Shown here one piece after another: positions 1 through 64,000 of a stretch of 64,000 nt of DNA. The translations under genes were made by a program, and so were the position numbers. Location: NCBI RefSeq assembly GCF_014196425.1, contig NZ_JACIDR010000002.1, forward strand, positions 496,001-560,000. Direction: 5' to 3'. Position 1 is the first letter of the stretch. Each line of letters begins with the position of its first letter. A model generated the notes under the pieces. It was not told the DNA's origin. It made no database searches and saw only the letters and a program-made list of their open reading frames with translations. This DNA is from Hansschlegelia beijingensis (GTDB taxonomy: Bacteria; Pseudomonadota; Alphaproteobacteria; Rhizobiales; Methylopilaceae).

Positions 1-19
1 TCAAGGGCGACATGGCCAT
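1..19 (-). CDS. Possible 5' end of a gene leaving the window
   Basis: An ATG at 19 reads leftward off the window, giving only Met-Ala-Met-Ser-Pro-Leu. A second in-frame ATG lies at 13. There is no clear Shine-Dalgarno sequence, but a promoter-like pair lies just upstream at 27-55. In many Hyphomicrobiales a Fur-family or tRNA-modification gene follows tsaB-rimI, but six residues cannot identify it. This is inference only. Confidence 0.25.
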
Positions 20-26
20 CGGGTCG

Positions 27-55
27 CTTATAGGAGCGGCGCGCCGCGGCGTAAA
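27..55 (-). promoter_or_regulatory. Putative sigma-70 promoter for the gene leaving the window
   Basis: On the minus strand TTTACG (50-55) is followed after 17 bases by TATAAG (27-32). The -10 matches the consensus at five of six bases. It lies between the rimI stop and the ATG at 19, which suggests that the next gene has its own promoter. Confidence 0.35.
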
Positions 56-62
56 CACGTGC

Positions 63-560
63 TCAGGGCAGCTCGAGCGCGAGCACCTTGGCGGCGCCGC
101 GCGTTCCGTCGGCGCGCGCGTAATAGGCCGGCCGGCGGCCGACCTGTTCGAACCCGAAGCGCCGGTAGAGGGCGAGCGCGGCGGCGTTGTCCTCGTCGAC
201 CTCGAGCACGATGCGGCGCACCCCGCGGCCGCAGAGCCTGCCGAGATGGTGGCTGAGAAGCGTCGCGCCGCCGCCGGCGCCGCGCCGCGCCTCCGCGACC
301 GCGATCGACAGCACCTCGGCCTCGTCCTCCGCCACCCTGGACAGCGCGAAGCCGTAGGCGCGCTCGCGGCCCTCCCGCCGAAGCACGCAGCCGACCACCG
401 CGCGGTCGTTCAGCAGCGCGTCCATCTCGTCGACGGTCCAGCCGCGGGCGAAGGCCGCCCGATGAAGCTCCGACAGCTCGTCAGCGTCGCCGGCGTCGGC
501 GTCCTCGACCGCCCAGGCGGCGGAGCGTGACAGGTAGGCGTCCCAGAACCACCAGTACAT
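63..560 (-). CDS. rimI: Ribosomal protein S18-alanine N-acetyltransferase RimI
   Basis: This is a GNAT-family acetyltransferase of about 165 residues, the usual size for RimI, which acetylates the N-terminal alanine of ribosomal protein S18 in the cytoplasm. The acetyl-CoA binding region is visible as the beta-strand LSIAVAEARRGAGGGATLL, with an R-x-x-G-x-G/A-like loop. It is followed by the EVDEDNAAALALYRRFGFEQVGRRPAYY segment found in GNAT C-termini. I chose the ATG at 560 (MYWWFWDAYL) because it follows the tsaB stop by 11 bases; a longer reading would run into tsaB. Coupling of tsaB and rimI in one transcript is common in alphaproteobacteria. The exact substrate is inferred from family and context. 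Confidence 0.85.
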   Translation of the reverse strand: MYWWFWDAYLSRSAAWAVEDADAGDADELSELHRAAFARGWTVDEMDALLNDRAVVGCVLRREGRERAYGFALSRVAEDEAEVLSIAVAEARRGAGGGATLLSHHLGRLCGRGVRRIVLEVDEDNAAALALYRRFGFEQVGRRPAYYARADGTRGAAKVLALELP

Positions 561-571
561 CGACGTCCCGT

Positions 572-1249
572 TCACCGGCGCGCGATCCGGCCCCCCTGCT
601 GCGGATGCGCGTCCGCCGCCTTGAGGTAAAGCGGACGCGGCGGCTGGTCGGCAGGATCGCACGCGGCTCCGAGTCGCGCGACCCAGACCGGCTCCGGCGC
701 CTCGTGTCGCGCATGAGCCTTTCGGATCAGGGGGTCCTGCGCGGCGGCGATCACGAGGTCCGCGCCGGAGCCGACCACCAGGGCCGGACCCTCTCCGAGC
801 GCGCGGGCGGCCTCGCGCGCGTCGATCAGCCGGGGCGAGACGAGGGAGCGGCCGTCGCCCGCGAAAGCCTGGAAGAACACCCGGCCGTGCCGGGCGTCGA
901 TCGCGGCCGCGACCGGCGTCGCGCCGTCGCCGCCGTCGAGCACGGGCGCGGCGAGCGCCGACAGCGTGGTGACGCCGACCACCGGCAGGTCCGCGCCGAG
1001 GCCGATCGCCCGCGCGCAGGCGAGCCCCACCCTCAGCCCCGTGAAGCTGCCCGGGCCGACGGTCACCACGACGCGTTCGACCCCGGCGAGGCCGCCGGCG
1101 GCGTCCAGAACGCGCTTCACCTCCGGCATCAGCGCCTCGGCGTGGCCGCGCTCCATCGGAAGCGAGGCGACATGGCCCGCGCCGCTCGCCGTATCAACGA
1201 CGGCGGCCGAGCAGGCTCCGAGGGCGGTGTCGATCGCTAGCACGCGCAT
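572..1249 (-). CDS. tsaB: tRNA threonylcarbamoyladenosine biosynthesis protein TsaB
   Basis: The 225-residue protein begins MRVLAIDTALGACSAAVVD, the conserved N-terminus of the ASKHA fold. It carries the VGPGSFTGLRVGLACARAIG motif near residue 65, diagnostic for TsaB/YeaZ. TsaB forms the scaffold dimer with TsaD that transfers threonylcarbamoyl to A37 of ANN-decoding tRNAs. TsaB itself lacks catalytic metal ligands, which fits its short C-terminal half here. It is the first gene of the pair with rimI, 11 bases apart. Length and start agree with the family. Confidence 0.93.
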   Translation of the reverse strand: MRVLAIDTALGACSAAVVDTASGAGHVASLPMERGHAEALMPEVKRVLDAAGGLAGVERVVVTVGPGSFTGLRVGLACARAIGLGADLPVVGVTTLSALAAPVLDGGDGATPVAAAIDARHGRVFFQAFAGDGRSLVSPRLIDAREAARALGEGPALVVGSGADLVIAAAQDPLIRKAHARHEAPEPVWVARLGAACDPADQPPRPLYLKAADAHPQQGGRIARR

Positions 1250-1302
1250 GTCGGCTGAGTAGCAGGTTTCGGGCGGAGCAGAAGCCGCCGCGCCGCTTCG
1301 CC

Positions 1303-1905
1303 TCAGACGATCTTGCAGAACTCATCGAAGTCGGGCCGCGGCAGGCGGTCCTTGAAGCCCTGTCCGTCGCCATAGCCCAGGTTGACGAGGAAGTTCGTCC
1401 GGAACGTCGTGCCGGCGAAGAAGGCCTCGTCGACCTTCTGCTTGTCGAAGCCCGACATCGGGCCGCAGTCGAGCCCCAGCGCCCGCGCCGCGAGGATCAG
1501 GTAGCCGCCCATCAGCGAGCCGTTGCGGAAGGCGGTCTCCTCGATCAGCGCCTGGTCGCCCTCGAACCAGCTCTTGGCGTCCACATGCGGGAAGAAGCGC
1601 GGCAGATTGTCGAGCCACCGCATGTCATGGGCGACGATCGCCGTGACGGGCGCGGCCATGGTCTTGTCACGGTTGTTGGCCGACAGCGCGGGCTTGAGCT
1701 TCTCCTTGCCCTCCTGCGAGGTCACGAACACGAAGCGGCCCGGCAGGCCGTTGGCGCTGGTGGGCCCCATCTTCACCAGCTCGAACAACGCCCGGAGCGT
1801 CGTGTCCGAGACCGGCTCCGGCCGGAACGAATTGTGCGTGCGGGCGGCGCGGAACAGCGTGTCGAGGGCGGCGTCGTCGATCGGCGCGCGATGGGGTCCG
1901 GTCAA
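1303..1905 (-). CDS. RutE/HadB-like nitroreductase family protein (malonic semialdehyde reductase type)
   Basis: A 200-residue FMN-dependent nitroreductase-fold protein. The start [20 protein letters not shown] followed by [17 protein letters not shown] is characteristic of the RutE subgroup. In E. coli RutE reduces malonic semialdehyde to 3-hydroxypropionate in pyrimidine degradation. No other rut gene is nearby, so the substrate is uncertain and other quinones or aldehydes are possible. The start is a TTG at 1905 preceded by AAGGA at a normal distance; no in-frame ATG fits the family's N-terminus. It is followed on the same strand by nothing closer than tsaB, 53 bases away. Confidence 0.8.
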
Positions 1906-1971
1906 TGGTTCGTCCTTGGGCTGAATCAGGCGGGCGGCAGACTAGCAGGGAGGGCGCGCGAAAGGCGCCTG

Positions 1972-2763
1972 TCAGATCGTGTCCACGACGCCGCCGTCGA
2001 CCCTCAGGGCTGCGCCGGTGGTCGCCGAGGCCTCCTTCGAGCAGACATAGACGACCATGTTGGCGACCTCCTCGACGGTCGCGGCCCGCTGGATGATCGA
2101 GCTCGGCCGGTGGGCCTTCACGAAGGCCGCGCCGGCCTCCTCAAGGCTGTGGCCGGTCTTCGCCACCTCGTCCTTCAGCATCTCGGCGACGCCTTCCGAC
2201 AGCGTCGGGCCGGGCAGCACCGAGTTCACCGTCACGCCGGTCCCCGCCATGCGCTTGGCGAGGCCGCGCGCGACCGCGAGCTGCGCGGTCTTGGTGAAGC
2301 CGTAATGCACCATCTCGACCGGGATGTTGATCGCCGACTCCGAGGAGATGAACACGATGCGGCCCCAGCCGCGCTCCGCCATGCCCTGCGCATAGGCGCG
2401 CGACAGGCGCACGCCGGACATCACGTTGACCTCGAAGAACCGCGTCCATTCCTCGTCCGGGACCTCGAAGAAGTCCTGCGGATTGAAGATCCCGACATTG
2501 TTCACGAGGATGTCCGGCGCCGGGACCGCCGCGACCAGCGCGGCCGCGCCCTCCGCGGTCCCGAGGTCGGCCGCGACGCCCTTCAGGCTGGCGCCCGGGA
2601 CCGCCGCGGCGATGTCGGCGATCGCCTTGTCGACCGCCGGCTGCTTGCGGCCGTTGATCACCACGGTCGCGCCGGCGCGGGCGAGGCCGAGCGCGATGGC
2701 GTGGCCGATGCCGACCGTCGAGCCGGTGACGATGGCGGTCTTGCCGGAAAGGTCGATCTTCAT
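1972..2763 (-). CDS. Short-chain dehydrogenase/reductase (SDR)
   Basis: Classical SDR of 263 residues, probably NAD(P)-dependent. It has the cofactor motif TGSTVGIGHAIALG near the N-terminus, the NNVGI structural motif, the catalytic serine in FISSES, and the YxxxK pair as YGFTK. The start MKIDLSGKTAIVTGS at 2763 is preceded by GGAGGAG. The active-site tetrad appears intact, so it is likely functional. The substrate cannot be told from sequence. It lies in a run of oxidoreductases on the same strand (RutE-like, DUF779 protein, aldo/keto reductase), but gaps of 60 to 100 bases leave operon structure open. Confidence 0.85.
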   Translation of the reverse strand: MKIDLSGKTAIVTGSTVGIGHAIALGLARAGATVVINGRKQPAVDKAIADIAAAVPGASLKGVAADLGTAEGAAALVAAVPAPDILVNNVGIFNPQDFFEVPDEEWTRFFEVNVMSGVRLSRAYAQGMAERGWGRIVFISSESAINIPVEMVHYGFTKTAQLAVARGLAKRMAGTGVTVNSVLPGPTLSEGVAEMLKDEVAKTGHSLEEAGAAFVKAHRPSSIIQRAATVEEVANMVVYVCSKEASATTGAALRVDGGVVDTI

Positions 2764-2866
2764 GGGGGGGCTCCTCCAAATCGCTTGAGCCGCAAGGTCG
2801 TCCGCCCGGCGCGGCTTTTCCAGACCGGCCCGCTTGCGCGGCCGCAAGCCTCGCGCGGCGCCGGCG

Positions 2867-3244
2867 TCAGGCCGCGGCTCCGTCGAGCGCCCGCGTCTCC
2901 GCCTCCGTGAACAGCCGGGAGCGGATGTGGAAGCGCACCTCGCGGCCGTTCTCGAGGCTGAACATGCCGCCGCGCCCGGGCACCACGTCGAGCGTGAGAT
3001 GCGTGTGCCGCCAGTACTCGAACTGCGACGGGCTCATGTAGAACGGCGCGCCGCCGACCTCGCCGAGCTTCACGTCGTCGTCGCCGACGATGTAGTCGCC
3101 GACCGCGAAGCACATCGGCGAGGAGCCGTCGCAGCAGCCGCCGGACTGGTGGAACAGGACGTCGCCATGCTCGGCCCGGAGGGCCTCGATCAGCTCGAGC
3201 GCCTCCCGGGTGGCCTCGACGCGGAGCGGGATGGTCTGGGTCAT
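2867..3244 (-). CDS. DUF779 domain-containing protein
   Basis: The 125-residue protein matches the DUF779 family throughout: a short helical N-terminus, then FHQSGGCCDGSSPMCF near residue 37 and a C-terminal beta-rich part with MSPSQFEYWRHTHLTLDVVPG. The paired cysteines and further Cys/His residues suggest metal binding, but no activity is established. Family members are usually encoded beside ExaC/AdhB-type acetaldehyde dehydrogenases. Here such an enzyme lies about 2.4 kb away (5610-7130), separated by the aldo/keto reductase and LysR genes, so the link may survive at a distance. The start at 3244 has GGGAGGAGCC upstream. Confidence 0.85.
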   Translation of the reverse strand: MTQTIPLRVEATREALELIEALRAEHGDVLFHQSGGCCDGSSPMCFAVGDYIVGDDDVKLGEVGGAPFYMSPSQFEYWRHTHLTLDVVPGRGGMFSLENGREVRFHIRSRLFTEAETRALDGAAA

Positions 3245-3300
3245 GGGGGCTCCTCCCATGGCCAGCATAGGGCGCGCGGCGGCCGCGGCGAAGCCCGCCT

Positions 3301-4293
3301 TCAGCGCTCGCTGTCGAGCATCGCCATCTGGACGGCCGGGTAGCGGTCGCCCACGGCCGCGCCCTTCGGGACGGCGCGCTCGATGGCGGCGAGATCGTCG
3401 GCCGACAGCGTCGCCTGGGTCGAGCCGAGCGCCTCGGCCAGCCGCTCGCGGCTGCGCGCGCCGACGACCGGGACGATGTCGTCGCCCTGCGCCATCACCC
3501 ATGCGATCGCGATCTGCGCCACGCTGACGCCGCGGGCGTCGGCGATCGTCCGCAGCGCCTCCACCAGCCCGAGATTGGCCTCCACCGCGCCCTTCTGGAA
3601 GCGGGGGCCCATGAACCGGTGATCGCCCGGCAGGACCTTCGTCGCGTCGTAGTGGCCGCCGATCAGCCCGCGCGACAGCACGCCATAGGCGGTGACCGCG
3701 ATCCCAAGTTCGCGCGCGGCGGGCAGGATCTTGTCCTCGAGGCCGCGCGAGATGAGCGAGTACTCGATCTGCAGGTCGACGATCGGGTGGATCGCGCAGG
3801 CGCGGCGCAGCGTCTCGGCCCCCACCTCGGACAGGCCGATGTGCCGGACATAGCCGGCCCGCACCATGTCGGCGATCGCCCCGACGGTGTCCTCGATGGG
3901 AACGTTGGGGTCGAGCCGGGCCGGGCGGTAGATGTCGATATGGTCGACCCCCAGCCGGTTCAGCGAATAGGCGAGGGACGTCTTCACCGCCGCCGGGCGG
4001 CCGTCGAAGCCGAGCCAGTCGCCGCCGGGACCACGCTGTGCGCCGAACTTGACGCTGAGCCGGTAGCTGTCGCGGGGGCGGCCACGGAGCGCCTCGGCGA
4101 GCAGCAGCTCGTTGTGCCCCATGCCATAAAAATCGCCGGTGTCGAGCAGCGTCACGCCGGCGTCGAGCGCGGCGTGGATGGTGGCGACGCTCTCGGCGCG
4201 GTCGGACGGGCCGTAGGCCCCCGACATCCCCATGCAGCCGAGCCCGATCGCTGAAACCTCGGGTCCGGTGCGTCCAAGCTTGCGCGTCTTCAT
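3301..4293 (-). CDS. Aldo/keto reductase (AKR11/13-like)
   Basis: A 330-residue TIM-barrel NADPH oxidoreductase starting MKTRKLGRTGPEVSAIGLGC. The early GCMGMSGAYG motif, the catalytic Asp and Tyr in LLDTGDFYGMGHNELLL and the Lys in RLSVKFG are present. The usual catalytic histidine position (typically YQHRVDP in relatives) reads IYRPARLDP here. That variant occurs in some family members but may change turnover. The ATG at 4293 is preceded by a strong AGGAGG sequence. The gene is divergent from a LysR regulator 98 bases away, its likely controller. The substrate is unknown; an aldehyde or ketone is likely. Confidence 0.85.
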   Translation of the reverse strand: MKTRKLGRTGPEVSAIGLGCMGMSGAYGPSDRAESVATIHAALDAGVTLLDTGDFYGMGHNELLLAEALRGRPRDSYRLSVKFGAQRGPGGDWLGFDGRPAAVKTSLAYSLNRLGVDHIDIYRPARLDPNVPIEDTVGAIADMVRAGYVRHIGLSEVGAETLRRACAIHPIVDLQIEYSLISRGLEDKILPAARELGIAVTAYGVLSRGLIGGHYDATKVLPGDHRFMGPRFQKGAVEANLGLVEALRTIADARGVSVAQIAIAWVMAQGDDIVPVVGARSRERLAEALGSTQATLSADDLAAIERAVPKGAAVGDRYPAVQMAMLDSER

Positions 4294-4391
4294 CGAAAAA
4301 CCTCCTGCGTTTTCAGTGGAGGCGATGTGGACCGGAGTGCGCTGTGCGATAATCCCAAATTCATCGTACGGACCGTGCGGGATTTCGGACA

Positions 4392-5303
4392 ATGCCCGAG
4401 TTCGACCTGAACGACGCCGCCCATCTGGTCGCTGTGGCCGAGGCCGGCGGCTTCCGGGCGGCCGCGCAGAGGCGCACGGCCTCGGCCTCGGCGCTGAGCG
4501 AGGCGGTCCGGCGGCTCGAGGAGGCGGTCGGCGCGCGCCTGCTGAACCGCACGACCCGCAGCGTGGCGCTGACCGAGGCCGGCGCGCGGTTCGTGGACCG
4601 CGTGCGGCCGGCGCTCGCCGAGATCGCGGCGGCGCTCGACGGCGTGTCGGGCGATCCGGAGCGGCCGACCGGCACGCTCCGCCTCAACGTGCCGACCTTC
4701 GTGGCGCGGCACATCCTGCCGCCGATCGCGACCGCGTTCCTGAAGCGCCACCCCGGCGTGCGCATGGAGGTGATGGCCCAGGACAGCTTCGTCGACGTGC
4801 TGGCGGAAGGCTGCGACGCCGGCATCCGCTACGAGGAGCGCCTGGCGCTCGACGTCATCGCGACGCCGATCGGCCCGCGCCGGCAGCGCTTCGTGCTGGC
4901 GGCCGCGCCCTCATACCTCGCGGAGCGCGGGACGCCGGCGCATCCGCGCGACCTCGTCCGGCACGACCGGATCGGCCACCGCTTCACCGGCAGCAAGGCG
5001 CTCGCGATCTGGGAGTTCGAACGCGACGGCGAGGTCATCCGCGTGCCGCCCGAGGGGCCGCTCGTCGCCTCGACCTTCGAGATGCAGATCGCGGCGGCGC
5101 GCGGCGGGCTCGGGATCATCGGCCATTTCGGCGAGGCGCTGGCGGCCGACCTCGCGAGCGGGGCGCTGGTTCCGGTGATGGAGGACTGGTGGCAGGAGTT
5201 CTCCGGCCCGATGCTCTACTACCAGAGCCGCCGCCTGATGCCGGCGCCGCTCAGGGCGTTCGTGGACTTCGTGAAGAGCGAACGGCCGGCGGCCGCCGAC
5301 TGA
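4392..5303 (+). CDS. LysR family transcriptional regulator
   Basis: The 303-residue protein has a winged helix-turn-helix at about residues 8-65 (FRAAAQRRTASASALSEAVRRLE, then RLLNRTTRSVALTEAG). A periplasmic-binding-protein-like effector domain follows from about residue 90 (GTLRLNVPTFVARHILPP). It is divergent from the aldo/keto reductase, the classic LysR arrangement. The 98-base gap contains an imperfect dyad, GCGAT then ATCGT separated by 13 bases (4348-4370), a possible binding site. The effector is unknown. It is convergent with the small gene at 5322. Confidence 0.9.
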   Translation: MPEFDLNDAAHLVAVAEAGGFRAAAQRRTASASALSEAVRRLEEAVGARLLNRTTRSVALTEAGARFVDRVRPALAEIAAALDGVSGDPERPTGTLRLNVPTFVARHILPPIATAFLKRHPGVRMEVMAQDSFVDVLAEGCDAGIRYEERLALDVIATPIGPRRQRFVLAAAPSYLAERGTPAHPRDLVRHDRIGHRFTGSKALAIWEFERDGEVIRVPPEGPLVASTFEMQIAAARGGLGIIGHFGEALAADLASGALVPVMEDWWQEFSGPMLYYQSRRLMPAPLRAFVDFVKSERPAAAD

Positions 5304-5321
5304 GGGCGAACGCGCCCGCGC

Positions 5322-5528
5322 TCAGGAGCCTTCGGCCGCGATGCTTCGCAGCACGCCCAGAAGTTCGGGCCCGGTGAGCACCTCGCCGCTGTCGAGATCG
5401 GCGACGGAGACGTTCTCCACCCCGCGCTCGGAGAGCTCGATCGCCTTCAGCAGCGCCTCGTCGCGCGTCCGGAACGGATAGGACAGCGGCTCCGCCGCAT
5501 CCGTCACGGCCGAGGTCACGAAAGGCAT
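5322..5528 (-). CDS. Small hypothetical protein downstream of the aldehyde dehydrogenase
   Basis: A 68-residue acidic protein beginning MPFVTSAVTDAAEPLSYPF, with no signal peptide or membrane segment. I do not recognise a family. The C-terminal half (VSVADLDSGEVLTGPELLGVL) resembles the short beta-hairpin proteins common in Hyphomicrobiales. The start at 5528 has a GAGGAGAG ribosome-binding site. It begins 81 bases after the aldehyde dehydrogenase stop on the same strand with no obvious terminator between. It may therefore be co-transcribed from the sigma-54 promoter. Confidence 0.6.
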   Translation of the reverse strand: MPFVTSAVTDAAEPLSYPFRTRDEALLKAIELSERGVENVSVADLDSGEVLTGPELLGVLRSIAAEGS

Positions 5529-5609
5529 TGCGGCTCTCCTCGCACGGTTGGAGCGCAAACAGATGGGGCGGCCGAAGCCGCCCCCAAGTCCCTGACGTCG
5601 AGCCGGCGC

Positions 5610-7130
<1,521 letters not shown>

Positions 7131-7173
7131 GTCACTCCCTCCCAGGCTTGTTGTTGAGGCTGACCGCGCCATC

Positions 7174-7188
7174 GCAGCCTTCGTGCCA
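7174..7188 (-). promoter_or_regulatory. Sigma-54 (-24/-12) promoter of the aldehyde dehydrogenase gene
   Basis: The minus strand reads TGGCAC, five bases, then CTGC, preceded by a T and with G after the CAC. This fits the RpoN consensus YTGGCACG-N4-YTGC, including the invariant GG and GC at the right spacing. It lies 44 bases upstream of the ATG at 7130 and points toward it. The divergent gene encodes an RpoN-dependent activator with GAFTGA, which supports the call. Confidence 0.75.
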
Positions 7189-7317
7189 ACGCGTCTTTCC
7201 GCGGAGGCCGGATCGCGCTGCGCTGCGGCAAGCGCCTGCTCCGGAAGGGCTTCCGGGTTCCGGCCCGCGCCGCCGGCCGGGCGCGCTGTGGACTCCGCCG
7301 GGCGTTCGGCACCAGAC

Positions 7318-7366
7318 TGTCGCAGACAGCGGCGACCAACGCTGCGACATGTCGCAAAGCGCGACA
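7318..7366. promoter_or_regulatory. Putative upstream activating sites for the AcoR-type activator
   Basis: The segment holds a perfect 14-bp palindrome TGCGACATGTCGCA (7343-7356), with further half sites TGTCGCA at 7318-7324 and GCGACA at 7361-7366. It lies about 130-190 bases upstream of the sigma-54 promoter, the distance expected for an enhancer, and just before the activator's own start at 7383. It could therefore also mediate autoregulation. Binding is inferred. Confidence 0.55.
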
Positions 7367-7382
7367 AAAGGGACGAACGCCG

Positions 7383-9239
7383 ATGAGCGCCGCGACCCCG
7401 CGCGCCGATCTGATGCAGGCGCGCCGTGACTTCTTCGATCGCCACGCGGAGCCGATGGGCGTCGTGCCGCCGTCGATCCTCCGCTCGTGGCGGCGCTGCG
7501 TGGAGCGGGGCTTCGACAGCCACGCCGAGCCGCGCATCGAACCGGTCGGCTCCGCCGCGCTGCGCGAGCACCACGAGCGCAGCGAGCGGCTGATCCGGCT
7601 GTGCCGTCCCGAGCTCGAGGCGCTCGCCGGGGAGGCGCGCGACACCGGCAGCTTGGTGATCCTGACCGATGGCGGCGGCCTGGTGCTGGACGCGGTCGGC
7701 GACCCGGGCTTCGCCGGCAAGGCGGCCGGCGTCGCGCTGCGGCCCGGCGTGCTGTGGGCCGAGGCGGCGGCCGGCACAAACGCGATCGGCGCCGCGCTGG
7801 TCGAGCGCCGGCCGACGGAGGTGCGCGGCGCGGAGCACTATTTCGAGTCGCACCGCATCCTGACCTGCGCGGCGGCGCCGATCCTCGACCCGCGCGGCGC
7901 GCTGCTCGGCGCCCTCGACCTGTCCGGGGCGGCCTCGATCCCGCACCTCCATGCGCTGTCGCTGATCCGGCTCGGCGTCGACCAGATCGAGCACCGCATG
8001 TTCGCCGAGGGCTTCGAGGGCTGCGACGTGGTCCGCCTGCACGTCGATCCGGCGCTGCTCGGCACGCCGCAGGAAGGCGTCGCGGTGTTCGAGGGCGCGC
8101 GCCTCGTCGCCGCCAACCGCCATGCGCTCAAGCTGCTCGGGCTCGACTGGAACGCGCTCGGCGCGCGCAGCTTCGGCGACCTGTTCGAGGGCGGCCATCT
8201 CGGCCGCGCCGAGGAGCGCACGCTGCGCGACCGTTCAGGAACGCTGCTGCACGCCCGCCTGCCGGCCCGCGCGACCGTGGTTCCGGGCGCGCGGCTGCGT
8301 CCCTCCCCGGCGCCGGCGGCTCCGGCTGCGGACGGGCCGGTGTTCGACCCCGCCACCCGGGCGAACCTCGCCCGGGCCGTGAAGCTCGTGGACGGCGACA
8401 TCCCGATCCTGATTCAGGGCGAGACCGGCTCGGGCAAGGAGATGTTCGCGCGCGCCGTGCACGCCGCGAGCGCGCGGGCCGAAAAGCCGTTCGTGGCCGT
8501 CAATTGCGCGGCGTTGCCCGAGGGGCTGATCGAGTCGGAGCTGTTCGGCTACGAGCACGGCGCCTTCACGGGCGCCCGGCGGGCGGGCTCCAAGGGCCTG
8601 CTGCGCGAGGCGGACGGCGGCGTGCTGTTCCTGGACGAGATCGGCGACATGCCGCTGCCGCTGCAGGCGCGGCTGCTGCGCGTGGTGCAGGAGCGCGCCG
8701 TGACCCCGCTCGGCGGCGGCCGGCCGACGCCGCTCGACGTCAGGCTGATCTGCGCCACCCACCGCGATCTGCAGGGACTTTCGGCCCAGCAGGCGTTCCG
8801 GCCCGATCTGTATTTCCGGCTGGCCCAGTTCACCTTCGCGCTGCCGCCGCTGAGAACGCTGCCGGACCGCACGGCGCTGATCGAGGCGCTGTGGCGCGGG
8901 CTGCCGACCGATGGCCGGCGGATCGGCGCGGACGGGCTCGAGGCGCTGCGGCGCTATGACTGGCCCGGCAATCACCGGGAGCTGGTCGGGGTGCTGAAGG
9001 CGATGATCGCGCTTTCGTCGCCGGGCGAGACGCTCGGGCCGGACCTGCTGCCGGCGACCGTGCTTGCGGCCTCGAGCGCGCTTGCCCGGCCCGCCGAGAA
9101 CGCCGAGGGCGGGCTCGAGGCCATGGCCCGCGGCGCCATGCTGTCGGCGATCGAGGCCTGCGGCGGCAATGTCGCGGCCGCGGCGCGCAAGCTCGGGGTG
9201 AGCCGGTCGACGCTCTACCGGCGCGCGCTCGGTCGCTGA
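7383..9239 (+). CDS. AcoR-type sigma-54-dependent Fis family transcriptional activator
   Basis: A 618-residue enhancer-binding protein with three parts. The N-terminal sensory region has the [13 protein letters not shown] opening typical of AcoR and a GAF-like domain (about residues 85-190). A central AAA+ domain (about 320-540) has Walker A GETGSGKE, the sigma-54 contact motif GAFTGA and Walker [15 protein letters not shown]. The C-terminal Fis helix-turn-helix includes [21 protein letters not shown]. AcoR activates acetoin catabolism in other bacteria, but no acetoin dehydrogenase genes are nearby. Control of the divergent aldehyde dehydrogenase is the simplest role. The effector is unknown, perhaps an alcohol or aldehyde. 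Confidence 0.92.
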
Positions 9240-9254
9240 CGAGCGCAGATCGTC

Positions 9255-9881
9255 TCAGGGACGGGACGAAGTCCGCCCCGACTGTCTGGCGCGCCCGTCC
9301 GGCAGCATGCGCCGGAGCACGTCGTCCTTCAGCACATACTGATGATAGAGCGCCGCCACGGCGTGGCCCGCCGCGATGATGATGATCGCCCAGGCCAGCC
9401 AGTCATGCGTTTCCTCGAACAGCTCGTGCAGGGCCTTCGAGCTCGGTCCGAACGGCGACGGGATCAGCAGGCCGAAGAAGCTCATCCCCTTGGGGTTTTC
9501 GCCTGACCAGCGGATCGCGAAGCCGAGCAGGGCCTGCGCGGCGAGCAGGCCGTAAAGCACGTAATGCACGCTCTTGGCGGCGATCTCGACCCAGCCTGTG
9601 ACGGCGGGGCTGACCTGATGCCCCGGGGTCAGCCGCCACGCCACGCGGGCGACGATCACCGCCGTCAGGATGACCCCGAACGACATGTGGGCGACGACCA
9701 GCAGATGTCGCTCCGGCCTTGGCAGGAAGCCCCAGACCTCGGCCAGCACGAACAGCAGGACCACCAGGACCACGGTGGCCCAGTGCAGGATGATCGAGAA
9801 GGAGTCGTAATGGCTGCGATCGCTGCCGGCTGCGATCCTGACCGTTGCGGCTATCGCGCCGCTCCTCGACGAGTTCGTCAT
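9255..9881 (-). CDS. Cytochrome b561 family protein
   Basis: A 208-residue integral membrane protein with four hydrophobic helices. Histidines suited to bind two b hemes occur in SIILHWATVV, VVAHMSFG, SVHYVLYG and AGHAVAALYHQYVL. Bacterial members (CybB type) pass electrons between quinol and small acceptors such as superoxide in the cytoplasmic membrane. I chose MTNSSRSGAI at 9881, preceded by GGAGAG; the start nine codons earlier lacks a ribosome-binding site. It is convergent with acoR (15 bases) and divergent from the aldo/keto reductase at 10123. The redox partner cannot be told. Confidence 0.88.
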   Translation of the reverse strand: MTNSSRSGAIAATVRIAAGSDRSHYDSFSIILHWATVVLVVLLFVLAEVWGFLPRPERHLLVVAHMSFGVILTAVIVARVAWRLTPGHQVSPAVTGWVEIAAKSVHYVLYGLLAAQALLGFAIRWSGENPKGMSFFGLLIPSPFGPSSKALHELFEETHDWLAWAIIIIAAGHAVAALYHQYVLKDDVLRRMLPDGRARQSGRTSSRP

Positions 9882-10122
9882 CGAACTCTCCTCAACCGGC
9901 GCTCGCAAGGCGCCTCAAGCGGAACTAAGCCGTCATTCCGGACCGGACAGGAGCCGCCCCTGAAAAGAGACCTCCCGGGCCGCGAGGCGGCGCGACGGGC
10001 GCCGCGCCCCATGCGCAGAAGCGAGTGGCTGCGTTCCGGGACGCAAGAAGCGCCGGGTTGTGCTGGCGGGACGTCGGAACCAAGTCGGAAGCCGACGCTT
10101 TTGGCGAACAAGGAGCTGACCC

Positions 10123-11001
10123 ATGAGCAAAGCCGACGCAGCCGCTTCCGGAACCTTCGAACTCGCCGGGCGGACGATCCACCGCCTCGGCTACGGCGCC
10201 ATGCGCGTCACCGGCGAAGGGATCTGGGGCGAGCCGAAAGACCGCGAGGAAAGCCTGAGGACGCTGCGCCGGCTGCCGGAGCTCGGCGTCAACTTCATCG
10301 ACACGGCCGACAGCTACGGCCCGTTCGTCAGCGAGGAGCTGATCCGGGAGACGCTTCACCCTTATGACGGCCTCCTCATCGCCACCAAGGGCGGTCTCAC
10401 CCGCCACGGCCCGAACGTCTGGCTGCCGGTCGGCCGCCCCGAATATCTCCGCCAGTGCGTGCTGATGAGCATCCGCCGCCTCGGCGTGGAGCGCATTGAT
10501 CTGTGGCAACTCCACCGCATCGATCCGAAGGTCCCGCAGGACGAGCAGTTCGGGGTGCTGGCCGAGATGCAGAAGGAGGGCCTGATCGACCAGATCGGCC
10601 TGAGCGAGGTCAGCGTCGCGGAGATCAAGGCGGCGCAGAAGCACTTCACCGTCGCGACCGTGCAGAACCGCTACAATCTGGTCGACCGCACCAGCGAGGA
10701 CGTGCTGGACTTTTGCGCGCAGAACGGCCTCGGCTTCATTCCCTGGTACCCGCTCGCGGCGGGCGGCCTCGCCAGGCCCGGCTCGGTGCTGGACACGATC
10801 GCCAAGAAGATCGGCGCGAGCCCGAGCCAGGTCGCCCTCGCCTGGGTGCTGAAGCGCAGCCCGGTGATGCTGCCGATTCCGGGCACCTCGAAGGTGAAGC
10901 ATCTCGAGGAGAACGTCGCGGCGGCCGCCATCGCGCTCTCCGACGAGGATTTCCGCGCCCTCGACGAGCAAGGCAAGGCGGCGTTCAGGAAGGCCGCCTG
11001 A
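10123..11001 (+). CDS. Aldo/keto reductase, YdbC-like
   Basis: A 292-residue NADPH-dependent aldo/keto reductase. The motif [17 protein letters not shown] near residue 25 is typical of the YdbC (pyridoxal reductase-like) group. The tetrad appears complete: Asp and Tyr in [10 protein letters not shown], Lys in LIATKGGL, and His in LWQLHRIDP. It differs from the aldo/keto reductase at 3301 in keeping this histidine. The start [10 protein letters not shown] follows AAGGAGCTGACCC. The substrate is not established. The 241 bases upstream, shared with the cytochrome b561 gene, hold no gene that I can support. Confidence 0.87.
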
Positions 11002-11043
11002 CCGGCGGGGCGAGGCGCGACGCTCTCTGGAAAGGACGCCGGC

Positions 11044-11538
11044 ATGCCGATGACGCTCGAAGGCTCATGCAAATGCGGCGCGGTCGGCTTCTCGGTCGAG
11101 AGCCACGCGCCCTACCCCTACCAGCTCTGCTACTGCTCGATCTGCCGGAAGACCGCCGGCGGCGGCGGCTTCGCGATCAACCTGCACGCCGACGCGACGA
11201 CGCTGAAGATCAAGGGCGAGAAGGCGATCGGCGTGTTCCGCGCCGAGCTCGCCGACGCCGAGGGTCATCTCCACCGCAGCAGCGCGGAGCGGAATTTCTG
11301 CTCGCGCTGCGGCTCGGCGCTGTGGCTCTACGACCCGAACTGGCCGGAGCTGGTTCATCCGTTCGCCTCGGCGGTCGACAGCGAGCTTCCGGTTCCTCCG
11401 GCGCGCACGCATCTGATGCTCGGCTCCAGGGCCTCCTGGGTCGAGCCCGCGATCGGTCCGGACGATCTCGCCTTCGACGAATATCCGGAGCAGTCGATCG
11501 AGGACTGGCACCGCGCTCACGGTCTCTGGATCGAGTGA
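11044..11538 (+). CDS. GFA family (glutathione-dependent formaldehyde-activating domain) protein
   Basis: A 164-residue protein of the Mss4-like GFA fold. Zinc-binding cysteines are visible in SCKCGAVGF near residue 8, the CYCSICRKTAG motif near 31, and FCSRCGSALW near 95. Gfa from Paracoccus was linked to S-hydroxymethylglutathione formation, but most family members have no proven activity. It follows the aldo/keto reductase by 42 bases on the same strand with GAAAGGA before the ATG, so the two may be co-transcribed. Confidence 0.88.
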   Translation: MPMTLEGSCKCGAVGFSVESHAPYPYQLCYCSICRKTAGGGGFAINLHADATTLKIKGEKAIGVFRAELADAEGHLHRSSAERNFCSRCGSALWLYDPNWPELVHPFASAVDSELPVPPARTHLMLGSRASWVEPAIGPDDLAFDEYPEQSIEDWHRAHGLWIE

Positions 11539-11626
11539 CGGCGGACGGAACGTCTTCTCTCTGGAACGGTTCTTAACCGGGCGGCGGGGCCGCTCGTCCG
11601 GAGCCATCCAGAAGAGGGGAAGCCGA

Positions 11627-12136
11627 GTGGTCTATGTCAGCGGTGCGCCCGGCGCCGTAACGGTCTCGCTGACCGTGAACGGCAAGCCGCAGACGCTCTC
11701 GGTCGCGCCTTCCACGACGGTGCTCGACCTGCTGCGCGAGCGGCTCCACCTCACCGGCACGAAGAAGGGCTGCGACCAGGGCCAGTGCGGCGCCTGCACG
11801 GTGCTGATCGACGGCCGCCGGGTGAATTCCTGTCTCCAGCTCGCCGTCATGAATGACGGCCGCGAGATCACCACCATCGAAGGTCTCGGGGCGCCGGGCG
11901 GGCTGCATCCGATGCAGGAGGCCTTCGTCGCCCATGACGCCTTCCAGTGCGGCTACTGCACGCCCGGGCAGATCTGTTCGGCGGTGGCGCTGCTGAAGGA
12001 GGGCCGGGCCCGGACGCGCGCCGAAATCCGCGAGCTGATGAGCGGCAATCTCTGCCGCTGCGGCGCCTACACGAACATCGTCGACGCGGTCGAGGCCGTC
12101 ATGGGCGCCGGCGCGTCGCAGGAGGCCGCGGAATGA
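11627..12136 (+). CDS. Aldehyde oxidoreductase 2Fe-2S subunit (PaoA/YagT-like)
   Basis: The 169-residue protein has a plant-type ferredoxin domain with cysteines in [15 protein letters not shown] and RVNSCLQL. A [2Fe-2S] helical domain follows with [10 protein letters not shown] and [15 protein letters not shown]. It passes electrons from the molybdenum subunit to the FAD subunit. The start is GTG at 11627, with GAGGGGA seven bases upstream; the ATG at 11634 is out of frame. E. coli PaoA carries a Tat signal and works in the periplasm, whereas this protein starts directly with the ferredoxin fold. The enzyme is therefore probably cytoplasmic. It overlaps the next gene by four bases (ATGA). 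Confidence 0.9.
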
Positions 12137-13149
12137 TGAACTTCTCCTACGCCCGCGCCGAGAGCGTCGGGGAGGCGATCGCCGCCGTGTCGGGCGACCC
12201 GCACGCCCGCTACATCGCGGGCGGCACCAATCTGGTCGACCTGATGAAATATGACGTCGAGCGGCCGGGCCGGCTGGTCGACATCACGCGCCTGCCGCTG
12301 CGCGAGATCGCCGCGACCGCCGGCGGCGGGATCAGGATCGGCGCGCTCGTGCCGAACTCCGACCTCGCCTACGACGCCCGCGTCGAGCGCGACTACCCGC
12401 TGCTCGCGAGCGCGATCCTGGCGGGCGCCTCCGCGCAGCTCCGCAACGCGGCGACCACCGGCGGCAACCTGCTCCAGCGCACCCGGTGCTACTACTTCTA
12501 TGACGTCGGCGCCCCCTGCAACAAACGCGCCCCCGGGTCCGGCTGCGGCGCGATCGGCGGGGTCAACCGCATCCACGCGATCCTCGGCGCGAGCGAAAGC
12601 TGCATCGCCACCCACCCCTCGGACATGTGCGTCGCGCTCGCGGCGCTCGAGGCCGTCGTGCACGTCGCGGGACCCGGGGGAGAACGGACGATCGCGTTCG
12701 AGGATTTCCACCGCCTGCCGGGGGATCGGCCGGAGGCCGACAACACGCTGCGTCATGGCGAGCTGATCACCGCCGTCGAGCTTCCGGCGCCGCGCTTCGG
12801 GCCCCACCACACTTATCTCAAGCTGCGCGACCGGCTCTCCTACGCCTTCGCGCTGGTCTCCGTGGCCGCCGGGCTCGAGCTCGAGGGCGACACGATCCGG
12901 GACGCGCGCGTCGCGCTCGGCGGCGTGGCGCACAAACCATGGCGGGTCCCGGAGGCCGAGACGCTGCTGCGCGGCCAGAAGCCGTCGCGCGAGGCCTTCG
13001 GGGCGGCCGCCGAGCGCCTCCTGCAGGGGGCCCGGGGCCAGGGCGACAACGACTTCAAGATCGAGCTCGCGCGTCGCGCCGTGGTGCGCGCGCTCGAACA
13101 GGCCGCGGCCGCGACCCCGCAGCGTCAGTCCGACAAGTCGATCAACTGA
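12133..13149 (+). CDS. Aldehyde oxidoreductase FAD subunit with 4Fe-4S insert (PaoB/YagS-like)
   Basis: A 338-residue FAD-binding subunit of the molybdenum hydroxylase family. FAD-binding segments [13 protein letters not shown] and [12 protein letters not shown] are present. Between them and the second FAD segment lies an insert with four cysteines (TRCYYF, APCNK, GSGC, ESCIA). This matches the extra [4Fe-4S] cluster site of E. coli PaoB and separates it from ordinary xanthine dehydrogenase FAD subunits. Translation starts at the ATG overlapping the paoA-like stop, implying coupling. Regulation is unknown. Confidence 0.9.
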
Positions 13150-13160
13150 GGGAGGGCGCG

Positions 13161-15383
13161 ATGCCGGAGGGCTATGTGGGCGGCGCGCAGCCGCGGGTCG
13201 ACGGACCGCTCAAGGTCAGCGGTCTTGCGCAATACGCCGGGGAGTTTCCGGCGGAGGACCTCGCCTATGGGGTCGTGGTGTCGAGTTCGGTCGCGAAGGG
13301 CCGGATCCTGCGGTTCGATCTGGAAGCCGCGCGCGCGACGCCGGGCGTGGTCGCCATCCTGACCCACAAGGATCGGCCGACGGTCACGACCGACGCGGAG
13401 TCGCATCAGGACCAGGCGGCGCCGCCCGGCCTTCCGTTCATTCCGCTGCTCGACGAGCGCATCGTCTACAGCGGCCAGCCGGTCGCGCTGGTGGTGGCCG
13501 AAACCTTCGAGGCCGCGCGCGGCGCGGCGGCGCTGGTCAGGGTCGAGTATGAGGCCGAGCCGGCCGTCGTCGACGTCGCCCAGCGCCGGGACTCGGCCTA
13601 TGACCCGCCGGAGAAGCGCGACGGCGTGCCCCCGCCCCCTCCGCCCCGCGGCGACCCGGACGGCGCGTTCGCGGCGGCGCCCGTCAAGGTTTCGGGCGAC
13701 TACCGGATCGCCGTCGAGCACCACAACCCGATGGAGCCGCACGCCTCGACCGTGTTCTGGCGGGGCGGCAAGCTGGTGGTCCACGACAAGGTGCAGGGCG
13801 TGACGAACACCAAGGCGTTCGTCGTCAACATGTTCGGCCTGCCCGAGGACGACGTGCGGGTCCTGTCGCCCTTCGTGGGCGGCGCGTTCGGCAGCGGCCT
13901 GCGCCCGCAATATCAGCTGACGCTCGCCGTGATGGCCGCGCTGAGGCTGAAGCGCTCGGTGCGGGTGACGCTGACCCGCGACCAGATGTTCACCTTCACC
14001 TACCGGCCGGACACGCTGCAGACCGTGGCGCTCGGCGCCGGGCCCGACGGGCGCCTCCAGTCGATCCGCCACGACGCCATCGCCTGCACGTCGACCTACG
14101 AGGACTATCAGGAGGCGGTCGTGAACTGGTCGGGGCTGATCTACGCCTGCGACAATGTCAGCCTGTCCTACCGGCTCGCCAAGGTCGACACCGCGACGCC
14201 CGGCGACATGCGGGCCCCGGGCGCGACCACCGGCGTCTATGCGCTGGAGGCCGCGATCGACGAGCTCGCCTACGCGGCGAAGGTCGACCCGCTGGAGCTC
14301 CGGCTGCGCAACTACGCCGAGCGCGACCAGAACGACGACAAGCCGTTTTCGTCCAAGGAGCTGCGCGCCTGTTACGAGCGCGGCGCGGAGGCTTTTGGCT
14401 GGTCGCGGCGCTCCCCGGAGCCGCGTTCGATGCGCGAGGGGCGCGATCTCGTCGGGCTCGGCGTCGCGACGGGCTGCTGGGAGGCGATGATGCAGCCGCA
14501 CTCCGCGCGCGCCACGCTGACGGCGGACGGCAAGCTCGAGGTCGCCTGCGCGACCGCCGACATCGGCACCGGCACCTACACGATCCTGGCGCAGATCGCC
14601 GCCGACGCGCTCGGCCTGCCGATCGACGACGTGGCGGTGCGGATCGGCGACTCGTCCCTGCCGATGGCGCCGGTCGAGGGCGGTTCATGGGCCGCGGCCT
14701 CGGCCGGCTCCGCGGCGCAGATGGCGTGCGCGGCGTTGCGCGAGGAGATTCTGAAGCACGCCCGCGCGATGGAGAACTCGCCGCTCGCCAATGCGGCGCT
14801 CGACCATGTCGTCTTCTCAGGCGGGCGCGTGGCGCGGGCGGACGACCCGGCCCGGTCGATCTCCTATGCCGACGCGCTGAAGTCCGCGGGGCGGGAGAGG
14901 ATCGAGGCGAAGGCGGACTTCGCCCCGGACGAGGAGTTCCAGAAGAAGTTCGCCGCCTACACGCACTCCGCGGTGTTCGCGGAGGTGCGGGTGGACGAGG
15001 AGCTCGGCGTCGTGCGCGTCACCCGCATCGTCAGCGCGATCGCGGCCGGAAAGATCCTCAACCAGATGACGGCGCGCAGCCAGATCCTGGGCGGCGTGGT
15101 CATGGGGATCGGCATGGCGCTCCACGAGGAGAGCATGCCGGACCGCCGCCTCGGCCGCTTCATGAACCACAATTTCGGCGAGTACCACATCCCGTCGCAC
15201 GCCGACGTGCAGGACATCGAGGTCATCTTCGTGGACGAGGCCGACGAGGCCAATCCGCTTGGGATCAAGGGCCTTGGCGAGATCGGGATCGTGGGGGCGG
15301 CGGCCGCGGTCGCCAACGCCGTGTTTCACGCGACCGGCAAGCGCGTCCGCGATCTGCCGATCACTCCCGACAAGCTGCTCTGA
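13161..15383 (+). CDS. Aldehyde oxidoreductase molybdenum-binding subunit (PaoC/YagR-like)
   Basis: A 740-residue molybdopterin cytosine dinucleotide-binding subunit. The substrate-channel domain begins PRVDGPLKVSGLAQYAGEF. Cofactor-contact motifs VGGAFGSGLRPQ and EGGSWAAASAGSAAQM are clear, and the active-site glutamate lies in GIKGLGEIGIVGAA near the C-terminus. The start at 13161 follows GGAGGGCGCG, 11 bases after the FAD subunit. By homology it oxidises aldehydes, aromatic ones in E. coli, to acids. The insertion chaperone PaoD/XdhC is not adjacent and must be elsewhere if needed. Confidence 0.9.
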   Translation: MPEGYVGGAQPRVDGPLKVSGLAQYAGEFPAEDLAYGVVVSSSVAKGRILRFDLEAARATPGVVAILTHKDRPTVTTDAESHQDQAAPPGLPFIPLLDERIVYSGQPVALVVAETFEAARGAAALVRVEYEAEPAVVDVAQRRDSAYDPPEKRDGVPPPPPPRGDPDGAFAAAPVKVSGDYRIAVEHHNPMEPHASTVFWRGGKLVVHDKVQGVTNTKAFVVNMFGLPEDDVRVLSPFVGGAFGSGLRPQYQLTLAVMAALRLKRSVRVTLTRDQMFTFTYRPDTLQTVALGAGPDGRLQSIRHDAIACTSTYEDYQEAVVNWSGLIYACDNVSLSYRLAKVDTATPGDMRAPGATTGVYALEAAIDELAYAAKVDPLELRLRNYAERDQNDDKPFSSKELRACYERGAEAFGWSRRSPEPRSMREGRDLVGLGVATGCWEAMMQPHSARATLTADGKLEVACATADIGTGTYTILAQIAADALGLPIDDVAVRIGDSSLPMAPVEGGSWAAASAGSAAQMACAALREEILKHARAMENSPLANAALDHVVFSGGRVARADDPARSISYADALKSAGRERIEAKADFAPDEEFQKKFAAYTHSAVFAEVRVDEELGVVRVTRIVSAIAAGKILNQMTARSQILGGVVMGIGMALHEESMPDRRLGRFMNHNFGEYHIPSHADVQDIEVIFVDEADEANPLGIKGLGEIGIVGAAAAVANAVFHATGKRVRDLPITPDKLL

Positions 15384-15384
15384 G

Positions 15385-15404
15385 GGCGCGGCCGAGGCCG
15401 CGCC
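15385..15404. terminator. GC-rich hairpin between convergent genes
   Basis: GGCGCGGC, loop CGAG, GCCGCGCC forms a perfect 8-bp stem immediately after the Pao large-subunit stop and before the end of the convergent hydrolase gene. There is no T-run, so it may only be a weak or Rho-assisted bidirectional terminator. Confidence 0.4.
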
Positions 15405-15407
15405 GTC

Positions 15408-16631
15408 TCACCGCGAGATGCTGTCGCCGGCCCGCAGCCGCACGGGCTCGTCGTCGTCAGGCTCCGCCGCCTGCTCGAGCTGACGCTCGTAGCGGTGCGA
15501 GGAGGTCTCGCCGGTGCGGGCGTACTGCTCCGCGTCGCGGCTCGCCGAGCCGTAGTCGGCCACGGGCTGCGGACCGACCTGCCAGCCGAGTTCGGCCGGA
15601 GTGGGCTCGCGGGCCGGCGGCGGAGCGCGATACTCCAGAGGCTCGCGCGCGGCGACCCGCGTGGGCCGGGGAGCGGCGGTTCCGGCAGGGGCTGCGAGCG
15701 GGCGGCTCTCGATGCGCTGGTTCTGGCTCCGCCAGCTCTGCGGCGAGCCGTACATGTCGCGCGGCTCCTCGACCTGGGCGACCTCGTAGCTCCGCTGCGG
15801 CTCCACGCGGGAGCGGGCGGGCTCGCGGCGCGCGGTCCGTGCGGACGCGTCGGGCAGCGGCTCGTACTGCGGGATCTCCTCGACCTCCTGACGGGCCGCC
15901 TGACGGCTCTCCTGCCGGCGAGCGTCAGGCAACGGCTCGTATTGCGGGACCGGCGCCTCGTTGCGGGCGACCTGGATCGGGCGTTCGACCGGCGGCCGCG
16001 GCGCGGGCTCGGCCGCGACGACCTCGATCGGCGCCTCGCGCGTCCGGGCAGGACGGTCGTCGATGATCTCGTTGCGCGCGACCATGATCGGGCCGCCGTC
16101 GATGCGCTCGGTCGGAGGCGGCGGCGGGCCCCAGCGGCCATCGCCGCCCCACCAGGTCTTCGGCGGCTTCTTCTTCTCGTAGAAGGCGTTGCCGCCCGCC
16201 ACCAGCACGTACTTCATGTTCCGATAGGGGAACTTGTAGCCGGCGGTGTGGAAGAAATGCGCGTTGCCCACGCCCCCGTGGCGGCGGCCGGCCAGCACCG
16301 CGTCCGCGACCCGGCGGGCGCGCGGAGCGCCCCGGTCGGTCATCGGCCGGGTCAGCACGCCGGGCGCGAACTGGTTCTTGGCGCCCACCACCTGGCAGAT
16401 GGTGGAGCCGTATTTGCCGGACTTCAGCCGGTTCATCACCACCGTGCCGACCGCCAGCATGCCGGCGTCGCTCGAACGGTTCGATTCGAAATACATGGCG
16501 CGCGCGAGACATTCGCGCTCGCTCAGACGGACGCGCTGGACCCCTGTCGTGGAGGCGCAGCCGGCGAGGCCGGCCGCCACCATCGTCACGACGAAAGCCG
16601 CGCGGAGACTGACCAGTGAAGGTCCTGTCAC
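15408..16631 (-). CDS. Cell wall hydrolase, SleB family, putative lipoprotein
   Basis: A protein of about 407 residues with a lipoprotein signal ending in LAGCAS. A SleB/CwlJ-type hydrolase domain follows (about residues 35-150: ECLARAMYFESNRSSDAGMLAVGTVVMNRL, then NQFAPG and NAHFFHTAGY). The conserved catalytic Glu lies in MYFESN. It would cleave peptidoglycan, probably as a lytic transglycosylase, at the outer membrane inner face. The C-terminal 230 residues are Pro/Arg/Glu-rich and low in complexity, with two copies of QYEPLPDA. I chose GTG at 16631 (VTGPSLVSLRAAF) because it gives a clean signal peptide and has TTGGAG upstream. Confidence 0.8.
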   Translation of the reverse strand: MTGPSLVSLRAAFVVTMVAAGLAGCASTTGVQRVRLSERECLARAMYFESNRSSDAGMLAVGTVVMNRLKSGKYGSTICQVVGAKNQFAPGVLTRPMTDRGAPRARRVADAVLAGRRHGGVGNAHFFHTAGYKFPYRNMKYVLVAGGNAFYEKKKPPKTWWGGDGRWGPPPPPTERIDGGPIMVARNEIIDDRPARTREAPIEVVAAEPAPRPPVERPIQVARNEAPVPQYEPLPDARRQESRQAARQEVEEIPQYEPLPDASARTARREPARSRVEPQRSYEVAQVEEPRDMYGSPQSWRSQNQRIESRPLAAPAGTAAPRPTRVAAREPLEYRAPPPAREPTPAELGWQVGPQPVADYGSASRDAEQYARTGETSSHRYERQLEQAAEPDDDEPVRLRAGDSISR

Positions 16632-16755
16632 GCCGGTACTCCAACTCGATACGCCACGCCACTCGGAGCCTGCTGTGGCCGCCCGGCCACATCTCCGGCG
16701 AGAAGCGAAGCCGCCTCCCACGGCTCAACAAAATGCGAAGAGTCTGAGGAAAGCT

Positions 16756-17121
16756 TTAACCGATCGAGGATTCTGTCCCCGGGTCGCCTGAGCCCCCGCT
16801 TTCCACGGGCGCGACCTGATCGCGCAGCCAGCCGAGATAACCGGCGGAGCCGCCGAGCACGGGCAGCACCAGGATCTCGGGCAGCTCGTAATTGTGCAGC
16901 CGGGCGATCGTCCGCCGCACGCGCTCGGCGGCCGCCGAGGTGGTCTTCAGCTCGACCACGAACTCCGGCGTGCGGCAGAGCTCTCCCTGCCAGCGATAGA
17001 CGCTTTCCGCCGAGCCGATGCGCGCGCAGGCGGCCTCGCCGCCTTCGACGGCGGCTTGCGCGATGGCGTCCGCGACCGCCCGGTCATCGGTGGTGGTGGT
17101 GACGATCACGAAGTCCGGCAT
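16756..17121 (-). CDS. cutA: Divalent cation tolerance protein CutA
   Basis: A 121-residue CutA1 protein forming, in known members, a very stable trimer with a ferredoxin-like fold. The family's conserved stretches are visible: ARIGSAESVYRWQGEL, EFVVELKTTSA and HNYELPEILVLPV. It was tied to copper tolerance in E. coli but its molecular role is unsettled. The start MPDFVIVTTTTDD at 17121 fits the family's short N-terminus. The C-terminal tail VESGGSGDPGTESSIG is a short extension beyond the usual end. It runs away from the small exported protein gene at 17231. Confidence 0.92.
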   Translation of the reverse strand: MPDFVIVTTTTDDRAVADAIAQAAVEGGEAACARIGSAESVYRWQGELCRTPEFVVELKTTSAAAERVRRTIARLHNYELPEILVLPVLGGSAGYLGWLRDQVAPVESGGSGDPGTESSIG

Positions 17122-17230
17122 GCTGGCTGGCGTTCCCCGGATGAAATGCAAAGCCGCGGCGCAGGCCGCTCGCCAGCCTCGCCCGACGCGCTATGCTGGA
17201 GCAAGCAGGTCCCGGGAAGAGGGAGACGCC

Positions 17231-17602
17231 ATGACGGCCGGCTTCTTGCGCGCGTCTCTCGCGGCCGCCCTCGGCCTGGCGCTTGGCTGCTCCCCCGCAT
17301 GGGCCGAAAACCCGTTCGCCGGCACCTGGGCCCCGAGCTGCGATCCGGCGCCCGCCAAGGTCGTCGACAACAAGCTCGCGACCCTGGTGTTTCTGGACGG
17401 CGCCGTGAAGTTCTCGGATTTCCAGTGCGAGATCCTCGGCTGGCGCAAACAGGGCAAGCGTTACCGGTCGGAGCTCACCTGCTTCAAGAAGGGCGCGGAG
17501 CCGGTCAAACGGGAGCTCGCGGTCCGGCAGATCGGCGAGAAGCTGAAGGTCGTCGTCAGCGAGGGCGCATACGCCAAGATACTGGAGCGTTGCGGGAACT
17601 GA
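17231..17602 (+). CDS. Small exported protein of unknown function
   Basis: A 123-residue protein with a signal peptide (MTAGFLRASLAAALGLALG, cleavage probably after AWA). A compact domain follows with four cysteines (SCDPAP, FQCEIL, LTCFKK, ERCGN). These could form two disulfides in the periplasm. The NPFAGTWAPSCDPAPAK opening is seen in small exported alphaproteobacterial proteins, but I cannot name a function. The ATG at 17231 is preceded by GAGGGAGACG. It is convergent with the next small exported protein. Confidence 0.75.
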   Translation: MTAGFLRASLAAALGLALGCSPAWAENPFAGTWAPSCDPAPAKVVDNKLATLVFLDGAVKFSDFQCEILGWRKQGKRYRSELTCFKKGAEPVKRELAVRQIGEKLKVVVSEGAYAKILERCGN

Positions 17603-17626
17603 ACGCCGCCGCGAACCGGCGCGCCG

Positions 17627-17938
17627 CTAGTAGCGCCACCAGTATTCCTTGATGTTCCCGCGCCGGCCGGCCGAGACGTCGTAGCGCGACTGCAGCTCCT
17701 GCTCCTGGGTCTGGTAGATCGGCCCGTAGGGCGTGTCGTCCTCCTCCGCGTCGTCGCGATAGACGTAGCGCTGCGGCGCCGCGGGCCGCGTGGCCGGACG
17801 GCCGCGGCGGCGCTCGGCGGCGTGGTTCGCGTGAGCCGCCGGACGGGCGACGCGCGGCTCGGCGCGGCTCCAGTCGGCCGCCTGCGCGGCGGGTAGAGAC
17901 AGAAGGATAGTTGCGAAGGCGAGCGCGACGGTCTTCAT
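17627..17938 (-). CDS. Small exported hypothetical protein
   Basis: A 103-residue protein with a clear signal peptide (MKTVALAFATILLSLPAAQA). A basic Arg/Ala/Pro-rich middle and an acidic Tyr-rich C-terminus ending GNIKEYWWRY follow. It has no cysteines and no recognised domain. The last residues WWRY are reminiscent of other small rhizobial envelope proteins, but that is only an impression. It is divergent from zapE (110 bases between starts). Confidence 0.65.
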   Translation of the reverse strand: MKTVALAFATILLSLPAAQAADWSRAEPRVARPAAHANHAAERRRGRPATRPAAPQRYVYRDDAEEDDTPYGPIYQTQEQELQSRYDVSAGRRGNIKEYWWRY

Positions 17939-18048
17939 CGGGGCGCGGCTCCTGTGCGGACCAGGCCGGCCGTCCCGCCGAACCTTTTCCCTCGGGCAGA
18001 CATGCTGGGGCAACGTCCTCTCCATCCCAACGTTCCGCGGGCTCGCGG

Positions 18049-19215
18049 ATGATCGGCGCCACGCGGCAGCGCTACGAGGCGCTCGTGCGGTCCGGCGCGC
18101 TCGACCGCGACCCCGCGCAGGAGCGCCTGGTCGCCCGGCTCGACGCGCTCGAGACGCGCCTGCGGGAGCGGCTGCGCGGCAAGTCGGGCGCGCTGAACTG
18201 GCTGTTCGCCCGCCGGGCGGATCCGCCGCCCCGCGGCCTCTATGTCTGGGGAGAGGTGGGCCGCGGCAAGACGCGGCTGATGGACATCTTCTTCGAAGCC
18301 GCGCCGACCGAGCCCAAGCGCCGCGTGCATTTCCACGACTTCATGCTGGACGTTCACGCCCGCATCCACGCCGGACGGCTCGCCGCCAGGGAAGGCCGGG
18401 GCGCCCATGGCGACGTCATCCCGGCGATCGGCGACCAGCTCGCCCGCGAAGCCTCGCTGCTGTGCTTCGACGAATTCCACGTCACCGACATCGCCGACGC
18501 GATGATCCTCGGCCGGCTGTTCGAGCGGCTGTTCGCGGCCGGCGTGATCGTGGTCGCGACCTCCAACGTGCCGCCGCCCGAGCTGTACCGGGACGGCCTC
18601 AACCGCTCCCTGTTCCTGCCTTTCGTCGCGATGCTGCAGGATCGCCTGGACGTGGTGCGGCTCGACGCCCGCACGGATTTCCGCCGCGAGAAGCTCGGCG
18701 ACGGGCGGATGTGGCTGACGCCGGCCGACGACGAGGCCCGCTCGGCGCTCGACGCCGCCTTTCTGGCGCTCGCGGGCGAGGCCGGCGGCCCGGCGACGCT
18801 GGAGGTCCAGGGGCGCGTGCTCGAGATCCCGCACGCCGCGCACGGCGTCGCGCGCGCCCCGTTCGACGCGCTCTGCGGACGGCCGCTGGGAGCGGCGGAC
18901 TATCTGGCGATCGCCCGACGCTTCCACACGCTGATCCTCGACGACGTCCCGGAGCTCGGCGACCGGCGCCGCAACGAGGCCCGCCGGTTCATGACGCTGG
19001 TCGACGCGCTTTATGAGCATCACGTCAAGCTGCTTGCCTCAGGGGCGGCCGAGCCCGACCGGATCTGGGTCGGCCGCGAAGGCTACGAGAACTTCGGCTT
19101 CGCCCGCACCGCCTCCCGGCTGGTCGAGATGGGCTCCGACGAGTGGCTGTCGCGCCCGCACGGCAAGCCCGACAGCGCGGCGAGCGGCGCCACGACCGGC
19201 CTGGTCGAGACCTGA
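18049..19215 (+). CDS. zapE: Cell division/stress ATPase ZapE (AFG1 family)
   Basis: A 388-residue AFG1/ZapE P-loop ATPase. Walker A is YVWGEVGRGKTRLMDIFFE near residue 65, Walker B LLCFDEFHVTDIADAM near 145, with sensor VVATSN after it. The ending GYENFGFARTASRLVEMGS is conserved. E. coli ZapE destabilises FtsZ polymers; mitochondrial AFG1 aids turnover of respiratory subunits. The start MIGATRQRYEALV at 18049 is the best fit to the family, although the Shine-Dalgarno sequence is weak. Its place immediately before mdh and the suc genes is common in Hyphomicrobiales. Confidence 0.9.
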   Translation: MIGATRQRYEALVRSGALDRDPAQERLVARLDALETRLRERLRGKSGALNWLFARRADPPPRGLYVWGEVGRGKTRLMDIFFEAAPTEPKRRVHFHDFMLDVHARIHAGRLAAREGRGAHGDVIPAIGDQLAREASLLCFDEFHVTDIADAMILGRLFERLFAAGVIVVATSNVPPPELYRDGLNRSLFLPFVAMLQDRLDVVRLDARTDFRREKLGDGRMWLTPADDEARSALDAAFLALAGEAGGPATLEVQGRVLEIPHAAHGVARAPFDALCGRPLGAADYLAIARRFHTLILDDVPELGDRRRNEARRFMTLVDALYEHHVKLLASGAAEPDRIWVGREGYENFGFARTASRLVEMGSDEWLSRPHGKPDSAASGATTGLVET

Positions 19216-19244
19216 CGAAGAGGGTCGTGAAAGCCCGCGCTCCC

Positions 19245-19273
19245 TTGAACGGCTTCGCCGATCGGGCTAGTTG
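19245..19273 (+). promoter_or_regulatory. Putative promoter of mdh
   Basis: TTGAAC (19245-19250), a 17-base spacer and TAGTTG (19268-19273) lie in the 126-base gap between zapE and mdh, 69 bases before the mdh ATG. The -35 matches TTGACA at four of six positions and the spacing is ideal. It would start the TCA-cycle transcripts. Confidence 0.45.
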
Positions 19274-19284
19274 CGAAGGCCTGA

Positions 19285-20307
<1,023 letters not shown>

Positions 20308-20357
20308 CGTTCCCGGCCTCTTCCGCATGGAGGAGGCGCAAGGAAACGACGACGTTG

Positions 20358-20389
20358 CGGCCCGCCCGGTGGCGAATTCCGGCGGGCCG
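20358..20389 (+). terminator. Hairpin between mdh and sucC
   Basis: CGGCCCGCC and GGCGGGCCG form a 9-bp perfect stem around a 14-base loop, followed by TGCTTATA. It lies 50 bases after the mdh stop. The short T-poor tail suggests partial termination or transcript-end stabilisation rather than a full stop. Confidence 0.45.
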
Positions 20390-20465
20390 TGCTTATAGGC
20401 GCCGGAGAACGGCCGACGCGGCGCGCGCCTGGCGCGGAGCTCGCCTCGCCGGAGGGAGGAACTTC

Positions 20466-21665
20466 ATGAACATACACGAATATCAGGCAAAAGCGCTGCT
20501 GCGCCGGTTCGGGGCGCCGGTGCCCTCCGGAGCGGCGATCCTGTCCGCGTCGGACGCCGACGCCGCGATCGCGTCCGTGACCGGGCCGGTCTGGGTGGTG
20601 AAGTCGCAGATTCACGCCGGCGGCCGCGGCAAGGGCAAGTTCGTCGAGGCTGAGGCCGGCGAGCTCGGCGGCGTGCGGCTGGCGCGCTCGGCCGAGGAGG
20701 CCAAGAGCTTCGTCCAGCAGATGTTCGGCCGCACGCTGGTGACCAAGCAGACCGGCCCGGCCGGCAAGCAGGTCAACCGCCTCTACGTCGAGGAAGGCTC
20801 GGCGATCGAGAAGGAGTTCTACCTCTCGGCGCTGGTCGACCGCACCACCGGCGGGGTCGCGTTCGTGGCCTCCACCGAAGGCGGCATGGACATCGAGGAG
20901 GTGGCGGCGAGCCACCCGGAGAAGATCCACACCATCGCGATCGACCCGGCGACCGGCGTGATGCCGCATCACGGCCGCACGCTCGCCAAGGCGCTCGGGC
21001 TGACGGGCGACCTCGCCAAGCAGGCCGAGAAGCTTTCCGCGACGCTCTACGAGGCGTTCGTGGCGACCGACATGTCGATGCTCGAGATCAACCCGCTGAT
21101 CGTCACCGAGGACGGCCAGCTGCGCTGCCTCGACGCGAAGGTGTCCTTCGACTCCAACGCGCTCTACCGCCATCCGGAGCTCGCCGAGCTGCGCGACCTG
21201 ACGGAGGAGGACGAGAAGGAGATCGAGGCGTCGAAGTACGACCTCGCCTATATCGCCCTCGACGGCACGATCGGCTGCATGGTGAACGGGGCCGGGCTCG
21301 CGATGGCCACCCTCGACATCATCAAGCTCTACGGCGAAGAGCCGGCGAACTTCCTCGACGTCGGCGGCGGCGCCTCGGAGGAGAAGGTCACGGCGGCGTT
21401 CAAGATCATCACCGCCGACCCGCAGGTGAAGGGCATCCTCGTCAACATCTTCGGCGGGATCATGAAGTGCGACGTGATCGCCAACGGCGTGATCGCGGCC
21501 GTCAAGGCGGTCGGCCTGCAGGTGCCGCTGGTGGTGCGGCTCGAGGGCACGAACGTCGAAGAGGGCAAGCGGATCATCGCCGAGAGCGGCCTTGACGTGC
21601 TGCCGGCCGACGATCTGGACGACGCGGCGCAGAAGATCGTCGCCGCGGTGCGGGGGAGGAACTGA
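20466..21665 (+). CDS. sucC: Succinyl-CoA synthetase (ADP-forming) beta subunit
   Basis: A 399-residue ATP-grasp protein starting [20 protein letters not shown], the typical SucC N-terminus. The nucleotide-binding region includes [18 protein letters not shown]. The C-terminal part contains [21 protein letters not shown] and [14 protein letters not shown], which meet the alpha subunit and CoA. With SucD it converts succinyl-CoA to succinate with formation of ATP or GTP. A strong GGAGGGAGGA precedes the ATG. The next gene starts two bases after its stop. Confidence 0.97.
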
Positions 21666-21667
21666 GC

Positions 21668-22552
21668 ATGTCGATCCTGATCGACGCCAACACCAAGGTC
21701 ATCTGCCAGGGCTTCACCGGCAAGAACGGCACCTTCCACTCCGAGGCGGCGATCGCCTACGGGACCCGCATGGTCGGCGGCGTGGCCCCCGGCAAGGGCG
21801 GCAAGACGCATCTCGGCCTGCCGGTGTTCGACACCGTCAAGGAGGCCCGCGAGGCGACCGGGGCGGACGCCTCGGTGGTCTACGTGCCGCCGGCCGGAGC
21901 CGCCGACGCCATCTGCGAGGCGATCGCGGCCGAGATCCCGCTCGTGGTGTGCATCACCGAGGGCGTGCCGGTGCTCGACATGGTGCGGGTCAAGCGCGCC
22001 CTGGAAGGCTCCAAGACGCGGCTGATCGGCCCGAACTGCCCGGGCGTGGTGACGGCCGGCGAGTGCAAGATCGGCATCATGCCGGGCAACATCTTCTCGC
22101 GCGGCACCGTCGGCGTGGTCTCGCGCTCCGGCACGCTGACCTATGAGGCGGTGTTCCAGACCACCCGCGAGGGCCTCGGCCAGACCACCGCGGTCGGCAT
22201 CGGCGGCGACCCGGTCAAGGGCACCGAGTTCATCGACATGCTGGAGCTGTTCCTCGCCGACGAGCGCACCGAGTCGATCGTGATGATCGGCGAGATCGGC
22301 GGCTCGGCCGAGGAGGACGCGGCGCAGTTCCTTAAGGACGAGGCGAAGCGCGGCCGCAAGAAGCCGACGGTCGGCTTCATCGCCGGCCGCACGGCGCCTC
22401 CCGGCAGGCGCATGGGCCATGCGGGCGCGATCATCTCCGGCGGCAAGGGCGGCGCCGAGGACAAGATCGCCGCGATGGAAGCGGCCGGCGTGCGGGTGTC
22501 GCCCTCGCCGGCGCGACTGGGCAAGACGCTGGTCGAGCTGCTCAAGGGCTAA
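21668..22552 (+). CDS. sucD: Succinyl-CoA synthetase alpha subunit
   Basis: A 294-residue subunit carrying the CoA-binding Rossmann domain ([19 protein letters not shown]) and the phosphorylated histidine in [14 protein letters not shown] near residue 250. [13 protein letters not shown] forms part of the active site shared with SucC. It begins directly after sucC with GGGAGGAACTGAGC as ribosome-binding region, indicating tight co-translation. A strong hairpin follows its stop. Confidence 0.97.
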
Positions 22553-22561
22553 TCGACCGGG

Positions 22562-22592
22562 GCGCTGCGGCCTCCACCTGAGGCCGCAGCGC
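22562..22592 (+). terminator. Strong hairpin between sucD and sucA
   Basis: GCGCTGCGGCCTC and its exact complement GAGGCCGCAGCGC form a 13-bp stem with a five-base loop, starting ten bases after the sucD stop. The tail TTCGCCTTCACG has only a few Ts. The hairpin probably ends or attenuates the mdh-sucCD transcript. An AT-richer stretch (22600-22740) that could hold a sucA promoter lies between it and sucA. Confidence 0.65.
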
Positions 22593-22762
22593 TTCGCCTT
22601 CACGCGTCTTGCACGAAAACTGAAACATGAATTAGGAGAAATTGAACGCGGTTTCCGCTCCGCCACGCGGATATCGCATTTGCGGCGTTCAAATCGGTCG
22701 GCGCCGGACTATATTGCGGTGCGAAAAGCTCTTCGGCTCATTCGAACTCGAGGCTTTCCCGA

Positions 22763-25717
<2,955 letters not shown>

Positions 25718-25839
25718 CGATCGGACTCGGCGATCGGGCGATCGTCATCGCCTATATGATCCGCTAGAGAGGGTCTGCGCGTCAGAATGGTCCCGATCGG
25801 GGGCCGACACGAACCGGGAGGCTCCTTCGGAGCAAGCAT

Positions 25840-27126
25840 ATGAGCACTGAGATCCGCGTCCCGACGCTCGGCGAGTCCGTTACTGAGGCCACCATCGGCC
25901 GGTGGTTCAAGAAGCCCGGCGAGGCGGTTGCGGCGGACGAGCCGGTCGTCGAGCTGGAGACCGACAAGGTCACGCTCGAAGTGCCGGCGCCGGCGGCCGG
26001 CGTCCTCGGCGCGATCGAGGCCAAGGACGGCGAGACGGTCGGCGTCGGCGCGCTGCTCGGCTCGATCGAGGAGGGCGAGGGCGCCGCCCCGGCTGCGCCA
26101 AAACCCGCCAAAGCCGCCGAGCCCGCCAAGGCCAGGGAGGACAAGGCCGCCGCGCCGCTGAAGGACGACGCGAACGAGACCCGGCCGAAGGCGAATGGCG
26201 GCTCCGCGCCCGCGGCCGCCGATCCCGCGCCGTCGGTGCGTCGCCTCGCGGAGGAGACCGGCGTGGACCCTTCGGGCGTCGAGGGCACCGGCAAGGACGG
26301 CCGCGTCACCAAGGGCGACATGCTGGCCGCGGCCGAACGCGGCGGCGGAGAGGCTTCGCCCCCGCGCGAGCAGCCGGCGCCGGCTGCGCCGACGCAGGTG
26401 CGCGCGCCCGCGGCGCCGGACGACGCGGCGCGCGAAGAGCGCGTGAAGATGACCAAGCTGCGCCAGACCATCGCGCGCAGGCTCAAGGACGCCCAGAACG
26501 CCGCCGCCATGCTGACGACCTTCAACGAGGTCGACATGAGCGAGGTCATGGCGCTGCGCTCGAAGTACAAGGACGTGTTCGAGAAGAAGCACGGCGTGAA
26601 GCTCGGCTTCATGGGCTTCTTCGTGAAGGCCGTCATCCAGGCCCTCAAGGACATCCCGTCGGTCAACGCCGAAATCGATGGCGGCGACGTGGTCTACAAG
26701 AACTACTACCACATCGGCATCGCGGTCGGGACCGACAAGGGCCTCGTGGTGCCGGTGGTGCGCGACGCCGACCAGCTTGGCCTCGCGGGCGTCGAGAAGG
26801 CGATCGCCGACCTGGGGCGGCGGGCGCGCGACGGCAAGCTCGGCATCGACGAGATGCAGGGCGGCACCTTCACGATCACCAATGGCGGCATCTACGGGTC
26901 GCTGATGTCGACCCCGATCCTGAACGCGCCGCAGTCGGGCATCCTGGGGATGCACAAGATCCAGGAGCGGCCGGTCGCGATCGGCGGCAAGATCGAGATC
27001 CGCCCGATGATGTATCTGGCGCTGAGCTATGACCACCGCATGGTCGACGGCAAGGAGGCCGTGACCTTCCTGGTCCGGGTCAAGGAAAGCCTGGAGGATC
27101 CGTCGCGGCTCGTCATGGACCTGTGA
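25840..27126 (+). CDS. sucB: Dihydrolipoyllysine succinyltransferase (2-oxoglutarate dehydrogenase E2)
   Basis: A 428-residue E2 with one lipoyl domain (lipoylated lysine in [11 protein letters not shown], residue 43) and an Ala/Pro/Lys-rich linker (about 80-125). A peripheral subunit-binding domain ([30 protein letters not shown]) and an acyltransferase core with the catalytic histidine in [13 protein letters not shown] near the C-terminus follow. It forms the 24-mer core that transfers succinyl groups to CoA. The start has GGAGCAAGC upstream. Confidence 0.97.
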
Positions 27127-27133
27127 CGAGCCG

Positions 27134-27157
27134 GCGGCGCGCCGCGAGGCGCGCCGC
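27134..27157. terminator. Hairpin between convergent sucB and SWIB gene
   Basis: GCGGCGCGCC, loop GCGA, GGCGCGCCGC gives a perfect 10-bp stem. It starts seven bases after the sucB stop and eleven bases before the end of the convergent SWIB gene. It is suited to act in both directions, although no T-run follows on either strand. Confidence 0.5.
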
Positions 27158-27168
27158 GTCGCCGAAGG

Positions 27169-27453
27169 TCAGCTCACATTGGCGGAGATGATCTTGTTCA
27201 GCTCGAACATCGTGGCCTTCTTCTTGCCGAACAGCTTCTCGAGCGTGGCGTCGGCGAGGATCTCGCGGCCGTCGTCCGGGTTCTGGAGCTTGTGCTTCTT
27301 GATGTAGTCCCACATCTTGCTGACGATTTCGCTGCGCGGCAGCGGGCCTTCGCCGACGATCGCGCCGAGCTCCGACGATGGCTTGACCTTGGCGTGAATG
27401 CCGTCGGTCCGGTTCGACTTCTTCGCATTGTCAGGCTTCTTGGTAGTCGCCAT
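27169..27453 (-). CDS. SWIB/MDM2 domain-containing protein
   Basis: A 94-residue protein with a basic Lys-rich N-terminus (MATTKKPDNAKKSNR). One complete SWIB/MDM2-fold domain follows (about residues 25-94: PSSELGAIVGEGPLPRSEIV, then MWDYIKKHKLQNPDDGREI and LFGKKKATMFELNKII). SWIB domains occur in chromatin-remodelling proteins of eukaryotes and as fusions to topoisomerase in chlamydiae. Free-standing small SWIB proteins are widespread in proteobacteria with unknown roles, perhaps nucleoid- or DNA-associated. It is antiparallel to the suc/lpd genes. The start at 27453 has AAGGAGGGCACCT upstream. Confidence 0.9.
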   Translation of the reverse strand: MATTKKPDNAKKSNRTDGIHAKVKPSSELGAIVGEGPLPRSEIVSKMWDYIKKHKLQNPDDGREILADATLEKLFGKKKATMFELNKIISANVS

Positions 27454-27597
27454 AGGTGCCCTCCTTGTTCCTGCGCATCGAGCACGGTCCCACGGACCGC
27501 ATTCCAGTCCTTCAACCGCGCGGACTTCAAGACGTTCCGAGCGTGGCCGCGCCGCGGCCCTCAGGGCGCGGCGAAGGTCAGTCAGGGGCGTGTTCCG

Positions 27598-28023
27598 ATG
27601 GCTGACCAAGATCGGCATCCGAAGGTAGAGCCGCACCTTTGCGTCGCGGGAGGCGCGGAGGCGCTCAGCTTCTACCGGAAGGCGTTCGGCGCCAAGGTCG
27701 TGATGACCGTGCCGGCGCAGGACGGCGTCCGGCTGCTGCACGCGACGGTCGAGCTGTTCGGCGGGCAGGTGCTGGTGCATGACGAGTTTCCCGAGGCCGC
27801 CGGGCCCGGAGCGGTCCGCGCGCCCACCTCGACCGGGGGCGCGAGCGTCGCCATCAACGTCAACCTCGCGACCGCGGAGGACGTCGACGTCGCGATCGCC
27901 CGCGCGGCCGGCGCCGGCGCGGTTGTCGTCATGCCCCCGGAAAACACCTTCTGGAACGCCCGCTACGGCCGCGTGCAGGACCCGTTTGGCCATGTCTGGG
28001 CCTTCAACGCTCCGCTCGGCTGA
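27598..28023 (+). CDS. VOC family protein (PhnB/glyoxalase-like)
   Basis: A 141-residue single-domain vicinal-oxygen-chelate protein of the PhnB-like type. It shows EPHLCVAGGAEALSFYRKAFGAKVVM at the N-terminus, then LFGGQVLVHDEFPEA and the closing WNARYGRVQDPFGHVWAFN. Members bind a metal and small organic ligands; many have no known activity. It is inserted between the SWIB gene and lpd, ending 30 bases before lpd on the same strand, so the two could be co-transcribed. The start MADQDRHPK has only a weak ribosome-binding sequence (AGGGGCG). Confidence 0.83.
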   Translation: MADQDRHPKVEPHLCVAGGAEALSFYRKAFGAKVVMTVPAQDGVRLLHATVELFGGQVLVHDEFPEAAGPGAVRAPTSTGGASVAINVNLATAEDVDVAIARAAGAGAVVVMPPENTFWNARYGRVQDPFGHVWAFNAPLG

Positions 28024-28053
28024 CCCTCCATAGCTCGAACCCGAAAGAGACCC

Positions 28054-29454
28054 ATGGCTTACGATCTCGTCGTCATCGGCAGCGGTCCCGGCGGCTATGT
28101 GTGCGCGATCCGCGCCGCCCAGCTCGGACTCAAGGTCGCCGTGGTCGAGAAGCGCGCCACCCATGGCGGCACCTGCCTCAATGTCGGCTGCATCCCGTCC
28201 AAGGCGCTGTTGCACGCCTCGGAGCTGTTCGAGGAGGCCGGCCATAAATTCGGGAAGATGGGCATCGGCGTCGGCCAGCCGACTCTCGACCTCGCCCAGA
28301 TGATGGCGTTCAAGGACGAGGGCGTCGCCGGCAACGTCAAGGGCGTAGACTTCCTGTTCAAGAAGAACAAGATCGAGACCTTTCACGGGACTGGCAGGGT
28401 CCTCGGCGCCGGCAAGGTCGAGGTCGCGGCCGATGACGGCGCGACGCAGACGCTCGAGACCAAGGCGATCGTGATCGCCACCGGCTCCGACGTCGCCCGC
28501 CTCAAGGGGCTCGAGATCGACGAGACGACGATCGTCTCCTCGACCGGCGCGCTGTCCCTGCCCGAGGTCCCGAAGAAGCTCGTGGTGGTCGGCGGCGGCG
28601 TGATCGGGCTGGAGCTCGGCTCCGTCTGGCGGCGGCTCGGCTCGGAGGTCGTGGTGGTCGAGTTCCTCGACCGCATCCTGCCCGGGATGGACGTCGACCT
28701 CGGCCGGCAGTTCCAGCGCCTGCTGGAGAAGCAGGGCATGACGTTCCGGCTCGGCTCGAAGGTCACCGGCGCGACCAGGCAGGGCGAACGTCTTTCGGTG
28801 ACGGTCGAGCCCGCCAAGGGCGGCGACGCCGAGACCCTGGAGGCGGACGTCGTTCTGGTGGCGATCGGCCGCGTTCCCTACACGGAAGGCCTCGGCCTCG
28901 ATGAGGCGGGCGTCGAGCTGGACGAGCGCGGGCGGGTGAAGACCGACGGCCGCTTCAGGACCAGCGTCGACGGCGTCTACGCCATAGGAGACGTCATCGC
29001 CGGGCCGATGCTGGCTCACAAGGCGGAGGACGAGGGCGTCGCGGTCGCGGAGATCCTGGCCGGCAAGGCCGGGCACGTGAACTACGGCGTGATCCCGAAC
29101 GTGGTCTACACCTACCCGGAGGTCGCCTCGGTCGGCAAAACCGAGGAGGAGCTGAAGGCGGACGGCGTCGACTACCGCGCCGGCAAGTTCCCGTTCACGG
29201 CCAACGGCCGCGCCAAGGCGAACGGCACGACCGAGGGCTTCGTGAAGATCCTGGCCGACGCCAGGACGGACCGCGTGCTCGGCGTGCACATCATCGGTCC
29301 CGACGCCGGCACGCTGATCGCGGAAGCCGCGCTCGGCATGGAGTTCAGCGCCTCCTCCGAGGACATCGCCCGCACCTGCCACGCGCATCCGACGCTGTCG
29401 GAGGCCGTCAAGGAGGCGGCGCTCGCCGTCGAGGGTCGCGCCATCCACATGTGA
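28054..29454 (+). CDS. lpdA: Dihydrolipoyl dehydrogenase (E3)
   Basis: A 466-residue flavoprotein disulfide reductase. FAD-binding GSGPGGYVCAIRAAQLG is followed by the redox-active pair in GGTCLNVGCIPSK. The NAD-binding GGGVIGLELGSVWRRLG and the C-terminal active-site His-Glu pair in CHAHPTLSEAVKEAA are present. It reoxidises the dihydrolipoyl groups of SucB, producing NADH. Its place after sucAB indicates service to oxoglutarate dehydrogenase. Whether a separate copy serves pyruvate dehydrogenase cannot be seen. It is full length. Confidence 0.97.
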   Translation: MAYDLVVIGSGPGGYVCAIRAAQLGLKVAVVEKRATHGGTCLNVGCIPSKALLHASELFEEAGHKFGKMGIGVGQPTLDLAQMMAFKDEGVAGNVKGVDFLFKKNKIETFHGTGRVLGAGKVEVAADDGATQTLETKAIVIATGSDVARLKGLEIDETTIVSSTGALSLPEVPKKLVVVGGGVIGLELGSVWRRLGSEVVVVEFLDRILPGMDVDLGRQFQRLLEKQGMTFRLGSKVTGATRQGERLSVTVEPAKGGDAETLEADVVLVAIGRVPYTEGLGLDEAGVELDERGRVKTDGRFRTSVDGVYAIGDVIAGPMLAHKAEDEGVAVAEILAGKAGHVNYGVIPNVVYTYPEVASVGKTEEELKADGVDYRAGKFPFTANGRAKANGTTEGFVKILADARTDRVLGVHIIGPDAGTLIAEAALGMEFSASSEDIARTCHAHPTLSEAVKEAALAVEGRAIHM

Positions 29455-29466
29455 GCGGCGCGCGGC

Positions 29467-29982
29467 TCAGATCGGCAGATCGACGCCCCGCGCCTTCAGC
29501 CGCGACCGGAACGCCCGGTCGATCTCGGCGGTCACCGCCGGCATGCGGTCGGCCGAGAGCCGGACGCTGTCGGCGATGACGTTCGGCATGACCCGCAACG
29601 CCTTCTGGCCCGTCGGCGAGCGGTAGAAGGCGAGCATGTCGCGCAGCTCGTCGACGGTGAAGTAGGTGGTGTAGATCGCGGGCGCGGCGGCCAGCAGATC
29701 CTTGGTGTGCTGCACCACGATGGTCTGGAACTCGGCCTTGAGCGAGGCCATCGTGGCCGGCGAGGCGCCGGGCATCGACTCCTGGAGCTGCGGCTCGAAG
29801 GCCGGCCAGGAGCGCGCGACGAACTGCGCCACCATGCCGTCCTTCGAGATCTCGTTGACGAGCTCCACGGCGACGTGGAGCGCCTGGTCACGCGACGGGC
29901 GCTCCTGCGAAACGCTGGGGCCCGCGAGCAGCCCCAGCGCGGCCGCGAGCGTCAGCGCGGCGGCGCGGTTCATCAGCGACAT
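29467..29982 (-). CDS. DUF2059 domain-containing exported protein
   Basis: A 171-residue protein with a signal peptide (MSLMNRAAALTLAAALGLLAG, then SVSQ). A helical DUF2059 domain is recognisable from YTTYFTVDELRDMLAFYRSPTGQKALRVMP near residues 105-135. The function of this family is unknown; members are periplasmic. Two start codons, at 29982 and 29973, lie close together. I took the first because of the GGGGAGACG upstream. It is convergent with lpd (12 bases). Confidence 0.85.
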   Translation of the reverse strand: MSLMNRAAALTLAAALGLLAGPSVSQERPSRDQALHVAVELVNEISKDGMVAQFVARSWPAFEPQLQESMPGASPATMASLKAEFQTIVVQHTKDLLAAAPAIYTTYFTVDELRDMLAFYRSPTGQKALRVMPNVIADSVRLSADRMPAVTAEIDRAFRSRLKARGVDLPI

Positions 29983-30053
29983 GATTCGTCTCCCCGATCG
30001 TGTCGCCTCCAATCAAGCAAGCGCCGCGCCGGCCTGGCCAGTGCGGAAAAACC

Positions 30054-31055
30054 CTAGCGGGTCGCCTTTCGCTGCTCGCTCAGCGTGAACCAGCCGACGC
30101 CGGCCAGCACCAGGGCGGTGCCGATCACGTCCACGGAACTCACCCTTTCGCCCAGGAAAGCGGCGGCGAAGATCAGCGTGGCGACGGGGCTGACCGTGCC
30201 GATCGCGGCGTTGGCCTGCGCCGAGATGCGGTGCAGGGCGGCGCTGAGCAGGAAGCTCGGCAGGATCGTGCCGATCACCGCGATCAGTGCCGCGATCAGC
30301 CAGATCTTGCCCGAGAGAGTCGGGATGACGCCGACGTCCCGCACCAGCGCGAACTGCAGCAGCGCGGCGAGCGCGGCCGCAGTCATCGCGATGCAGGTGA
30401 AGAGTTTCGGGCCGATCCGGCCGATATAGCCCTTCGCCAGCAGCTGGTAGAGCGCGAAGGCGACGGCCGAGGCGAGCACCAGCAGCGAGCCCGTCCGCGC
30501 GGAGGCGAGGCCCGCCACCTGCATGTCCTTGGTGAACACCAGCGCCAGCCCCGCATAGCTCAGCCCGAAGGCCGCAAGCGCCTTCAGGCGGAACGGCTGG
30601 TGGAAGAAGGCCGCGCCGAGCAGAACCGTGAACAGCGGATAGGTGAACAGGATCAACCGTTCGAAGGGGGCCGAGATGTAGGCGAGCCCCAGGAAGTCGA
30701 CATAGGAGGCGAACCAGTAGCCCAGCAGGCCGATCGCGAACGCCGCCGCGAAGGTCTTTCGATCGAGCGCCGCCGGGCGGCCGGTCCTGGCAACTGCGGC
30801 GAGGCCGATCGCGACATAGACCGGGACCGCCAGCCCCATGCGGAGCGCGAGCAGCGTCTCCGGATCAACGCCCTCCGCATAGGCGAACTTGATCAGAATG
30901 CCCTTGCTCGAGAAGAAGATCGCGCCCGCCGCCGCGAGAGCATAGCCGATCCAGGGCGGGCCGGCGCGCTCGGGTCGGGCCTCGACGATGACCTCGGGAT
31001 CGGCGTCGGTGGTGGTGGGCGCGTCGCCGGACCCGGGGCGAGCCGCGTCGCGCAT
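30054..31055 (-). CDS. EamA/DMT family transporter
   Basis: A 333-residue inner-membrane protein with ten predicted hydrophobic helices in two EamA repeats. Examples are WIGYALAAAGAIFFSSKGIL near the N-terminus and FLLSAALHRISAQANAAIGTVSPVATLIFAA in the second repeat. A hydrophilic N-terminal tail of about 33 residues precedes helix 1. Family members export metabolites such as amino acids or nucleosides; the substrate here is unknown. The 179 bases between its start and the xerC stop contain no gene that I can support. Confidence 0.87.
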   Translation of the reverse strand: MRDAARPGSGDAPTTTDADPEVIVEARPERAGPPWIGYALAAAGAIFFSSKGILIKFAYAEGVDPETLLALRMGLAVPVYVAIGLAAVARTGRPAALDRKTFAAAFAIGLLGYWFASYVDFLGLAYISAPFERLILFTYPLFTVLLGAAFFHQPFRLKALAAFGLSYAGLALVFTKDMQVAGLASARTGSLLVLASAVAFALYQLLAKGYIGRIGPKLFTCIAMTAAALAALLQFALVRDVGVIPTLSGKIWLIAALIAVIGTILPSFLLSAALHRISAQANAAIGTVSPVATLIFAAAFLGERVSSVDVIGTALVLAGVGWFTLSEQRKATR

Positions 31056-31234
31056 CTCCGCGCGCCCCGGGGTGCTGGACGCGCTCAGGCGGTCCCCCGT
31101 CCGCGGAAGGCGCGGACAAGGCGGGTCGCCATGAGGGGGAAGGCGCGCGGGCTCGGCATCATCGGCCGCTTATCACGCACGCCGCGCCCGGACCAGACGC
31201 CCGCGCGCAGGCCGGCCGCGCGTCCGCGCGTCGC

Positions 31235-32200
31235 TCAGCCGGCCCGCGCGCGGGGGTGATAGGCGGCGTGAATCGCCATCAGCCGGGCGCCGTCGACCTC
31301 GGTGTAGAGCTGGGTGGTCGAGAGGCTCGCGTGGCCGAGAAGCTCCTGGATGGTTCTGAGGTCGCCGCCGCGCGAGAGCAGGTGCGTCGCGAAGGAGTGG
31401 CGCAGCGCGTGCGGGGTGGCGCTGTCGGGAAGGCCGAGCGCGCCGCGCATGCGGGCGACCGCCGCCTGCACGATGCGCGGGCTCAACGGGCCGCCCTTGG
31501 CGCCCACGAACAGGGGCCCTTCCGGCGGAAGCGGCCAGGGGCAGCGCGCGAGATAGTCCGCGACCGCGGCCTGCACGGCGGCGATCACCGGGAGCTGACG
31601 ACGCTTGCCGCCCTTGCCCAGCACCTCGATGCGGCCGACGCCGGGAACCGGCGCCTCGCCACGGGTCAGCGAAAGCGCCTCCGAGATGCGCAGGCCGCAG
31701 CCATAGAGCAGCGACAGCACCGCGGCGTCGCGCGCCAGCACCCAGTCGTCGCGCTCCTCGCCGGCGCGCGTCTCCACGTCGAGCAGCGCTCTGGCCGCCG
31801 GCGCGGCGATCGGCTTGGGCAGGCTGCGGGGGATCTTGGGGGAGCGAACGGCGGCGAGCGCGGAGATCTGGGCCCGGTCGGTCCGCGTCAGGCGCCGCGC
31901 AAAGGAGCGGGCGGCCGCGAGGCCCCGCATCAGGGACCGGCTGGAGAGCCCTTCGGCCCGCCGCGCCGCCAGGAAGGCGCGGACGTCGCGGGGCGCGAGC
32001 GCCGCCAGATCAGCGAGCGTCGCGGGTCCGCCGAGATGGCCCTGGAGAAACTGAAGGAAGATCCGCACGTCGCGCGCGTAGGCGTCGACCGTGTGGCGCG
32101 ACAGACGGCGCTCGGCCGAAAGGCCCAGCAGCCAGTCGGCGTAAGCCTCCCGCACGTCTTCGGCTGCGGGAAACAGGAGAGGTTCGGGCTGTTCCGGCAT
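31235..32200 (-). CDS. xerC: Tyrosine recombinase XerC
   Basis: A 321-residue site-specific recombinase. The N-terminal SAM-like DNA-binding domain covers about residues 15-110. The catalytic domain holds all expected residues: Arg in [11 protein letters not shown], Lys in [11 protein letters not shown], His-x-x-Arg in [11 protein letters not shown], His in [10 protein letters not shown] and the nucleophile Tyr in LYTEVD. With XerD it resolves chromosome dimers at dif. No dif site was recognised nearby. It is followed by nothing on its strand for 179 bases and is preceded by a terminator that isolates it from the DUF1236-like gene. Confidence 0.9.
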
Positions 32201-32262
32201 ATCCCGAGGCTAGCGCTGCGCCGTTAACCGGAGGTGACGTGGCGCAAGGCCCGGAAAAGCAA

Positions 32263-32287
32263 AGAGCCCCGCCTCAGGCGGGGCTCT
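32263..32287 (-). terminator. Rho-independent terminator of the DUF1236-like gene
   Basis: AGAGCCCCGCC, loop of three bases, GGCGGGGCTCT is a perfect 11-bp stem. On the minus strand it is followed by TTTGCTTTT. It lies 20 bases after the stop of the gene at 32308. This is the clearest intrinsic terminator in the window. Confidence 0.88.
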
Positions 32288-32307
32288 GAATCACGTCGAA
32301 GGACTGA

Positions 32308-32691
32308 TCACTCGACGACTTCGACGACCTTGCGCTTCGAACTGACGATGTAGCGACGGTCATTGACGACCGTGTAGCTGTAGTCGCTGTCCGGCACCTG
32401 GTAGACTTCGACGTCCGCGGGAAGCGTGCTGCCGACCTCGACCTCGCCGCGATAGCGGACGGAGGGACGCGTATCGCGCACGACGTACTCACGAACCTCG
32501 CGCGGGGGAGCGACGGCGGTGCCGATCGCCGCGCCGGCGACGCCGCCGACCACAGCGCCGACGGGCCCGCCGACCACCGCGCCCGTCACTGCGCCGCCCG
32601 CAGCGCCGGATACGGTGCCCTCCTGGGCGACGGCGGCGACCGGGGCCGCGGCCCCGAGGGCGACGGCAAGTGCAATGGCGCTGATGCGCAT
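32308..32691 (-). CDS. DUF1236-like exported glycine-rich protein
   Basis: A 127-residue protein with signal peptide MRISAIALAVALGAAAPVAA. A Gly/Ala/Val-rich stretch (GAAGGAVTGAVVGGPVGAVV, about residues 28-60) resembles glycine-zipper segments that insert in or lie on membranes. The C-terminal domain of the DUF1236 type follows (GSTLPADVEVYQVPDSDYSYTVVNDRRYIV). Such proteins are abundant in Hyphomicrobiales envelopes with unknown function, sometimes stress-linked. It has its own terminator and an AT-richer upstream region (32692-32760), so it is probably monocistronic. Confidence 0.83.
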   Translation of the reverse strand: MRISAIALAVALGAAAPVAAVAQEGTVSGAAGGAVTGAVVGGPVGAVVGGVAGAAIGTAVAPPREVREYVVRDTRPSVRYRGEVEVGSTLPADVEVYQVPDSDYSYTVVNDRRYIVSSKRKVVEVVE

Positions 32692-32841
32692 GGGGTGTTC
32701 TCTCTCGCTATTAAAACTGCGAGAAGAACGCGCGGCCCGCGAACCGGTTCCTTATTAAGTTGCGAAGAGTTGCTTCGCGTCGTCAGCAAACCAGCGCGAG
32801 GGTACTCTAGTATAGCTCCGTCGCCGACGGATGTGCTCCGA

Positions 32842-33498
32842 TCACTCGATGCGCTGACCGGTCTTCGCCCAATCCGCCCGGAACAGGTCCAGGCCCTTGT
32901 CGGTCAGTGGGTGTTTGACCAGCGACTTGAGCGTCGAGGGCGGGATTGTGGCGACGTCGGCGCCCGCCTTGGCGGCGTCCTTCACATGGTTCACCGAACG
33001 GATCGAGGCCGCGAGGATCTCGGTCGAGAAGTCCGGATAGTTGTCGAAGATCGTGCGGATGTCCTGGATCAGCTCCATGCCGTCCACGCCGGCGTCGTCG
33101 AGCCGGCCCACGAAGGGAGACACGAAGGTCGCGCCGGCCTTGGCGGCGAGCAACGCCTGCGGCGCGCTGAAGCACAGCGTCACGTTCACCATCGTGCCTT
33201 CGTCCACGAAGGTGCGGCAGGCCTTCAGCCCATCCAGCGTGAGCGGCACCTTGACCGCGACGTTCTCGGCGATCTTCGCCAGGATGCGGCCCTCGCGCAT
33301 GATCTCGTCGTACTCGGTGGCGCCGACCTCCGCCGAGACCGGGCCGTCGACGATGTCGCAGATCTCGGCGATGACTTCCTTCATCGGCCGGTTGGCCTTC
33401 AGGATCAGCGACGGATTGGTGGTGACGCCGTCGATCAGACCGGCCGCGGCGAGTTCGCGGATTTCGCTGACGTCCGCTGTGTCGACGAAGAATTTCAT
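32842..33498 (-). CDS. tal: Transaldolase, small TalC/Fsa-like type
   Basis: A 218-residue transaldolase of the short class, forming decamers in relatives. It begins [20 protein letters not shown] and contains [12 protein letters not shown]. The Schiff-base lysine lies in [15 protein letters not shown] near residue 84, and [11 protein letters not shown] and [10 protein letters not shown] are conserved. It moves dihydroxyacetone units between sedoheptulose-7-phosphate and glyceraldehyde-3-phosphate; some relatives act as fructose-6-phosphate aldolases. The sequence does not settle which. It is divergent from priA, which is frequent in Hyphomicrobiales. Confidence 0.9.
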
Positions 33499-33583
33499 CG
33501 CTGGAGCTTCCTTAAAAAATGGGGTGCGGCCACGCGGCCTCTCTGGTTTCAAGTGGCCCGCCGGACCGCCGCGCGCAAGCCAA

Positions 33584-33625
33584 AAGGGGCGACCCTCCAC
33601 GCATGACGTCACAGGGCGGCCCCTT
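33584..33625. other. Imperfect long hairpin between divergent transaldolase and priA genes
   Basis: AAGGGGC...CCCT pairs with AGGG...GCCCCTT across a 19-base loop, with a two-base internal mismatch on each side. It lies between two divergent starts, so it is not an ordinary terminator. It may affect the leader of either transcript. No function is claimed. Confidence 0.3.
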
Positions 33626-33691
33626 CTTGACGGCCGCCGGCTCCAGCGTCGAAGACGCGTGATCCGGCCGCCGCCCGAGCGACTCCCTCTC

Positions 33692-35866
33692 ATGACCCAG
33701 AGCGCCATCGTCGAAGTCCTGCTGCCGGTCGCGCTCGACCGGACGCTGACCTATGCGGTCCCGGACGGGCTCGAGGTCGCGCCCGGCGACGTGGTGGTCG
33801 CGCCGCTCGGCGCGCGCGCGACCATGGGCGTGGTCTGGGACGGCGAGGGCGCGGCGGTCGAGAGCGCGCGGCTCAAGCCGCTCGCGGGCCGGATCGCGGC
33901 GGCGCCGCTGCCGCCCAGCATGCGCCGCCTCGTCGACTGGGTCGCCAACTACACGCTCGCCCCGCGCGGGCAGGTGCTGCGCATGGCTCTCCGCGGCCTC
34001 TCCGAGGAGGCCGCCGCCCCCGCCCTCCGGATGGGGCTGCGGGCGACCGGCGCCCTGCCCTCGCGCCGCACGCCGGCCCGGGATCGCGTGCTGGCGGTGG
34101 CGGCGGATGGCGCGGCGCGGTCGAAGAAGGAGCTGTCGGAGGCGGCCGGCGTCTCGAGCTCGGTGCTGGACGGGCTGGTGGCGGAAGGCGCGCTTGCGCC
34201 CGCCGAGCTCCCGCCGCCCCCGCCGCCGCCGCGCCCCGACCCCTCCCTCCCGGGACCGGAGCTCAGCCGCGAGCAGGGCGCGGCGGCGGCGCGCCTGGTC
34301 GAGATGACCGCGGCGCGGAGCTTCGCGGTCGCGCTGCTCGACGGCGTGACCGGATCGGGCAAGACAGAGGTCTATTGCGAGGCGGTCGCCGAAGCGCTGC
34401 GGGAAGGCCGGCAGGCCCTCGTCATGGCGCCCGAGATCGCGCTCACGGTGCCGTTTCTCGACCGGTTCGCGCGACGCTTCGGCGCCCGTCCGGCCGTGTG
34501 GCACGCGAGCGTGGGGGAGAAGGGCCGCGCGGCGGTCCGGCGCGGGGTCGCCGACGGCTCCATCCAGGCGGTGGTGGCGGCGCGCTCGGGGCTGTTCCTG
34601 CCGTTCCGCGACCTCGGCCTGATCGTGGTGGATGAGGAGCACGACGCCGCCTACAAGCAGGAGGACGGCGTCGCCTACAACGCCCGCGACATGGCGGTGG
34701 TGCGCGGCCGCCTCGAAGGCGCGGCGGTGGTGCTGGCCTCCGCGACTCCTTCGCTCGAGAGCCGGGTCAACGCCGAGCGCGGCCGTTACGAGAGACTGGC
34801 CCTGCCGGCGCGCTACGGCGGGAGCGTCATGCCCGAGATCAGGGCGATCGACATGCGCCGCGCCGGGCCGCCGCGCGGCGAGTGGCTGGCCCCGGCGCTG
34901 GTCGCGGCGGTGGCGAAGAACCTCGCCGCCGGCGAGCAGTCGCTGCTGTTCCTGAACCGGCGGGGCTATGCGCCGCTGACGCTCTGCCGCCGCTGCGGCC
35001 ACAGGATGAAGTGTCCGAACTGCTCGGCCTGGCTGGTCGAGCACAGGTTCCGCGCGAGCCTCGTCTGCCACCAGTGCGCCTATTCGGCGTCCTCGCCGAC
35101 CGCCTGTCCGGCCTGCGCGGCCGAGAACGCGCTCGTCGCCTGCGGCCCCGGCGTGGAGCGCATCCGCGACGAGGCCGTGGCGCGCTTCCCCGAAGCCCGG
35201 GTCACCGTGCTGTCGAGCGACCTGATCGGCGCCGGCGAGCGGCTGAGCGCGGAGCTCGACGCCATCGAGCGGGGCGCGGTCGACATCGTGGTCGGCACCC
35301 AGATGGTCACCAAGGGCCATCATTTCCCGAAGCTCACCCTGGTGGGCGCGATCGACGCGGACTTCGCGCTCGGCGCCGCCGACCCGCGCGCTGCGGAGCG
35401 CACCTTCCAGATGCTGCAGCAGGTGACGGGCCGGGCGGGCCGCGCGGAGCTGCCGGGCCGCGCGCTGATCCAGACGCACGATCCCGACCATCCGGTGATC
35501 CGCGCGCTGGTGGCGGGCGACCGCGAGGGCTTCTATCGCCATGAGGCGGAGGCGCGCGCCGCCGCCGGCATGCCGCCCTTCGGCAGGCTCGCCGCGATCG
35601 TGGTGTCGGCGCCCGCCCGGGAGGCCGCCGAGGCGCACGGCCGGGCGCTCGCCCGGGCCGCGCCGAAGGCCGAGCATGTGCGGGTGCTCGGGCCCGCCGA
35701 GGCCCCGCTCGCCATGCTGCGCGGCCGCCACCGGATGCGGCTGCTGGTGCATGCGGGGCGCGAGGTCGACGTCCCCGGCTATCTCCGCGCGTGGCTTGCG
35801 GCCGCGCCCGCGGCGCGCGGCGGGGTCCGGGTTGCGGTCGACGTCGATCCGCAAAGCTTCTTGTGA
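33692..35866 (+). CDS. priA: Primosomal replication protein N' (PriA helicase)
   Basis: A 724-residue superfamily 2 DNA helicase that restarts stalled replication forks. It begins with the 3'-DNA-binding domain ([21 protein letters not shown]). Walker A is [19 protein letters not shown] and the DEAH-type box is [16 protein letters not shown] zinc-binding region has eight cysteines ([13 protein letters not shown], then [17 protein letters not shown]). The C-terminal helicase half contains [12 protein letters not shown] and [13 protein letters not shown]. All motifs are intact. The 250 bases after it hold the atp operon leader. Confidence 0.95.
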
Positions 35867-36116
35867 TCGTCGCCGGGAGGTCGTCCGGCCCCCTTGAAGC
35901 TGGCTAAACTATTGAGCGCAGTGCGCTTTTGGTCGCGCCGCCACAAGTGCGCCACGATGTTGCGCGGCGTCCGGCGGCGTGTTAGTGACCGGCCGTCTTC
36001 GGGATCCCGCCCGAGGTTTGGGTCCTGCGAGGGTCCCAGCATCCACCAGTTTCCGGGAGGTTCGGAGCGCCCGCTCCGGTTTCAGCCCTTGGCTCCAACC
36101 AGCGAGAGACGCTCGG
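35867..36116 (+). promoter_or_regulatory. Leader region of the atp operon
   Basis: This gene-free stretch separates priA from atpH. It is less GC-rich in its first third. A candidate promoter is TTGCGC (35960-35965), 17 bases, TAGTGA (35983-35988), placing the start about 120 bases before atpH. The match is moderate. No riboswitch or small RNA was recognised. Confidence 0.35.
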
Positions 36117-36676
36117 GTGGCAGGTAAAGACACCATCGTGTCCGGAATGGCGGGGCGCTACGCGTCCGCCTTGTTTGATCTCGCGAAAGAGCAGGGCGCG
36201 ATCGACGCCGTATCGGCCGATCTCGACGTTCTGGCGCGGCTGCTCGACGAGAGCGAGGATCTGCGGCGCCTGACGCGCAGCCCCGTGTTCTCGGCCGAGG
36301 AGCAGGAGAAGGCGATCGCCGCGGTGCTGGCCAAGGCCGGCATCGGCGCGTCGACGGCCAACTTCGTGCGCCTCGTCGCCCGCAACCGTCGCCTGTTCGC
36401 GATCGAGCCGATGATCCGCGGGTTCCGCGCGCTCGTCGCGGCCGACAAGGGGACGATGACCGCCGAGGTCACCGTCGCCGAGCCGCTGACCGACGGCCGC
36501 CGCTCGGCGCTGGCCGCGGCGCTGAAGGACATCACGGGCAAGACGGTCGAGTTCGACGTCAAGGTCGATCCCAAAATTCTCGGCGGCCTCGTCGTGCGGC
36601 TCGGAAGCCGCATGGTCGACGCCTCGCTGAAGACCAAGCTCAACTCAATCAAGCTAGCGATGAAAGAGGTCGGCTG

Positions 36677-36677
<1 letters not shown>
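36117..36677 (+). CDS. atpH: ATP synthase F1 delta subunit
   Basis: A 186-residue delta (OSCP) subunit linking F1 to the peripheral stalk. The N-terminal helical domain ([25 protein letters not shown]) and the C-terminal region ([28 protein letters not shown]) are conserved. I chose GTG at 36117 (encoding [15 protein letters not shown]) because alphaproteobacterial AtpH proteins have this short N-terminal extension before the GRYA motif. GTG at 36138 would be a shorter alternative. The stop overlaps the atpA start by one base. Confidence 0.9.
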
Positions 36678-38209
<1,532 letters not shown>

Positions 38210-38243
38210 GCGCCGGCTTGAAAAGCGGAGTTTCGGGCGCCCC

Positions 38244-40566
<2,323 letters not shown>

Positions 40567-40594
40567 GGCCCACGGACTGACGCGACGCCGAACG

Positions 40595-40622
40595 CTCCCT
40601 TTCCGGCCCGCCGGGAAGGGAG
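40595..40622 (+). other. Intercistronic hairpin between atpD and atpC
   Basis: CTCCCTTTCCGG, loop CCCG, CCGGGAAGGGAG gives a 12-bp stem with one G-T wobble inside the 92-base atpD-atpC gap, the longest gap in the operon. No T-run follows. It could act as partial attenuator or RNA-processing/stability signal lowering epsilon relative to beta. This is inference from position and structure. Confidence 0.5.
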
Positions 40623-40658
40623 AGTTCCCGCGGACCGCCGGCCACTGAAGGACTGACG

Positions 40659-41060
40659 ATGGACACCTTCCCTTTCGAGCTGGTCTCCCCTGAGAAGCTG
40701 CTCATCTCCGAAGACGTCGAGCATGTCGTGGTCCCCGGCATGGAAGGCGAGTTCGGCGTTCTGGCGCACCACGCGCCCCTGATGTCGACGCTCAAGCCGG
40801 GCGTCGTGAAGGTCTACAAGACCGACGGCGGTGAGCCGCGCCGGCTGTTCGTGCGCGGCGGCTTCGCCGACGTGAACCCGCGCGGCCTGACCATCCTGGC
40901 CGACGAGGCCATTCCGATGGAGGAGCTCGACGCCGCCAAGCTCGACCTCGCCATCCGGGACGCCGAAGAGGACGTGGCGGACGCGGTCGACGACGCCCGC
41001 AGGGTCCGGGCGCAGGCGCAGCTCGATCAACTCCGGGAGCTGCGCGGCTCGCTGTTCTGA
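40659..41060 (+). CDS. atpC: ATP synthase F1 epsilon subunit
   Basis: A 133-residue epsilon subunit. The N-terminal beta-sandwich ([38 protein letters not shown]) is followed by a helical C-terminus (about residues 90-133) that can brake ATP hydrolysis. It is the last gene of the F1 operon. An inverted repeat, GCGGGCCAG with CTGGCCCGC (41087-41114), lies shortly after and overlaps the end of the convergent decarboxylase gene. It may contribute to termination. Confidence 0.95.
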
Positions 41061-41083
41061 GCCGCGCGCGCCTCTCCTAGCGT

Positions 41084-42550
41084 CTAGCGGGCCAGCTCCC
41101 TCTGACTGGCCCGCGCTTCGGCGGCGAGCCGCCGGACCGTCTCCCGCATATCCTGCTCGGTCGCATCCGGGTGGAGCGCGCAGATCCGCAGCGCCGCCCG
41201 ACCCTCGACGCGCGTTGCGCCCACGAAGGCGAAGCCGCTGCGCTCGAGACGCCGGCCCGCCTCCAGGGTCAGGGCGTCCGCCTGCTCCGCGGAGCAGGCG
41301 ACATCATCCATCCGGAACGTCACGATCGCCATCGAAGCCGGGGTCACGAGCCGCCAGCCGGGCGTGCGCCTGATCTCGTCCTCCGCCCATTCGGCGAGCC
41401 GGAAGCCATGCTCGACGGCCGCGCCGGCGGCCTCGCTCCCCATCGTCTGCAGCGTCAGCCACAGCTTGAGCGCGCGCGCGGGCCGACTGGTCTCCAGCCC
41501 GAGATCCCAGAAGTTCGGCGCCGCTCCGGGCAGGTCGCCGTCGCGCAGATAATCGGTCTCGACCCGGAACGCCTGCTCGAGCCGGCGCTGGTCGCGGACG
41601 ATCAGCGCCCCGCAGCCATAGGTCTGAAACAGCCATTTGTGGGCGTCCCAGGACAGGCTGTCCGCGAACTCGACGCCTTTCAGGAGCGCCCGGCGGGCAG
41701 GGCTGAGCAGCGCGGACGCCCCGAAGGCGCCGTCGACGTGGAGCCACAGTCCGCGTCGCGCGCAGACGGCCGCGATCCTGTCGAGCGGATCGACGGCGCC
41801 GACATTGGTGGTGCCCGCCGTCGCGACCACGAGAAACGGCCGCCGTCCGGCGGCGAGGTCCGCCTCCACGAGCCGCGCGAGGTCGTCCGCGTCCATCCGG
41901 AACGCCTCGTCGAGCGCGACGCGCCGGATCTGCCCGGGGAGGAAACCCGCGACCGCAAGCGCGCGCAGCACCGAGCTGTGGGTCTCGGCCGACACATAGA
42001 CGGTCCCGTCCATCCGCTTCTCCGGATGGAGCTTCGCGTCCCTGGCGGCGACGACGGCGGTCAGGTTGGCGGCCGAGCCGCCGCCCATGAACAGGCCGCC
42101 CGCACTTTCCGGAAACCCTGCCGCATTGGCCATCCAGCGGATCAGGGCGGCCTCGATGGCCGCCGGACCCTCCGCCTGGCGCCAGGCTCCGGCCTGAGGG
42201 TTGAACGCCGCCGTCAGCGCGTCTCCGAGCCGCGAGGCCGCGCTCGCGGGAGAGGGGATGAAGGCGAAGAAGCGCGGATGGTCGGAGCGGGCGGCGCGGG
42301 GAAGAACCTCCCGCGCCAGTTCGGCCGCCGCCTCCGCGAGCGGCCTGCCCCGTTCGGGAACACGAAGCGCCGGCGGGGCCCCGCGCACGGCCGGCGCGGG
42401 CGAGAGCGGCGCGCCGAGCGCCTCGATGGCCCTTGCGAGGGCGTCTATGGCGGCGGCCTGGCGGGCCGCCCCATCGTCGGACGCCGCGGCGCCCGCGGGT
42501 TCCGAATCAGGCTCGACGGCGGCCTCTGCTGCGGCGCGCGGCTGGTCCAT
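41084..42550 (-). CDS. Pyridoxal-dependent decarboxylase (aromatic amino acid/group II family)
   Basis: A 488-residue fold-type I PLP enzyme. Recognition comes from HPRFFAFIPSPASAASRLGDAL, FMGGGSAANLTAVVAAR, the cofactor-stacking Asp region in LWLHVDGAFGASALL, and the Schiff-base lysine in SLSWDAHKWLFQTYGCGAL. Relatives decarboxylate aromatic amino acids, glutamate or diaminobutyrate; the substrate cannot be decided here. The N-terminus (first 45 residues) is Ala-rich and variable. It starts 20 bases after the CNNM gene's stop on the same strand, so the two may be co-transcribed. Confidence 0.87.
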   Translation of the reverse strand: MDQPRAAAEAAVEPDSEPAGAAASDDGAARQAAAIDALARAIEALGAPLSPAPAVRGAPPALRVPERGRPLAEAAAELAREVLPRAARSDHPRFFAFIPSPASAASRLGDALTAAFNPQAGAWRQAEGPAAIEAALIRWMANAAGFPESAGGLFMGGGSAANLTAVVAARDAKLHPEKRMDGTVYVSAETHSSVLRALAVAGFLPGQIRRVALDEAFRMDADDLARLVEADLAAGRRPFLVVATAGTTNVGAVDPLDRIAAVCARRGLWLHVDGAFGASALLSPARRALLKGVEFADSLSWDAHKWLFQTYGCGALIVRDQRRLEQAFRVETDYLRDGDLPGAAPNFWDLGLETSRPARALKLWLTLQTMGSEAAGAAVEHGFRLAEWAEDEIRRTPGWRLVTPASMAIVTFRMDDVACSAEQADALTLEAGRRLERSGFAFVGATRVEGRAALRICALHPDATEQDMRETVRRLAAEARASQRELAR

Positions 42551-42570
42551 GGCGTCGTTCGGCCCGAGCG

Positions 42571-43908
42571 TCAGATGCCGGCGCCGGCGGGCGTCATCCC
42601 GGCCTCGGCCGGCGCGCCGCGCGCGCGGAACAGGAGCTTGTCGACGCGGGGACCGTCCATGTCGACGACCTCGACCGTCCAGTCGGACACGTCGATGGTG
42701 TCGCCCTCATTGGGGATGCGGCCGAGCTCCGCGATGACGAGCCCCGCCACCGTGTGGAAATCGCTCTGCGCATGGGCCGGGACCGTCACGCCGAAGGTCT
42801 CGGCGACGGCGTCGAGCGACGCGCGTCCGTCGACCATGTAGGTGCCGTCGTCGCGGCGGCGGATTTCCTGCGCCTCGCCGATCTCGTGCTCTTCGGGCAG
42901 CGCGCCGGCGATCGCGCCGAGCACGTCATGCGAGGTCACGATGCCCTCGAAGCCGCCGAATTCGTCGACCACGAAGGCGGTGGACGAGGGCTGCGACTTG
43001 AAAAGCTCGAGCAGGCTCAGCGCCGAGGCCCCCTCGGGGACGTAGAGCGGGTCGCGGACGTAGGAGGCGACGTCGAACTTCTTGCCCTGGATCAGGGCCG
43101 CCAGAACGTCCTTCTTGTGCAGGATGCCGACCGGGTCGTCGGCCGACCCGTCCTTGCCGACGACGATGCGCGAGAACGGGCTTTCGGCGAGCTCGGTCTG
43201 GACCGTCGCCAGATCATCGCTGATGTCGACCCAGAACACCTCGCGCCGCGGCGTCATGATGGAGCGAACCGGCCGATCCGCCAGACCCAGCACGCCCTCG
43301 ATCATCCGCCGCTCGACCGGCTCGATCGAACCGGCGGCGACGCCCTCGGCGATGACGCTGCGGACCTCCTCTTCCGTGACGTTGCTGCCGTCCTGCTCCT
43401 TCACGCGGAGGAGCTTCAGGATCAGGCTGGAGCTCACGCCGAGCACGACCACGACCGGGCGGCCGATCAGGGCCAGCAAGGTCAGCGGGCCGGCGACGAA
43501 GGCGGCGATCGGCTCGGGGTTCGAGAGCGCGATGCGCTTCGGCACGAGCTCGCCGAGGATCAGCGACAGCCCGCCGATGGCGATGACCACGACCGCGCTC
43601 GCGACCGGCCGCGCATAGGCGTCGAGCGGAGTGTAGGCCGCGAGCAGCGTCGCGAGCGGGTCCGAGAAGGCCGCCTCGCCGACGACGCCGCTCAGGATCG
43701 CGATGAGCGTGATGCCGATCTGCACGGAGGACAGGAAGCTGCTCGGGTCTTCGGCGAGCCTGAGCGCGCGCTCGGCGCCGCGGTCGCCGGCGTCCGCGAG
43801 CATCTTCAGCCGTGGCTTCCGAGCCGAGACCACCGCGAGCTCCGACAACGCGAAGAAGCCGTTCAAGAGCACCAGGCCCAAGAGAACGGCTGTGTTGAGG
43901 AGCGGCAT
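42571..43908 (-). CDS. CNNM/CorC-type hemolysin family membrane protein
   Basis: A 445-residue protein with an N-terminal DUF21 membrane domain (NTAVLLGLVLLNGFFALSEL, then SVQIGITLIAILSGVVGEAAF and three more helices to about residue 160). A CBS pair (SIMTPRREVFWVDI and VASYVRDPLYVPEGA regions) and a C-terminal transporter-associated CorC_HlyC domain (TYMVDGRASLDAVAETFGV) follow. Such proteins are linked to Mg2+ or Co2+ efflux. The last 15 residues (GAPAEAGMTPAGAGI) are encoded by DNA matching the GTCATCCCGGCC core of the dispersed repeats found further on (see findings). Confidence 0.9.
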   Translation of the reverse strand: MPLLNTAVLLGLVLLNGFFALSELAVVSARKPRLKMLADAGDRGAERALRLAEDPSSFLSSVQIGITLIAILSGVVGEAAFSDPLATLLAAYTPLDAYARPVASAVVVIAIGGLSLILGELVPKRIALSNPEPIAAFVAGPLTLLALIGRPVVVVLGVSSSLILKLLRVKEQDGSNVTEEEVRSVIAEGVAAGSIEPVERRMIEGVLGLADRPVRSIMTPRREVFWVDISDDLATVQTELAESPFSRIVVGKDGSADDPVGILHKKDVLAALIQGKKFDVASYVRDPLYVPEGASALSLLELFKSQPSSTAFVVDEFGGFEGIVTSHDVLGAIAGALPEEHEIGEAQEIRRRDDGTYMVDGRASLDAVAETFGVTVPAHAQSDFHTVAGLVIAELGRIPNEGDTIDVSDWTVEVVDMDGPRVDKLLFRARGAPAEAGMTPAGAGI

Positions 43909-44147
43909 GTAAGGTCCAGAGATGGCGCAGGCGCGCAGCCTGCAGGTGAGCGCACTATAAGCGCTTTGGGACGGCGCGTCATGCGGGGGGGCGCAGCCGA
44001 AACGATCGGGCCTGCGCCTTTGATCGACTGGTGGCGGGCCGGGAAAGAGGCGCTTATCTGATGTCGAAGGGAGCGCCCACCGTTATGTTAACGATTCGTG
44101 AACTGGTGGTTCGTCTCCTCAAGAGGTTCGCCGGAGAGTCGCGCCCG

Positions 44148-44528
44148 ATGCCTGATTCGATCGATCGCCTGTTCACCGCCGTCTGCGAAGCCAGCGAGGC
44201 GGACCCCGCGTCCTCCCGCACGGCCAAGCTGCGGCAGGAGGGCGTGCCGAAGATGGCCAAGAAGGTGGCCGAGGAGGCCGCCGAGGTCGCGATCGAAGCC
44301 GTCAGCGGCCAGCGCGAGGCGCTGATCCGGGAAAGCGCCGACCTGATCTACAATCTGGTCGTGCTGTGGTCGGCGGCCGGCGTCACGCCGCAGGACGTCT
44401 ATGACGAGATGGACCGCCGCGAGCGGCTCTACGGCATCGCCCAGAAGCTCCCGAAGTCCGAGCTGAAGGTCCGCGCGGCGGCCGGAGCCGCCGGCGCGCC
44501 CGCCGCCAAAGTCCGCGAGGACCTCTGA
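44148..44528 (+). CDS. hisE: Phosphoribosyl-ATP pyrophosphatase
   Basis: A 126-residue all-alpha NTP pyrophosphohydrolase for the second step of histidine synthesis. The metal-binding helices are seen in KMAKKVAEEAAEVAIEAVSG and RESADLIYNLVVLWSAAGV. The start MPDSIDRLF at 44148 is preceded by GGAGAG and matches family length. A longer reading from ATG 44061 would add MSKGAPTVMLTIRELVVRLL and more, unusual for HisE. The last 20 residues are an Ala-rich tail. It stands apart from other his genes and is convergent with tonB. Confidence 0.9.
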   Translation: MPDSIDRLFTAVCEASEADPASSRTAKLRQEGVPKMAKKVAEEAAEVAIEAVSGQREALIRESADLIYNLVVLWSAAGVTPQDVYDEMDRRERLYGIAQKLPKSELKVRAAAGAAGAPAAKVREDL

Positions 44529-44537
44529 CGGCGCCGC

Positions 44538-45491
44538 TCAGCGTGCCGAGAAGTTGATCGGCAGCGAATAGGTCTTGGACGCGCCGGGCATCTCCGGCGG
44601 CATCGGCGGGAACGAGCCGGCGGCGCGCCGCAGCATGGCCTGCGCCTCGGCCGCGGCCGGAGCGGGGCCCGACGCCGAAACGCCAGAGACGCGGCCTGAC
44701 CGGTTCACCGTGAATGTCAGCATCGCGCGGCCCGAGAAGGTCGTGCCGGAGCGCTTCTGGGCCGCCACCGCCGCCCGGATCCTCGAGCCGTAATTCGCGG
44801 CCGCCGCGCGCGCTGCGCCGGCGTTCGCGGACGCGCCGCCCTGCCCGCCGGCCTGCGTCGGAACCGTGGCGGGCCTCGGCCTGTCGGCGGTCCGTACGGC
44901 CGGCTTCTCGGTGGGCTTGCGCTTCACCGGCTTCGGGGTCTCCCGCTTGGCGACCGGCTTCACATCCGGCTTCCGCGGCTCCGGCGTCTCCTCCCGGGCG
45001 ACGACGGTGCGCTCCGGCGGCAGGGAAACGGCGGCCTCGACGTCGTCGGGCGTCATCACGTCGTCGGCCGCCACCATGTCGGTCTCGACAGGCTGCGCCT
45101 CCTCGACCGTCTCGACAGGCGTATCCTGCACGTCCTCGGGCGGCGCGACCTCGGCCGTGACGGGCTGATCCTCCAGCGGCGGCGTGTCCTGGAGCTCTTC
45201 GAGCTGCTCGACTTCCTGCGGCTTGGTCTCGTCCGCGCTCTCCGGCGTGAGCGGCTGCGTCTCGTTCGCGCCGGCTTCGAGCGTCTGCGCGGCGCCGGAG
45301 GCCGGCGGCGGCGTCAGGTCCAGCTCGATCGCGGTTTCGGTCTCGCCGCCCACCGGCGAGGGCGCTTCGTTCAGCAGCACCACCGCGATGCCGACATGGG
45401 CGGCCAGCACCGCCACGCCGGCGAGCGCCCAGCGCCTCCAGTCCGGTCCGCCTGCTCCGCCGTCCAGGCTGAGCGCGTCAACGGCCGCCAT
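44538..45491 (-). CDS. tonB: TonB family energy transducer
   Basis: A 317-residue TonB-like protein. The N-terminal membrane anchor (WALAGVAVLAAHVGIAVVLL, about residues 20-40) includes the His found in TonB anchors. A long periplasmic Pro/Glu/Val-rich spacer (about 45-215) follows with acidic then basic parts (KPVAKRETPKPVKRKPTEKP). The C-terminal domain (AAVAAQKRSGTTFSGRAMLTFTVNRSGRVSGVSASG) is the TonB_C fold that meets outer-membrane receptors. It overlaps exbD by 14 bases. It powers siderophore, heme or vitamin uptake; no receptor gene is in the window. Confidence 0.88.
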   Translation of the reverse strand: MAAVDALSLDGGAGGPDWRRWALAGVAVLAAHVGIAVVLLNEAPSPVGGETETAIELDLTPPPASGAAQTLEAGANETQPLTPESADETKPQEVEQLEELQDTPPLEDQPVTAEVAPPEDVQDTPVETVEEAQPVETDMVAADDVMTPDDVEAAVSLPPERTVVAREETPEPRKPDVKPVAKRETPKPVKRKPTEKPAVRTADRPRPATVPTQAGGQGGASANAGAARAAAANYGSRIRAAVAAQKRSGTTFSGRAMLTFTVNRSGRVSGVSASGPAPAAAEAQAMLRRAAGSFPPMPPEMPGASKTYSLPINFSAR

Positions 45492-45915
45492 CGGTCCCGG
45501 CGCTCTCCAGCGCCACCAGCGCCACCTTCAGATAGCCCGCCCGCCTGAGCTCGTTCATGACCTTGGTGAGCTCGCCATAGGGAACCGTCTTGTCCGCCCG
45601 CAGGAAGATGCGCTGTTCGCGGTCGCCGCCGGTCTTGTTCTGCAGCATCGGCGCGAGTTGCGCCTGATCGATCAGCTCGGAGCCGAGCGCCAGCTTCATG
45701 TCGGACTTGATGGTCAGATAGACGGGCTTGTCCGGGCGCGGCTGGCGCGGCGCGTTGGAGGAGGGCAGGTCGACGCCGACGTCGACGGTCGCCAGCGGCG
45801 CCGCCACCATGAAGATGATGAGCAGCACGAGCATGACGTCGATGAACGGCGTGACGTTGATCTCATGCGTCTCGGCGAGGTCGTCCCCGCCGGCGTCGTC
45901 GAGCCGAACCCCCAT
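45478..45915 (-). CDS. exbD: Biopolymer transport protein ExbD
   Basis: A 145-residue protein with one membrane helix (about residues 20-45) carrying the proton-path aspartate in INVTPFIDVMLVLLIIFMVAAP. A periplasmic domain follows with DGRKP-like conserved parts (FLRADKTVPYGELTKVMNELRRAG). With ExbB it forms the proton-driven motor for TonB. It starts four bases after exbB ends. Confidence 0.93.
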   Translation of the reverse strand: MGVRLDDAGGDDLAETHEINVTPFIDVMLVLLIIFMVAAPLATVDVGVDLPSSNAPRQPRPDKPVYLTIKSDMKLALGSELIDQAQLAPMLQNKTGGDREQRIFLRADKTVPYGELTKVMNELRRAGYLKVALVALESAGTDGGR

Positions 45916-45919
45916 GGGT

Positions 45920-46887
<968 letters not shown>

Positions 46888-46891
<4 letters not shown>

Positions 46892-47316
46892 TTGCCGAAC
46901 TCCACGCCCTTCACGCGCGAGGTCGTCGTCACCAGGGCGAGGCAGTCCTGCTCGCCGCCGCAGGCGGTGACGTCGTTCAGCAGCACGCGGCTGAGGCCTT
47001 CGCAGGCCACTTCGGCCGCGTCGAACAGCTTCACCGCGGTCTTGGAGGCGCGCAGCGGGCCGGCCTCGACCGCCAGACGGCGCGAGATCACGCCCTCCTT
47101 GTCGAAGAAGACGAGATCGAGCTTGAGGCTGTCGATCGCCTTTTCGCCCGGGTTCGCGACGACGAGCGAGACCCGGCAGGCGCTGTCCCGCGGCTCGAGC
47201 CGGTTGAGCTCGATCGAGACGGGGGAAGCCGCCGCTGAGGACGCGACGGCGAGGGCGGCGAACAGAACGCCGCCGGTGACGCCTGCCGCAAGGCGCGTGG
47301 CTTCGGATCGCGACAA
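46888..47316 (-). CDS. Small exported protein heading the exbB-exbD-tonB operon
   Basis: About 142 residues with a signal peptide (TRLAAGVTGGVLFAALAVAS, then SAAA). A beta-rich domain with four cysteines follows (DSACRVSL, VACEGLS, TACGGEQDCLAL). I recognise it only as a conserved companion of alphaproteobacterial exbB. It probably acts in the periplasm with the ExbB extension. I chose TTG at 47316 because GGGAG lies eight bases upstream; a GTG at 47367 would add 17 residues but has no good ribosome-binding site. It overlaps exbB by four bases (ATGA). Confidence 0.72.
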
Positions 47317-47622
47317 CGGGTTACTCCCTGACCGCCTGAAAACCGCTCCGAAGCCGAATAAGCGCACACGGGTCCCACATCAAGGCGACTCTGACAAATG
47401 AGAATCCTTCAAATTCCAAGGTCGAGCGGCTCCTCTGGCGCACCACGCCGCGCGCCTCGCCGTTCGACGGCGGCCGAGCCGCTCCGACGCCCGACCCGCG
47501 CCGCGAGATTTGATCGCCCGCCGCGGCGGGCAACGCCGAGCGTCCGCCCCCTGTGGGCGCCCCCAAGGCGGAGGCGCGGTCCTCCTCCGTATCTCCTCCG
47601 ACCGCCACGTCTCAGGCGTCAT
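47317..47622. other. Gene-free stretch between the exbB operon and the emr operon
   Basis: About 300 bases separate the divergent exbB-side gene and the emr control region. I see no convincing coding potential: open frames here are Arg/Pro/Ala-rich shadows. It must contain the promoter of the exbB operon. A run of short AT-richer sequence at 47385-47420 (GACAAATGAGAATCCTTC region) is the best place for it. No Fur-box could be established. Confidence 0.4.
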
Positions 47623-47641
47623 TGACCGAACGGTTCGGTCA
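47623..47641. promoter_or_regulatory. Operator 1, TetR-type palindrome
   Basis: TGACCGAACGGTTCGGTCA is a perfect palindrome (nine-base arms, one central base). It ends two bases before the -35 of the predicted emr promoter. An identical copy lies 56 bases downstream. Such palindromes are typical TetR-family operators. Confidence 0.75.
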
Positions 47642-47643
47642 TC

Positions 47644-47672
47644 TTGCGGCCGAGGGGGCTCTGCGCTAGCTT
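47644..47672 (+). promoter_or_regulatory. Putative promoter of the emrAB-like operon
   Basis: TTGCGG (47644-47649), 17 bases, TAGCTT (47667-47672). The elements lie exactly between the two identical palindromic operators, so binding there would block polymerase. This supports the otherwise modest consensus match. Confidence 0.5.
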
Positions 47673-47678
47673 TCCCGT

Positions 47679-47697
47679 TGACCGAACGGTTCGGTCA
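47679..47697. promoter_or_regulatory. Operator 2, TetR-type palindrome
   Basis: This is an exact second copy of the 19-base palindrome at 47623. It begins six bases after the predicted -10, covering the likely transcription start, 54 bases before the emrA-like ATG. No TetR-family gene lies in the neighbourhood, so the repressor is encoded elsewhere. Confidence 0.75.
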
Positions 47698-47750
47698 GAG
47701 CTTCCGCCCTGCGATGACGGGTCGTCGCAGGCAGCCAGGGGACAGCTTCC

Positions 47751-48938
47751 ATGCAAAGGCCTCGCCTTGTGACGGCAGCCCCCGCCGCCCCGATCGACCG
47801 CCGCGAGACCCGGCCCGACGCGCCTGCCGCGGACGAGGCGGCGCCGGACGCGGCCGGCGCCCGAAGCCGCTTCGGTGGCCGCAAGGCTCTGCTCGGCGCG
47901 GCCGTGGCGGCCGCGATCGCGGCGGGCGGCTGGTACGGCTACGACTGGTGGGTCGACGGCCGGTTCCTGGTCGAGACCGACGACGCCTATGTGGGCGCCG
48001 ACATGGCGGTGATCGCGCCCAAGATCTCCGGCTACGTGGCCGCGGTGGCGGTCGGCGACAACGCCTCCGTCAAGGCCGGCGCGCCGCTCGTGACCATCGA
48101 CCAGGCGGACTTCAGGCTCGCGCTGCAGGCGGCCGAGGGCAAGATCGCGACCCAGCAGGCGTCGATCGATCGCTTCGACAGCCAGATCGCCGCCGCCGAG
48201 GCGCAGATCGCCCAGGCGAAGGCCCAGGTCGACTCGACGAACGCCGATCGCGAGCGCGCCGCGGCCGACTATGACCGCGCCCAGCAACTCGTGAAGTCCA
48301 GCTATGGCAGCAAGCAGGCGCTCGATCAGGCCAAGGCCGACCGCGACCGCGCGGTTGCGGCGGTCGAGGCGGCGCGCGCCGGGGTGGCCGCCGCGGAGGC
48401 CAACCGCGCGGTCCTGGCCGCGCAGAAGGGCGAGGCGCAACGCACGCTGCAGGAGCTCGAGACGGCCCGCGCGCAACGGCAGCGCGATCTCGACGCCACG
48501 CTCATCGCCGCTCCCTTCGACGGCGTCGTCGGCAACAAGGCGGTGCAGGTCGGCGACTATGTGACGCCCGGCAAGCGGCTGATGGCGGTCGTGCCGCTCG
48601 ACCGGGTCTATGTCGACGCGAACTTCAAGGAGACCCAGCTCGCCGACGTCCAGCCGGGCGCGAAAGTGAGGCTCTCGGTCGACGCCTATCCCGAGCACGA
48701 CGTGACGGGGATCGTCGACAGCCTCGCGCCGGCCTCGGGGGCTCAGTTCAGCCTGCTGCCGCCCGAGAACGCCACCGGCAATTTCACCAAGATCGTGCAG
48801 CGCGTTCCGGTCCGGATCCGGGTCGACCCGGAGGATGTCGCGAAAGGCAGGCTGCGGCCCGGCCTGTCCGTGATCGCCTCCGTCGACACGCGCACTGCGC
48901 CCAAGCTTACGTCAGGCGCCGCCGACCAGCGGCGCTGA
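47751..48938 (+). CDS. HlyD/EmrA family efflux periplasmic adaptor
   Basis: A 395-residue membrane-fusion protein. It has a cytoplasmic N-terminus (about 45 residues), one membrane helix (LLGAAVAAAIAAGGWYGYDW) and the biotinyl-lipoyl-like domain split around a long coiled coil. The first half is ETDDAYVGADMAVIAPKISGYV; the coiled coil spans about residues 125-240, rich in Ala/Gln/Glu; and the return strand is LDATLIAAPFDGVVGNKAVQVGDYV. A beta-barrel domain follows. It bridges the MFS pump to an outer-membrane channel. The start is preceded by AGGGGACAG. The paired TetR-type operators upstream imply induction by a drug or small molecule. Confidence 0.9.
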   Translation: MQRPRLVTAAPAAPIDRRETRPDAPAADEAAPDAAGARSRFGGRKALLGAAVAAAIAAGGWYGYDWWVDGRFLVETDDAYVGADMAVIAPKISGYVAAVAVGDNASVKAGAPLVTIDQADFRLALQAAEGKIATQQASIDRFDSQIAAAEAQIAQAKAQVDSTNADRERAAADYDRAQQLVKSSYGSKQALDQAKADRDRAVAAVEAARAGVAAAEANRAVLAAQKGEAQRTLQELETARAQRQRDLDATLIAAPFDGVVGNKAVQVGDYVTPGKRLMAVVPLDRVYVDANFKETQLADVQPGAKVRLSVDAYPEHDVTGIVDSLAPASGAQFSLLPPENATGNFTKIVQRVPVRIRVDPEDVAKGRLRPGLSVIASVDTRTAPKLTSGAADQRR

Positions 48939-48965
48939 CGTAGTCCCCGCGTCCGAGACCTCGTC

Positions 48966-50621
48966 ATGAGCGACGACGCTGCTCCTCCAGGCGGTCGTAC
49001 GGCTGTCGAACCGACCCGCGTCCCCACGGGGTCGGCGGCCGGCTCGGCGGGCGCCTCGGGCGCGGGGAATCCGCCATCCGAACCGAAGGTCACGCCGCGG
49101 CGGCTGATCGCCTTCCTGGCGCTCGTCTTCGGCATGTTCATGGCGATCCTGGACATCCAGATCGTCTCGTCCTCGCTCTCGGAGATCCAGGCCGGCCTTT
49201 CGGCGAGCCCGGACGAGATCTCCTGGGTCCAGACCAGCTATCTGATCGCCGAAGTGATCATGATCCCGCTGTCCGGCTATCTCGGCCGGGCGCTGTCGAC
49301 GCGGGTGCTGTTCACCATCTCGGCCGCCGGCTTCACGCTGGCGAGCGCGCTCTGCGCCACGGCCACGACGCTGCCGGAGATGATCGTCTACAGGGCGATC
49401 CAGGGCTTCATCGGCGGCGGGATGATCCCGACCGCCTTCGCGGCCGCCTACACGATCTTCCCGAAGCGCCACCAGCCGGCGATCATGGCGCTGGTCGGTC
49501 TGACGGTGACGCTCGCGCCCACGGTCGGACCGACGATCGGCGGCTATCTGACCGAGCTGCTCTCCTGGCACTGGCTGTTCCTGATCAACCTCGTGCCGGG
49601 CGCGGCCGCCACGTTGCTCGCCTGGACGCTGGTCGATTTCGACGAGCCGGAGCACGAGTTGCTGCGGCGGCTGGACTACCTGGCGCTGGTCGCGCTCGCT
49701 GTGTTCCTCGGCAGCCTCGAATACATCCTGGAGGAGGGGGCCCGCGACGACTGGTTCCAGGACGCCGCCATCCGCTACCTCACGGTCGCCAGCGTCCTCG
49801 GCGGCGCGCTGTTCTTCTGGCGCTGCTTTGCGGCCAGGACCCCGCTGGTGGACCTTGCGGCCTATCGCGACCGCAATTTCGCCGGCGGCTCGCTGCTCAC
49901 CTTCGTCATGGGCATCGGGCTCTACGGCATGACCTATCTCTATCCGGTCTTCCTCGGCCGGGTTCGCGGCTACGACTCGCTGCAGATCGGCGAGACGGTG
50001 TTCGTCTCCGGCCTGTTCATGTTCCTCACCGCGCCCGTGGTGGGCGTGCTGTCGCGCAGGGTCGACCCCCGCTACATGATCAGCGCGGGTTTCCTGGGCT
50101 TCGGCCTGTCCTGCATCGACCTCACCTACATCACCAGCGACTGGGCGTTCGGCGAGCTGTTCGTGCCGCAGATGCTGCGCGGCGTGTCGCTGATGCTCTG
50201 CATGGTGCCGATCAACATCGTGTCGCTCGCGACCCTGCCGCCGTCGAAGCTCAAGAACGCCAGCGGGCTGTTCAACCTGATGCGCAATCTCGGCGGCGCG
50301 TTCGGGCTCGCCTTCATCAACACCTTCCTGAACGACCGTCAGGACCTGCACATGCTGCGGCTGCGCGAGCACGTGGTCTGGGGCCGGCAGGTCGCGGAGG
50401 AGCGGCTCGCCGGCATGGCGGCGAGCCTTGCGCCCCGGATGGGCTCGGACGCCGAACTCGCGGCGGTCCGGCAGTTCTCGAACATGGTTCGCCAGCAGGG
50501 CCTGGTGCTGGCCTTCGGCGATCTGTTCTGGGCGATGACGATCCTGTTCGGCGCCATCGTGCTGCTGGTGCCGCTCGTCCGCCGCCCGAACCCGGGGGCC
50601 GCCGCGGCGCCGGCTCACTGA
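48966..50621 (+). CDS. DHA2 family MFS drug efflux permease, EmrB/QacA type
   Basis: A 551-residue transporter with about 14 membrane helices. The hydrophilic N-terminus (about 38 residues) precedes helix 1 (LIAFLALVFGMFMAILDIQIVSSSL), which carries the conserved aspartate motif LDIQIV of the family. Motif C (GLTVTLAPTVGPTIGGYLTE) and RDRNF-like loops are visible. It probably extrudes hydrophobic toxicants with the adaptor encoded 27 bases upstream. No TolC-like gene is adjacent. It ends seven bases before the convergent puuB-like gene. Confidence 0.92.
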   Translation: MSDDAAPPGGRTAVEPTRVPTGSAAGSAGASGAGNPPSEPKVTPRRLIAFLALVFGMFMAILDIQIVSSSLSEIQAGLSASPDEISWVQTSYLIAEVIMIPLSGYLGRALSTRVLFTISAAGFTLASALCATATTLPEMIVYRAIQGFIGGGMIPTAFAAAYTIFPKRHQPAIMALVGLTVTLAPTVGPTIGGYLTELLSWHWLFLINLVPGAAATLLAWTLVDFDEPEHELLRRLDYLALVALAVFLGSLEYILEEGARDDWFQDAAIRYLTVASVLGGALFFWRCFAARTPLVDLAAYRDRNFAGGSLLTFVMGIGLYGMTYLYPVFLGRVRGYDSLQIGETVFVSGLFMFLTAPVVGVLSRRVDPRYMISAGFLGFGLSCIDLTYITSDWAFGELFVPQMLRGVSLMLCMVPINIVSLATLPPSKLKNASGLFNLMRNLGGAFGLAFINTFLNDRQDLHMLRLREHVVWGRQVAEERLAGMAASLAPRMGSDAELAAVRQFSNMVRQQGLVLAFGDLFWAMTILFGAIVLLVPLVRRPNPGAAAAPAH

Positions 50622-50628
50622 GGCCCGG

Positions 50629-51954
50629 TCACAGCCGGTCGCGCAGCGCGTAATAGCTCATCGCGGCGACCAGCAGCGGTCTGCGCAGCCATCGCCCGCC
50701 CGGGAAGGCCGGAACCGGCAGCCGCGACAGCAGGTCGAAACGCTCCAGCCGCCCCGCGACCGCTTCGGCCAGGATCTTGCCGAACATCGGCCCGAGCAGA
50801 ACGCCCTGGCCCGAATAGCCGGCGGCGACCAGCACGTTGCGCCGGATGGCGCGCACGAAGGGCTGGCGGGTCGGCGTGATGCCCAGCACGCCGCCCCAGG
50901 CGTGCTCGATCGCGACGTCGCGCAGCTGCGGGAAGACCTTCAGCATGTGACGGCGCACGATCGGCGCGATTTCGGCCGGAAGCGTGGTCGAATAGGTCTC
51001 GCCGCCGCCGAACAGCAGCCGGCCGTCCGGCGTCGGGCGGTAGTAGTAGACGACGAACCGGCTGTCCGAGACCGCCGCGCGGCTGGTCAGGACCTCGCGC
51101 AGCCGATCGCCGAGCGGCGCGGTCGCGGCGATGTGGTTGGCGATCGGGGCGACATGCGCCTCGACTGCGGGCTCCACGCCTTCGAGCAGCCCGTCGGTGC
51201 AGATCAGCGCCGTGTCGGCCGAAACGGTCCCGCCGTCGGTCTCCAGCGTGACCCGCGCCCCATGCCGGATGCGGCGGACGCCCGAGTTCTCGTGCACCCG
51301 CGCGCCGGCGGCCTCCGCCACGCGGGCGAGCCCGAAGACCAGCGCCAACGGATCGAGATGGCCGCCGCCATGGTCGATCGAGCCGCCATGGTAGTTCTCG
51401 CTCTTCACGAGCGCGCGCAGCTGCTCGCGGTCGAGCGGCTCGATCAGGCCATAGCCGTAGTCCTCGGCGAGCTTGTGCGCATAAGCGTGGGTCTCCGCGA
51501 CGTAGGACGCCTTGTGGTCGGCGTGGATCAGCCCGGCCTCGTAGCGGCAGTCGACGCCGCGCCGCTCGATCGTGTCGCGCAGCAGGACCTTGGCCTCTTC
51601 GGCGAGCTCCCAGAGCTTCCGGGCGTCGTCGCGCCCCGCGATCCGCTCGAGCTCGTCCTGCTCGCGGCGCTGCCCGGTGTGGACCTGGCCGCCATTGCGG
51701 CCCGACGCGCCCCATCCGACGCGCGCCTGCTCCAGCACCACGACCGAGACTCCCCGCTCGGCGAGATGAAGCGCGGCCGACAGTCCGGTGAACCCGGCGC
51801 CGACGATCGCCACGTCCGCCCGGAGGTCGCCCTCCAGCCGTGGCCGTTCGGGCGGCGGCGGGTTGGCGGCGGCGTAATAGGAGGCGGCGGGCGGGAAGGC
51901 GGTCGCAGCGCCGTCATCCCGGCCGAGCGCAGCGAGAGCCGGGATCGTTCTCAC
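50629..51954 (-). CDS. puuB: FAD-dependent oxidoreductase, PuuB-like (gamma-glutamylputrescine oxidase)
   Basis: A 441-residue DAO-family flavoprotein. The dinucleotide motif ADVAIVGAGFTGLSAALHLAERG lies near residue 50, preceded by the PuuB-typical SYYAAANPPPPERPRLEGD. WGASGRNGGQVHTG binds FAD. It would oxidise gamma-glutamylputrescine to the aldehyde. The only in-frame start before the domain is GTG at 51954, overlapping the GIY-YIG stop by four bases, with GAGGAG inside the GIY-YIG 3' end as ribosome-binding site. An in-frame stop lies nine codons upstream. The first 14 residues (MRTIPALAALGRDD) are encoded by the repeat at 51912-51953, so the original N-terminus seems to have been replaced. 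Enzymatic role inferred from the puuA and pot genes. Confidence 0.85.
   Translation of the reverse strand: MRTIPALAALGRDDGAATAFPPAASYYAAANPPPPERPRLEGDLRADVAIVGAGFTGLSAALHLAERGVSVVVLEQARVGWGASGRNGGQVHTGQRREQDELERIAGRDDARKLWELAEEAKVLLRDTIERRGVDCRYEAGLIHADHKASYVAETHAYAHKLAEDYGYGLIEPLDREQLRALVKSENYHGGSIDHGGGHLDPLALVFGLARVAEAAGARVHENSGVRRIRHGARVTLETDGGTVSADTALICTDGLLEGVEPAVEAHVAPIANHIAATAPLGDRLREVLTSRAAVSDSRFVVYYYRPTPDGRLLFGGGETYSTTLPAEIAPIVRRHMLKVFPQLRDVAIEHAWGGVLGITPTRQPFVRAIRRNVLVAAGYSGQGVLLGPMFGKILAEAVAGRLERFDLLSRLPVPAFPGGRWLRRPLLVAAMSYYALRDRL
51912..51953. repeat. Palindromic repeat copy R1 (left of the GIY-YIG gene)
   Basis: The plus strand reads CGTCATCCCGGCCGAGCG, then CAGCGAGAGCCGGGATCG and TTCTCA. 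The CCCGG(C)...GCCGGG arms form a hairpin. It is an inverted counterpart of R2 at 52271-52320 and a member of the same family as 55194-55313. It overlaps the first codons of puuB and the GIY-YIG stop codon. Confidence 0.85.
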
Positions 51955-52247
51955 AATCGGCCGATCTCCTCGTACAGGTCACGCCAGTCGGGATTGTCTT
52001 TCTCGATCAATTCGATCTTCCATGCCCGGCGCCACCGCTTGATCTGCTTCTCTCTGACGATCGCCGCCTCCGCATTGCTGTGAGGCTCGCACCAGACCAG
52101 ACGATCAACGTTGTACCTGGCCGTGAAACCGCGCACGGCATGCTCGCGATGCCGCCAGATCCGCTTCGGCAGGTTGCTGGTGACGCCCACATAGAGGGGG
52201 CCGTCCTTCCGTGTGGCGAGGAGGTAGACGAAGAACCTCTTCTCCAT
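51951..52247 (-). CDS. Small GIY-YIG nuclease family protein between inverted repeats
   Basis: A 98-residue single-domain GIY-YIG protein of the COG2827/YhbQ-like type. The family signature is FVYLLATRKDGPLYVGVTSN, with the two catalytic tyrosines in VYL and YVG. The conserved arginine and neighbouring residues lie in LPKRIWRHREHAVRGFTARY, then the metal-binding Glu region NAEAAIVREKQIKRWRRAWK. The fold appears complete and catalytic. It starts at ATG 52247 after GAGGGAGCCG and sits in frame order puuA-GIY-YIG-puuB on one strand. Its targets are unknown. Neither neighbour has a functional link with a nuclease, suggesting insertion into an existing operon. Confidence 0.9.
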   Translation of the reverse strand: MEKRFFVYLLATRKDGPLYVGVTSNLPKRIWRHREHAVRGFTARYNVDRLVWCEPHSNAEAAIVREKQIKRWRRAWKIELIEKDNPDWRDLYEEIGRL

Positions 52248-52270
52248 CGGCTCCCTCCTCGCGCCACGTT

Positions 52271-52320
52271 CTGGGAACGGTCCCGGCTCTGCGCGGCTTC
52301 GCCGCTCGGCCGGGATGACG
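52271..52320. repeat. Palindromic repeat copy R2 (right of the GIY-YIG gene)
   Basis: Its reverse complement reads CGTCATCCCGGCCGAGCG, a small variable hairpin loop, then AGAGCCGGGACCGTTCCCAG. It matches R1 closely over 18 bases on the outer side and again on the inner side. It begins directly after the puuA stop codon (52321-52323). R1 and R2 thus point at each other around the nuclease gene. Confidence 0.85.
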
Positions 52321-53724
52321 CTAGACGTTCAGAAGCAGATATTCCCGCTCCCAGGGGCTGATCACCCGCATGAAGGTCTCGAACTCGGCGCGCTTGATGG
52401 CCGCGAAGGTCTGCACGAAGGTCCGGCCGAAGACCGACTGCAGCGGGCCGCAGTCCTCGAAGGCCGAGACCGCCTCCAGCAGGCCGCGCGGCAGGTCGTA
52501 GTCGAGCCCGTAGGCCGATCCGTCGATCGGCTCGGAGGGCGTCAGGCCCTCCACCATCCCGAGATAGCCGCAGGCGAGCGTCGCGGCGATCGCCAGATAC
52601 GGGTTGGCGTCCGACGACGGCACCCGGTTCTCGACGCGCCGCGCCTCCGGCCCCGAGGGCGGCACGCGGATGCCGGTGGTGCGGTTGTCGTAGCCCCATT
52701 GCACGTTGATCGGCGCCGAGGAATGCCGGGTCAGGCGCCGGTAGGAGTTCACGTAAGGCGCGAGCAGCGTCATCACGGTCGGCATGTACTTCTGGGTGCC
52801 GGCCAGGAAGGCGAAGAACTCCGACGAGGGCTTGCCCTGGTCGTCCGAGAAGATGTTGCGCCCGGTCTTGGCGTCGCGCACCGACTGGTGGATGTGCATG
52901 GCCGAGCCGGGCTGGTTGGCGATCGGCTTGGCCATGAAGGTCGCGTACATCGAGTGCTTCAGCGCAGCCTCGCGGATGGTGCGCTTGAACAGGAACACCT
53001 GGTCGGCGAGCGCGAGCGGGGCGCCATGCCGCAGGTTGATCTCCATCTGCGCCGCGCCCTCCTCGTGGATGAGCGTGTCGATCTCGAGCCCCTGCGCCTC
53101 CGAGAAGTCGTAGATGTCCTCGAACAGTTCGTCGAACTCGTTGACCGCCGAGATCGAGTAGGACTGGCGCCCGGTCTCGGGCCGGCCGGAGCGGCCGATC
53201 GGCGGCTCGAGCGGATAGTCCGGATCGGTGTTCGGCTTGACGAGGTAGAACTCGATCTCCGGGGCCACGACGGGCGACCAGCCCTTGTTCTCGAACAGAT
53301 CCGAGACCCGCCGCAGCAGCGCGCGCGGCGAGACCTCGACGGGCCGGCCGTCCCGGTGGAAGGCGTCGTGAATGATCTGCCCGGTCGGATCGGACGCCCA
53401 GGGCACCACCGAGAGGGTGGAGAAATCCGGCTGGAGGACGAGGTCGCTGTCCGCCGGGTCGCCGCCGCCCGGCGCGTCCTCGTCGGCGTAGCCGCCCGCG
53501 ATGGTCTGATGGAAGATCGACGACGGCATGTTCATCGTCGGCGACTGGAAGAACTTCTGCGCGGGCATTATCTTGCCGCGGGCCACCCCGGCCTGGTCGG
53601 GCACGAGGCATTCGAGCTCCTCGATGCCGCGCTCGGCGACCCAGTCGCGCGCCGCGGCGGCGTCGGCGGCTCCGCGGCGATCGGCGATGGCCTCCCGCAG
53701 CTCGGCGCGCTTTTTCTTGCTCAT
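52321..53724 (-). CDS. puuA: Glutamine synthetase family protein, PuuA-like (gamma-glutamylputrescine synthetase)
   Basis: A 467-residue glutamine-synthetase-fold ligase without the N-terminal features of GlnA. Conserved parts are APEIEFYLVKPNTD, AQMEINLRHGAPL (metal-binding Glu and His), MHIHQSVRD, WGYDNRTTGIRVP and NPYLAIAATLACG. Length and the SSIFHQTIAGGYADEDAPGGGDPADSD segment favour the PuuA branch, which joins glutamate to putrescine. The context with puuB and a polyamine importer agrees. It heads the minus-strand operon. The start MSKKKRAEL has GGAAG upstream. Confidence 0.87.
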   Translation of the reverse strand: MSKKKRAELREAIADRRGAADAAAARDWVAERGIEELECLVPDQAGVARGKIMPAQKFFQSPTMNMPSSIFHQTIAGGYADEDAPGGGDPADSDLVLQPDFSTLSVVPWASDPTGQIIHDAFHRDGRPVEVSPRALLRRVSDLFENKGWSPVVAPEIEFYLVKPNTDPDYPLEPPIGRSGRPETGRQSYSISAVNEFDELFEDIYDFSEAQGLEIDTLIHEEGAAQMEINLRHGAPLALADQVFLFKRTIREAALKHSMYATFMAKPIANQPGSAMHIHQSVRDAKTGRNIFSDDQGKPSSEFFAFLAGTQKYMPTVMTLLAPYVNSYRRLTRHSSAPINVQWGYDNRTTGIRVPPSGPEARRVENRVPSSDANPYLAIAATLACGYLGMVEGLTPSEPIDGSAYGLDYDLPRGLLEAVSAFEDCGPLQSVFGRTFVQTFAAIKRAEFETFMRVISPWEREYLLLNV

Positions 53725-54075
53725 CTCGTGACTTCCGAACGTCTACCGTCCAACCCGCAGCGGCGGAGCGGCGGCGACCCGAACCGGGCAGCGGCGAGGC
53801 CGCCGGCGTGACGCCGTGGCCGTGCTGCGTTGAGGGCGGCTCCCGGATCGGGTCGGGAAGGAAGGCTGAGCCGCCCCGCGGCGACCGAGCCGCCGGACGC
53901 CGGCGAGCCGGCGCAGGCCGGAGCCTGCCCGACCGCTCGCGCCAAATCAATCCATCGACGCGGTTGCACTGGCGCGGAAATAGGCCCGCAAATCGGTTGT
54001 GCGCCCTGACGCGCGAGGCTAGCCTTTTGGGGTCGTGCCCTCGCGACGGTCGAGGGAGTCAGGGGATCTCGCGTA
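53725..54075. promoter_or_regulatory. Divergent control region between puuA and potF
   Basis: These 351 bases hold no gene that I can support. For potF, a fair promoter is TTGTGC (53997-54002), 17 bases, TAGCCT (54020-54025), about 50 bases before the ATG. The middle part is very GC-rich with imperfect inverted repeats (GCCGCCGGACGCCGGCGAGC, 53887-53910). The region probably carries the operator of a polyamine-responsive regulator, but none is encoded nearby. Confidence 0.45.
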
Positions 54076-55182
54076 ATGACGATCAGAGGATTGGTGGGCG
54101 CCTGCCTGGCCGCTTTCGGCCTCGCGAGCGGCGCGGTCGGGGGCGCGCTGGCGGCTGGCAAGGAAGTCAGGATCTACAACTGGTCGGACTATATCGACCC
54201 GCAGATCCTGAAGGACTTCGAGGCCGAGACCGGCATCAAGGTCGTCTACGACGTCTTTGACTCCAACGAGATCCTGGAGACGAAGCTCCTGACCGGCAAG
54301 ACCGGTTACGACCTCGTGGTTCCGACCGCCACCTTCCTGTCGCGGCAGATCAAGGCGGGCGTGTTCCAGAAGCTCGACAAGTCGAAGCTGCCCAACCTGG
54401 TCAACGCCTGGCCGGAAATCTACGAGCGGGTCGCAAAGTACGACCCGGACAACGCCTATTCGATCAACTACATGTGGGGCACCACCGGCATCGGCTACAA
54501 TGTCGACAAGGTGAAGAAGGCGTTTCCGGACGCGCCGCTCGACAGCTGGAGCCTGGTCTACGATCCGGCCAATCTGCAGAAGCTGTCCAAGTGCGGCGTC
54601 ATGCTGCTCGACAGCCCTGAAGACCTGCTCCCGTCGGTGCTCACCTATCTGGGCCTGCCGCCGGACTGGTCGGACGTGAAGAACGTCCAGAAGGCCGCCG
54701 ATCATCTGGCGAAGCTGAAGCCCTACATCACCAAGTTCCACTCCTCCGAATACATCAACGCTCTCGCGAACGGGAACGTCTGCGTCGCGGTCGGCTACTC
54801 GGGCGACATCCTCCAGGCCAAGAGCCGCGCCGCCGAGGCCGACAAGGGCGTGAAGGTCGAGTATTCGCTCCCGAAGGAGGGCGCGCAGCTCTGGTTCGAC
54901 CAGATGGCCATGCCGGCCGACGCGCCGCACCCGGAGGAGGCGCACGCCTTCATCAACTACATGCTGAAGCCGGAGGTCGCCGCCAAGGCGTCCAACTTCG
55001 TGCAGTACGCCAACGGCAATCTGAAGTCGCAGGAGTTCCTCGACGCGGAGGTCAAGGACAACCCGTCGATCTATCCGACCCCGGAGGTGTTCGCGCGGCT
55101 CTACACCGTGCCGACCATCGAGGACCCGAAGATCCAGCGCGCTCTCACCCGGGCGTGGACCAAGGCCAAGAGCGGGAAGTGA
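54076..55182 (+). CDS. potF: Polyamine ABC transporter substrate-binding protein, PotF-like
   Basis: A 368-residue periplasmic binding protein with signal peptide (MTIRGLVGACLAAFGLASGA, cleavage near ALAAG). The mature start KEVRIYNWSDYIDPQILKDF is diagnostic of PotD/PotF. Ligand-pocket residues occur in YDVFDSNEILETKLL, YMWGTTGIGYN and the SIYPTPEVFARLYT ending. It captures putrescine or a related polyamine for PotGHI. It leads the pot operon, with its own promoter in the puuA-potF gap. A repeat pair follows its stop. Confidence 0.93.
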   Translation: MTIRGLVGACLAAFGLASGAVGGALAAGKEVRIYNWSDYIDPQILKDFEAETGIKVVYDVFDSNEILETKLLTGKTGYDLVVPTATFLSRQIKAGVFQKLDKSKLPNLVNAWPEIYERVAKYDPDNAYSINYMWGTTGIGYNVDKVKKAFPDAPLDSWSLVYDPANLQKLSKCGVMLLDSPEDLLPSVLTYLGLPPDWSDVKNVQKAADHLAKLKPYITKFHSSEYINALANGNVCVAVGYSGDILQAKSRAAEADKGVKVEYSLPKEGAQLWFDQMAMPADAPHPEEAHAFINYMLKPEVAAKASNFVQYANGNLKSQEFLDAEVKDNPSIYPTPEVFARLYTVPTIEDPKIQRALTRAWTKAKSGK

Positions 55183-55193
55183 GCTGACGTGAC

Positions 55194-55313
55194 CGTCATC
55201 CCGGACGACGGCTTGGCCGTCGATCCGGGATCGTCCTCAGGACTTGGCGCAGTTTCGAGCCGCCACGTCTGAGGACGATCCCGGCTCTCCGCTTCGCGCC
55301 GGCCGGGATGACG
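55194..55313. repeat. Inverted pair of palindromic repeats (REPIN-like) between potF and potG
   Basis: The left copy (55194-55240) reads CGTCATCCCGGACG..., then GATCCGGGATCGTCCTCAG. The right copy (55269-55313) is its inverse, CTGAGGACGATCCCGG..., ending CCGGGATGACG. The inner 12 bases GATCGTCCTCAG/CTGAGGACGATC are perfectly inverted. The copies are separated by 28 bases. The core is shared with R1 and R2 around the GIY-YIG gene. Confidence 0.88.
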
Positions 55314-55360
55314 AGTTTTCAGTCGCGCCCTTGCTTCCATCTTCCTCTCCGGATCACCCA

Positions 55361-56527
55361 ATGGCGCTGAAGCCCGCCCAGAAAGCTCTCGGTCCGATCC
55401 GGCGCTCCTTCGCGCCCTGGCTCGATCCGAGCGCTGTCCCACTGATCCGTTTCGAGAACGTCGTGAAGCGCTTCGGCGACTTCACGGCGGTCGACGACGT
55501 CTCGCTCGACATTCACGAGCGCGAGTTCTTCGCCCTGCTCGGGCCTTCGGGCTGCGGCAAGACGACCCTGATGCGGATGCTCGCGGGCTTCGAGGCCCCG
55601 ACTTCGGGGCGCATCACGCTCGCCGGCAAGGACCTCGCGGGCGTGCCGCCCTATCGGCGACCCGTGAACATGATGTTCCAGTCCTACGCCCTGTTTCCGC
55701 ACATGACGGTCGCGCAGAACATCGCGTTCGGGCTGAAGCAGGACGGCATGCCGAAGCCCGAGATGGAGGCGCGCGTCACCGAGATGCTGCGGCTCGTGAA
55801 GCTCGAACCGTTCGCCAGCCGCAAGCCGCACCAGCTTTCCGGCGGCCAGCGCCAGCGCGTCGCGCTGGCGCGCTCGCTGGCCAAGAAGCCGAAGGTGCTG
55901 CTGCTCGACGAACCCCTCGGCGCGCTCGACAAGAAGCTGCGCGAGGAGACCCAGTTCGAGCTGATGGACCTTCAGCAGGATCTCGGACTGACCTTCCTGA
56001 TCGTCACCCACGACCAGGAGGAGGCGATGACGGTCGCCGACCGCATCGCGGTGATGAACCACGGCAAGCTCGTCCAGGTCGCGACTCCGGGCGAGATCTA
56101 CGAACAGCCGAATTGCCGCTACGTCGCGGACTTCATCGGCGACATCAACCTGTTCGAGGGAACCGTGACGAGCGCCCAGGGCGGCCTCGTCCGGCTGAAA
56201 TCGCCGGAAGCGGGGGCGGAGTTCGTCACCGCGAGCGAGGCCGCGCTGCAGCCGGGCGCGGAGGTCGCGCTCGCGGTCCGGCCGGAGAAGATGAGGGTGT
56301 CGCTCGAGCCGCCGCCGGCGGAGGCGACGAACCCGCTCAGGGGAGAGGTCTGGGACATCGCCTATCTGGGCGACTGGACCGTCCTGCTGATCAAGGTCGA
56401 GGGCACCGAGAAGATCGTGCGCGTCAGCCGGGCCAACGTCACGCGCAGCGAGGCGCGGCCGATCGGTTGGGACGACAAGGTGTTCCTGTGGTTCGCGCCG
56501 GACGCCGGCGTCCTGCTGAAGTCCTGA
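55361..56527 (+). CDS. potG: Polyamine ABC transporter ATP-binding protein, PotG-like
   Basis: A 388-residue ABC ATPase. Walker A is LLGPSGCGKTTLMRMLAG near residue 65, the Q-loop MMFQSYALFPHMTV, the signature LSGGQRQRVALARSLA, Walker B VLLLDEPLGALDKK and the H-loop LIVTHDQEEA. The C-terminal TOBE region spans about 290-388. It energises import through PotHI. The start MALKPAQKAL at 55361 lacks a strong Shine-Dalgarno sequence; it comes 48 bases after the repeat pair. Confidence 0.94.
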   Translation: MALKPAQKALGPIRRSFAPWLDPSAVPLIRFENVVKRFGDFTAVDDVSLDIHEREFFALLGPSGCGKTTLMRMLAGFEAPTSGRITLAGKDLAGVPPYRRPVNMMFQSYALFPHMTVAQNIAFGLKQDGMPKPEMEARVTEMLRLVKLEPFASRKPHQLSGGQRQRVALARSLAKKPKVLLLDEPLGALDKKLREETQFELMDLQQDLGLTFLIVTHDQEEAMTVADRIAVMNHGKLVQVATPGEIYEQPNCRYVADFIGDINLFEGTVTSAQGGLVRLKSPEAGAEFVTASEAALQPGAEVALAVRPEKMRVSLEPPPAEATNPLRGEVWDIAYLGDWTVLLIKVEGTEKIVRVSRANVTRSEARPIGWDDKVFLWFAPDAGVLLKS

Positions 56528-56569
56528 GCGCGGCCGTGAGGGCCGCACGGGCGGGAGGCTGACCGCGCC

Positions 56570-57553
56570 ATGACCGACGTTCTCACGCCCGATCCGGAGG
56601 CGCCGCGGGCGGTCGCGGCCGCGGGCCCTCAGGCGGCAGCCGAGCCCCTTGGCGCCGGTGGCTGGAAGCGCTGGCTGCTGATCGGGATCCCCTATCTGTG
56701 GCTGCTCGCGCTGTTCCTCGCGCCGTTCGCGATCGTCCTGAAGATCTCGCTGTCGCAGACCACGATCGCGCAGCCGCCCTATGAGCCGGTGCTCGACCTC
56801 GCCGCCGGCTGGCAGGGGCTGGTCGACTTCGTGTCCGGCCTCCACCTCGAGAACTACTCGATCCTGTTTGAGGACGAGATCTACGTCGCCTCCTATCTCT
56901 CGAGCCTCAAGATCGCGGCGATCTCCACGCTGCTGGCGCTCCTGATCGCCTATCCGATGGCCTACGGCATGGCGCGGGCGCCGAGAAGCATCCGGCCGAC
57001 CCTGCTGATGGCCGTCATCCTGCCGTTCTGGACCTCGTTGCTGATCCGCGTCTACGCCTGGATCGGCATCCTCAATCCGGACGGGCTGCTCAACGCCTTC
57101 CTGATGTGGACCGGGGCGATCAGCGAGCCGCTCTACATCATGAACACCGAGACGGCCGTCTATATCGGCATCGTCTATTCCTACCTGCCGTTCATGGTGC
57201 TGCCGCTCTATTCGAGCCTCGAGAAGCTCGACGAGACGCTGCTTGAGGCGGCGGCCGATCTCGGATCGCCGCCTTGGCGCGCCTTCTGGCAGATCACGGT
57301 GCCGCTCTCGCTGCCGGGCGTGGTGGCCGGCTGCTTCCTGGTGTTCATCCCGGCCGTCGGCGAGTTCGTGATCCCCGATCTGCTCGGCGGCTCGGAGACC
57401 CTGATGATCGGCAAGACGCTCTACAACGAATTCTTCCTCAACCGCGACTGGCCGGTGTCCTCCGCCATCGCCGTGCTGCTGCTGCTGGTGCTCGTCGTGC
57501 CGATCGCGATCTACAACAACGTCCAGGCCAAAGAGCTCGGGGGCAAGGCGTGA
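56570..57553 (+). CDS. potH: Polyamine ABC transporter permease, PotH-like
   Basis: A 327-residue inner-membrane permease with six main helices. The first is WLLIGIPYLWLLALFLAPFAIVL. The cytoplasmic EAA loop is LDETLLEAAADLGSPPWRAFWQITVPLSLPG. The first 35 residues are a hydrophilic Ala/Pro-rich extension. It forms the channel with PotI. The stop overlaps the potI start (GTGA). Confidence 0.94.
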   Translation: MTDVLTPDPEAPRAVAAAGPQAAAEPLGAGGWKRWLLIGIPYLWLLALFLAPFAIVLKISLSQTTIAQPPYEPVLDLAAGWQGLVDFVSGLHLENYSILFEDEIYVASYLSSLKIAAISTLLALLIAYPMAYGMARAPRSIRPTLLMAVILPFWTSLLIRVYAWIGILNPDGLLNAFLMWTGAISEPLYIMNTETAVYIGIVYSYLPFMVLPLYSSLEKLDETLLEAAADLGSPPWRAFWQITVPLSLPGVVAGCFLVFIPAVGEFVIPDLLGGSETLMIGKTLYNEFFLNRDWPVSSAIAVLLLLVLVVPIAIYNNVQAKELGGKA

Positions 57554-58371
57554 GAAACGGCCTCTCCTCGATCAACCTCGTGGCGCTGACTTTCGGCTTC
57601 GCCTTCCTGTATCTGCCGATCGTCCTTCTGGTGATCTACTCGTTCAACGCCTCGCAGCTCGTCACCGTCTGGGGCGGATTTTCGACCCGCTGGTACGTTT
57701 CGCTGTGGCACAACGAGCAGCTGCTCGAGGCCGCCTGGGTGACGCTGCGCGTCGGCCTGATCTCGGCGACGCTTGCGACCGCGCTGGGAACGCTCGGGGC
57801 GATCACGCTCGTTCGCATGGGACGCTTCCGGGGACGCACGCTGTTTTCCGGAATGGTCTACGCGCCGCTCGTGATGCCGGAGGTGATCACTGGCCTCTCC
57901 ATGCTCCTGCTGTTCGTGGCCGTGGGGCTCGACCGCGGCTTCTTCACGCTCATGCTGGCGCACGTCACCTTCTCGATGTGCTTCGTGGCGGTCGTGGTGC
58001 AGTCGCGGCTGGTGTCGTTCGACAGGAGCCTTGAGGAGGCCGCGCAGGACCTCGGCTGCCCGCCGGTGAAGACCTTCTTCGTCGTCACCCTGCCGATCAT
58101 CCTGCCGGCGATCGTCTCCGGCTGGATGCTCGCCTTCACGCTCTCGATCGACGATCTGGTGATCTCGCAGTTCACCACGGGGCCCGGCGCGACCACGCTG
58201 CCGATGCGGATCTACTCGTCGGTCCGGCTCGGGGTGAAGCCCGAGATCAACGCGGTCTGCACGATCCTGATCGCGATCGTGACCACCGGCGTGATCATCG
58301 CCTCGATCGCCACCAAGCGGGCCGAGAACGAGCGGCTCAGGGCGGAGCGCGCCGCGGCCGCCGGCCGCTGA
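57550..58371 (+). CDS. potI: Polyamine ABC transporter permease, PotI-like
   Basis: A 273-residue permease starting at GTG 57550 (VRNGLSSINLVALTFGFAFL), which overlaps the potH stop by four bases. It has six helices and the EAA loop SFDRSLEEAAQDLGCPPVKTFFVVTLPIILPA. MVYAPLVMPEVITGLSMLLLF and FTLSIDDLVISQFTTGPGATTLP are typical PotI/PotC motifs. It ends three bases before the convergent AsmA-like gene. Confidence 0.94.
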   Translation: MRNGLSSINLVALTFGFAFLYLPIVLLVIYSFNASQLVTVWGGFSTRWYVSLWHNEQLLEAAWVTLRVGLISATLATALGTLGAITLVRMGRFRGRTLFSGMVYAPLVMPEVITGLSMLLLFVAVGLDRGFFTLMLAHVTFSMCFVAVVVQSRLVSFDRSLEEAAQDLGCPPVKTFFVVTLPIILPAIVSGWMLAFTLSIDDLVISQFTTGPGATTLPMRIYSSVRLGVKPEINAVCTILIAIVTTGVIIASIATKRAENERLRAERAAAAGR

Positions 58372-58374
58372 GAG

Positions 58375-60078
58375 CTACTCGCCGGAAGCGCGAGCCTCGC
58401 CGGCGGCCAACGCGGCCTTGAGTTTCGGCGCCAGGAAGGAGCCCTCCAGCCGCACAGGCAGAACCCATTTGCCGTTCGGCGGCCGCACCGAGCCCTGCAG
58501 CTTCAGCTCGCGCTCGACGAGCCGCGCCTCCCCGGCGAGCGTCAGGGTCGCGTCCTCGCCGACGATCGACAGATCCCTCGTGTAGGCGACGCCCTGCTTG
58601 ACCTCGATCGTCGCCTGAGCCGCGCTCACCTTCATCGCGCCGCGCAAGCCTGCGAGCGTCAGGGCGCGGCCCTTTCCGCCAGCATAGAACGTGCCGTCCG
58701 CGATATGCGCCTCGGCGCGACCATGCAGGCTCGCCACGACGGCGGCGATCGAGGCGCCGGCGCCTTCGATCGAGAGTTCGCCCGAGAGCGAGCCGGTCAG
58801 CACGGGGGCGGTCACGAAACGCCGCAGCGCCGCCTGAAGGTCGACCCCGGAGAGCGCGCCTTCGACGCGGATGCGGACGCCGCGTGGATCGCGGCTCAGC
58901 GAAAGCCGGCCCCCGACCGTGCCGTCATAGGCCTCGGCCTCGCCGATCGCGACGTCGAGGCTGTCATTGGCGACCGAGATCGTGGCCGCCGTCTCGCCGA
59001 TCCGAAGATCGCCCAGGCGGATCTGGTCGGCGGACAGCCGCAGGTCCAGATCGTAGCCCTTGACCGGTTTGAGATCGATCCGCTTCGGGTTCCAGCCGCC
59101 GCCTTCGTCCCGAAGGGCGGGCGCGATGCCGTTCACATACGGGTCGAGATCGAGCCGGCCGGTGTCGAGCGTGGCCTCGATGCTCGGCCTGCCGTTCTCG
59201 AGCGTCAGCCGCCCGGCGCCGAAGAACGCGCCGCCCTCGAGGTTCAGCTCCGCGTTCGAAACCGCAAAGCCCTCATGATCCGCGGTGGCCCGGCCGGTGA
59301 GCGAAAATCCGGTGAGCGGCGAACTGCGCCGGGGCGCGGGCGCGCCGAGCCATCTCAGCGTCTCGCGCAGCGAGGCCGCCCGTGCGCTGATGTCTCCCGA
59401 CAGCCGCGGGCCGTCCGCGAGGCTCGCGTCGCCGTCGAACACCAGCGAGGCGCCGCCGCCCTCGACGCGGGCGCGGAACGGCGAGGCCTCGCCGCGCGCC
59501 AGCGCCGCCGGGTCGGTCAGCGCGAGGGCCGCCTCGACCTGGCGGTCGCCCAGAAGTCCGAACCCCGAGGCCGACAGGGCGCGTCCCGCGCTCGGCCACA
59601 CGAGGCTGGCGTCGACCTTCTCCAGGGTCCGCGCGCCCCAACTGAGCCGGGCGTCGACCAGCCGGATCGACGGATAGGCGGCGGAATGCGCGCCGGCGGC
59701 GAGCGTCGCGGAGGTGAACTCGGCGAGCGGCGCGCGATCGAGCGCCACCTTGGCGCCGATCAGCGTGACGTCGCGGGCCTCTATCCTGCCGGCGAGCAGC
59801 GGCAGGATCCGCGGCGAGGAGGTCAATCTTCGAGCGGTGGCGAAAGGCGGCTCGCCGTCCTGGGAGATCCGCACGCCCTCGAGCGTCACGCGCGGCGTCG
59901 GGAAGAATCTCACCACCGGCTGCTGGTCGGACTCGATCCGCAGCCCGGACGCGTCGCGCAGCGCCGCCAGAACGGCCGCTTCCGCGCCCTGGACGGGCGC
60001 TCTTGCGACGCTGAGGCAGACGGCCGCGACAAGGGCGGCCGCAGCCGCCGCGAGGCCGATGGCGGCGACGCGACGCAT
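58375..60078 (-). CDS. AsmA family protein
   Basis: A 567-residue protein with an N-terminal signal anchor ([21 protein letters not shown]). The body is long and beta-rich and typical of AsmA: early VRFFPTPRVTLEGVRISQDG, ARRLTSSPRILPLLAGRIEARDVTLIGAKVALDR, and a C-terminal AsmA region (LSGELSIEGAGASIAAVVASLHGRAEAHIADGTF). AsmA-like proteins are thought to bridge inner and outer membranes and move phospholipids. It is shorter than TamB-type bridges. The divergent 142-base gap to the acetoacetyl-CoA synthetase gene holds both promoters. Confidence 0.87.
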   Translation of the reverse strand: MRRVAAIGLAAAAAALVAAVCLSVARAPVQGAEAAVLAALRDASGLRIESDQQPVVRFFPTPRVTLEGVRISQDGEPPFATARRLTSSPRILPLLAGRIEARDVTLIGAKVALDRAPLAEFTSATLAAGAHSAAYPSIRLVDARLSWGARTLEKVDASLVWPSAGRALSASGFGLLGDRQVEAALALTDPAALARGEASPFRARVEGGGASLVFDGDASLADGPRLSGDISARAASLRETLRWLGAPAPRRSSPLTGFSLTGRATADHEGFAVSNAELNLEGGAFFGAGRLTLENGRPSIEATLDTGRLDLDPYVNGIAPALRDEGGGWNPKRIDLKPVKGYDLDLRLSADQIRLGDLRIGETAATISVANDSLDVAIGEAEAYDGTVGGRLSLSRDPRGVRIRVEGALSGVDLQAALRRFVTAPVLTGSLSGELSIEGAGASIAAVVASLHGRAEAHIADGTFYAGGKGRALTLAGLRGAMKVSAAQATIEVKQGVAYTRDLSIVGEDATLTLAGEARLVERELKLQGSVRPPNGKWVLPVRLEGSFLAPKLKAALAAGEARASGE

Positions 60079-60220
60079 CGAATTGCGATCCTTCCGATGA
60101 TTGAGCCGGTTTAACGCCTCGCGCTTATACCGCTGCGCGAATTAGGCTCAAAATGGCTTGGGGGCCCGCTACCTTTCGCAAGCATGCACGTAGCCGGCCA
60201 GCGCCGCCTGGGAGCTCCGC

Positions 60221-62185
<1,965 letters not shown>

Positions 62186-62232
62186 TGAAGGGCGCTCACC
62201 CGCAGAAGGGCAGGATCGCCTCGGGGATAGGA

Positions 62233-62319
62233 CGTCATGGTCCGGCTTGACCGGACCATCCACGTTGAAGGCGTGCTCCACGTCCGACGCGGGTCTTCCG
62301 GTCAAGCCGGAGGATGACG
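62233..62319. repeat. Inverted pair of a second palindromic repeat family
   Basis: The left copy (62233-62265) begins CGTCATGGTCCGGCTTGACC and continues GGACCATCCACGT. The right copy (62280-62319) is an inverse form ending TTCCGGTCAAGCCGG, then AGGATGACG. Shared core: GTCAT, two variable bases, TCCGGCTTGACCGGA. It lies between the convergent acetoacetyl-CoA synthetase and phosphoribosyltransferase genes. The outer GTCAT/ATGAC resembles the R1/R2 family, but the inner palindrome differs. Confidence 0.78.
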
Positions 62320-62348
62320 GCGGTGGTGCGGGTGGAACGGCGACTTGC

Positions 62349-63611
62349 TCACGCCAGCTTCAGGAACTCCCGCCCCGCCTTCACGAGATCGAACGCCTTC
62401 CACCCGCCGCTTCCGTCCGGCAGCTCGTAGCGCACGATGTCGGCCGTGGCGTAGGTCCGCGACAGGCGCGACGGCAGGAAGGAGCCGGTGCCGACGACGT
62501 CGACCGGCGCCGACAGGTTGCCGAACGCGCGGCACTTCAGCGTGTCGAAGCCGGACGACGCCACGATCCGCGCCTCGTGGAAGCCGGCCTCGTCCAGCGC
62601 CTTGCGGAAGTGGACGGCGGCCGCGGCCGTGACGCCGGTTCCGAACAGGAGCTTGTCGCGGACCTCGTCGGCCGACATGGCGCCGGCCTCCTCGAACTCG
62701 CTGCCGGCGACCGCGAGCCGCGCGACCTCGGCGGGCGTCTTGCAGTCCGTCCAGGCCAGAAGGGTCCGGACGCTCTCGTCCCAGTCGAGCCCCTCGAGAT
62801 GGCGGCCGCCATGGGTGTCCAGCCGGAAGGCGAGCCGCTTTCCCGCGCGGCCGGGGCCGTCCGGGCCGTAGAACCAGCCGCAGACGGCGAGCGCGTCCGA
62901 GACCTCGCGACCGTCATAGTCGTTGAGGACGGTGTAGCTCTCCTCCTCGGGGAACTGCGCGACGTAGAGCTTGGCCGCCTCGAGGGTGGCGCTCTCGACC
63001 TCCGGATCGCGGCCGGCGGCGAGCATCCGGGCCTTGGCGTAGCCGATCAGCGAATGCGGCATCGTGCCGAGCCCCTGCGGCGTGCCGAACAGCGGCGCGG
63101 CGATGTCGGTCGAGGTGCCGACGAAGCCCTTCGCGCCCGTCAGCTGCGCAGCGCGGGAGCCTACCGCTGCGCCGTAGGAGCAGGCGAGATGCATGTCGTC
63201 GCCGGTCGTGTGGCGGGCCTCCATGGCGAGGAAGGCGGCCCCAGGCAGCGCGACGCACATCGAAAAGGCGTTCTGGGCGGACACGCAGGGGAAGCCGATC
63301 CGCTGCAGCAGCAGCGTCTCGATCGGCGACAGCGCGGCGAGCGAGCCGGCGACATAGAGCATCGGCAGCCCGGCCGTCAGCGGGGCGCCTTCCGGGACGA
63401 CGCGGGTGATCTCGAGCGGGATCGCGGCGTCGGCGGGATAGACCTGCCTCAGGAAGTCGACCGCGGGGTCGATCGCCACCACCACGTCGGTCCGCAGGAA
63501 CACCGCATAGGTCGCCCGCGCGTCGCCATGGGCGGCGAGGATCTCCGCCGTCTTCGCGAAGTACTTGTCGGTCCGCCGTGCTACGAAATCCGGACCGGGA
63601 GCGCTGGTCAT
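62349..63611 (-). CDS. Nicotinate phosphoribosyltransferase-like protein
   Basis: A 420-residue member of the nicotinate/nicotinamide phosphoribosyltransferase superfamily. It has the N-terminal RRTDKYFAKTAEILAAHG, LLLQRIGFPCVSAQNAF, MEARHTTGDDMHLACSYGAAVGS and GTMPHSLIGYAKA (His near residue 185). VVGTGSFLPSRLSRTYATADIVRYE occupies the phosphate-binding position. It would join nicotinate to PRPP for NAD salvage. The divergent family branch leaves other pyridine substrates possible. It follows the fabI-like gene on the same strand with a 55-base gap. Confidence 0.85.
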   Translation of the reverse strand: MTSAPGPDFVARRTDKYFAKTAEILAAHGDARATYAVFLRTDVVVAIDPAVDFLRQVYPADAAIPLEITRVVPEGAPLTAGLPMLYVAGSLAALSPIETLLLQRIGFPCVSAQNAFSMCVALPGAAFLAMEARHTTGDDMHLACSYGAAVGSRAAQLTGAKGFVGTSTDIAAPLFGTPQGLGTMPHSLIGYAKARMLAAGRDPEVESATLEAAKLYVAQFPEEESYTVLNDYDGREVSDALAVCGWFYGPDGPGRAGKRLAFRLDTHGGRHLEGLDWDESVRTLLAWTDCKTPAEVARLAVAGSEFEEAGAMSADEVRDKLLFGTGVTAAAAVHFRKALDEAGFHEARIVASSGFDTLKCRAFGNLSAPVDVVGTGSFLPSRLSRTYATADIVRYELPDGSGGWKAFDLVKAGREFLKLA

Positions 63612-63666
63612 CGCCTTGCGGGCTCCCAGAGGGCGGCCGGCCGGGCGCCGGACCGCATGGCGGGAC

Positions 63667-64000
63667 TCAGTCCTCGGCCTTGGCTTCCGCGGCGTCGATC
63701 GTCTTGAGCGCCGCCGGGTTCGGCATCGAGATGATGTTGTAGCCGGCGTCGACGAAATGGATCTCGCCGGTCACGCCGGCCGAGAGCGGCGACAGCAGGT
63801 AGAGCGCGGCGCCGCCGACGTCCTCGATCGTCACCGGCCGCCGCAGCGGCGAATGGCGGCGCTGGAAATCGTACATCAGGCGCGCGTCCGCGATGCCCGC
63901 GCCCGCAAGCGTGCGCACCGGGCCGGCGGAGATCGCGTTCACGCGGATTCCCTGCGGGCCGTAATCGGCCGCGAGATAGCGGACGCTGGCCTCGAGCGCG
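63667..64000 (-). CDS. fabI: Enoyl-ACP reductase FabI (C-terminal part, runs off the window)
   Basis: The visible 110 codons encode the C-terminus of an SDR-type enoyl-ACP reductase. The reading frame entering from 64000 gives ALEASVRYLAADYGPQGIRV, then NAISAGPVRTLAGAGIAD and RRPVTIEDVGGAALYLLSPLSAGVTGEIHFVDAGYNIISMP, all conserved in FabI. The catalytic Tyr and Lys lie beyond the window. It reduces enoyl-ACP in fatty-acid elongation. The C-terminal tail after IISMPNPAALK is short, as in other rhizobial FabI. The gene is cut only by the window edge. Confidence 0.92.
   Translation of the reverse strand, partial: ALEASVRYLAADYGPQGIRVNAISAGPVRTLAGAGIADARLMYDFQRRHSPLRRPVTIEDVGGAALYLLSPLSAGVTGEIHFVDAGYNIISMPNPAALKTIDAAEAKAED

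Follow-up and report, generated by a model that had tools for sequence, protein, structure and literature searches.

The association of CGTC-tagged REPs with small GIY-YIG nucleases is the new point of the present analysis, and it is well supported. It was reached from an element located between potF and potG in the window (the whole stretch of 64,000 nucleotides that was analysed), whose own class is already known. Our preferred reading, to which we attach a probability of roughly 0.55, is that this dimer is a non-autonomous copy of a CGTC REP, that the autonomous form is a REP-flanked GIY-YIG gene, that the nuclease spreads both, and that the hairpin has a role at potF. We infer the action of the nuclease as mobiliser, as well as any effect on the mRNA.

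The element consists of two inverted palindromes with exact CGTC-tag boundaries. A CGTC at 55194-55197 and a GACG at 55310-55313 form its ends, the tag being unpaired and the short palindrome lying inside (Table 1). It starts 11 nt past the potF stop codon (55180-55182) and ends 47 nt ahead of the potG ATG (55361). The outer arms (55194-55210 and 55297-55313, 17 nt) are 88% complementary, and the inner arms (55222-55240 and 55269-55287, 19 nt), spaced by 28 nt, are 95% complementary. A previous sequence-only reading had described two inverted palindromic copies at 55194-55313 with inner arms 28 nt apart, located between the genes of a binding protein and of an ATPase, and all of this is borne out. 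The perfect inner inverted repeat that it gave as 12 bp is indeed present, but it is 16 bp long (55225-55240 with 55269-55284). As for the two neighbouring genes, the NCBIfam PotF and PotG models are their best matches, with scores under the curated cut-offs. Each REP half is also a palindrome of its own, and both stems comprise 8 bp and begin with A-T pairs, within the 8-9 bp of CGTC REP stems. The predicted RNA fold of 55183-55325 reaches -86.1 kcal/mol (z -6.45), and none of 200 shuffled sequences was as stable. Inspected as a possible intrinsic terminator, the stem ending at 55313 is followed by AGTTTTCAG, a short T run offset by 2 nt. In Rfam, no family exceeded the threshold over 51000-57000, where a single sub-threshold match was found elsewhere in the interval.

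Table 1. Features of the window discussed in the text (positions are those of the window).
Feature	Position	Strand	Remarks
REP half, same type as the potF-potG element	51912..51947	+	inner end 3 nt from the GIY-YIG gene stop
Small GIY-YIG nuclease gene, 98 aa	51951..52247	-	catalytic Y, Y, R, E, N present; proposed REP partner
Other REP half of the REP-GIY-REP unit	52278..52320	-	starts right after the TAG stop of the upstream glutamine-synthetase-like gene
potF-like gene, substrate-binding protein, polyamine ABC transporter	54076..55182	+	
Left REP half	55194..55233	+	CGTC tag; stem ATCCCGGA/TCCGGGAT; 18 nt between arms, themselves able to form a small hairpin
Inner inverted repeat	55222..55287	.	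19-nt arms, 28 nt between; the halves can fold as one long hairpin
Right REP half, inverted	55276..55313	-	minus-strand CGTC tag; stem ATCCCGGC/GCCGGGAT; 16 nt between arms (GAAGCGGAGAG type)
potG-like ATPase gene	55361..56527	+	

According to the available part of their description, CGTC REPs occur in all orders of alphaproteobacteria, have a stem of 8-9 bp whose first pairs are A-T and predominantly form head-to-head dimers; families 1-4 have loops of 4-5 nt and a CCA-like tail, other loop lengths being met in some species (Di Nocera, De Gregorio, Rocco 2013; PMC3733652). In the same part of that source, transposase genes were not found in association with these REPs and the mobiliser was left open (PMC3733652). 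The element shares with them, as they appear there, the unpaired CGTC tag, the AT-first 8-bp stem, the head-to-head dimers, the alphaproteobacterial host and the lack of a RAYT, whereas it has 16-18 nt between the arms instead of 4-5, and a CGT tail instead of CCA (PMC3733652). We class it as a variant form of these dimers, since its loops and tail are unlike those of the four published families.

The element had been called REPIN-like. It is an inverted REP pair, but it is not a strict REPIN, because it carries a CGTC tag and the genome search gave no RAYT. REPIN-RAYT systems combine GTAG-tagged REPs with tyrosine transposases. The likeness to them extends to the inverted REP pairs, to the proposed non-autonomous copies and to a small enzyme gene flanked by repeats; the tag, however, is CGTC and not GTAG, and the enzyme is a GIY-YIG protein and not an HUH Y1 transposase. 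A search for the RAYT domain (Y1_Tnp, PF01797) gave no match at E<=1 in the genome that contains the window (G000), and RAYT mobilisation in this genome was rejected for want of a Y1_Tnp gene. Among the 13 genomes of the genus, one has a match at E<=0.01 and 12 have none. The RIME elements of rhizobia were considered, by name alone, as a possible designation of the repeat.

The potF-potG element is one copy of a repeat family scattered through the genome. Its core, GTCATCCCGG, occurs in 22+22 copies in the 3.66-Mb genome (12 contigs), against 1+1 for the reversed pattern, though many of these 44 contexts appear on inspection to lack a palindrome and are probably coding. With a stricter pattern, 15 complete half-units were found, against none for the reversed control, and the five close pairs among them are all head-to-head, with spacers of 29, 30, 30, 30 and 42 nt. 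Two loop types recur (GGCCG... and GAAGCGGAGAG...), and therefore many dimers are heterodimers. With these copies, the genome search rules out a pair unique to this locus and agrees with the mobile origin that the sequence-only reading had allowed for. Across the 13 genomes of the genus, the half-unit pattern finds 0 to 67 units each. In the collection searched, the closest named relatives by PotF are Hansschlegelia plantiphila (85%) and Methylopila sp. Yamaguchi (84%).

REPs of the same type flank a small, intact GIY-YIG gene in the window itself. This REP-GIY-REP unit, at 51912-52320, lies between glutamine-synthetase-like and FAD-oxidoreductase-like genes (named by inspection of the proteins). 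The corresponding site, measured from the stop of the first gene to the start of the second, is filled in G000, G004, G006 and G009, with gaps of 429-443 nt, and empty in G003 and G011, where gaps of 25 and 28 nt contain neither REP nor gene; the other seven of the 13 genomes are uninformative, since no FAD gene turned up in the segment examined. The GIY gene is also found at potF-potG in two relatives. In G012, a left half and a right half are followed by the GIY gene and another right half, the gap measuring 577 nt when counted from the potF stop up to potG codon 26; in G007, the order is dimer, GIY gene, right half. The distance from the nuclease stop to the downstream REP half is exactly 3 nt in all six copies, at both sites (G000, G004, G006 and G009; G007 and G012). 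The potF gene of G007 (G007:C1:2737264-2738357) matches in two pieces, possibly owing to a frameshift or an assembly error; this genome is 88% complete.

The GIY-YIG protein of the window matches PF01541 above the cut-off and thus carries the GIY-YIG domain. The five catalytic positions of the GIY-YIG fold (Tyr, Tyr, Arg, Glu, Asn) are invariant in all 22 aligned proteins of the genus, and all five residues are present in 54 of the 57 class loci in which the five positions are covered. The nearest sequence relative of solved structure is a UPF0213 protein (PDB 1zg2), with the same catalytic domain. In the literature matches listed, UPF0213 and GIY-YIG single-domain proteins are known by fold only, with no link to repeats. 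Likewise, no published GIY-YIG/REP link was found among these matches, preprints (bioRxiv) and most subscription papers lying outside the search. At one locus (L211), the GIY-YIG frame seems to continue into the adjoining repeat, giving a longer C-terminus (SSPGLTRQSIA). Internal stop codons are seen in some small GIY-YIG copies (G317, G301, G328, G250, G150, G094), suggesting decay.

The extent of the association was evaluated with a sequence-free score for inverted repeats running from one flank of the gene to the other (threshold >=14). This score was chosen as the main test because a regular expression for GTCAT-REPs misses divergent units, and some window-type units escape it as well. Across the 13 genus genomes, PF01541 gives matches at 44 places. 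Thirteen long frames (662-780 aa, one per genome) were dropped, taken as UvrC from their length, as were one truncated locus (L207), two frames of 254-266 aa without a hit (L222, L223) and one frame of 439 aa; 23 of the 27 small GIY loci kept have a flanking inverted repeat scoring at least 14. In the class sample, a small nuclease was found in 39 of 115 genomes at E<=1e-12. Of its 71 matches, 68 were examined, two more matches in the genome of the window and a stop-containing fragment being set aside. An inverted repeat flanks the gene in 37 of these 68 loci, as compared with 0 of 254 displaced sham positions at the same loci (Fisher p 4e-30), and the remaining 31 show none above the threshold. 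The strict GTCAT-REP expression detects units near 28 of the 68 loci (14 of 254 sham positions), and on both sides in 10 of the 68 (0 of 254). When potF was used as a control, only one of 104 genes had such a repeat in its flanks.

The association was also found beyond the class. In a sample of the phylum, 41 of 200 genomes gave a total of 72 matches at E<=1e-15; 16 of the 25 further loci examined pass the threshold, versus 2 of 96 sham positions. Outside the class, four of ten loci pass and six fall below the threshold; on inspection of the flanks, all ten have a CGTC- or TGTC-tagged unit beside the gene, on one side or on both. Ten of the 33 records with a hit in the plasmid collection were examined, and eight pass, the 20 corresponding sham values being at most 12. 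Individual scores are 12 for the Planktothrix locus, 7 for Rhizobium K1/93 and 14 for the Spirosoma plasmid locus. Some loci recur between the samples (L224 is that of the window itself, and L292 equals genus locus L192). In plasmid AZO_p3 of Azospirillum lipoferum 4B (L329), the GIY-YIG gene lies between REP dimers and, together with them, separates sufB from sufC in the suf operon.

Within the genus, the type of nuclease varies with the type of repeat. The 27 loci were compared pairwise, 24 syntenic pairs being set aside. Over the 327 non-syntenic pairs, which share members and hence are not independent, nuclease identity correlates with flank similarity (Spearman 0.343), a value reached in none of 2000 permutations (maximum 0.265) that allow for the sharing but not for the tree. 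At an identity of at least 0.7, common flanking repeats (score >=20) are found in 14 of 16 pairs; the proportion is 8% for the 156 pairs at 0.5-0.6 and 2% for the 120 pairs below 0.5. A distant second GIY-YIG subfamily (WVYILRCADGSYYVGS; L181, L197) has another flanking repeat, CTCATGCTGAGGAGCC...GTCTCGAAGCACG. Moreover, at one syntenic site, two nuclease types, each with its own repeats, replace each other (L183, L185 and L187 versus L188 and L192).

The prediction that, in the genus, the number of REPs tracks the matching nuclease failed: the four genomes without it among their PF01541 matches (G002, G011, G008, G001) hold 28-49 window-type units, and the six with it hold 15-67. In the class, the density of CGTC...ATCCA matches is higher in genomes having the nuclease, with medians of 15.8 versus 11.8 per Mb (39 versus 76 genomes, p 0.0005, kinship being ignored) and, for genomes of at least 3 Mb, 19.7 versus 14.1 (21 versus 24 genomes, p 0.01, kinship again ignored); because the reversed control differs in composition, the background of this motif is uncertain and the support given by these densities weak. 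Some of the 76 class genomes in which no small nuclease was found at E<=1e-12 contain many CGTC...ATCCA matches.

The many REPs in genomes without a matching nuclease favor the main alternative, namely that the GIY-YIG gene behaves as a homing-type parasite landing on REPs, which would themselves be dispersed by other means. Homing endonucleases with a GIY-YIG domain are a known class and, at one potF-potG site, a dimer that is bare in the window contains the gene and an extra half. We nevertheless consider this alternative doubtful, in view of the second site, where the two empty relatives lack both REP and gene; therefore, the whole unit arrived or left together. The presence of repeats at either end of the gene, as seen in 23 of the 27 loci of the genus and 37 of the 68 of the class, also argues against it. 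Returning to the preferred reading, the GIY-YIG enzyme is a good candidate for spreading the repeats, because their relatives so often flank its gene, and we give mobilisation by the small nuclease about even odds. In the available part of the published description, no transposase gene accompanies the CGTC REPs, whereas here a GIY-YIG gene accompanies REPs of this type (PMC3733652). Small GIY-YIG nucleases may be the missing dedicated mobilisers of CGTC REPs. They would then form, alongside REPIN-RAYT, a second REP system that uses an unrelated nuclease fold, extends through the Pseudomonadota and possibly further (to judge from the Spirosoma and Planktothrix loci), and ties each nuclease clade to its own palindrome; this broader proposal could, in our opinion, equally well prove right or wrong.

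The place occupied by the dimer was then considered from the side of the mRNA. Of 110 potF loci (80 named and 30 from whole genomes), 109 have potG downstream, and 104 distinct gaps were retained for the potF-potG counts after leaving out five duplicate gaps and one locus in which the downstream potG was not found (L131). Windows of 50 nt around the potF stop were folded and compared with shuffled sequences. The z value dips only at offsets -10, 0 and +10 of the stop codon (means of -3.1, -3.8 and -3.1), with 71-79% of the loci below -2. Outside the genus, the best of these three windows has z<-3 in 74 of 92 loci, which are mutually related and hence not 92 independent cases, versus 2 of 92 at +90 to +110; the other 18 have no such window at the potF stop. 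The mean profile shows no dip after potG (z of -0.03 at offset 0, n=100) or after potH (0.54, n=74), and too few potI loci were available for this test. Across the sampled loci, the hairpins after potF are kept in position and not in sequence. Outside the genus, a T-rich stretch follows the hairpin in 29 of 92 loci, versus 7 of 92 at a control position. In L092, L103 and L110, terminator-like hairpins with a GC stem and a T run stand directly 3' of potF.

In the genus, the slot is variously filled. It holds an ordinary hairpin in G008 and G010, REPs of the window's type in G000, G006, G007 and G012, another CGTC REP (CCTCCGG...CCGGAGGATCCA and kin) in G004, G005, G009 and G011, and unclassified hairpins in G002 and G003; in G001 it is almost bare, with neither a REP nor a strong hairpin. 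For G006 (window type) and G004 (other type), no window falls below -2 at -10 to +10, and it should be noted that windows of 50 nt may miss long hairpins. The mal REP is a stable hairpin located in an ABC operon between the gene of a binding protein and the next transporter gene; the sequence-only reading took it as a model for a stabilised upstream mRNA and a possible excess of binding protein. The potF-potG case has in common with it a stable hairpin at such a place, but it involves another repeat family and is known from sequence alone. For binding-protein genes in general, the comparison is limited to the four SBP_bac_8 genes of the genome. Among the other three, by inspection, L342 has an apparent simple hairpin about 20 nt past the stop, and L340 and L341 seem to run straight into further coding sequence.

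Because the hairpin after potF is kept in position, not in sequence, the role in the upstream mRNA suggested by the sequence-only reading gains comparative support. This conservation supports a putative function in the mRNA, without specifying its kind, and it is plausible that the hairpin would shield the 3' end of potF. It could even be proposed that the element is a regulatory hairpin only, stabilising the mRNA or partly terminating transcription, and that its kinship to mobile repeats is incidental. The position kept in 74 of the 92 loci outside the genus, the flat profiles after potG and potH and the excess of T-rich stretches (29 versus 7 of 92) agree with this explanation. It is nonetheless improbable, as it accounts neither for the other copies in the genome nor for the association with the nuclease, and as REPs of more than one type occupy the slot in sister genomes, G001 having almost nothing there. 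Finally, the idea that REPs and GIY-YIG genes merely accumulate together between genes, without being functionally linked, has in its favor that both are short and intergenic and that the sham positions presumably fall mostly in coding DNA, but it is very improbable given that potF, which has an intergenic gap downstream, gives 1 of 104 and that nuclease type co-varies with repeat type at non-orthologous sites.

According to the preferred reading, the nuclease would recognise its cognate palindromes and cut or nick there or at a target. Cutting would allow the unit of REPs and nuclease gene, as well as dimers without the gene, to spread, frequently to sites just past stop codons; no target-site duplication was readable. 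At potF-potG, the dimer would have landed in, or replaced, a slot that holds an ordinary hairpin in relatives. Once transcribed, it would supply a hairpin there, most likely protecting the potF 3' end against degradation and reducing potG compared with potF.

With a candidate enzyme, cognate repeats, natural empty sites and catalytic residues in place, the question of how CGTC REPs are mobilised becomes testable. Furthermore, a potF slot filled either by ordinary hairpins or by various REPs shows how a mobile repeat could become part of an operon.
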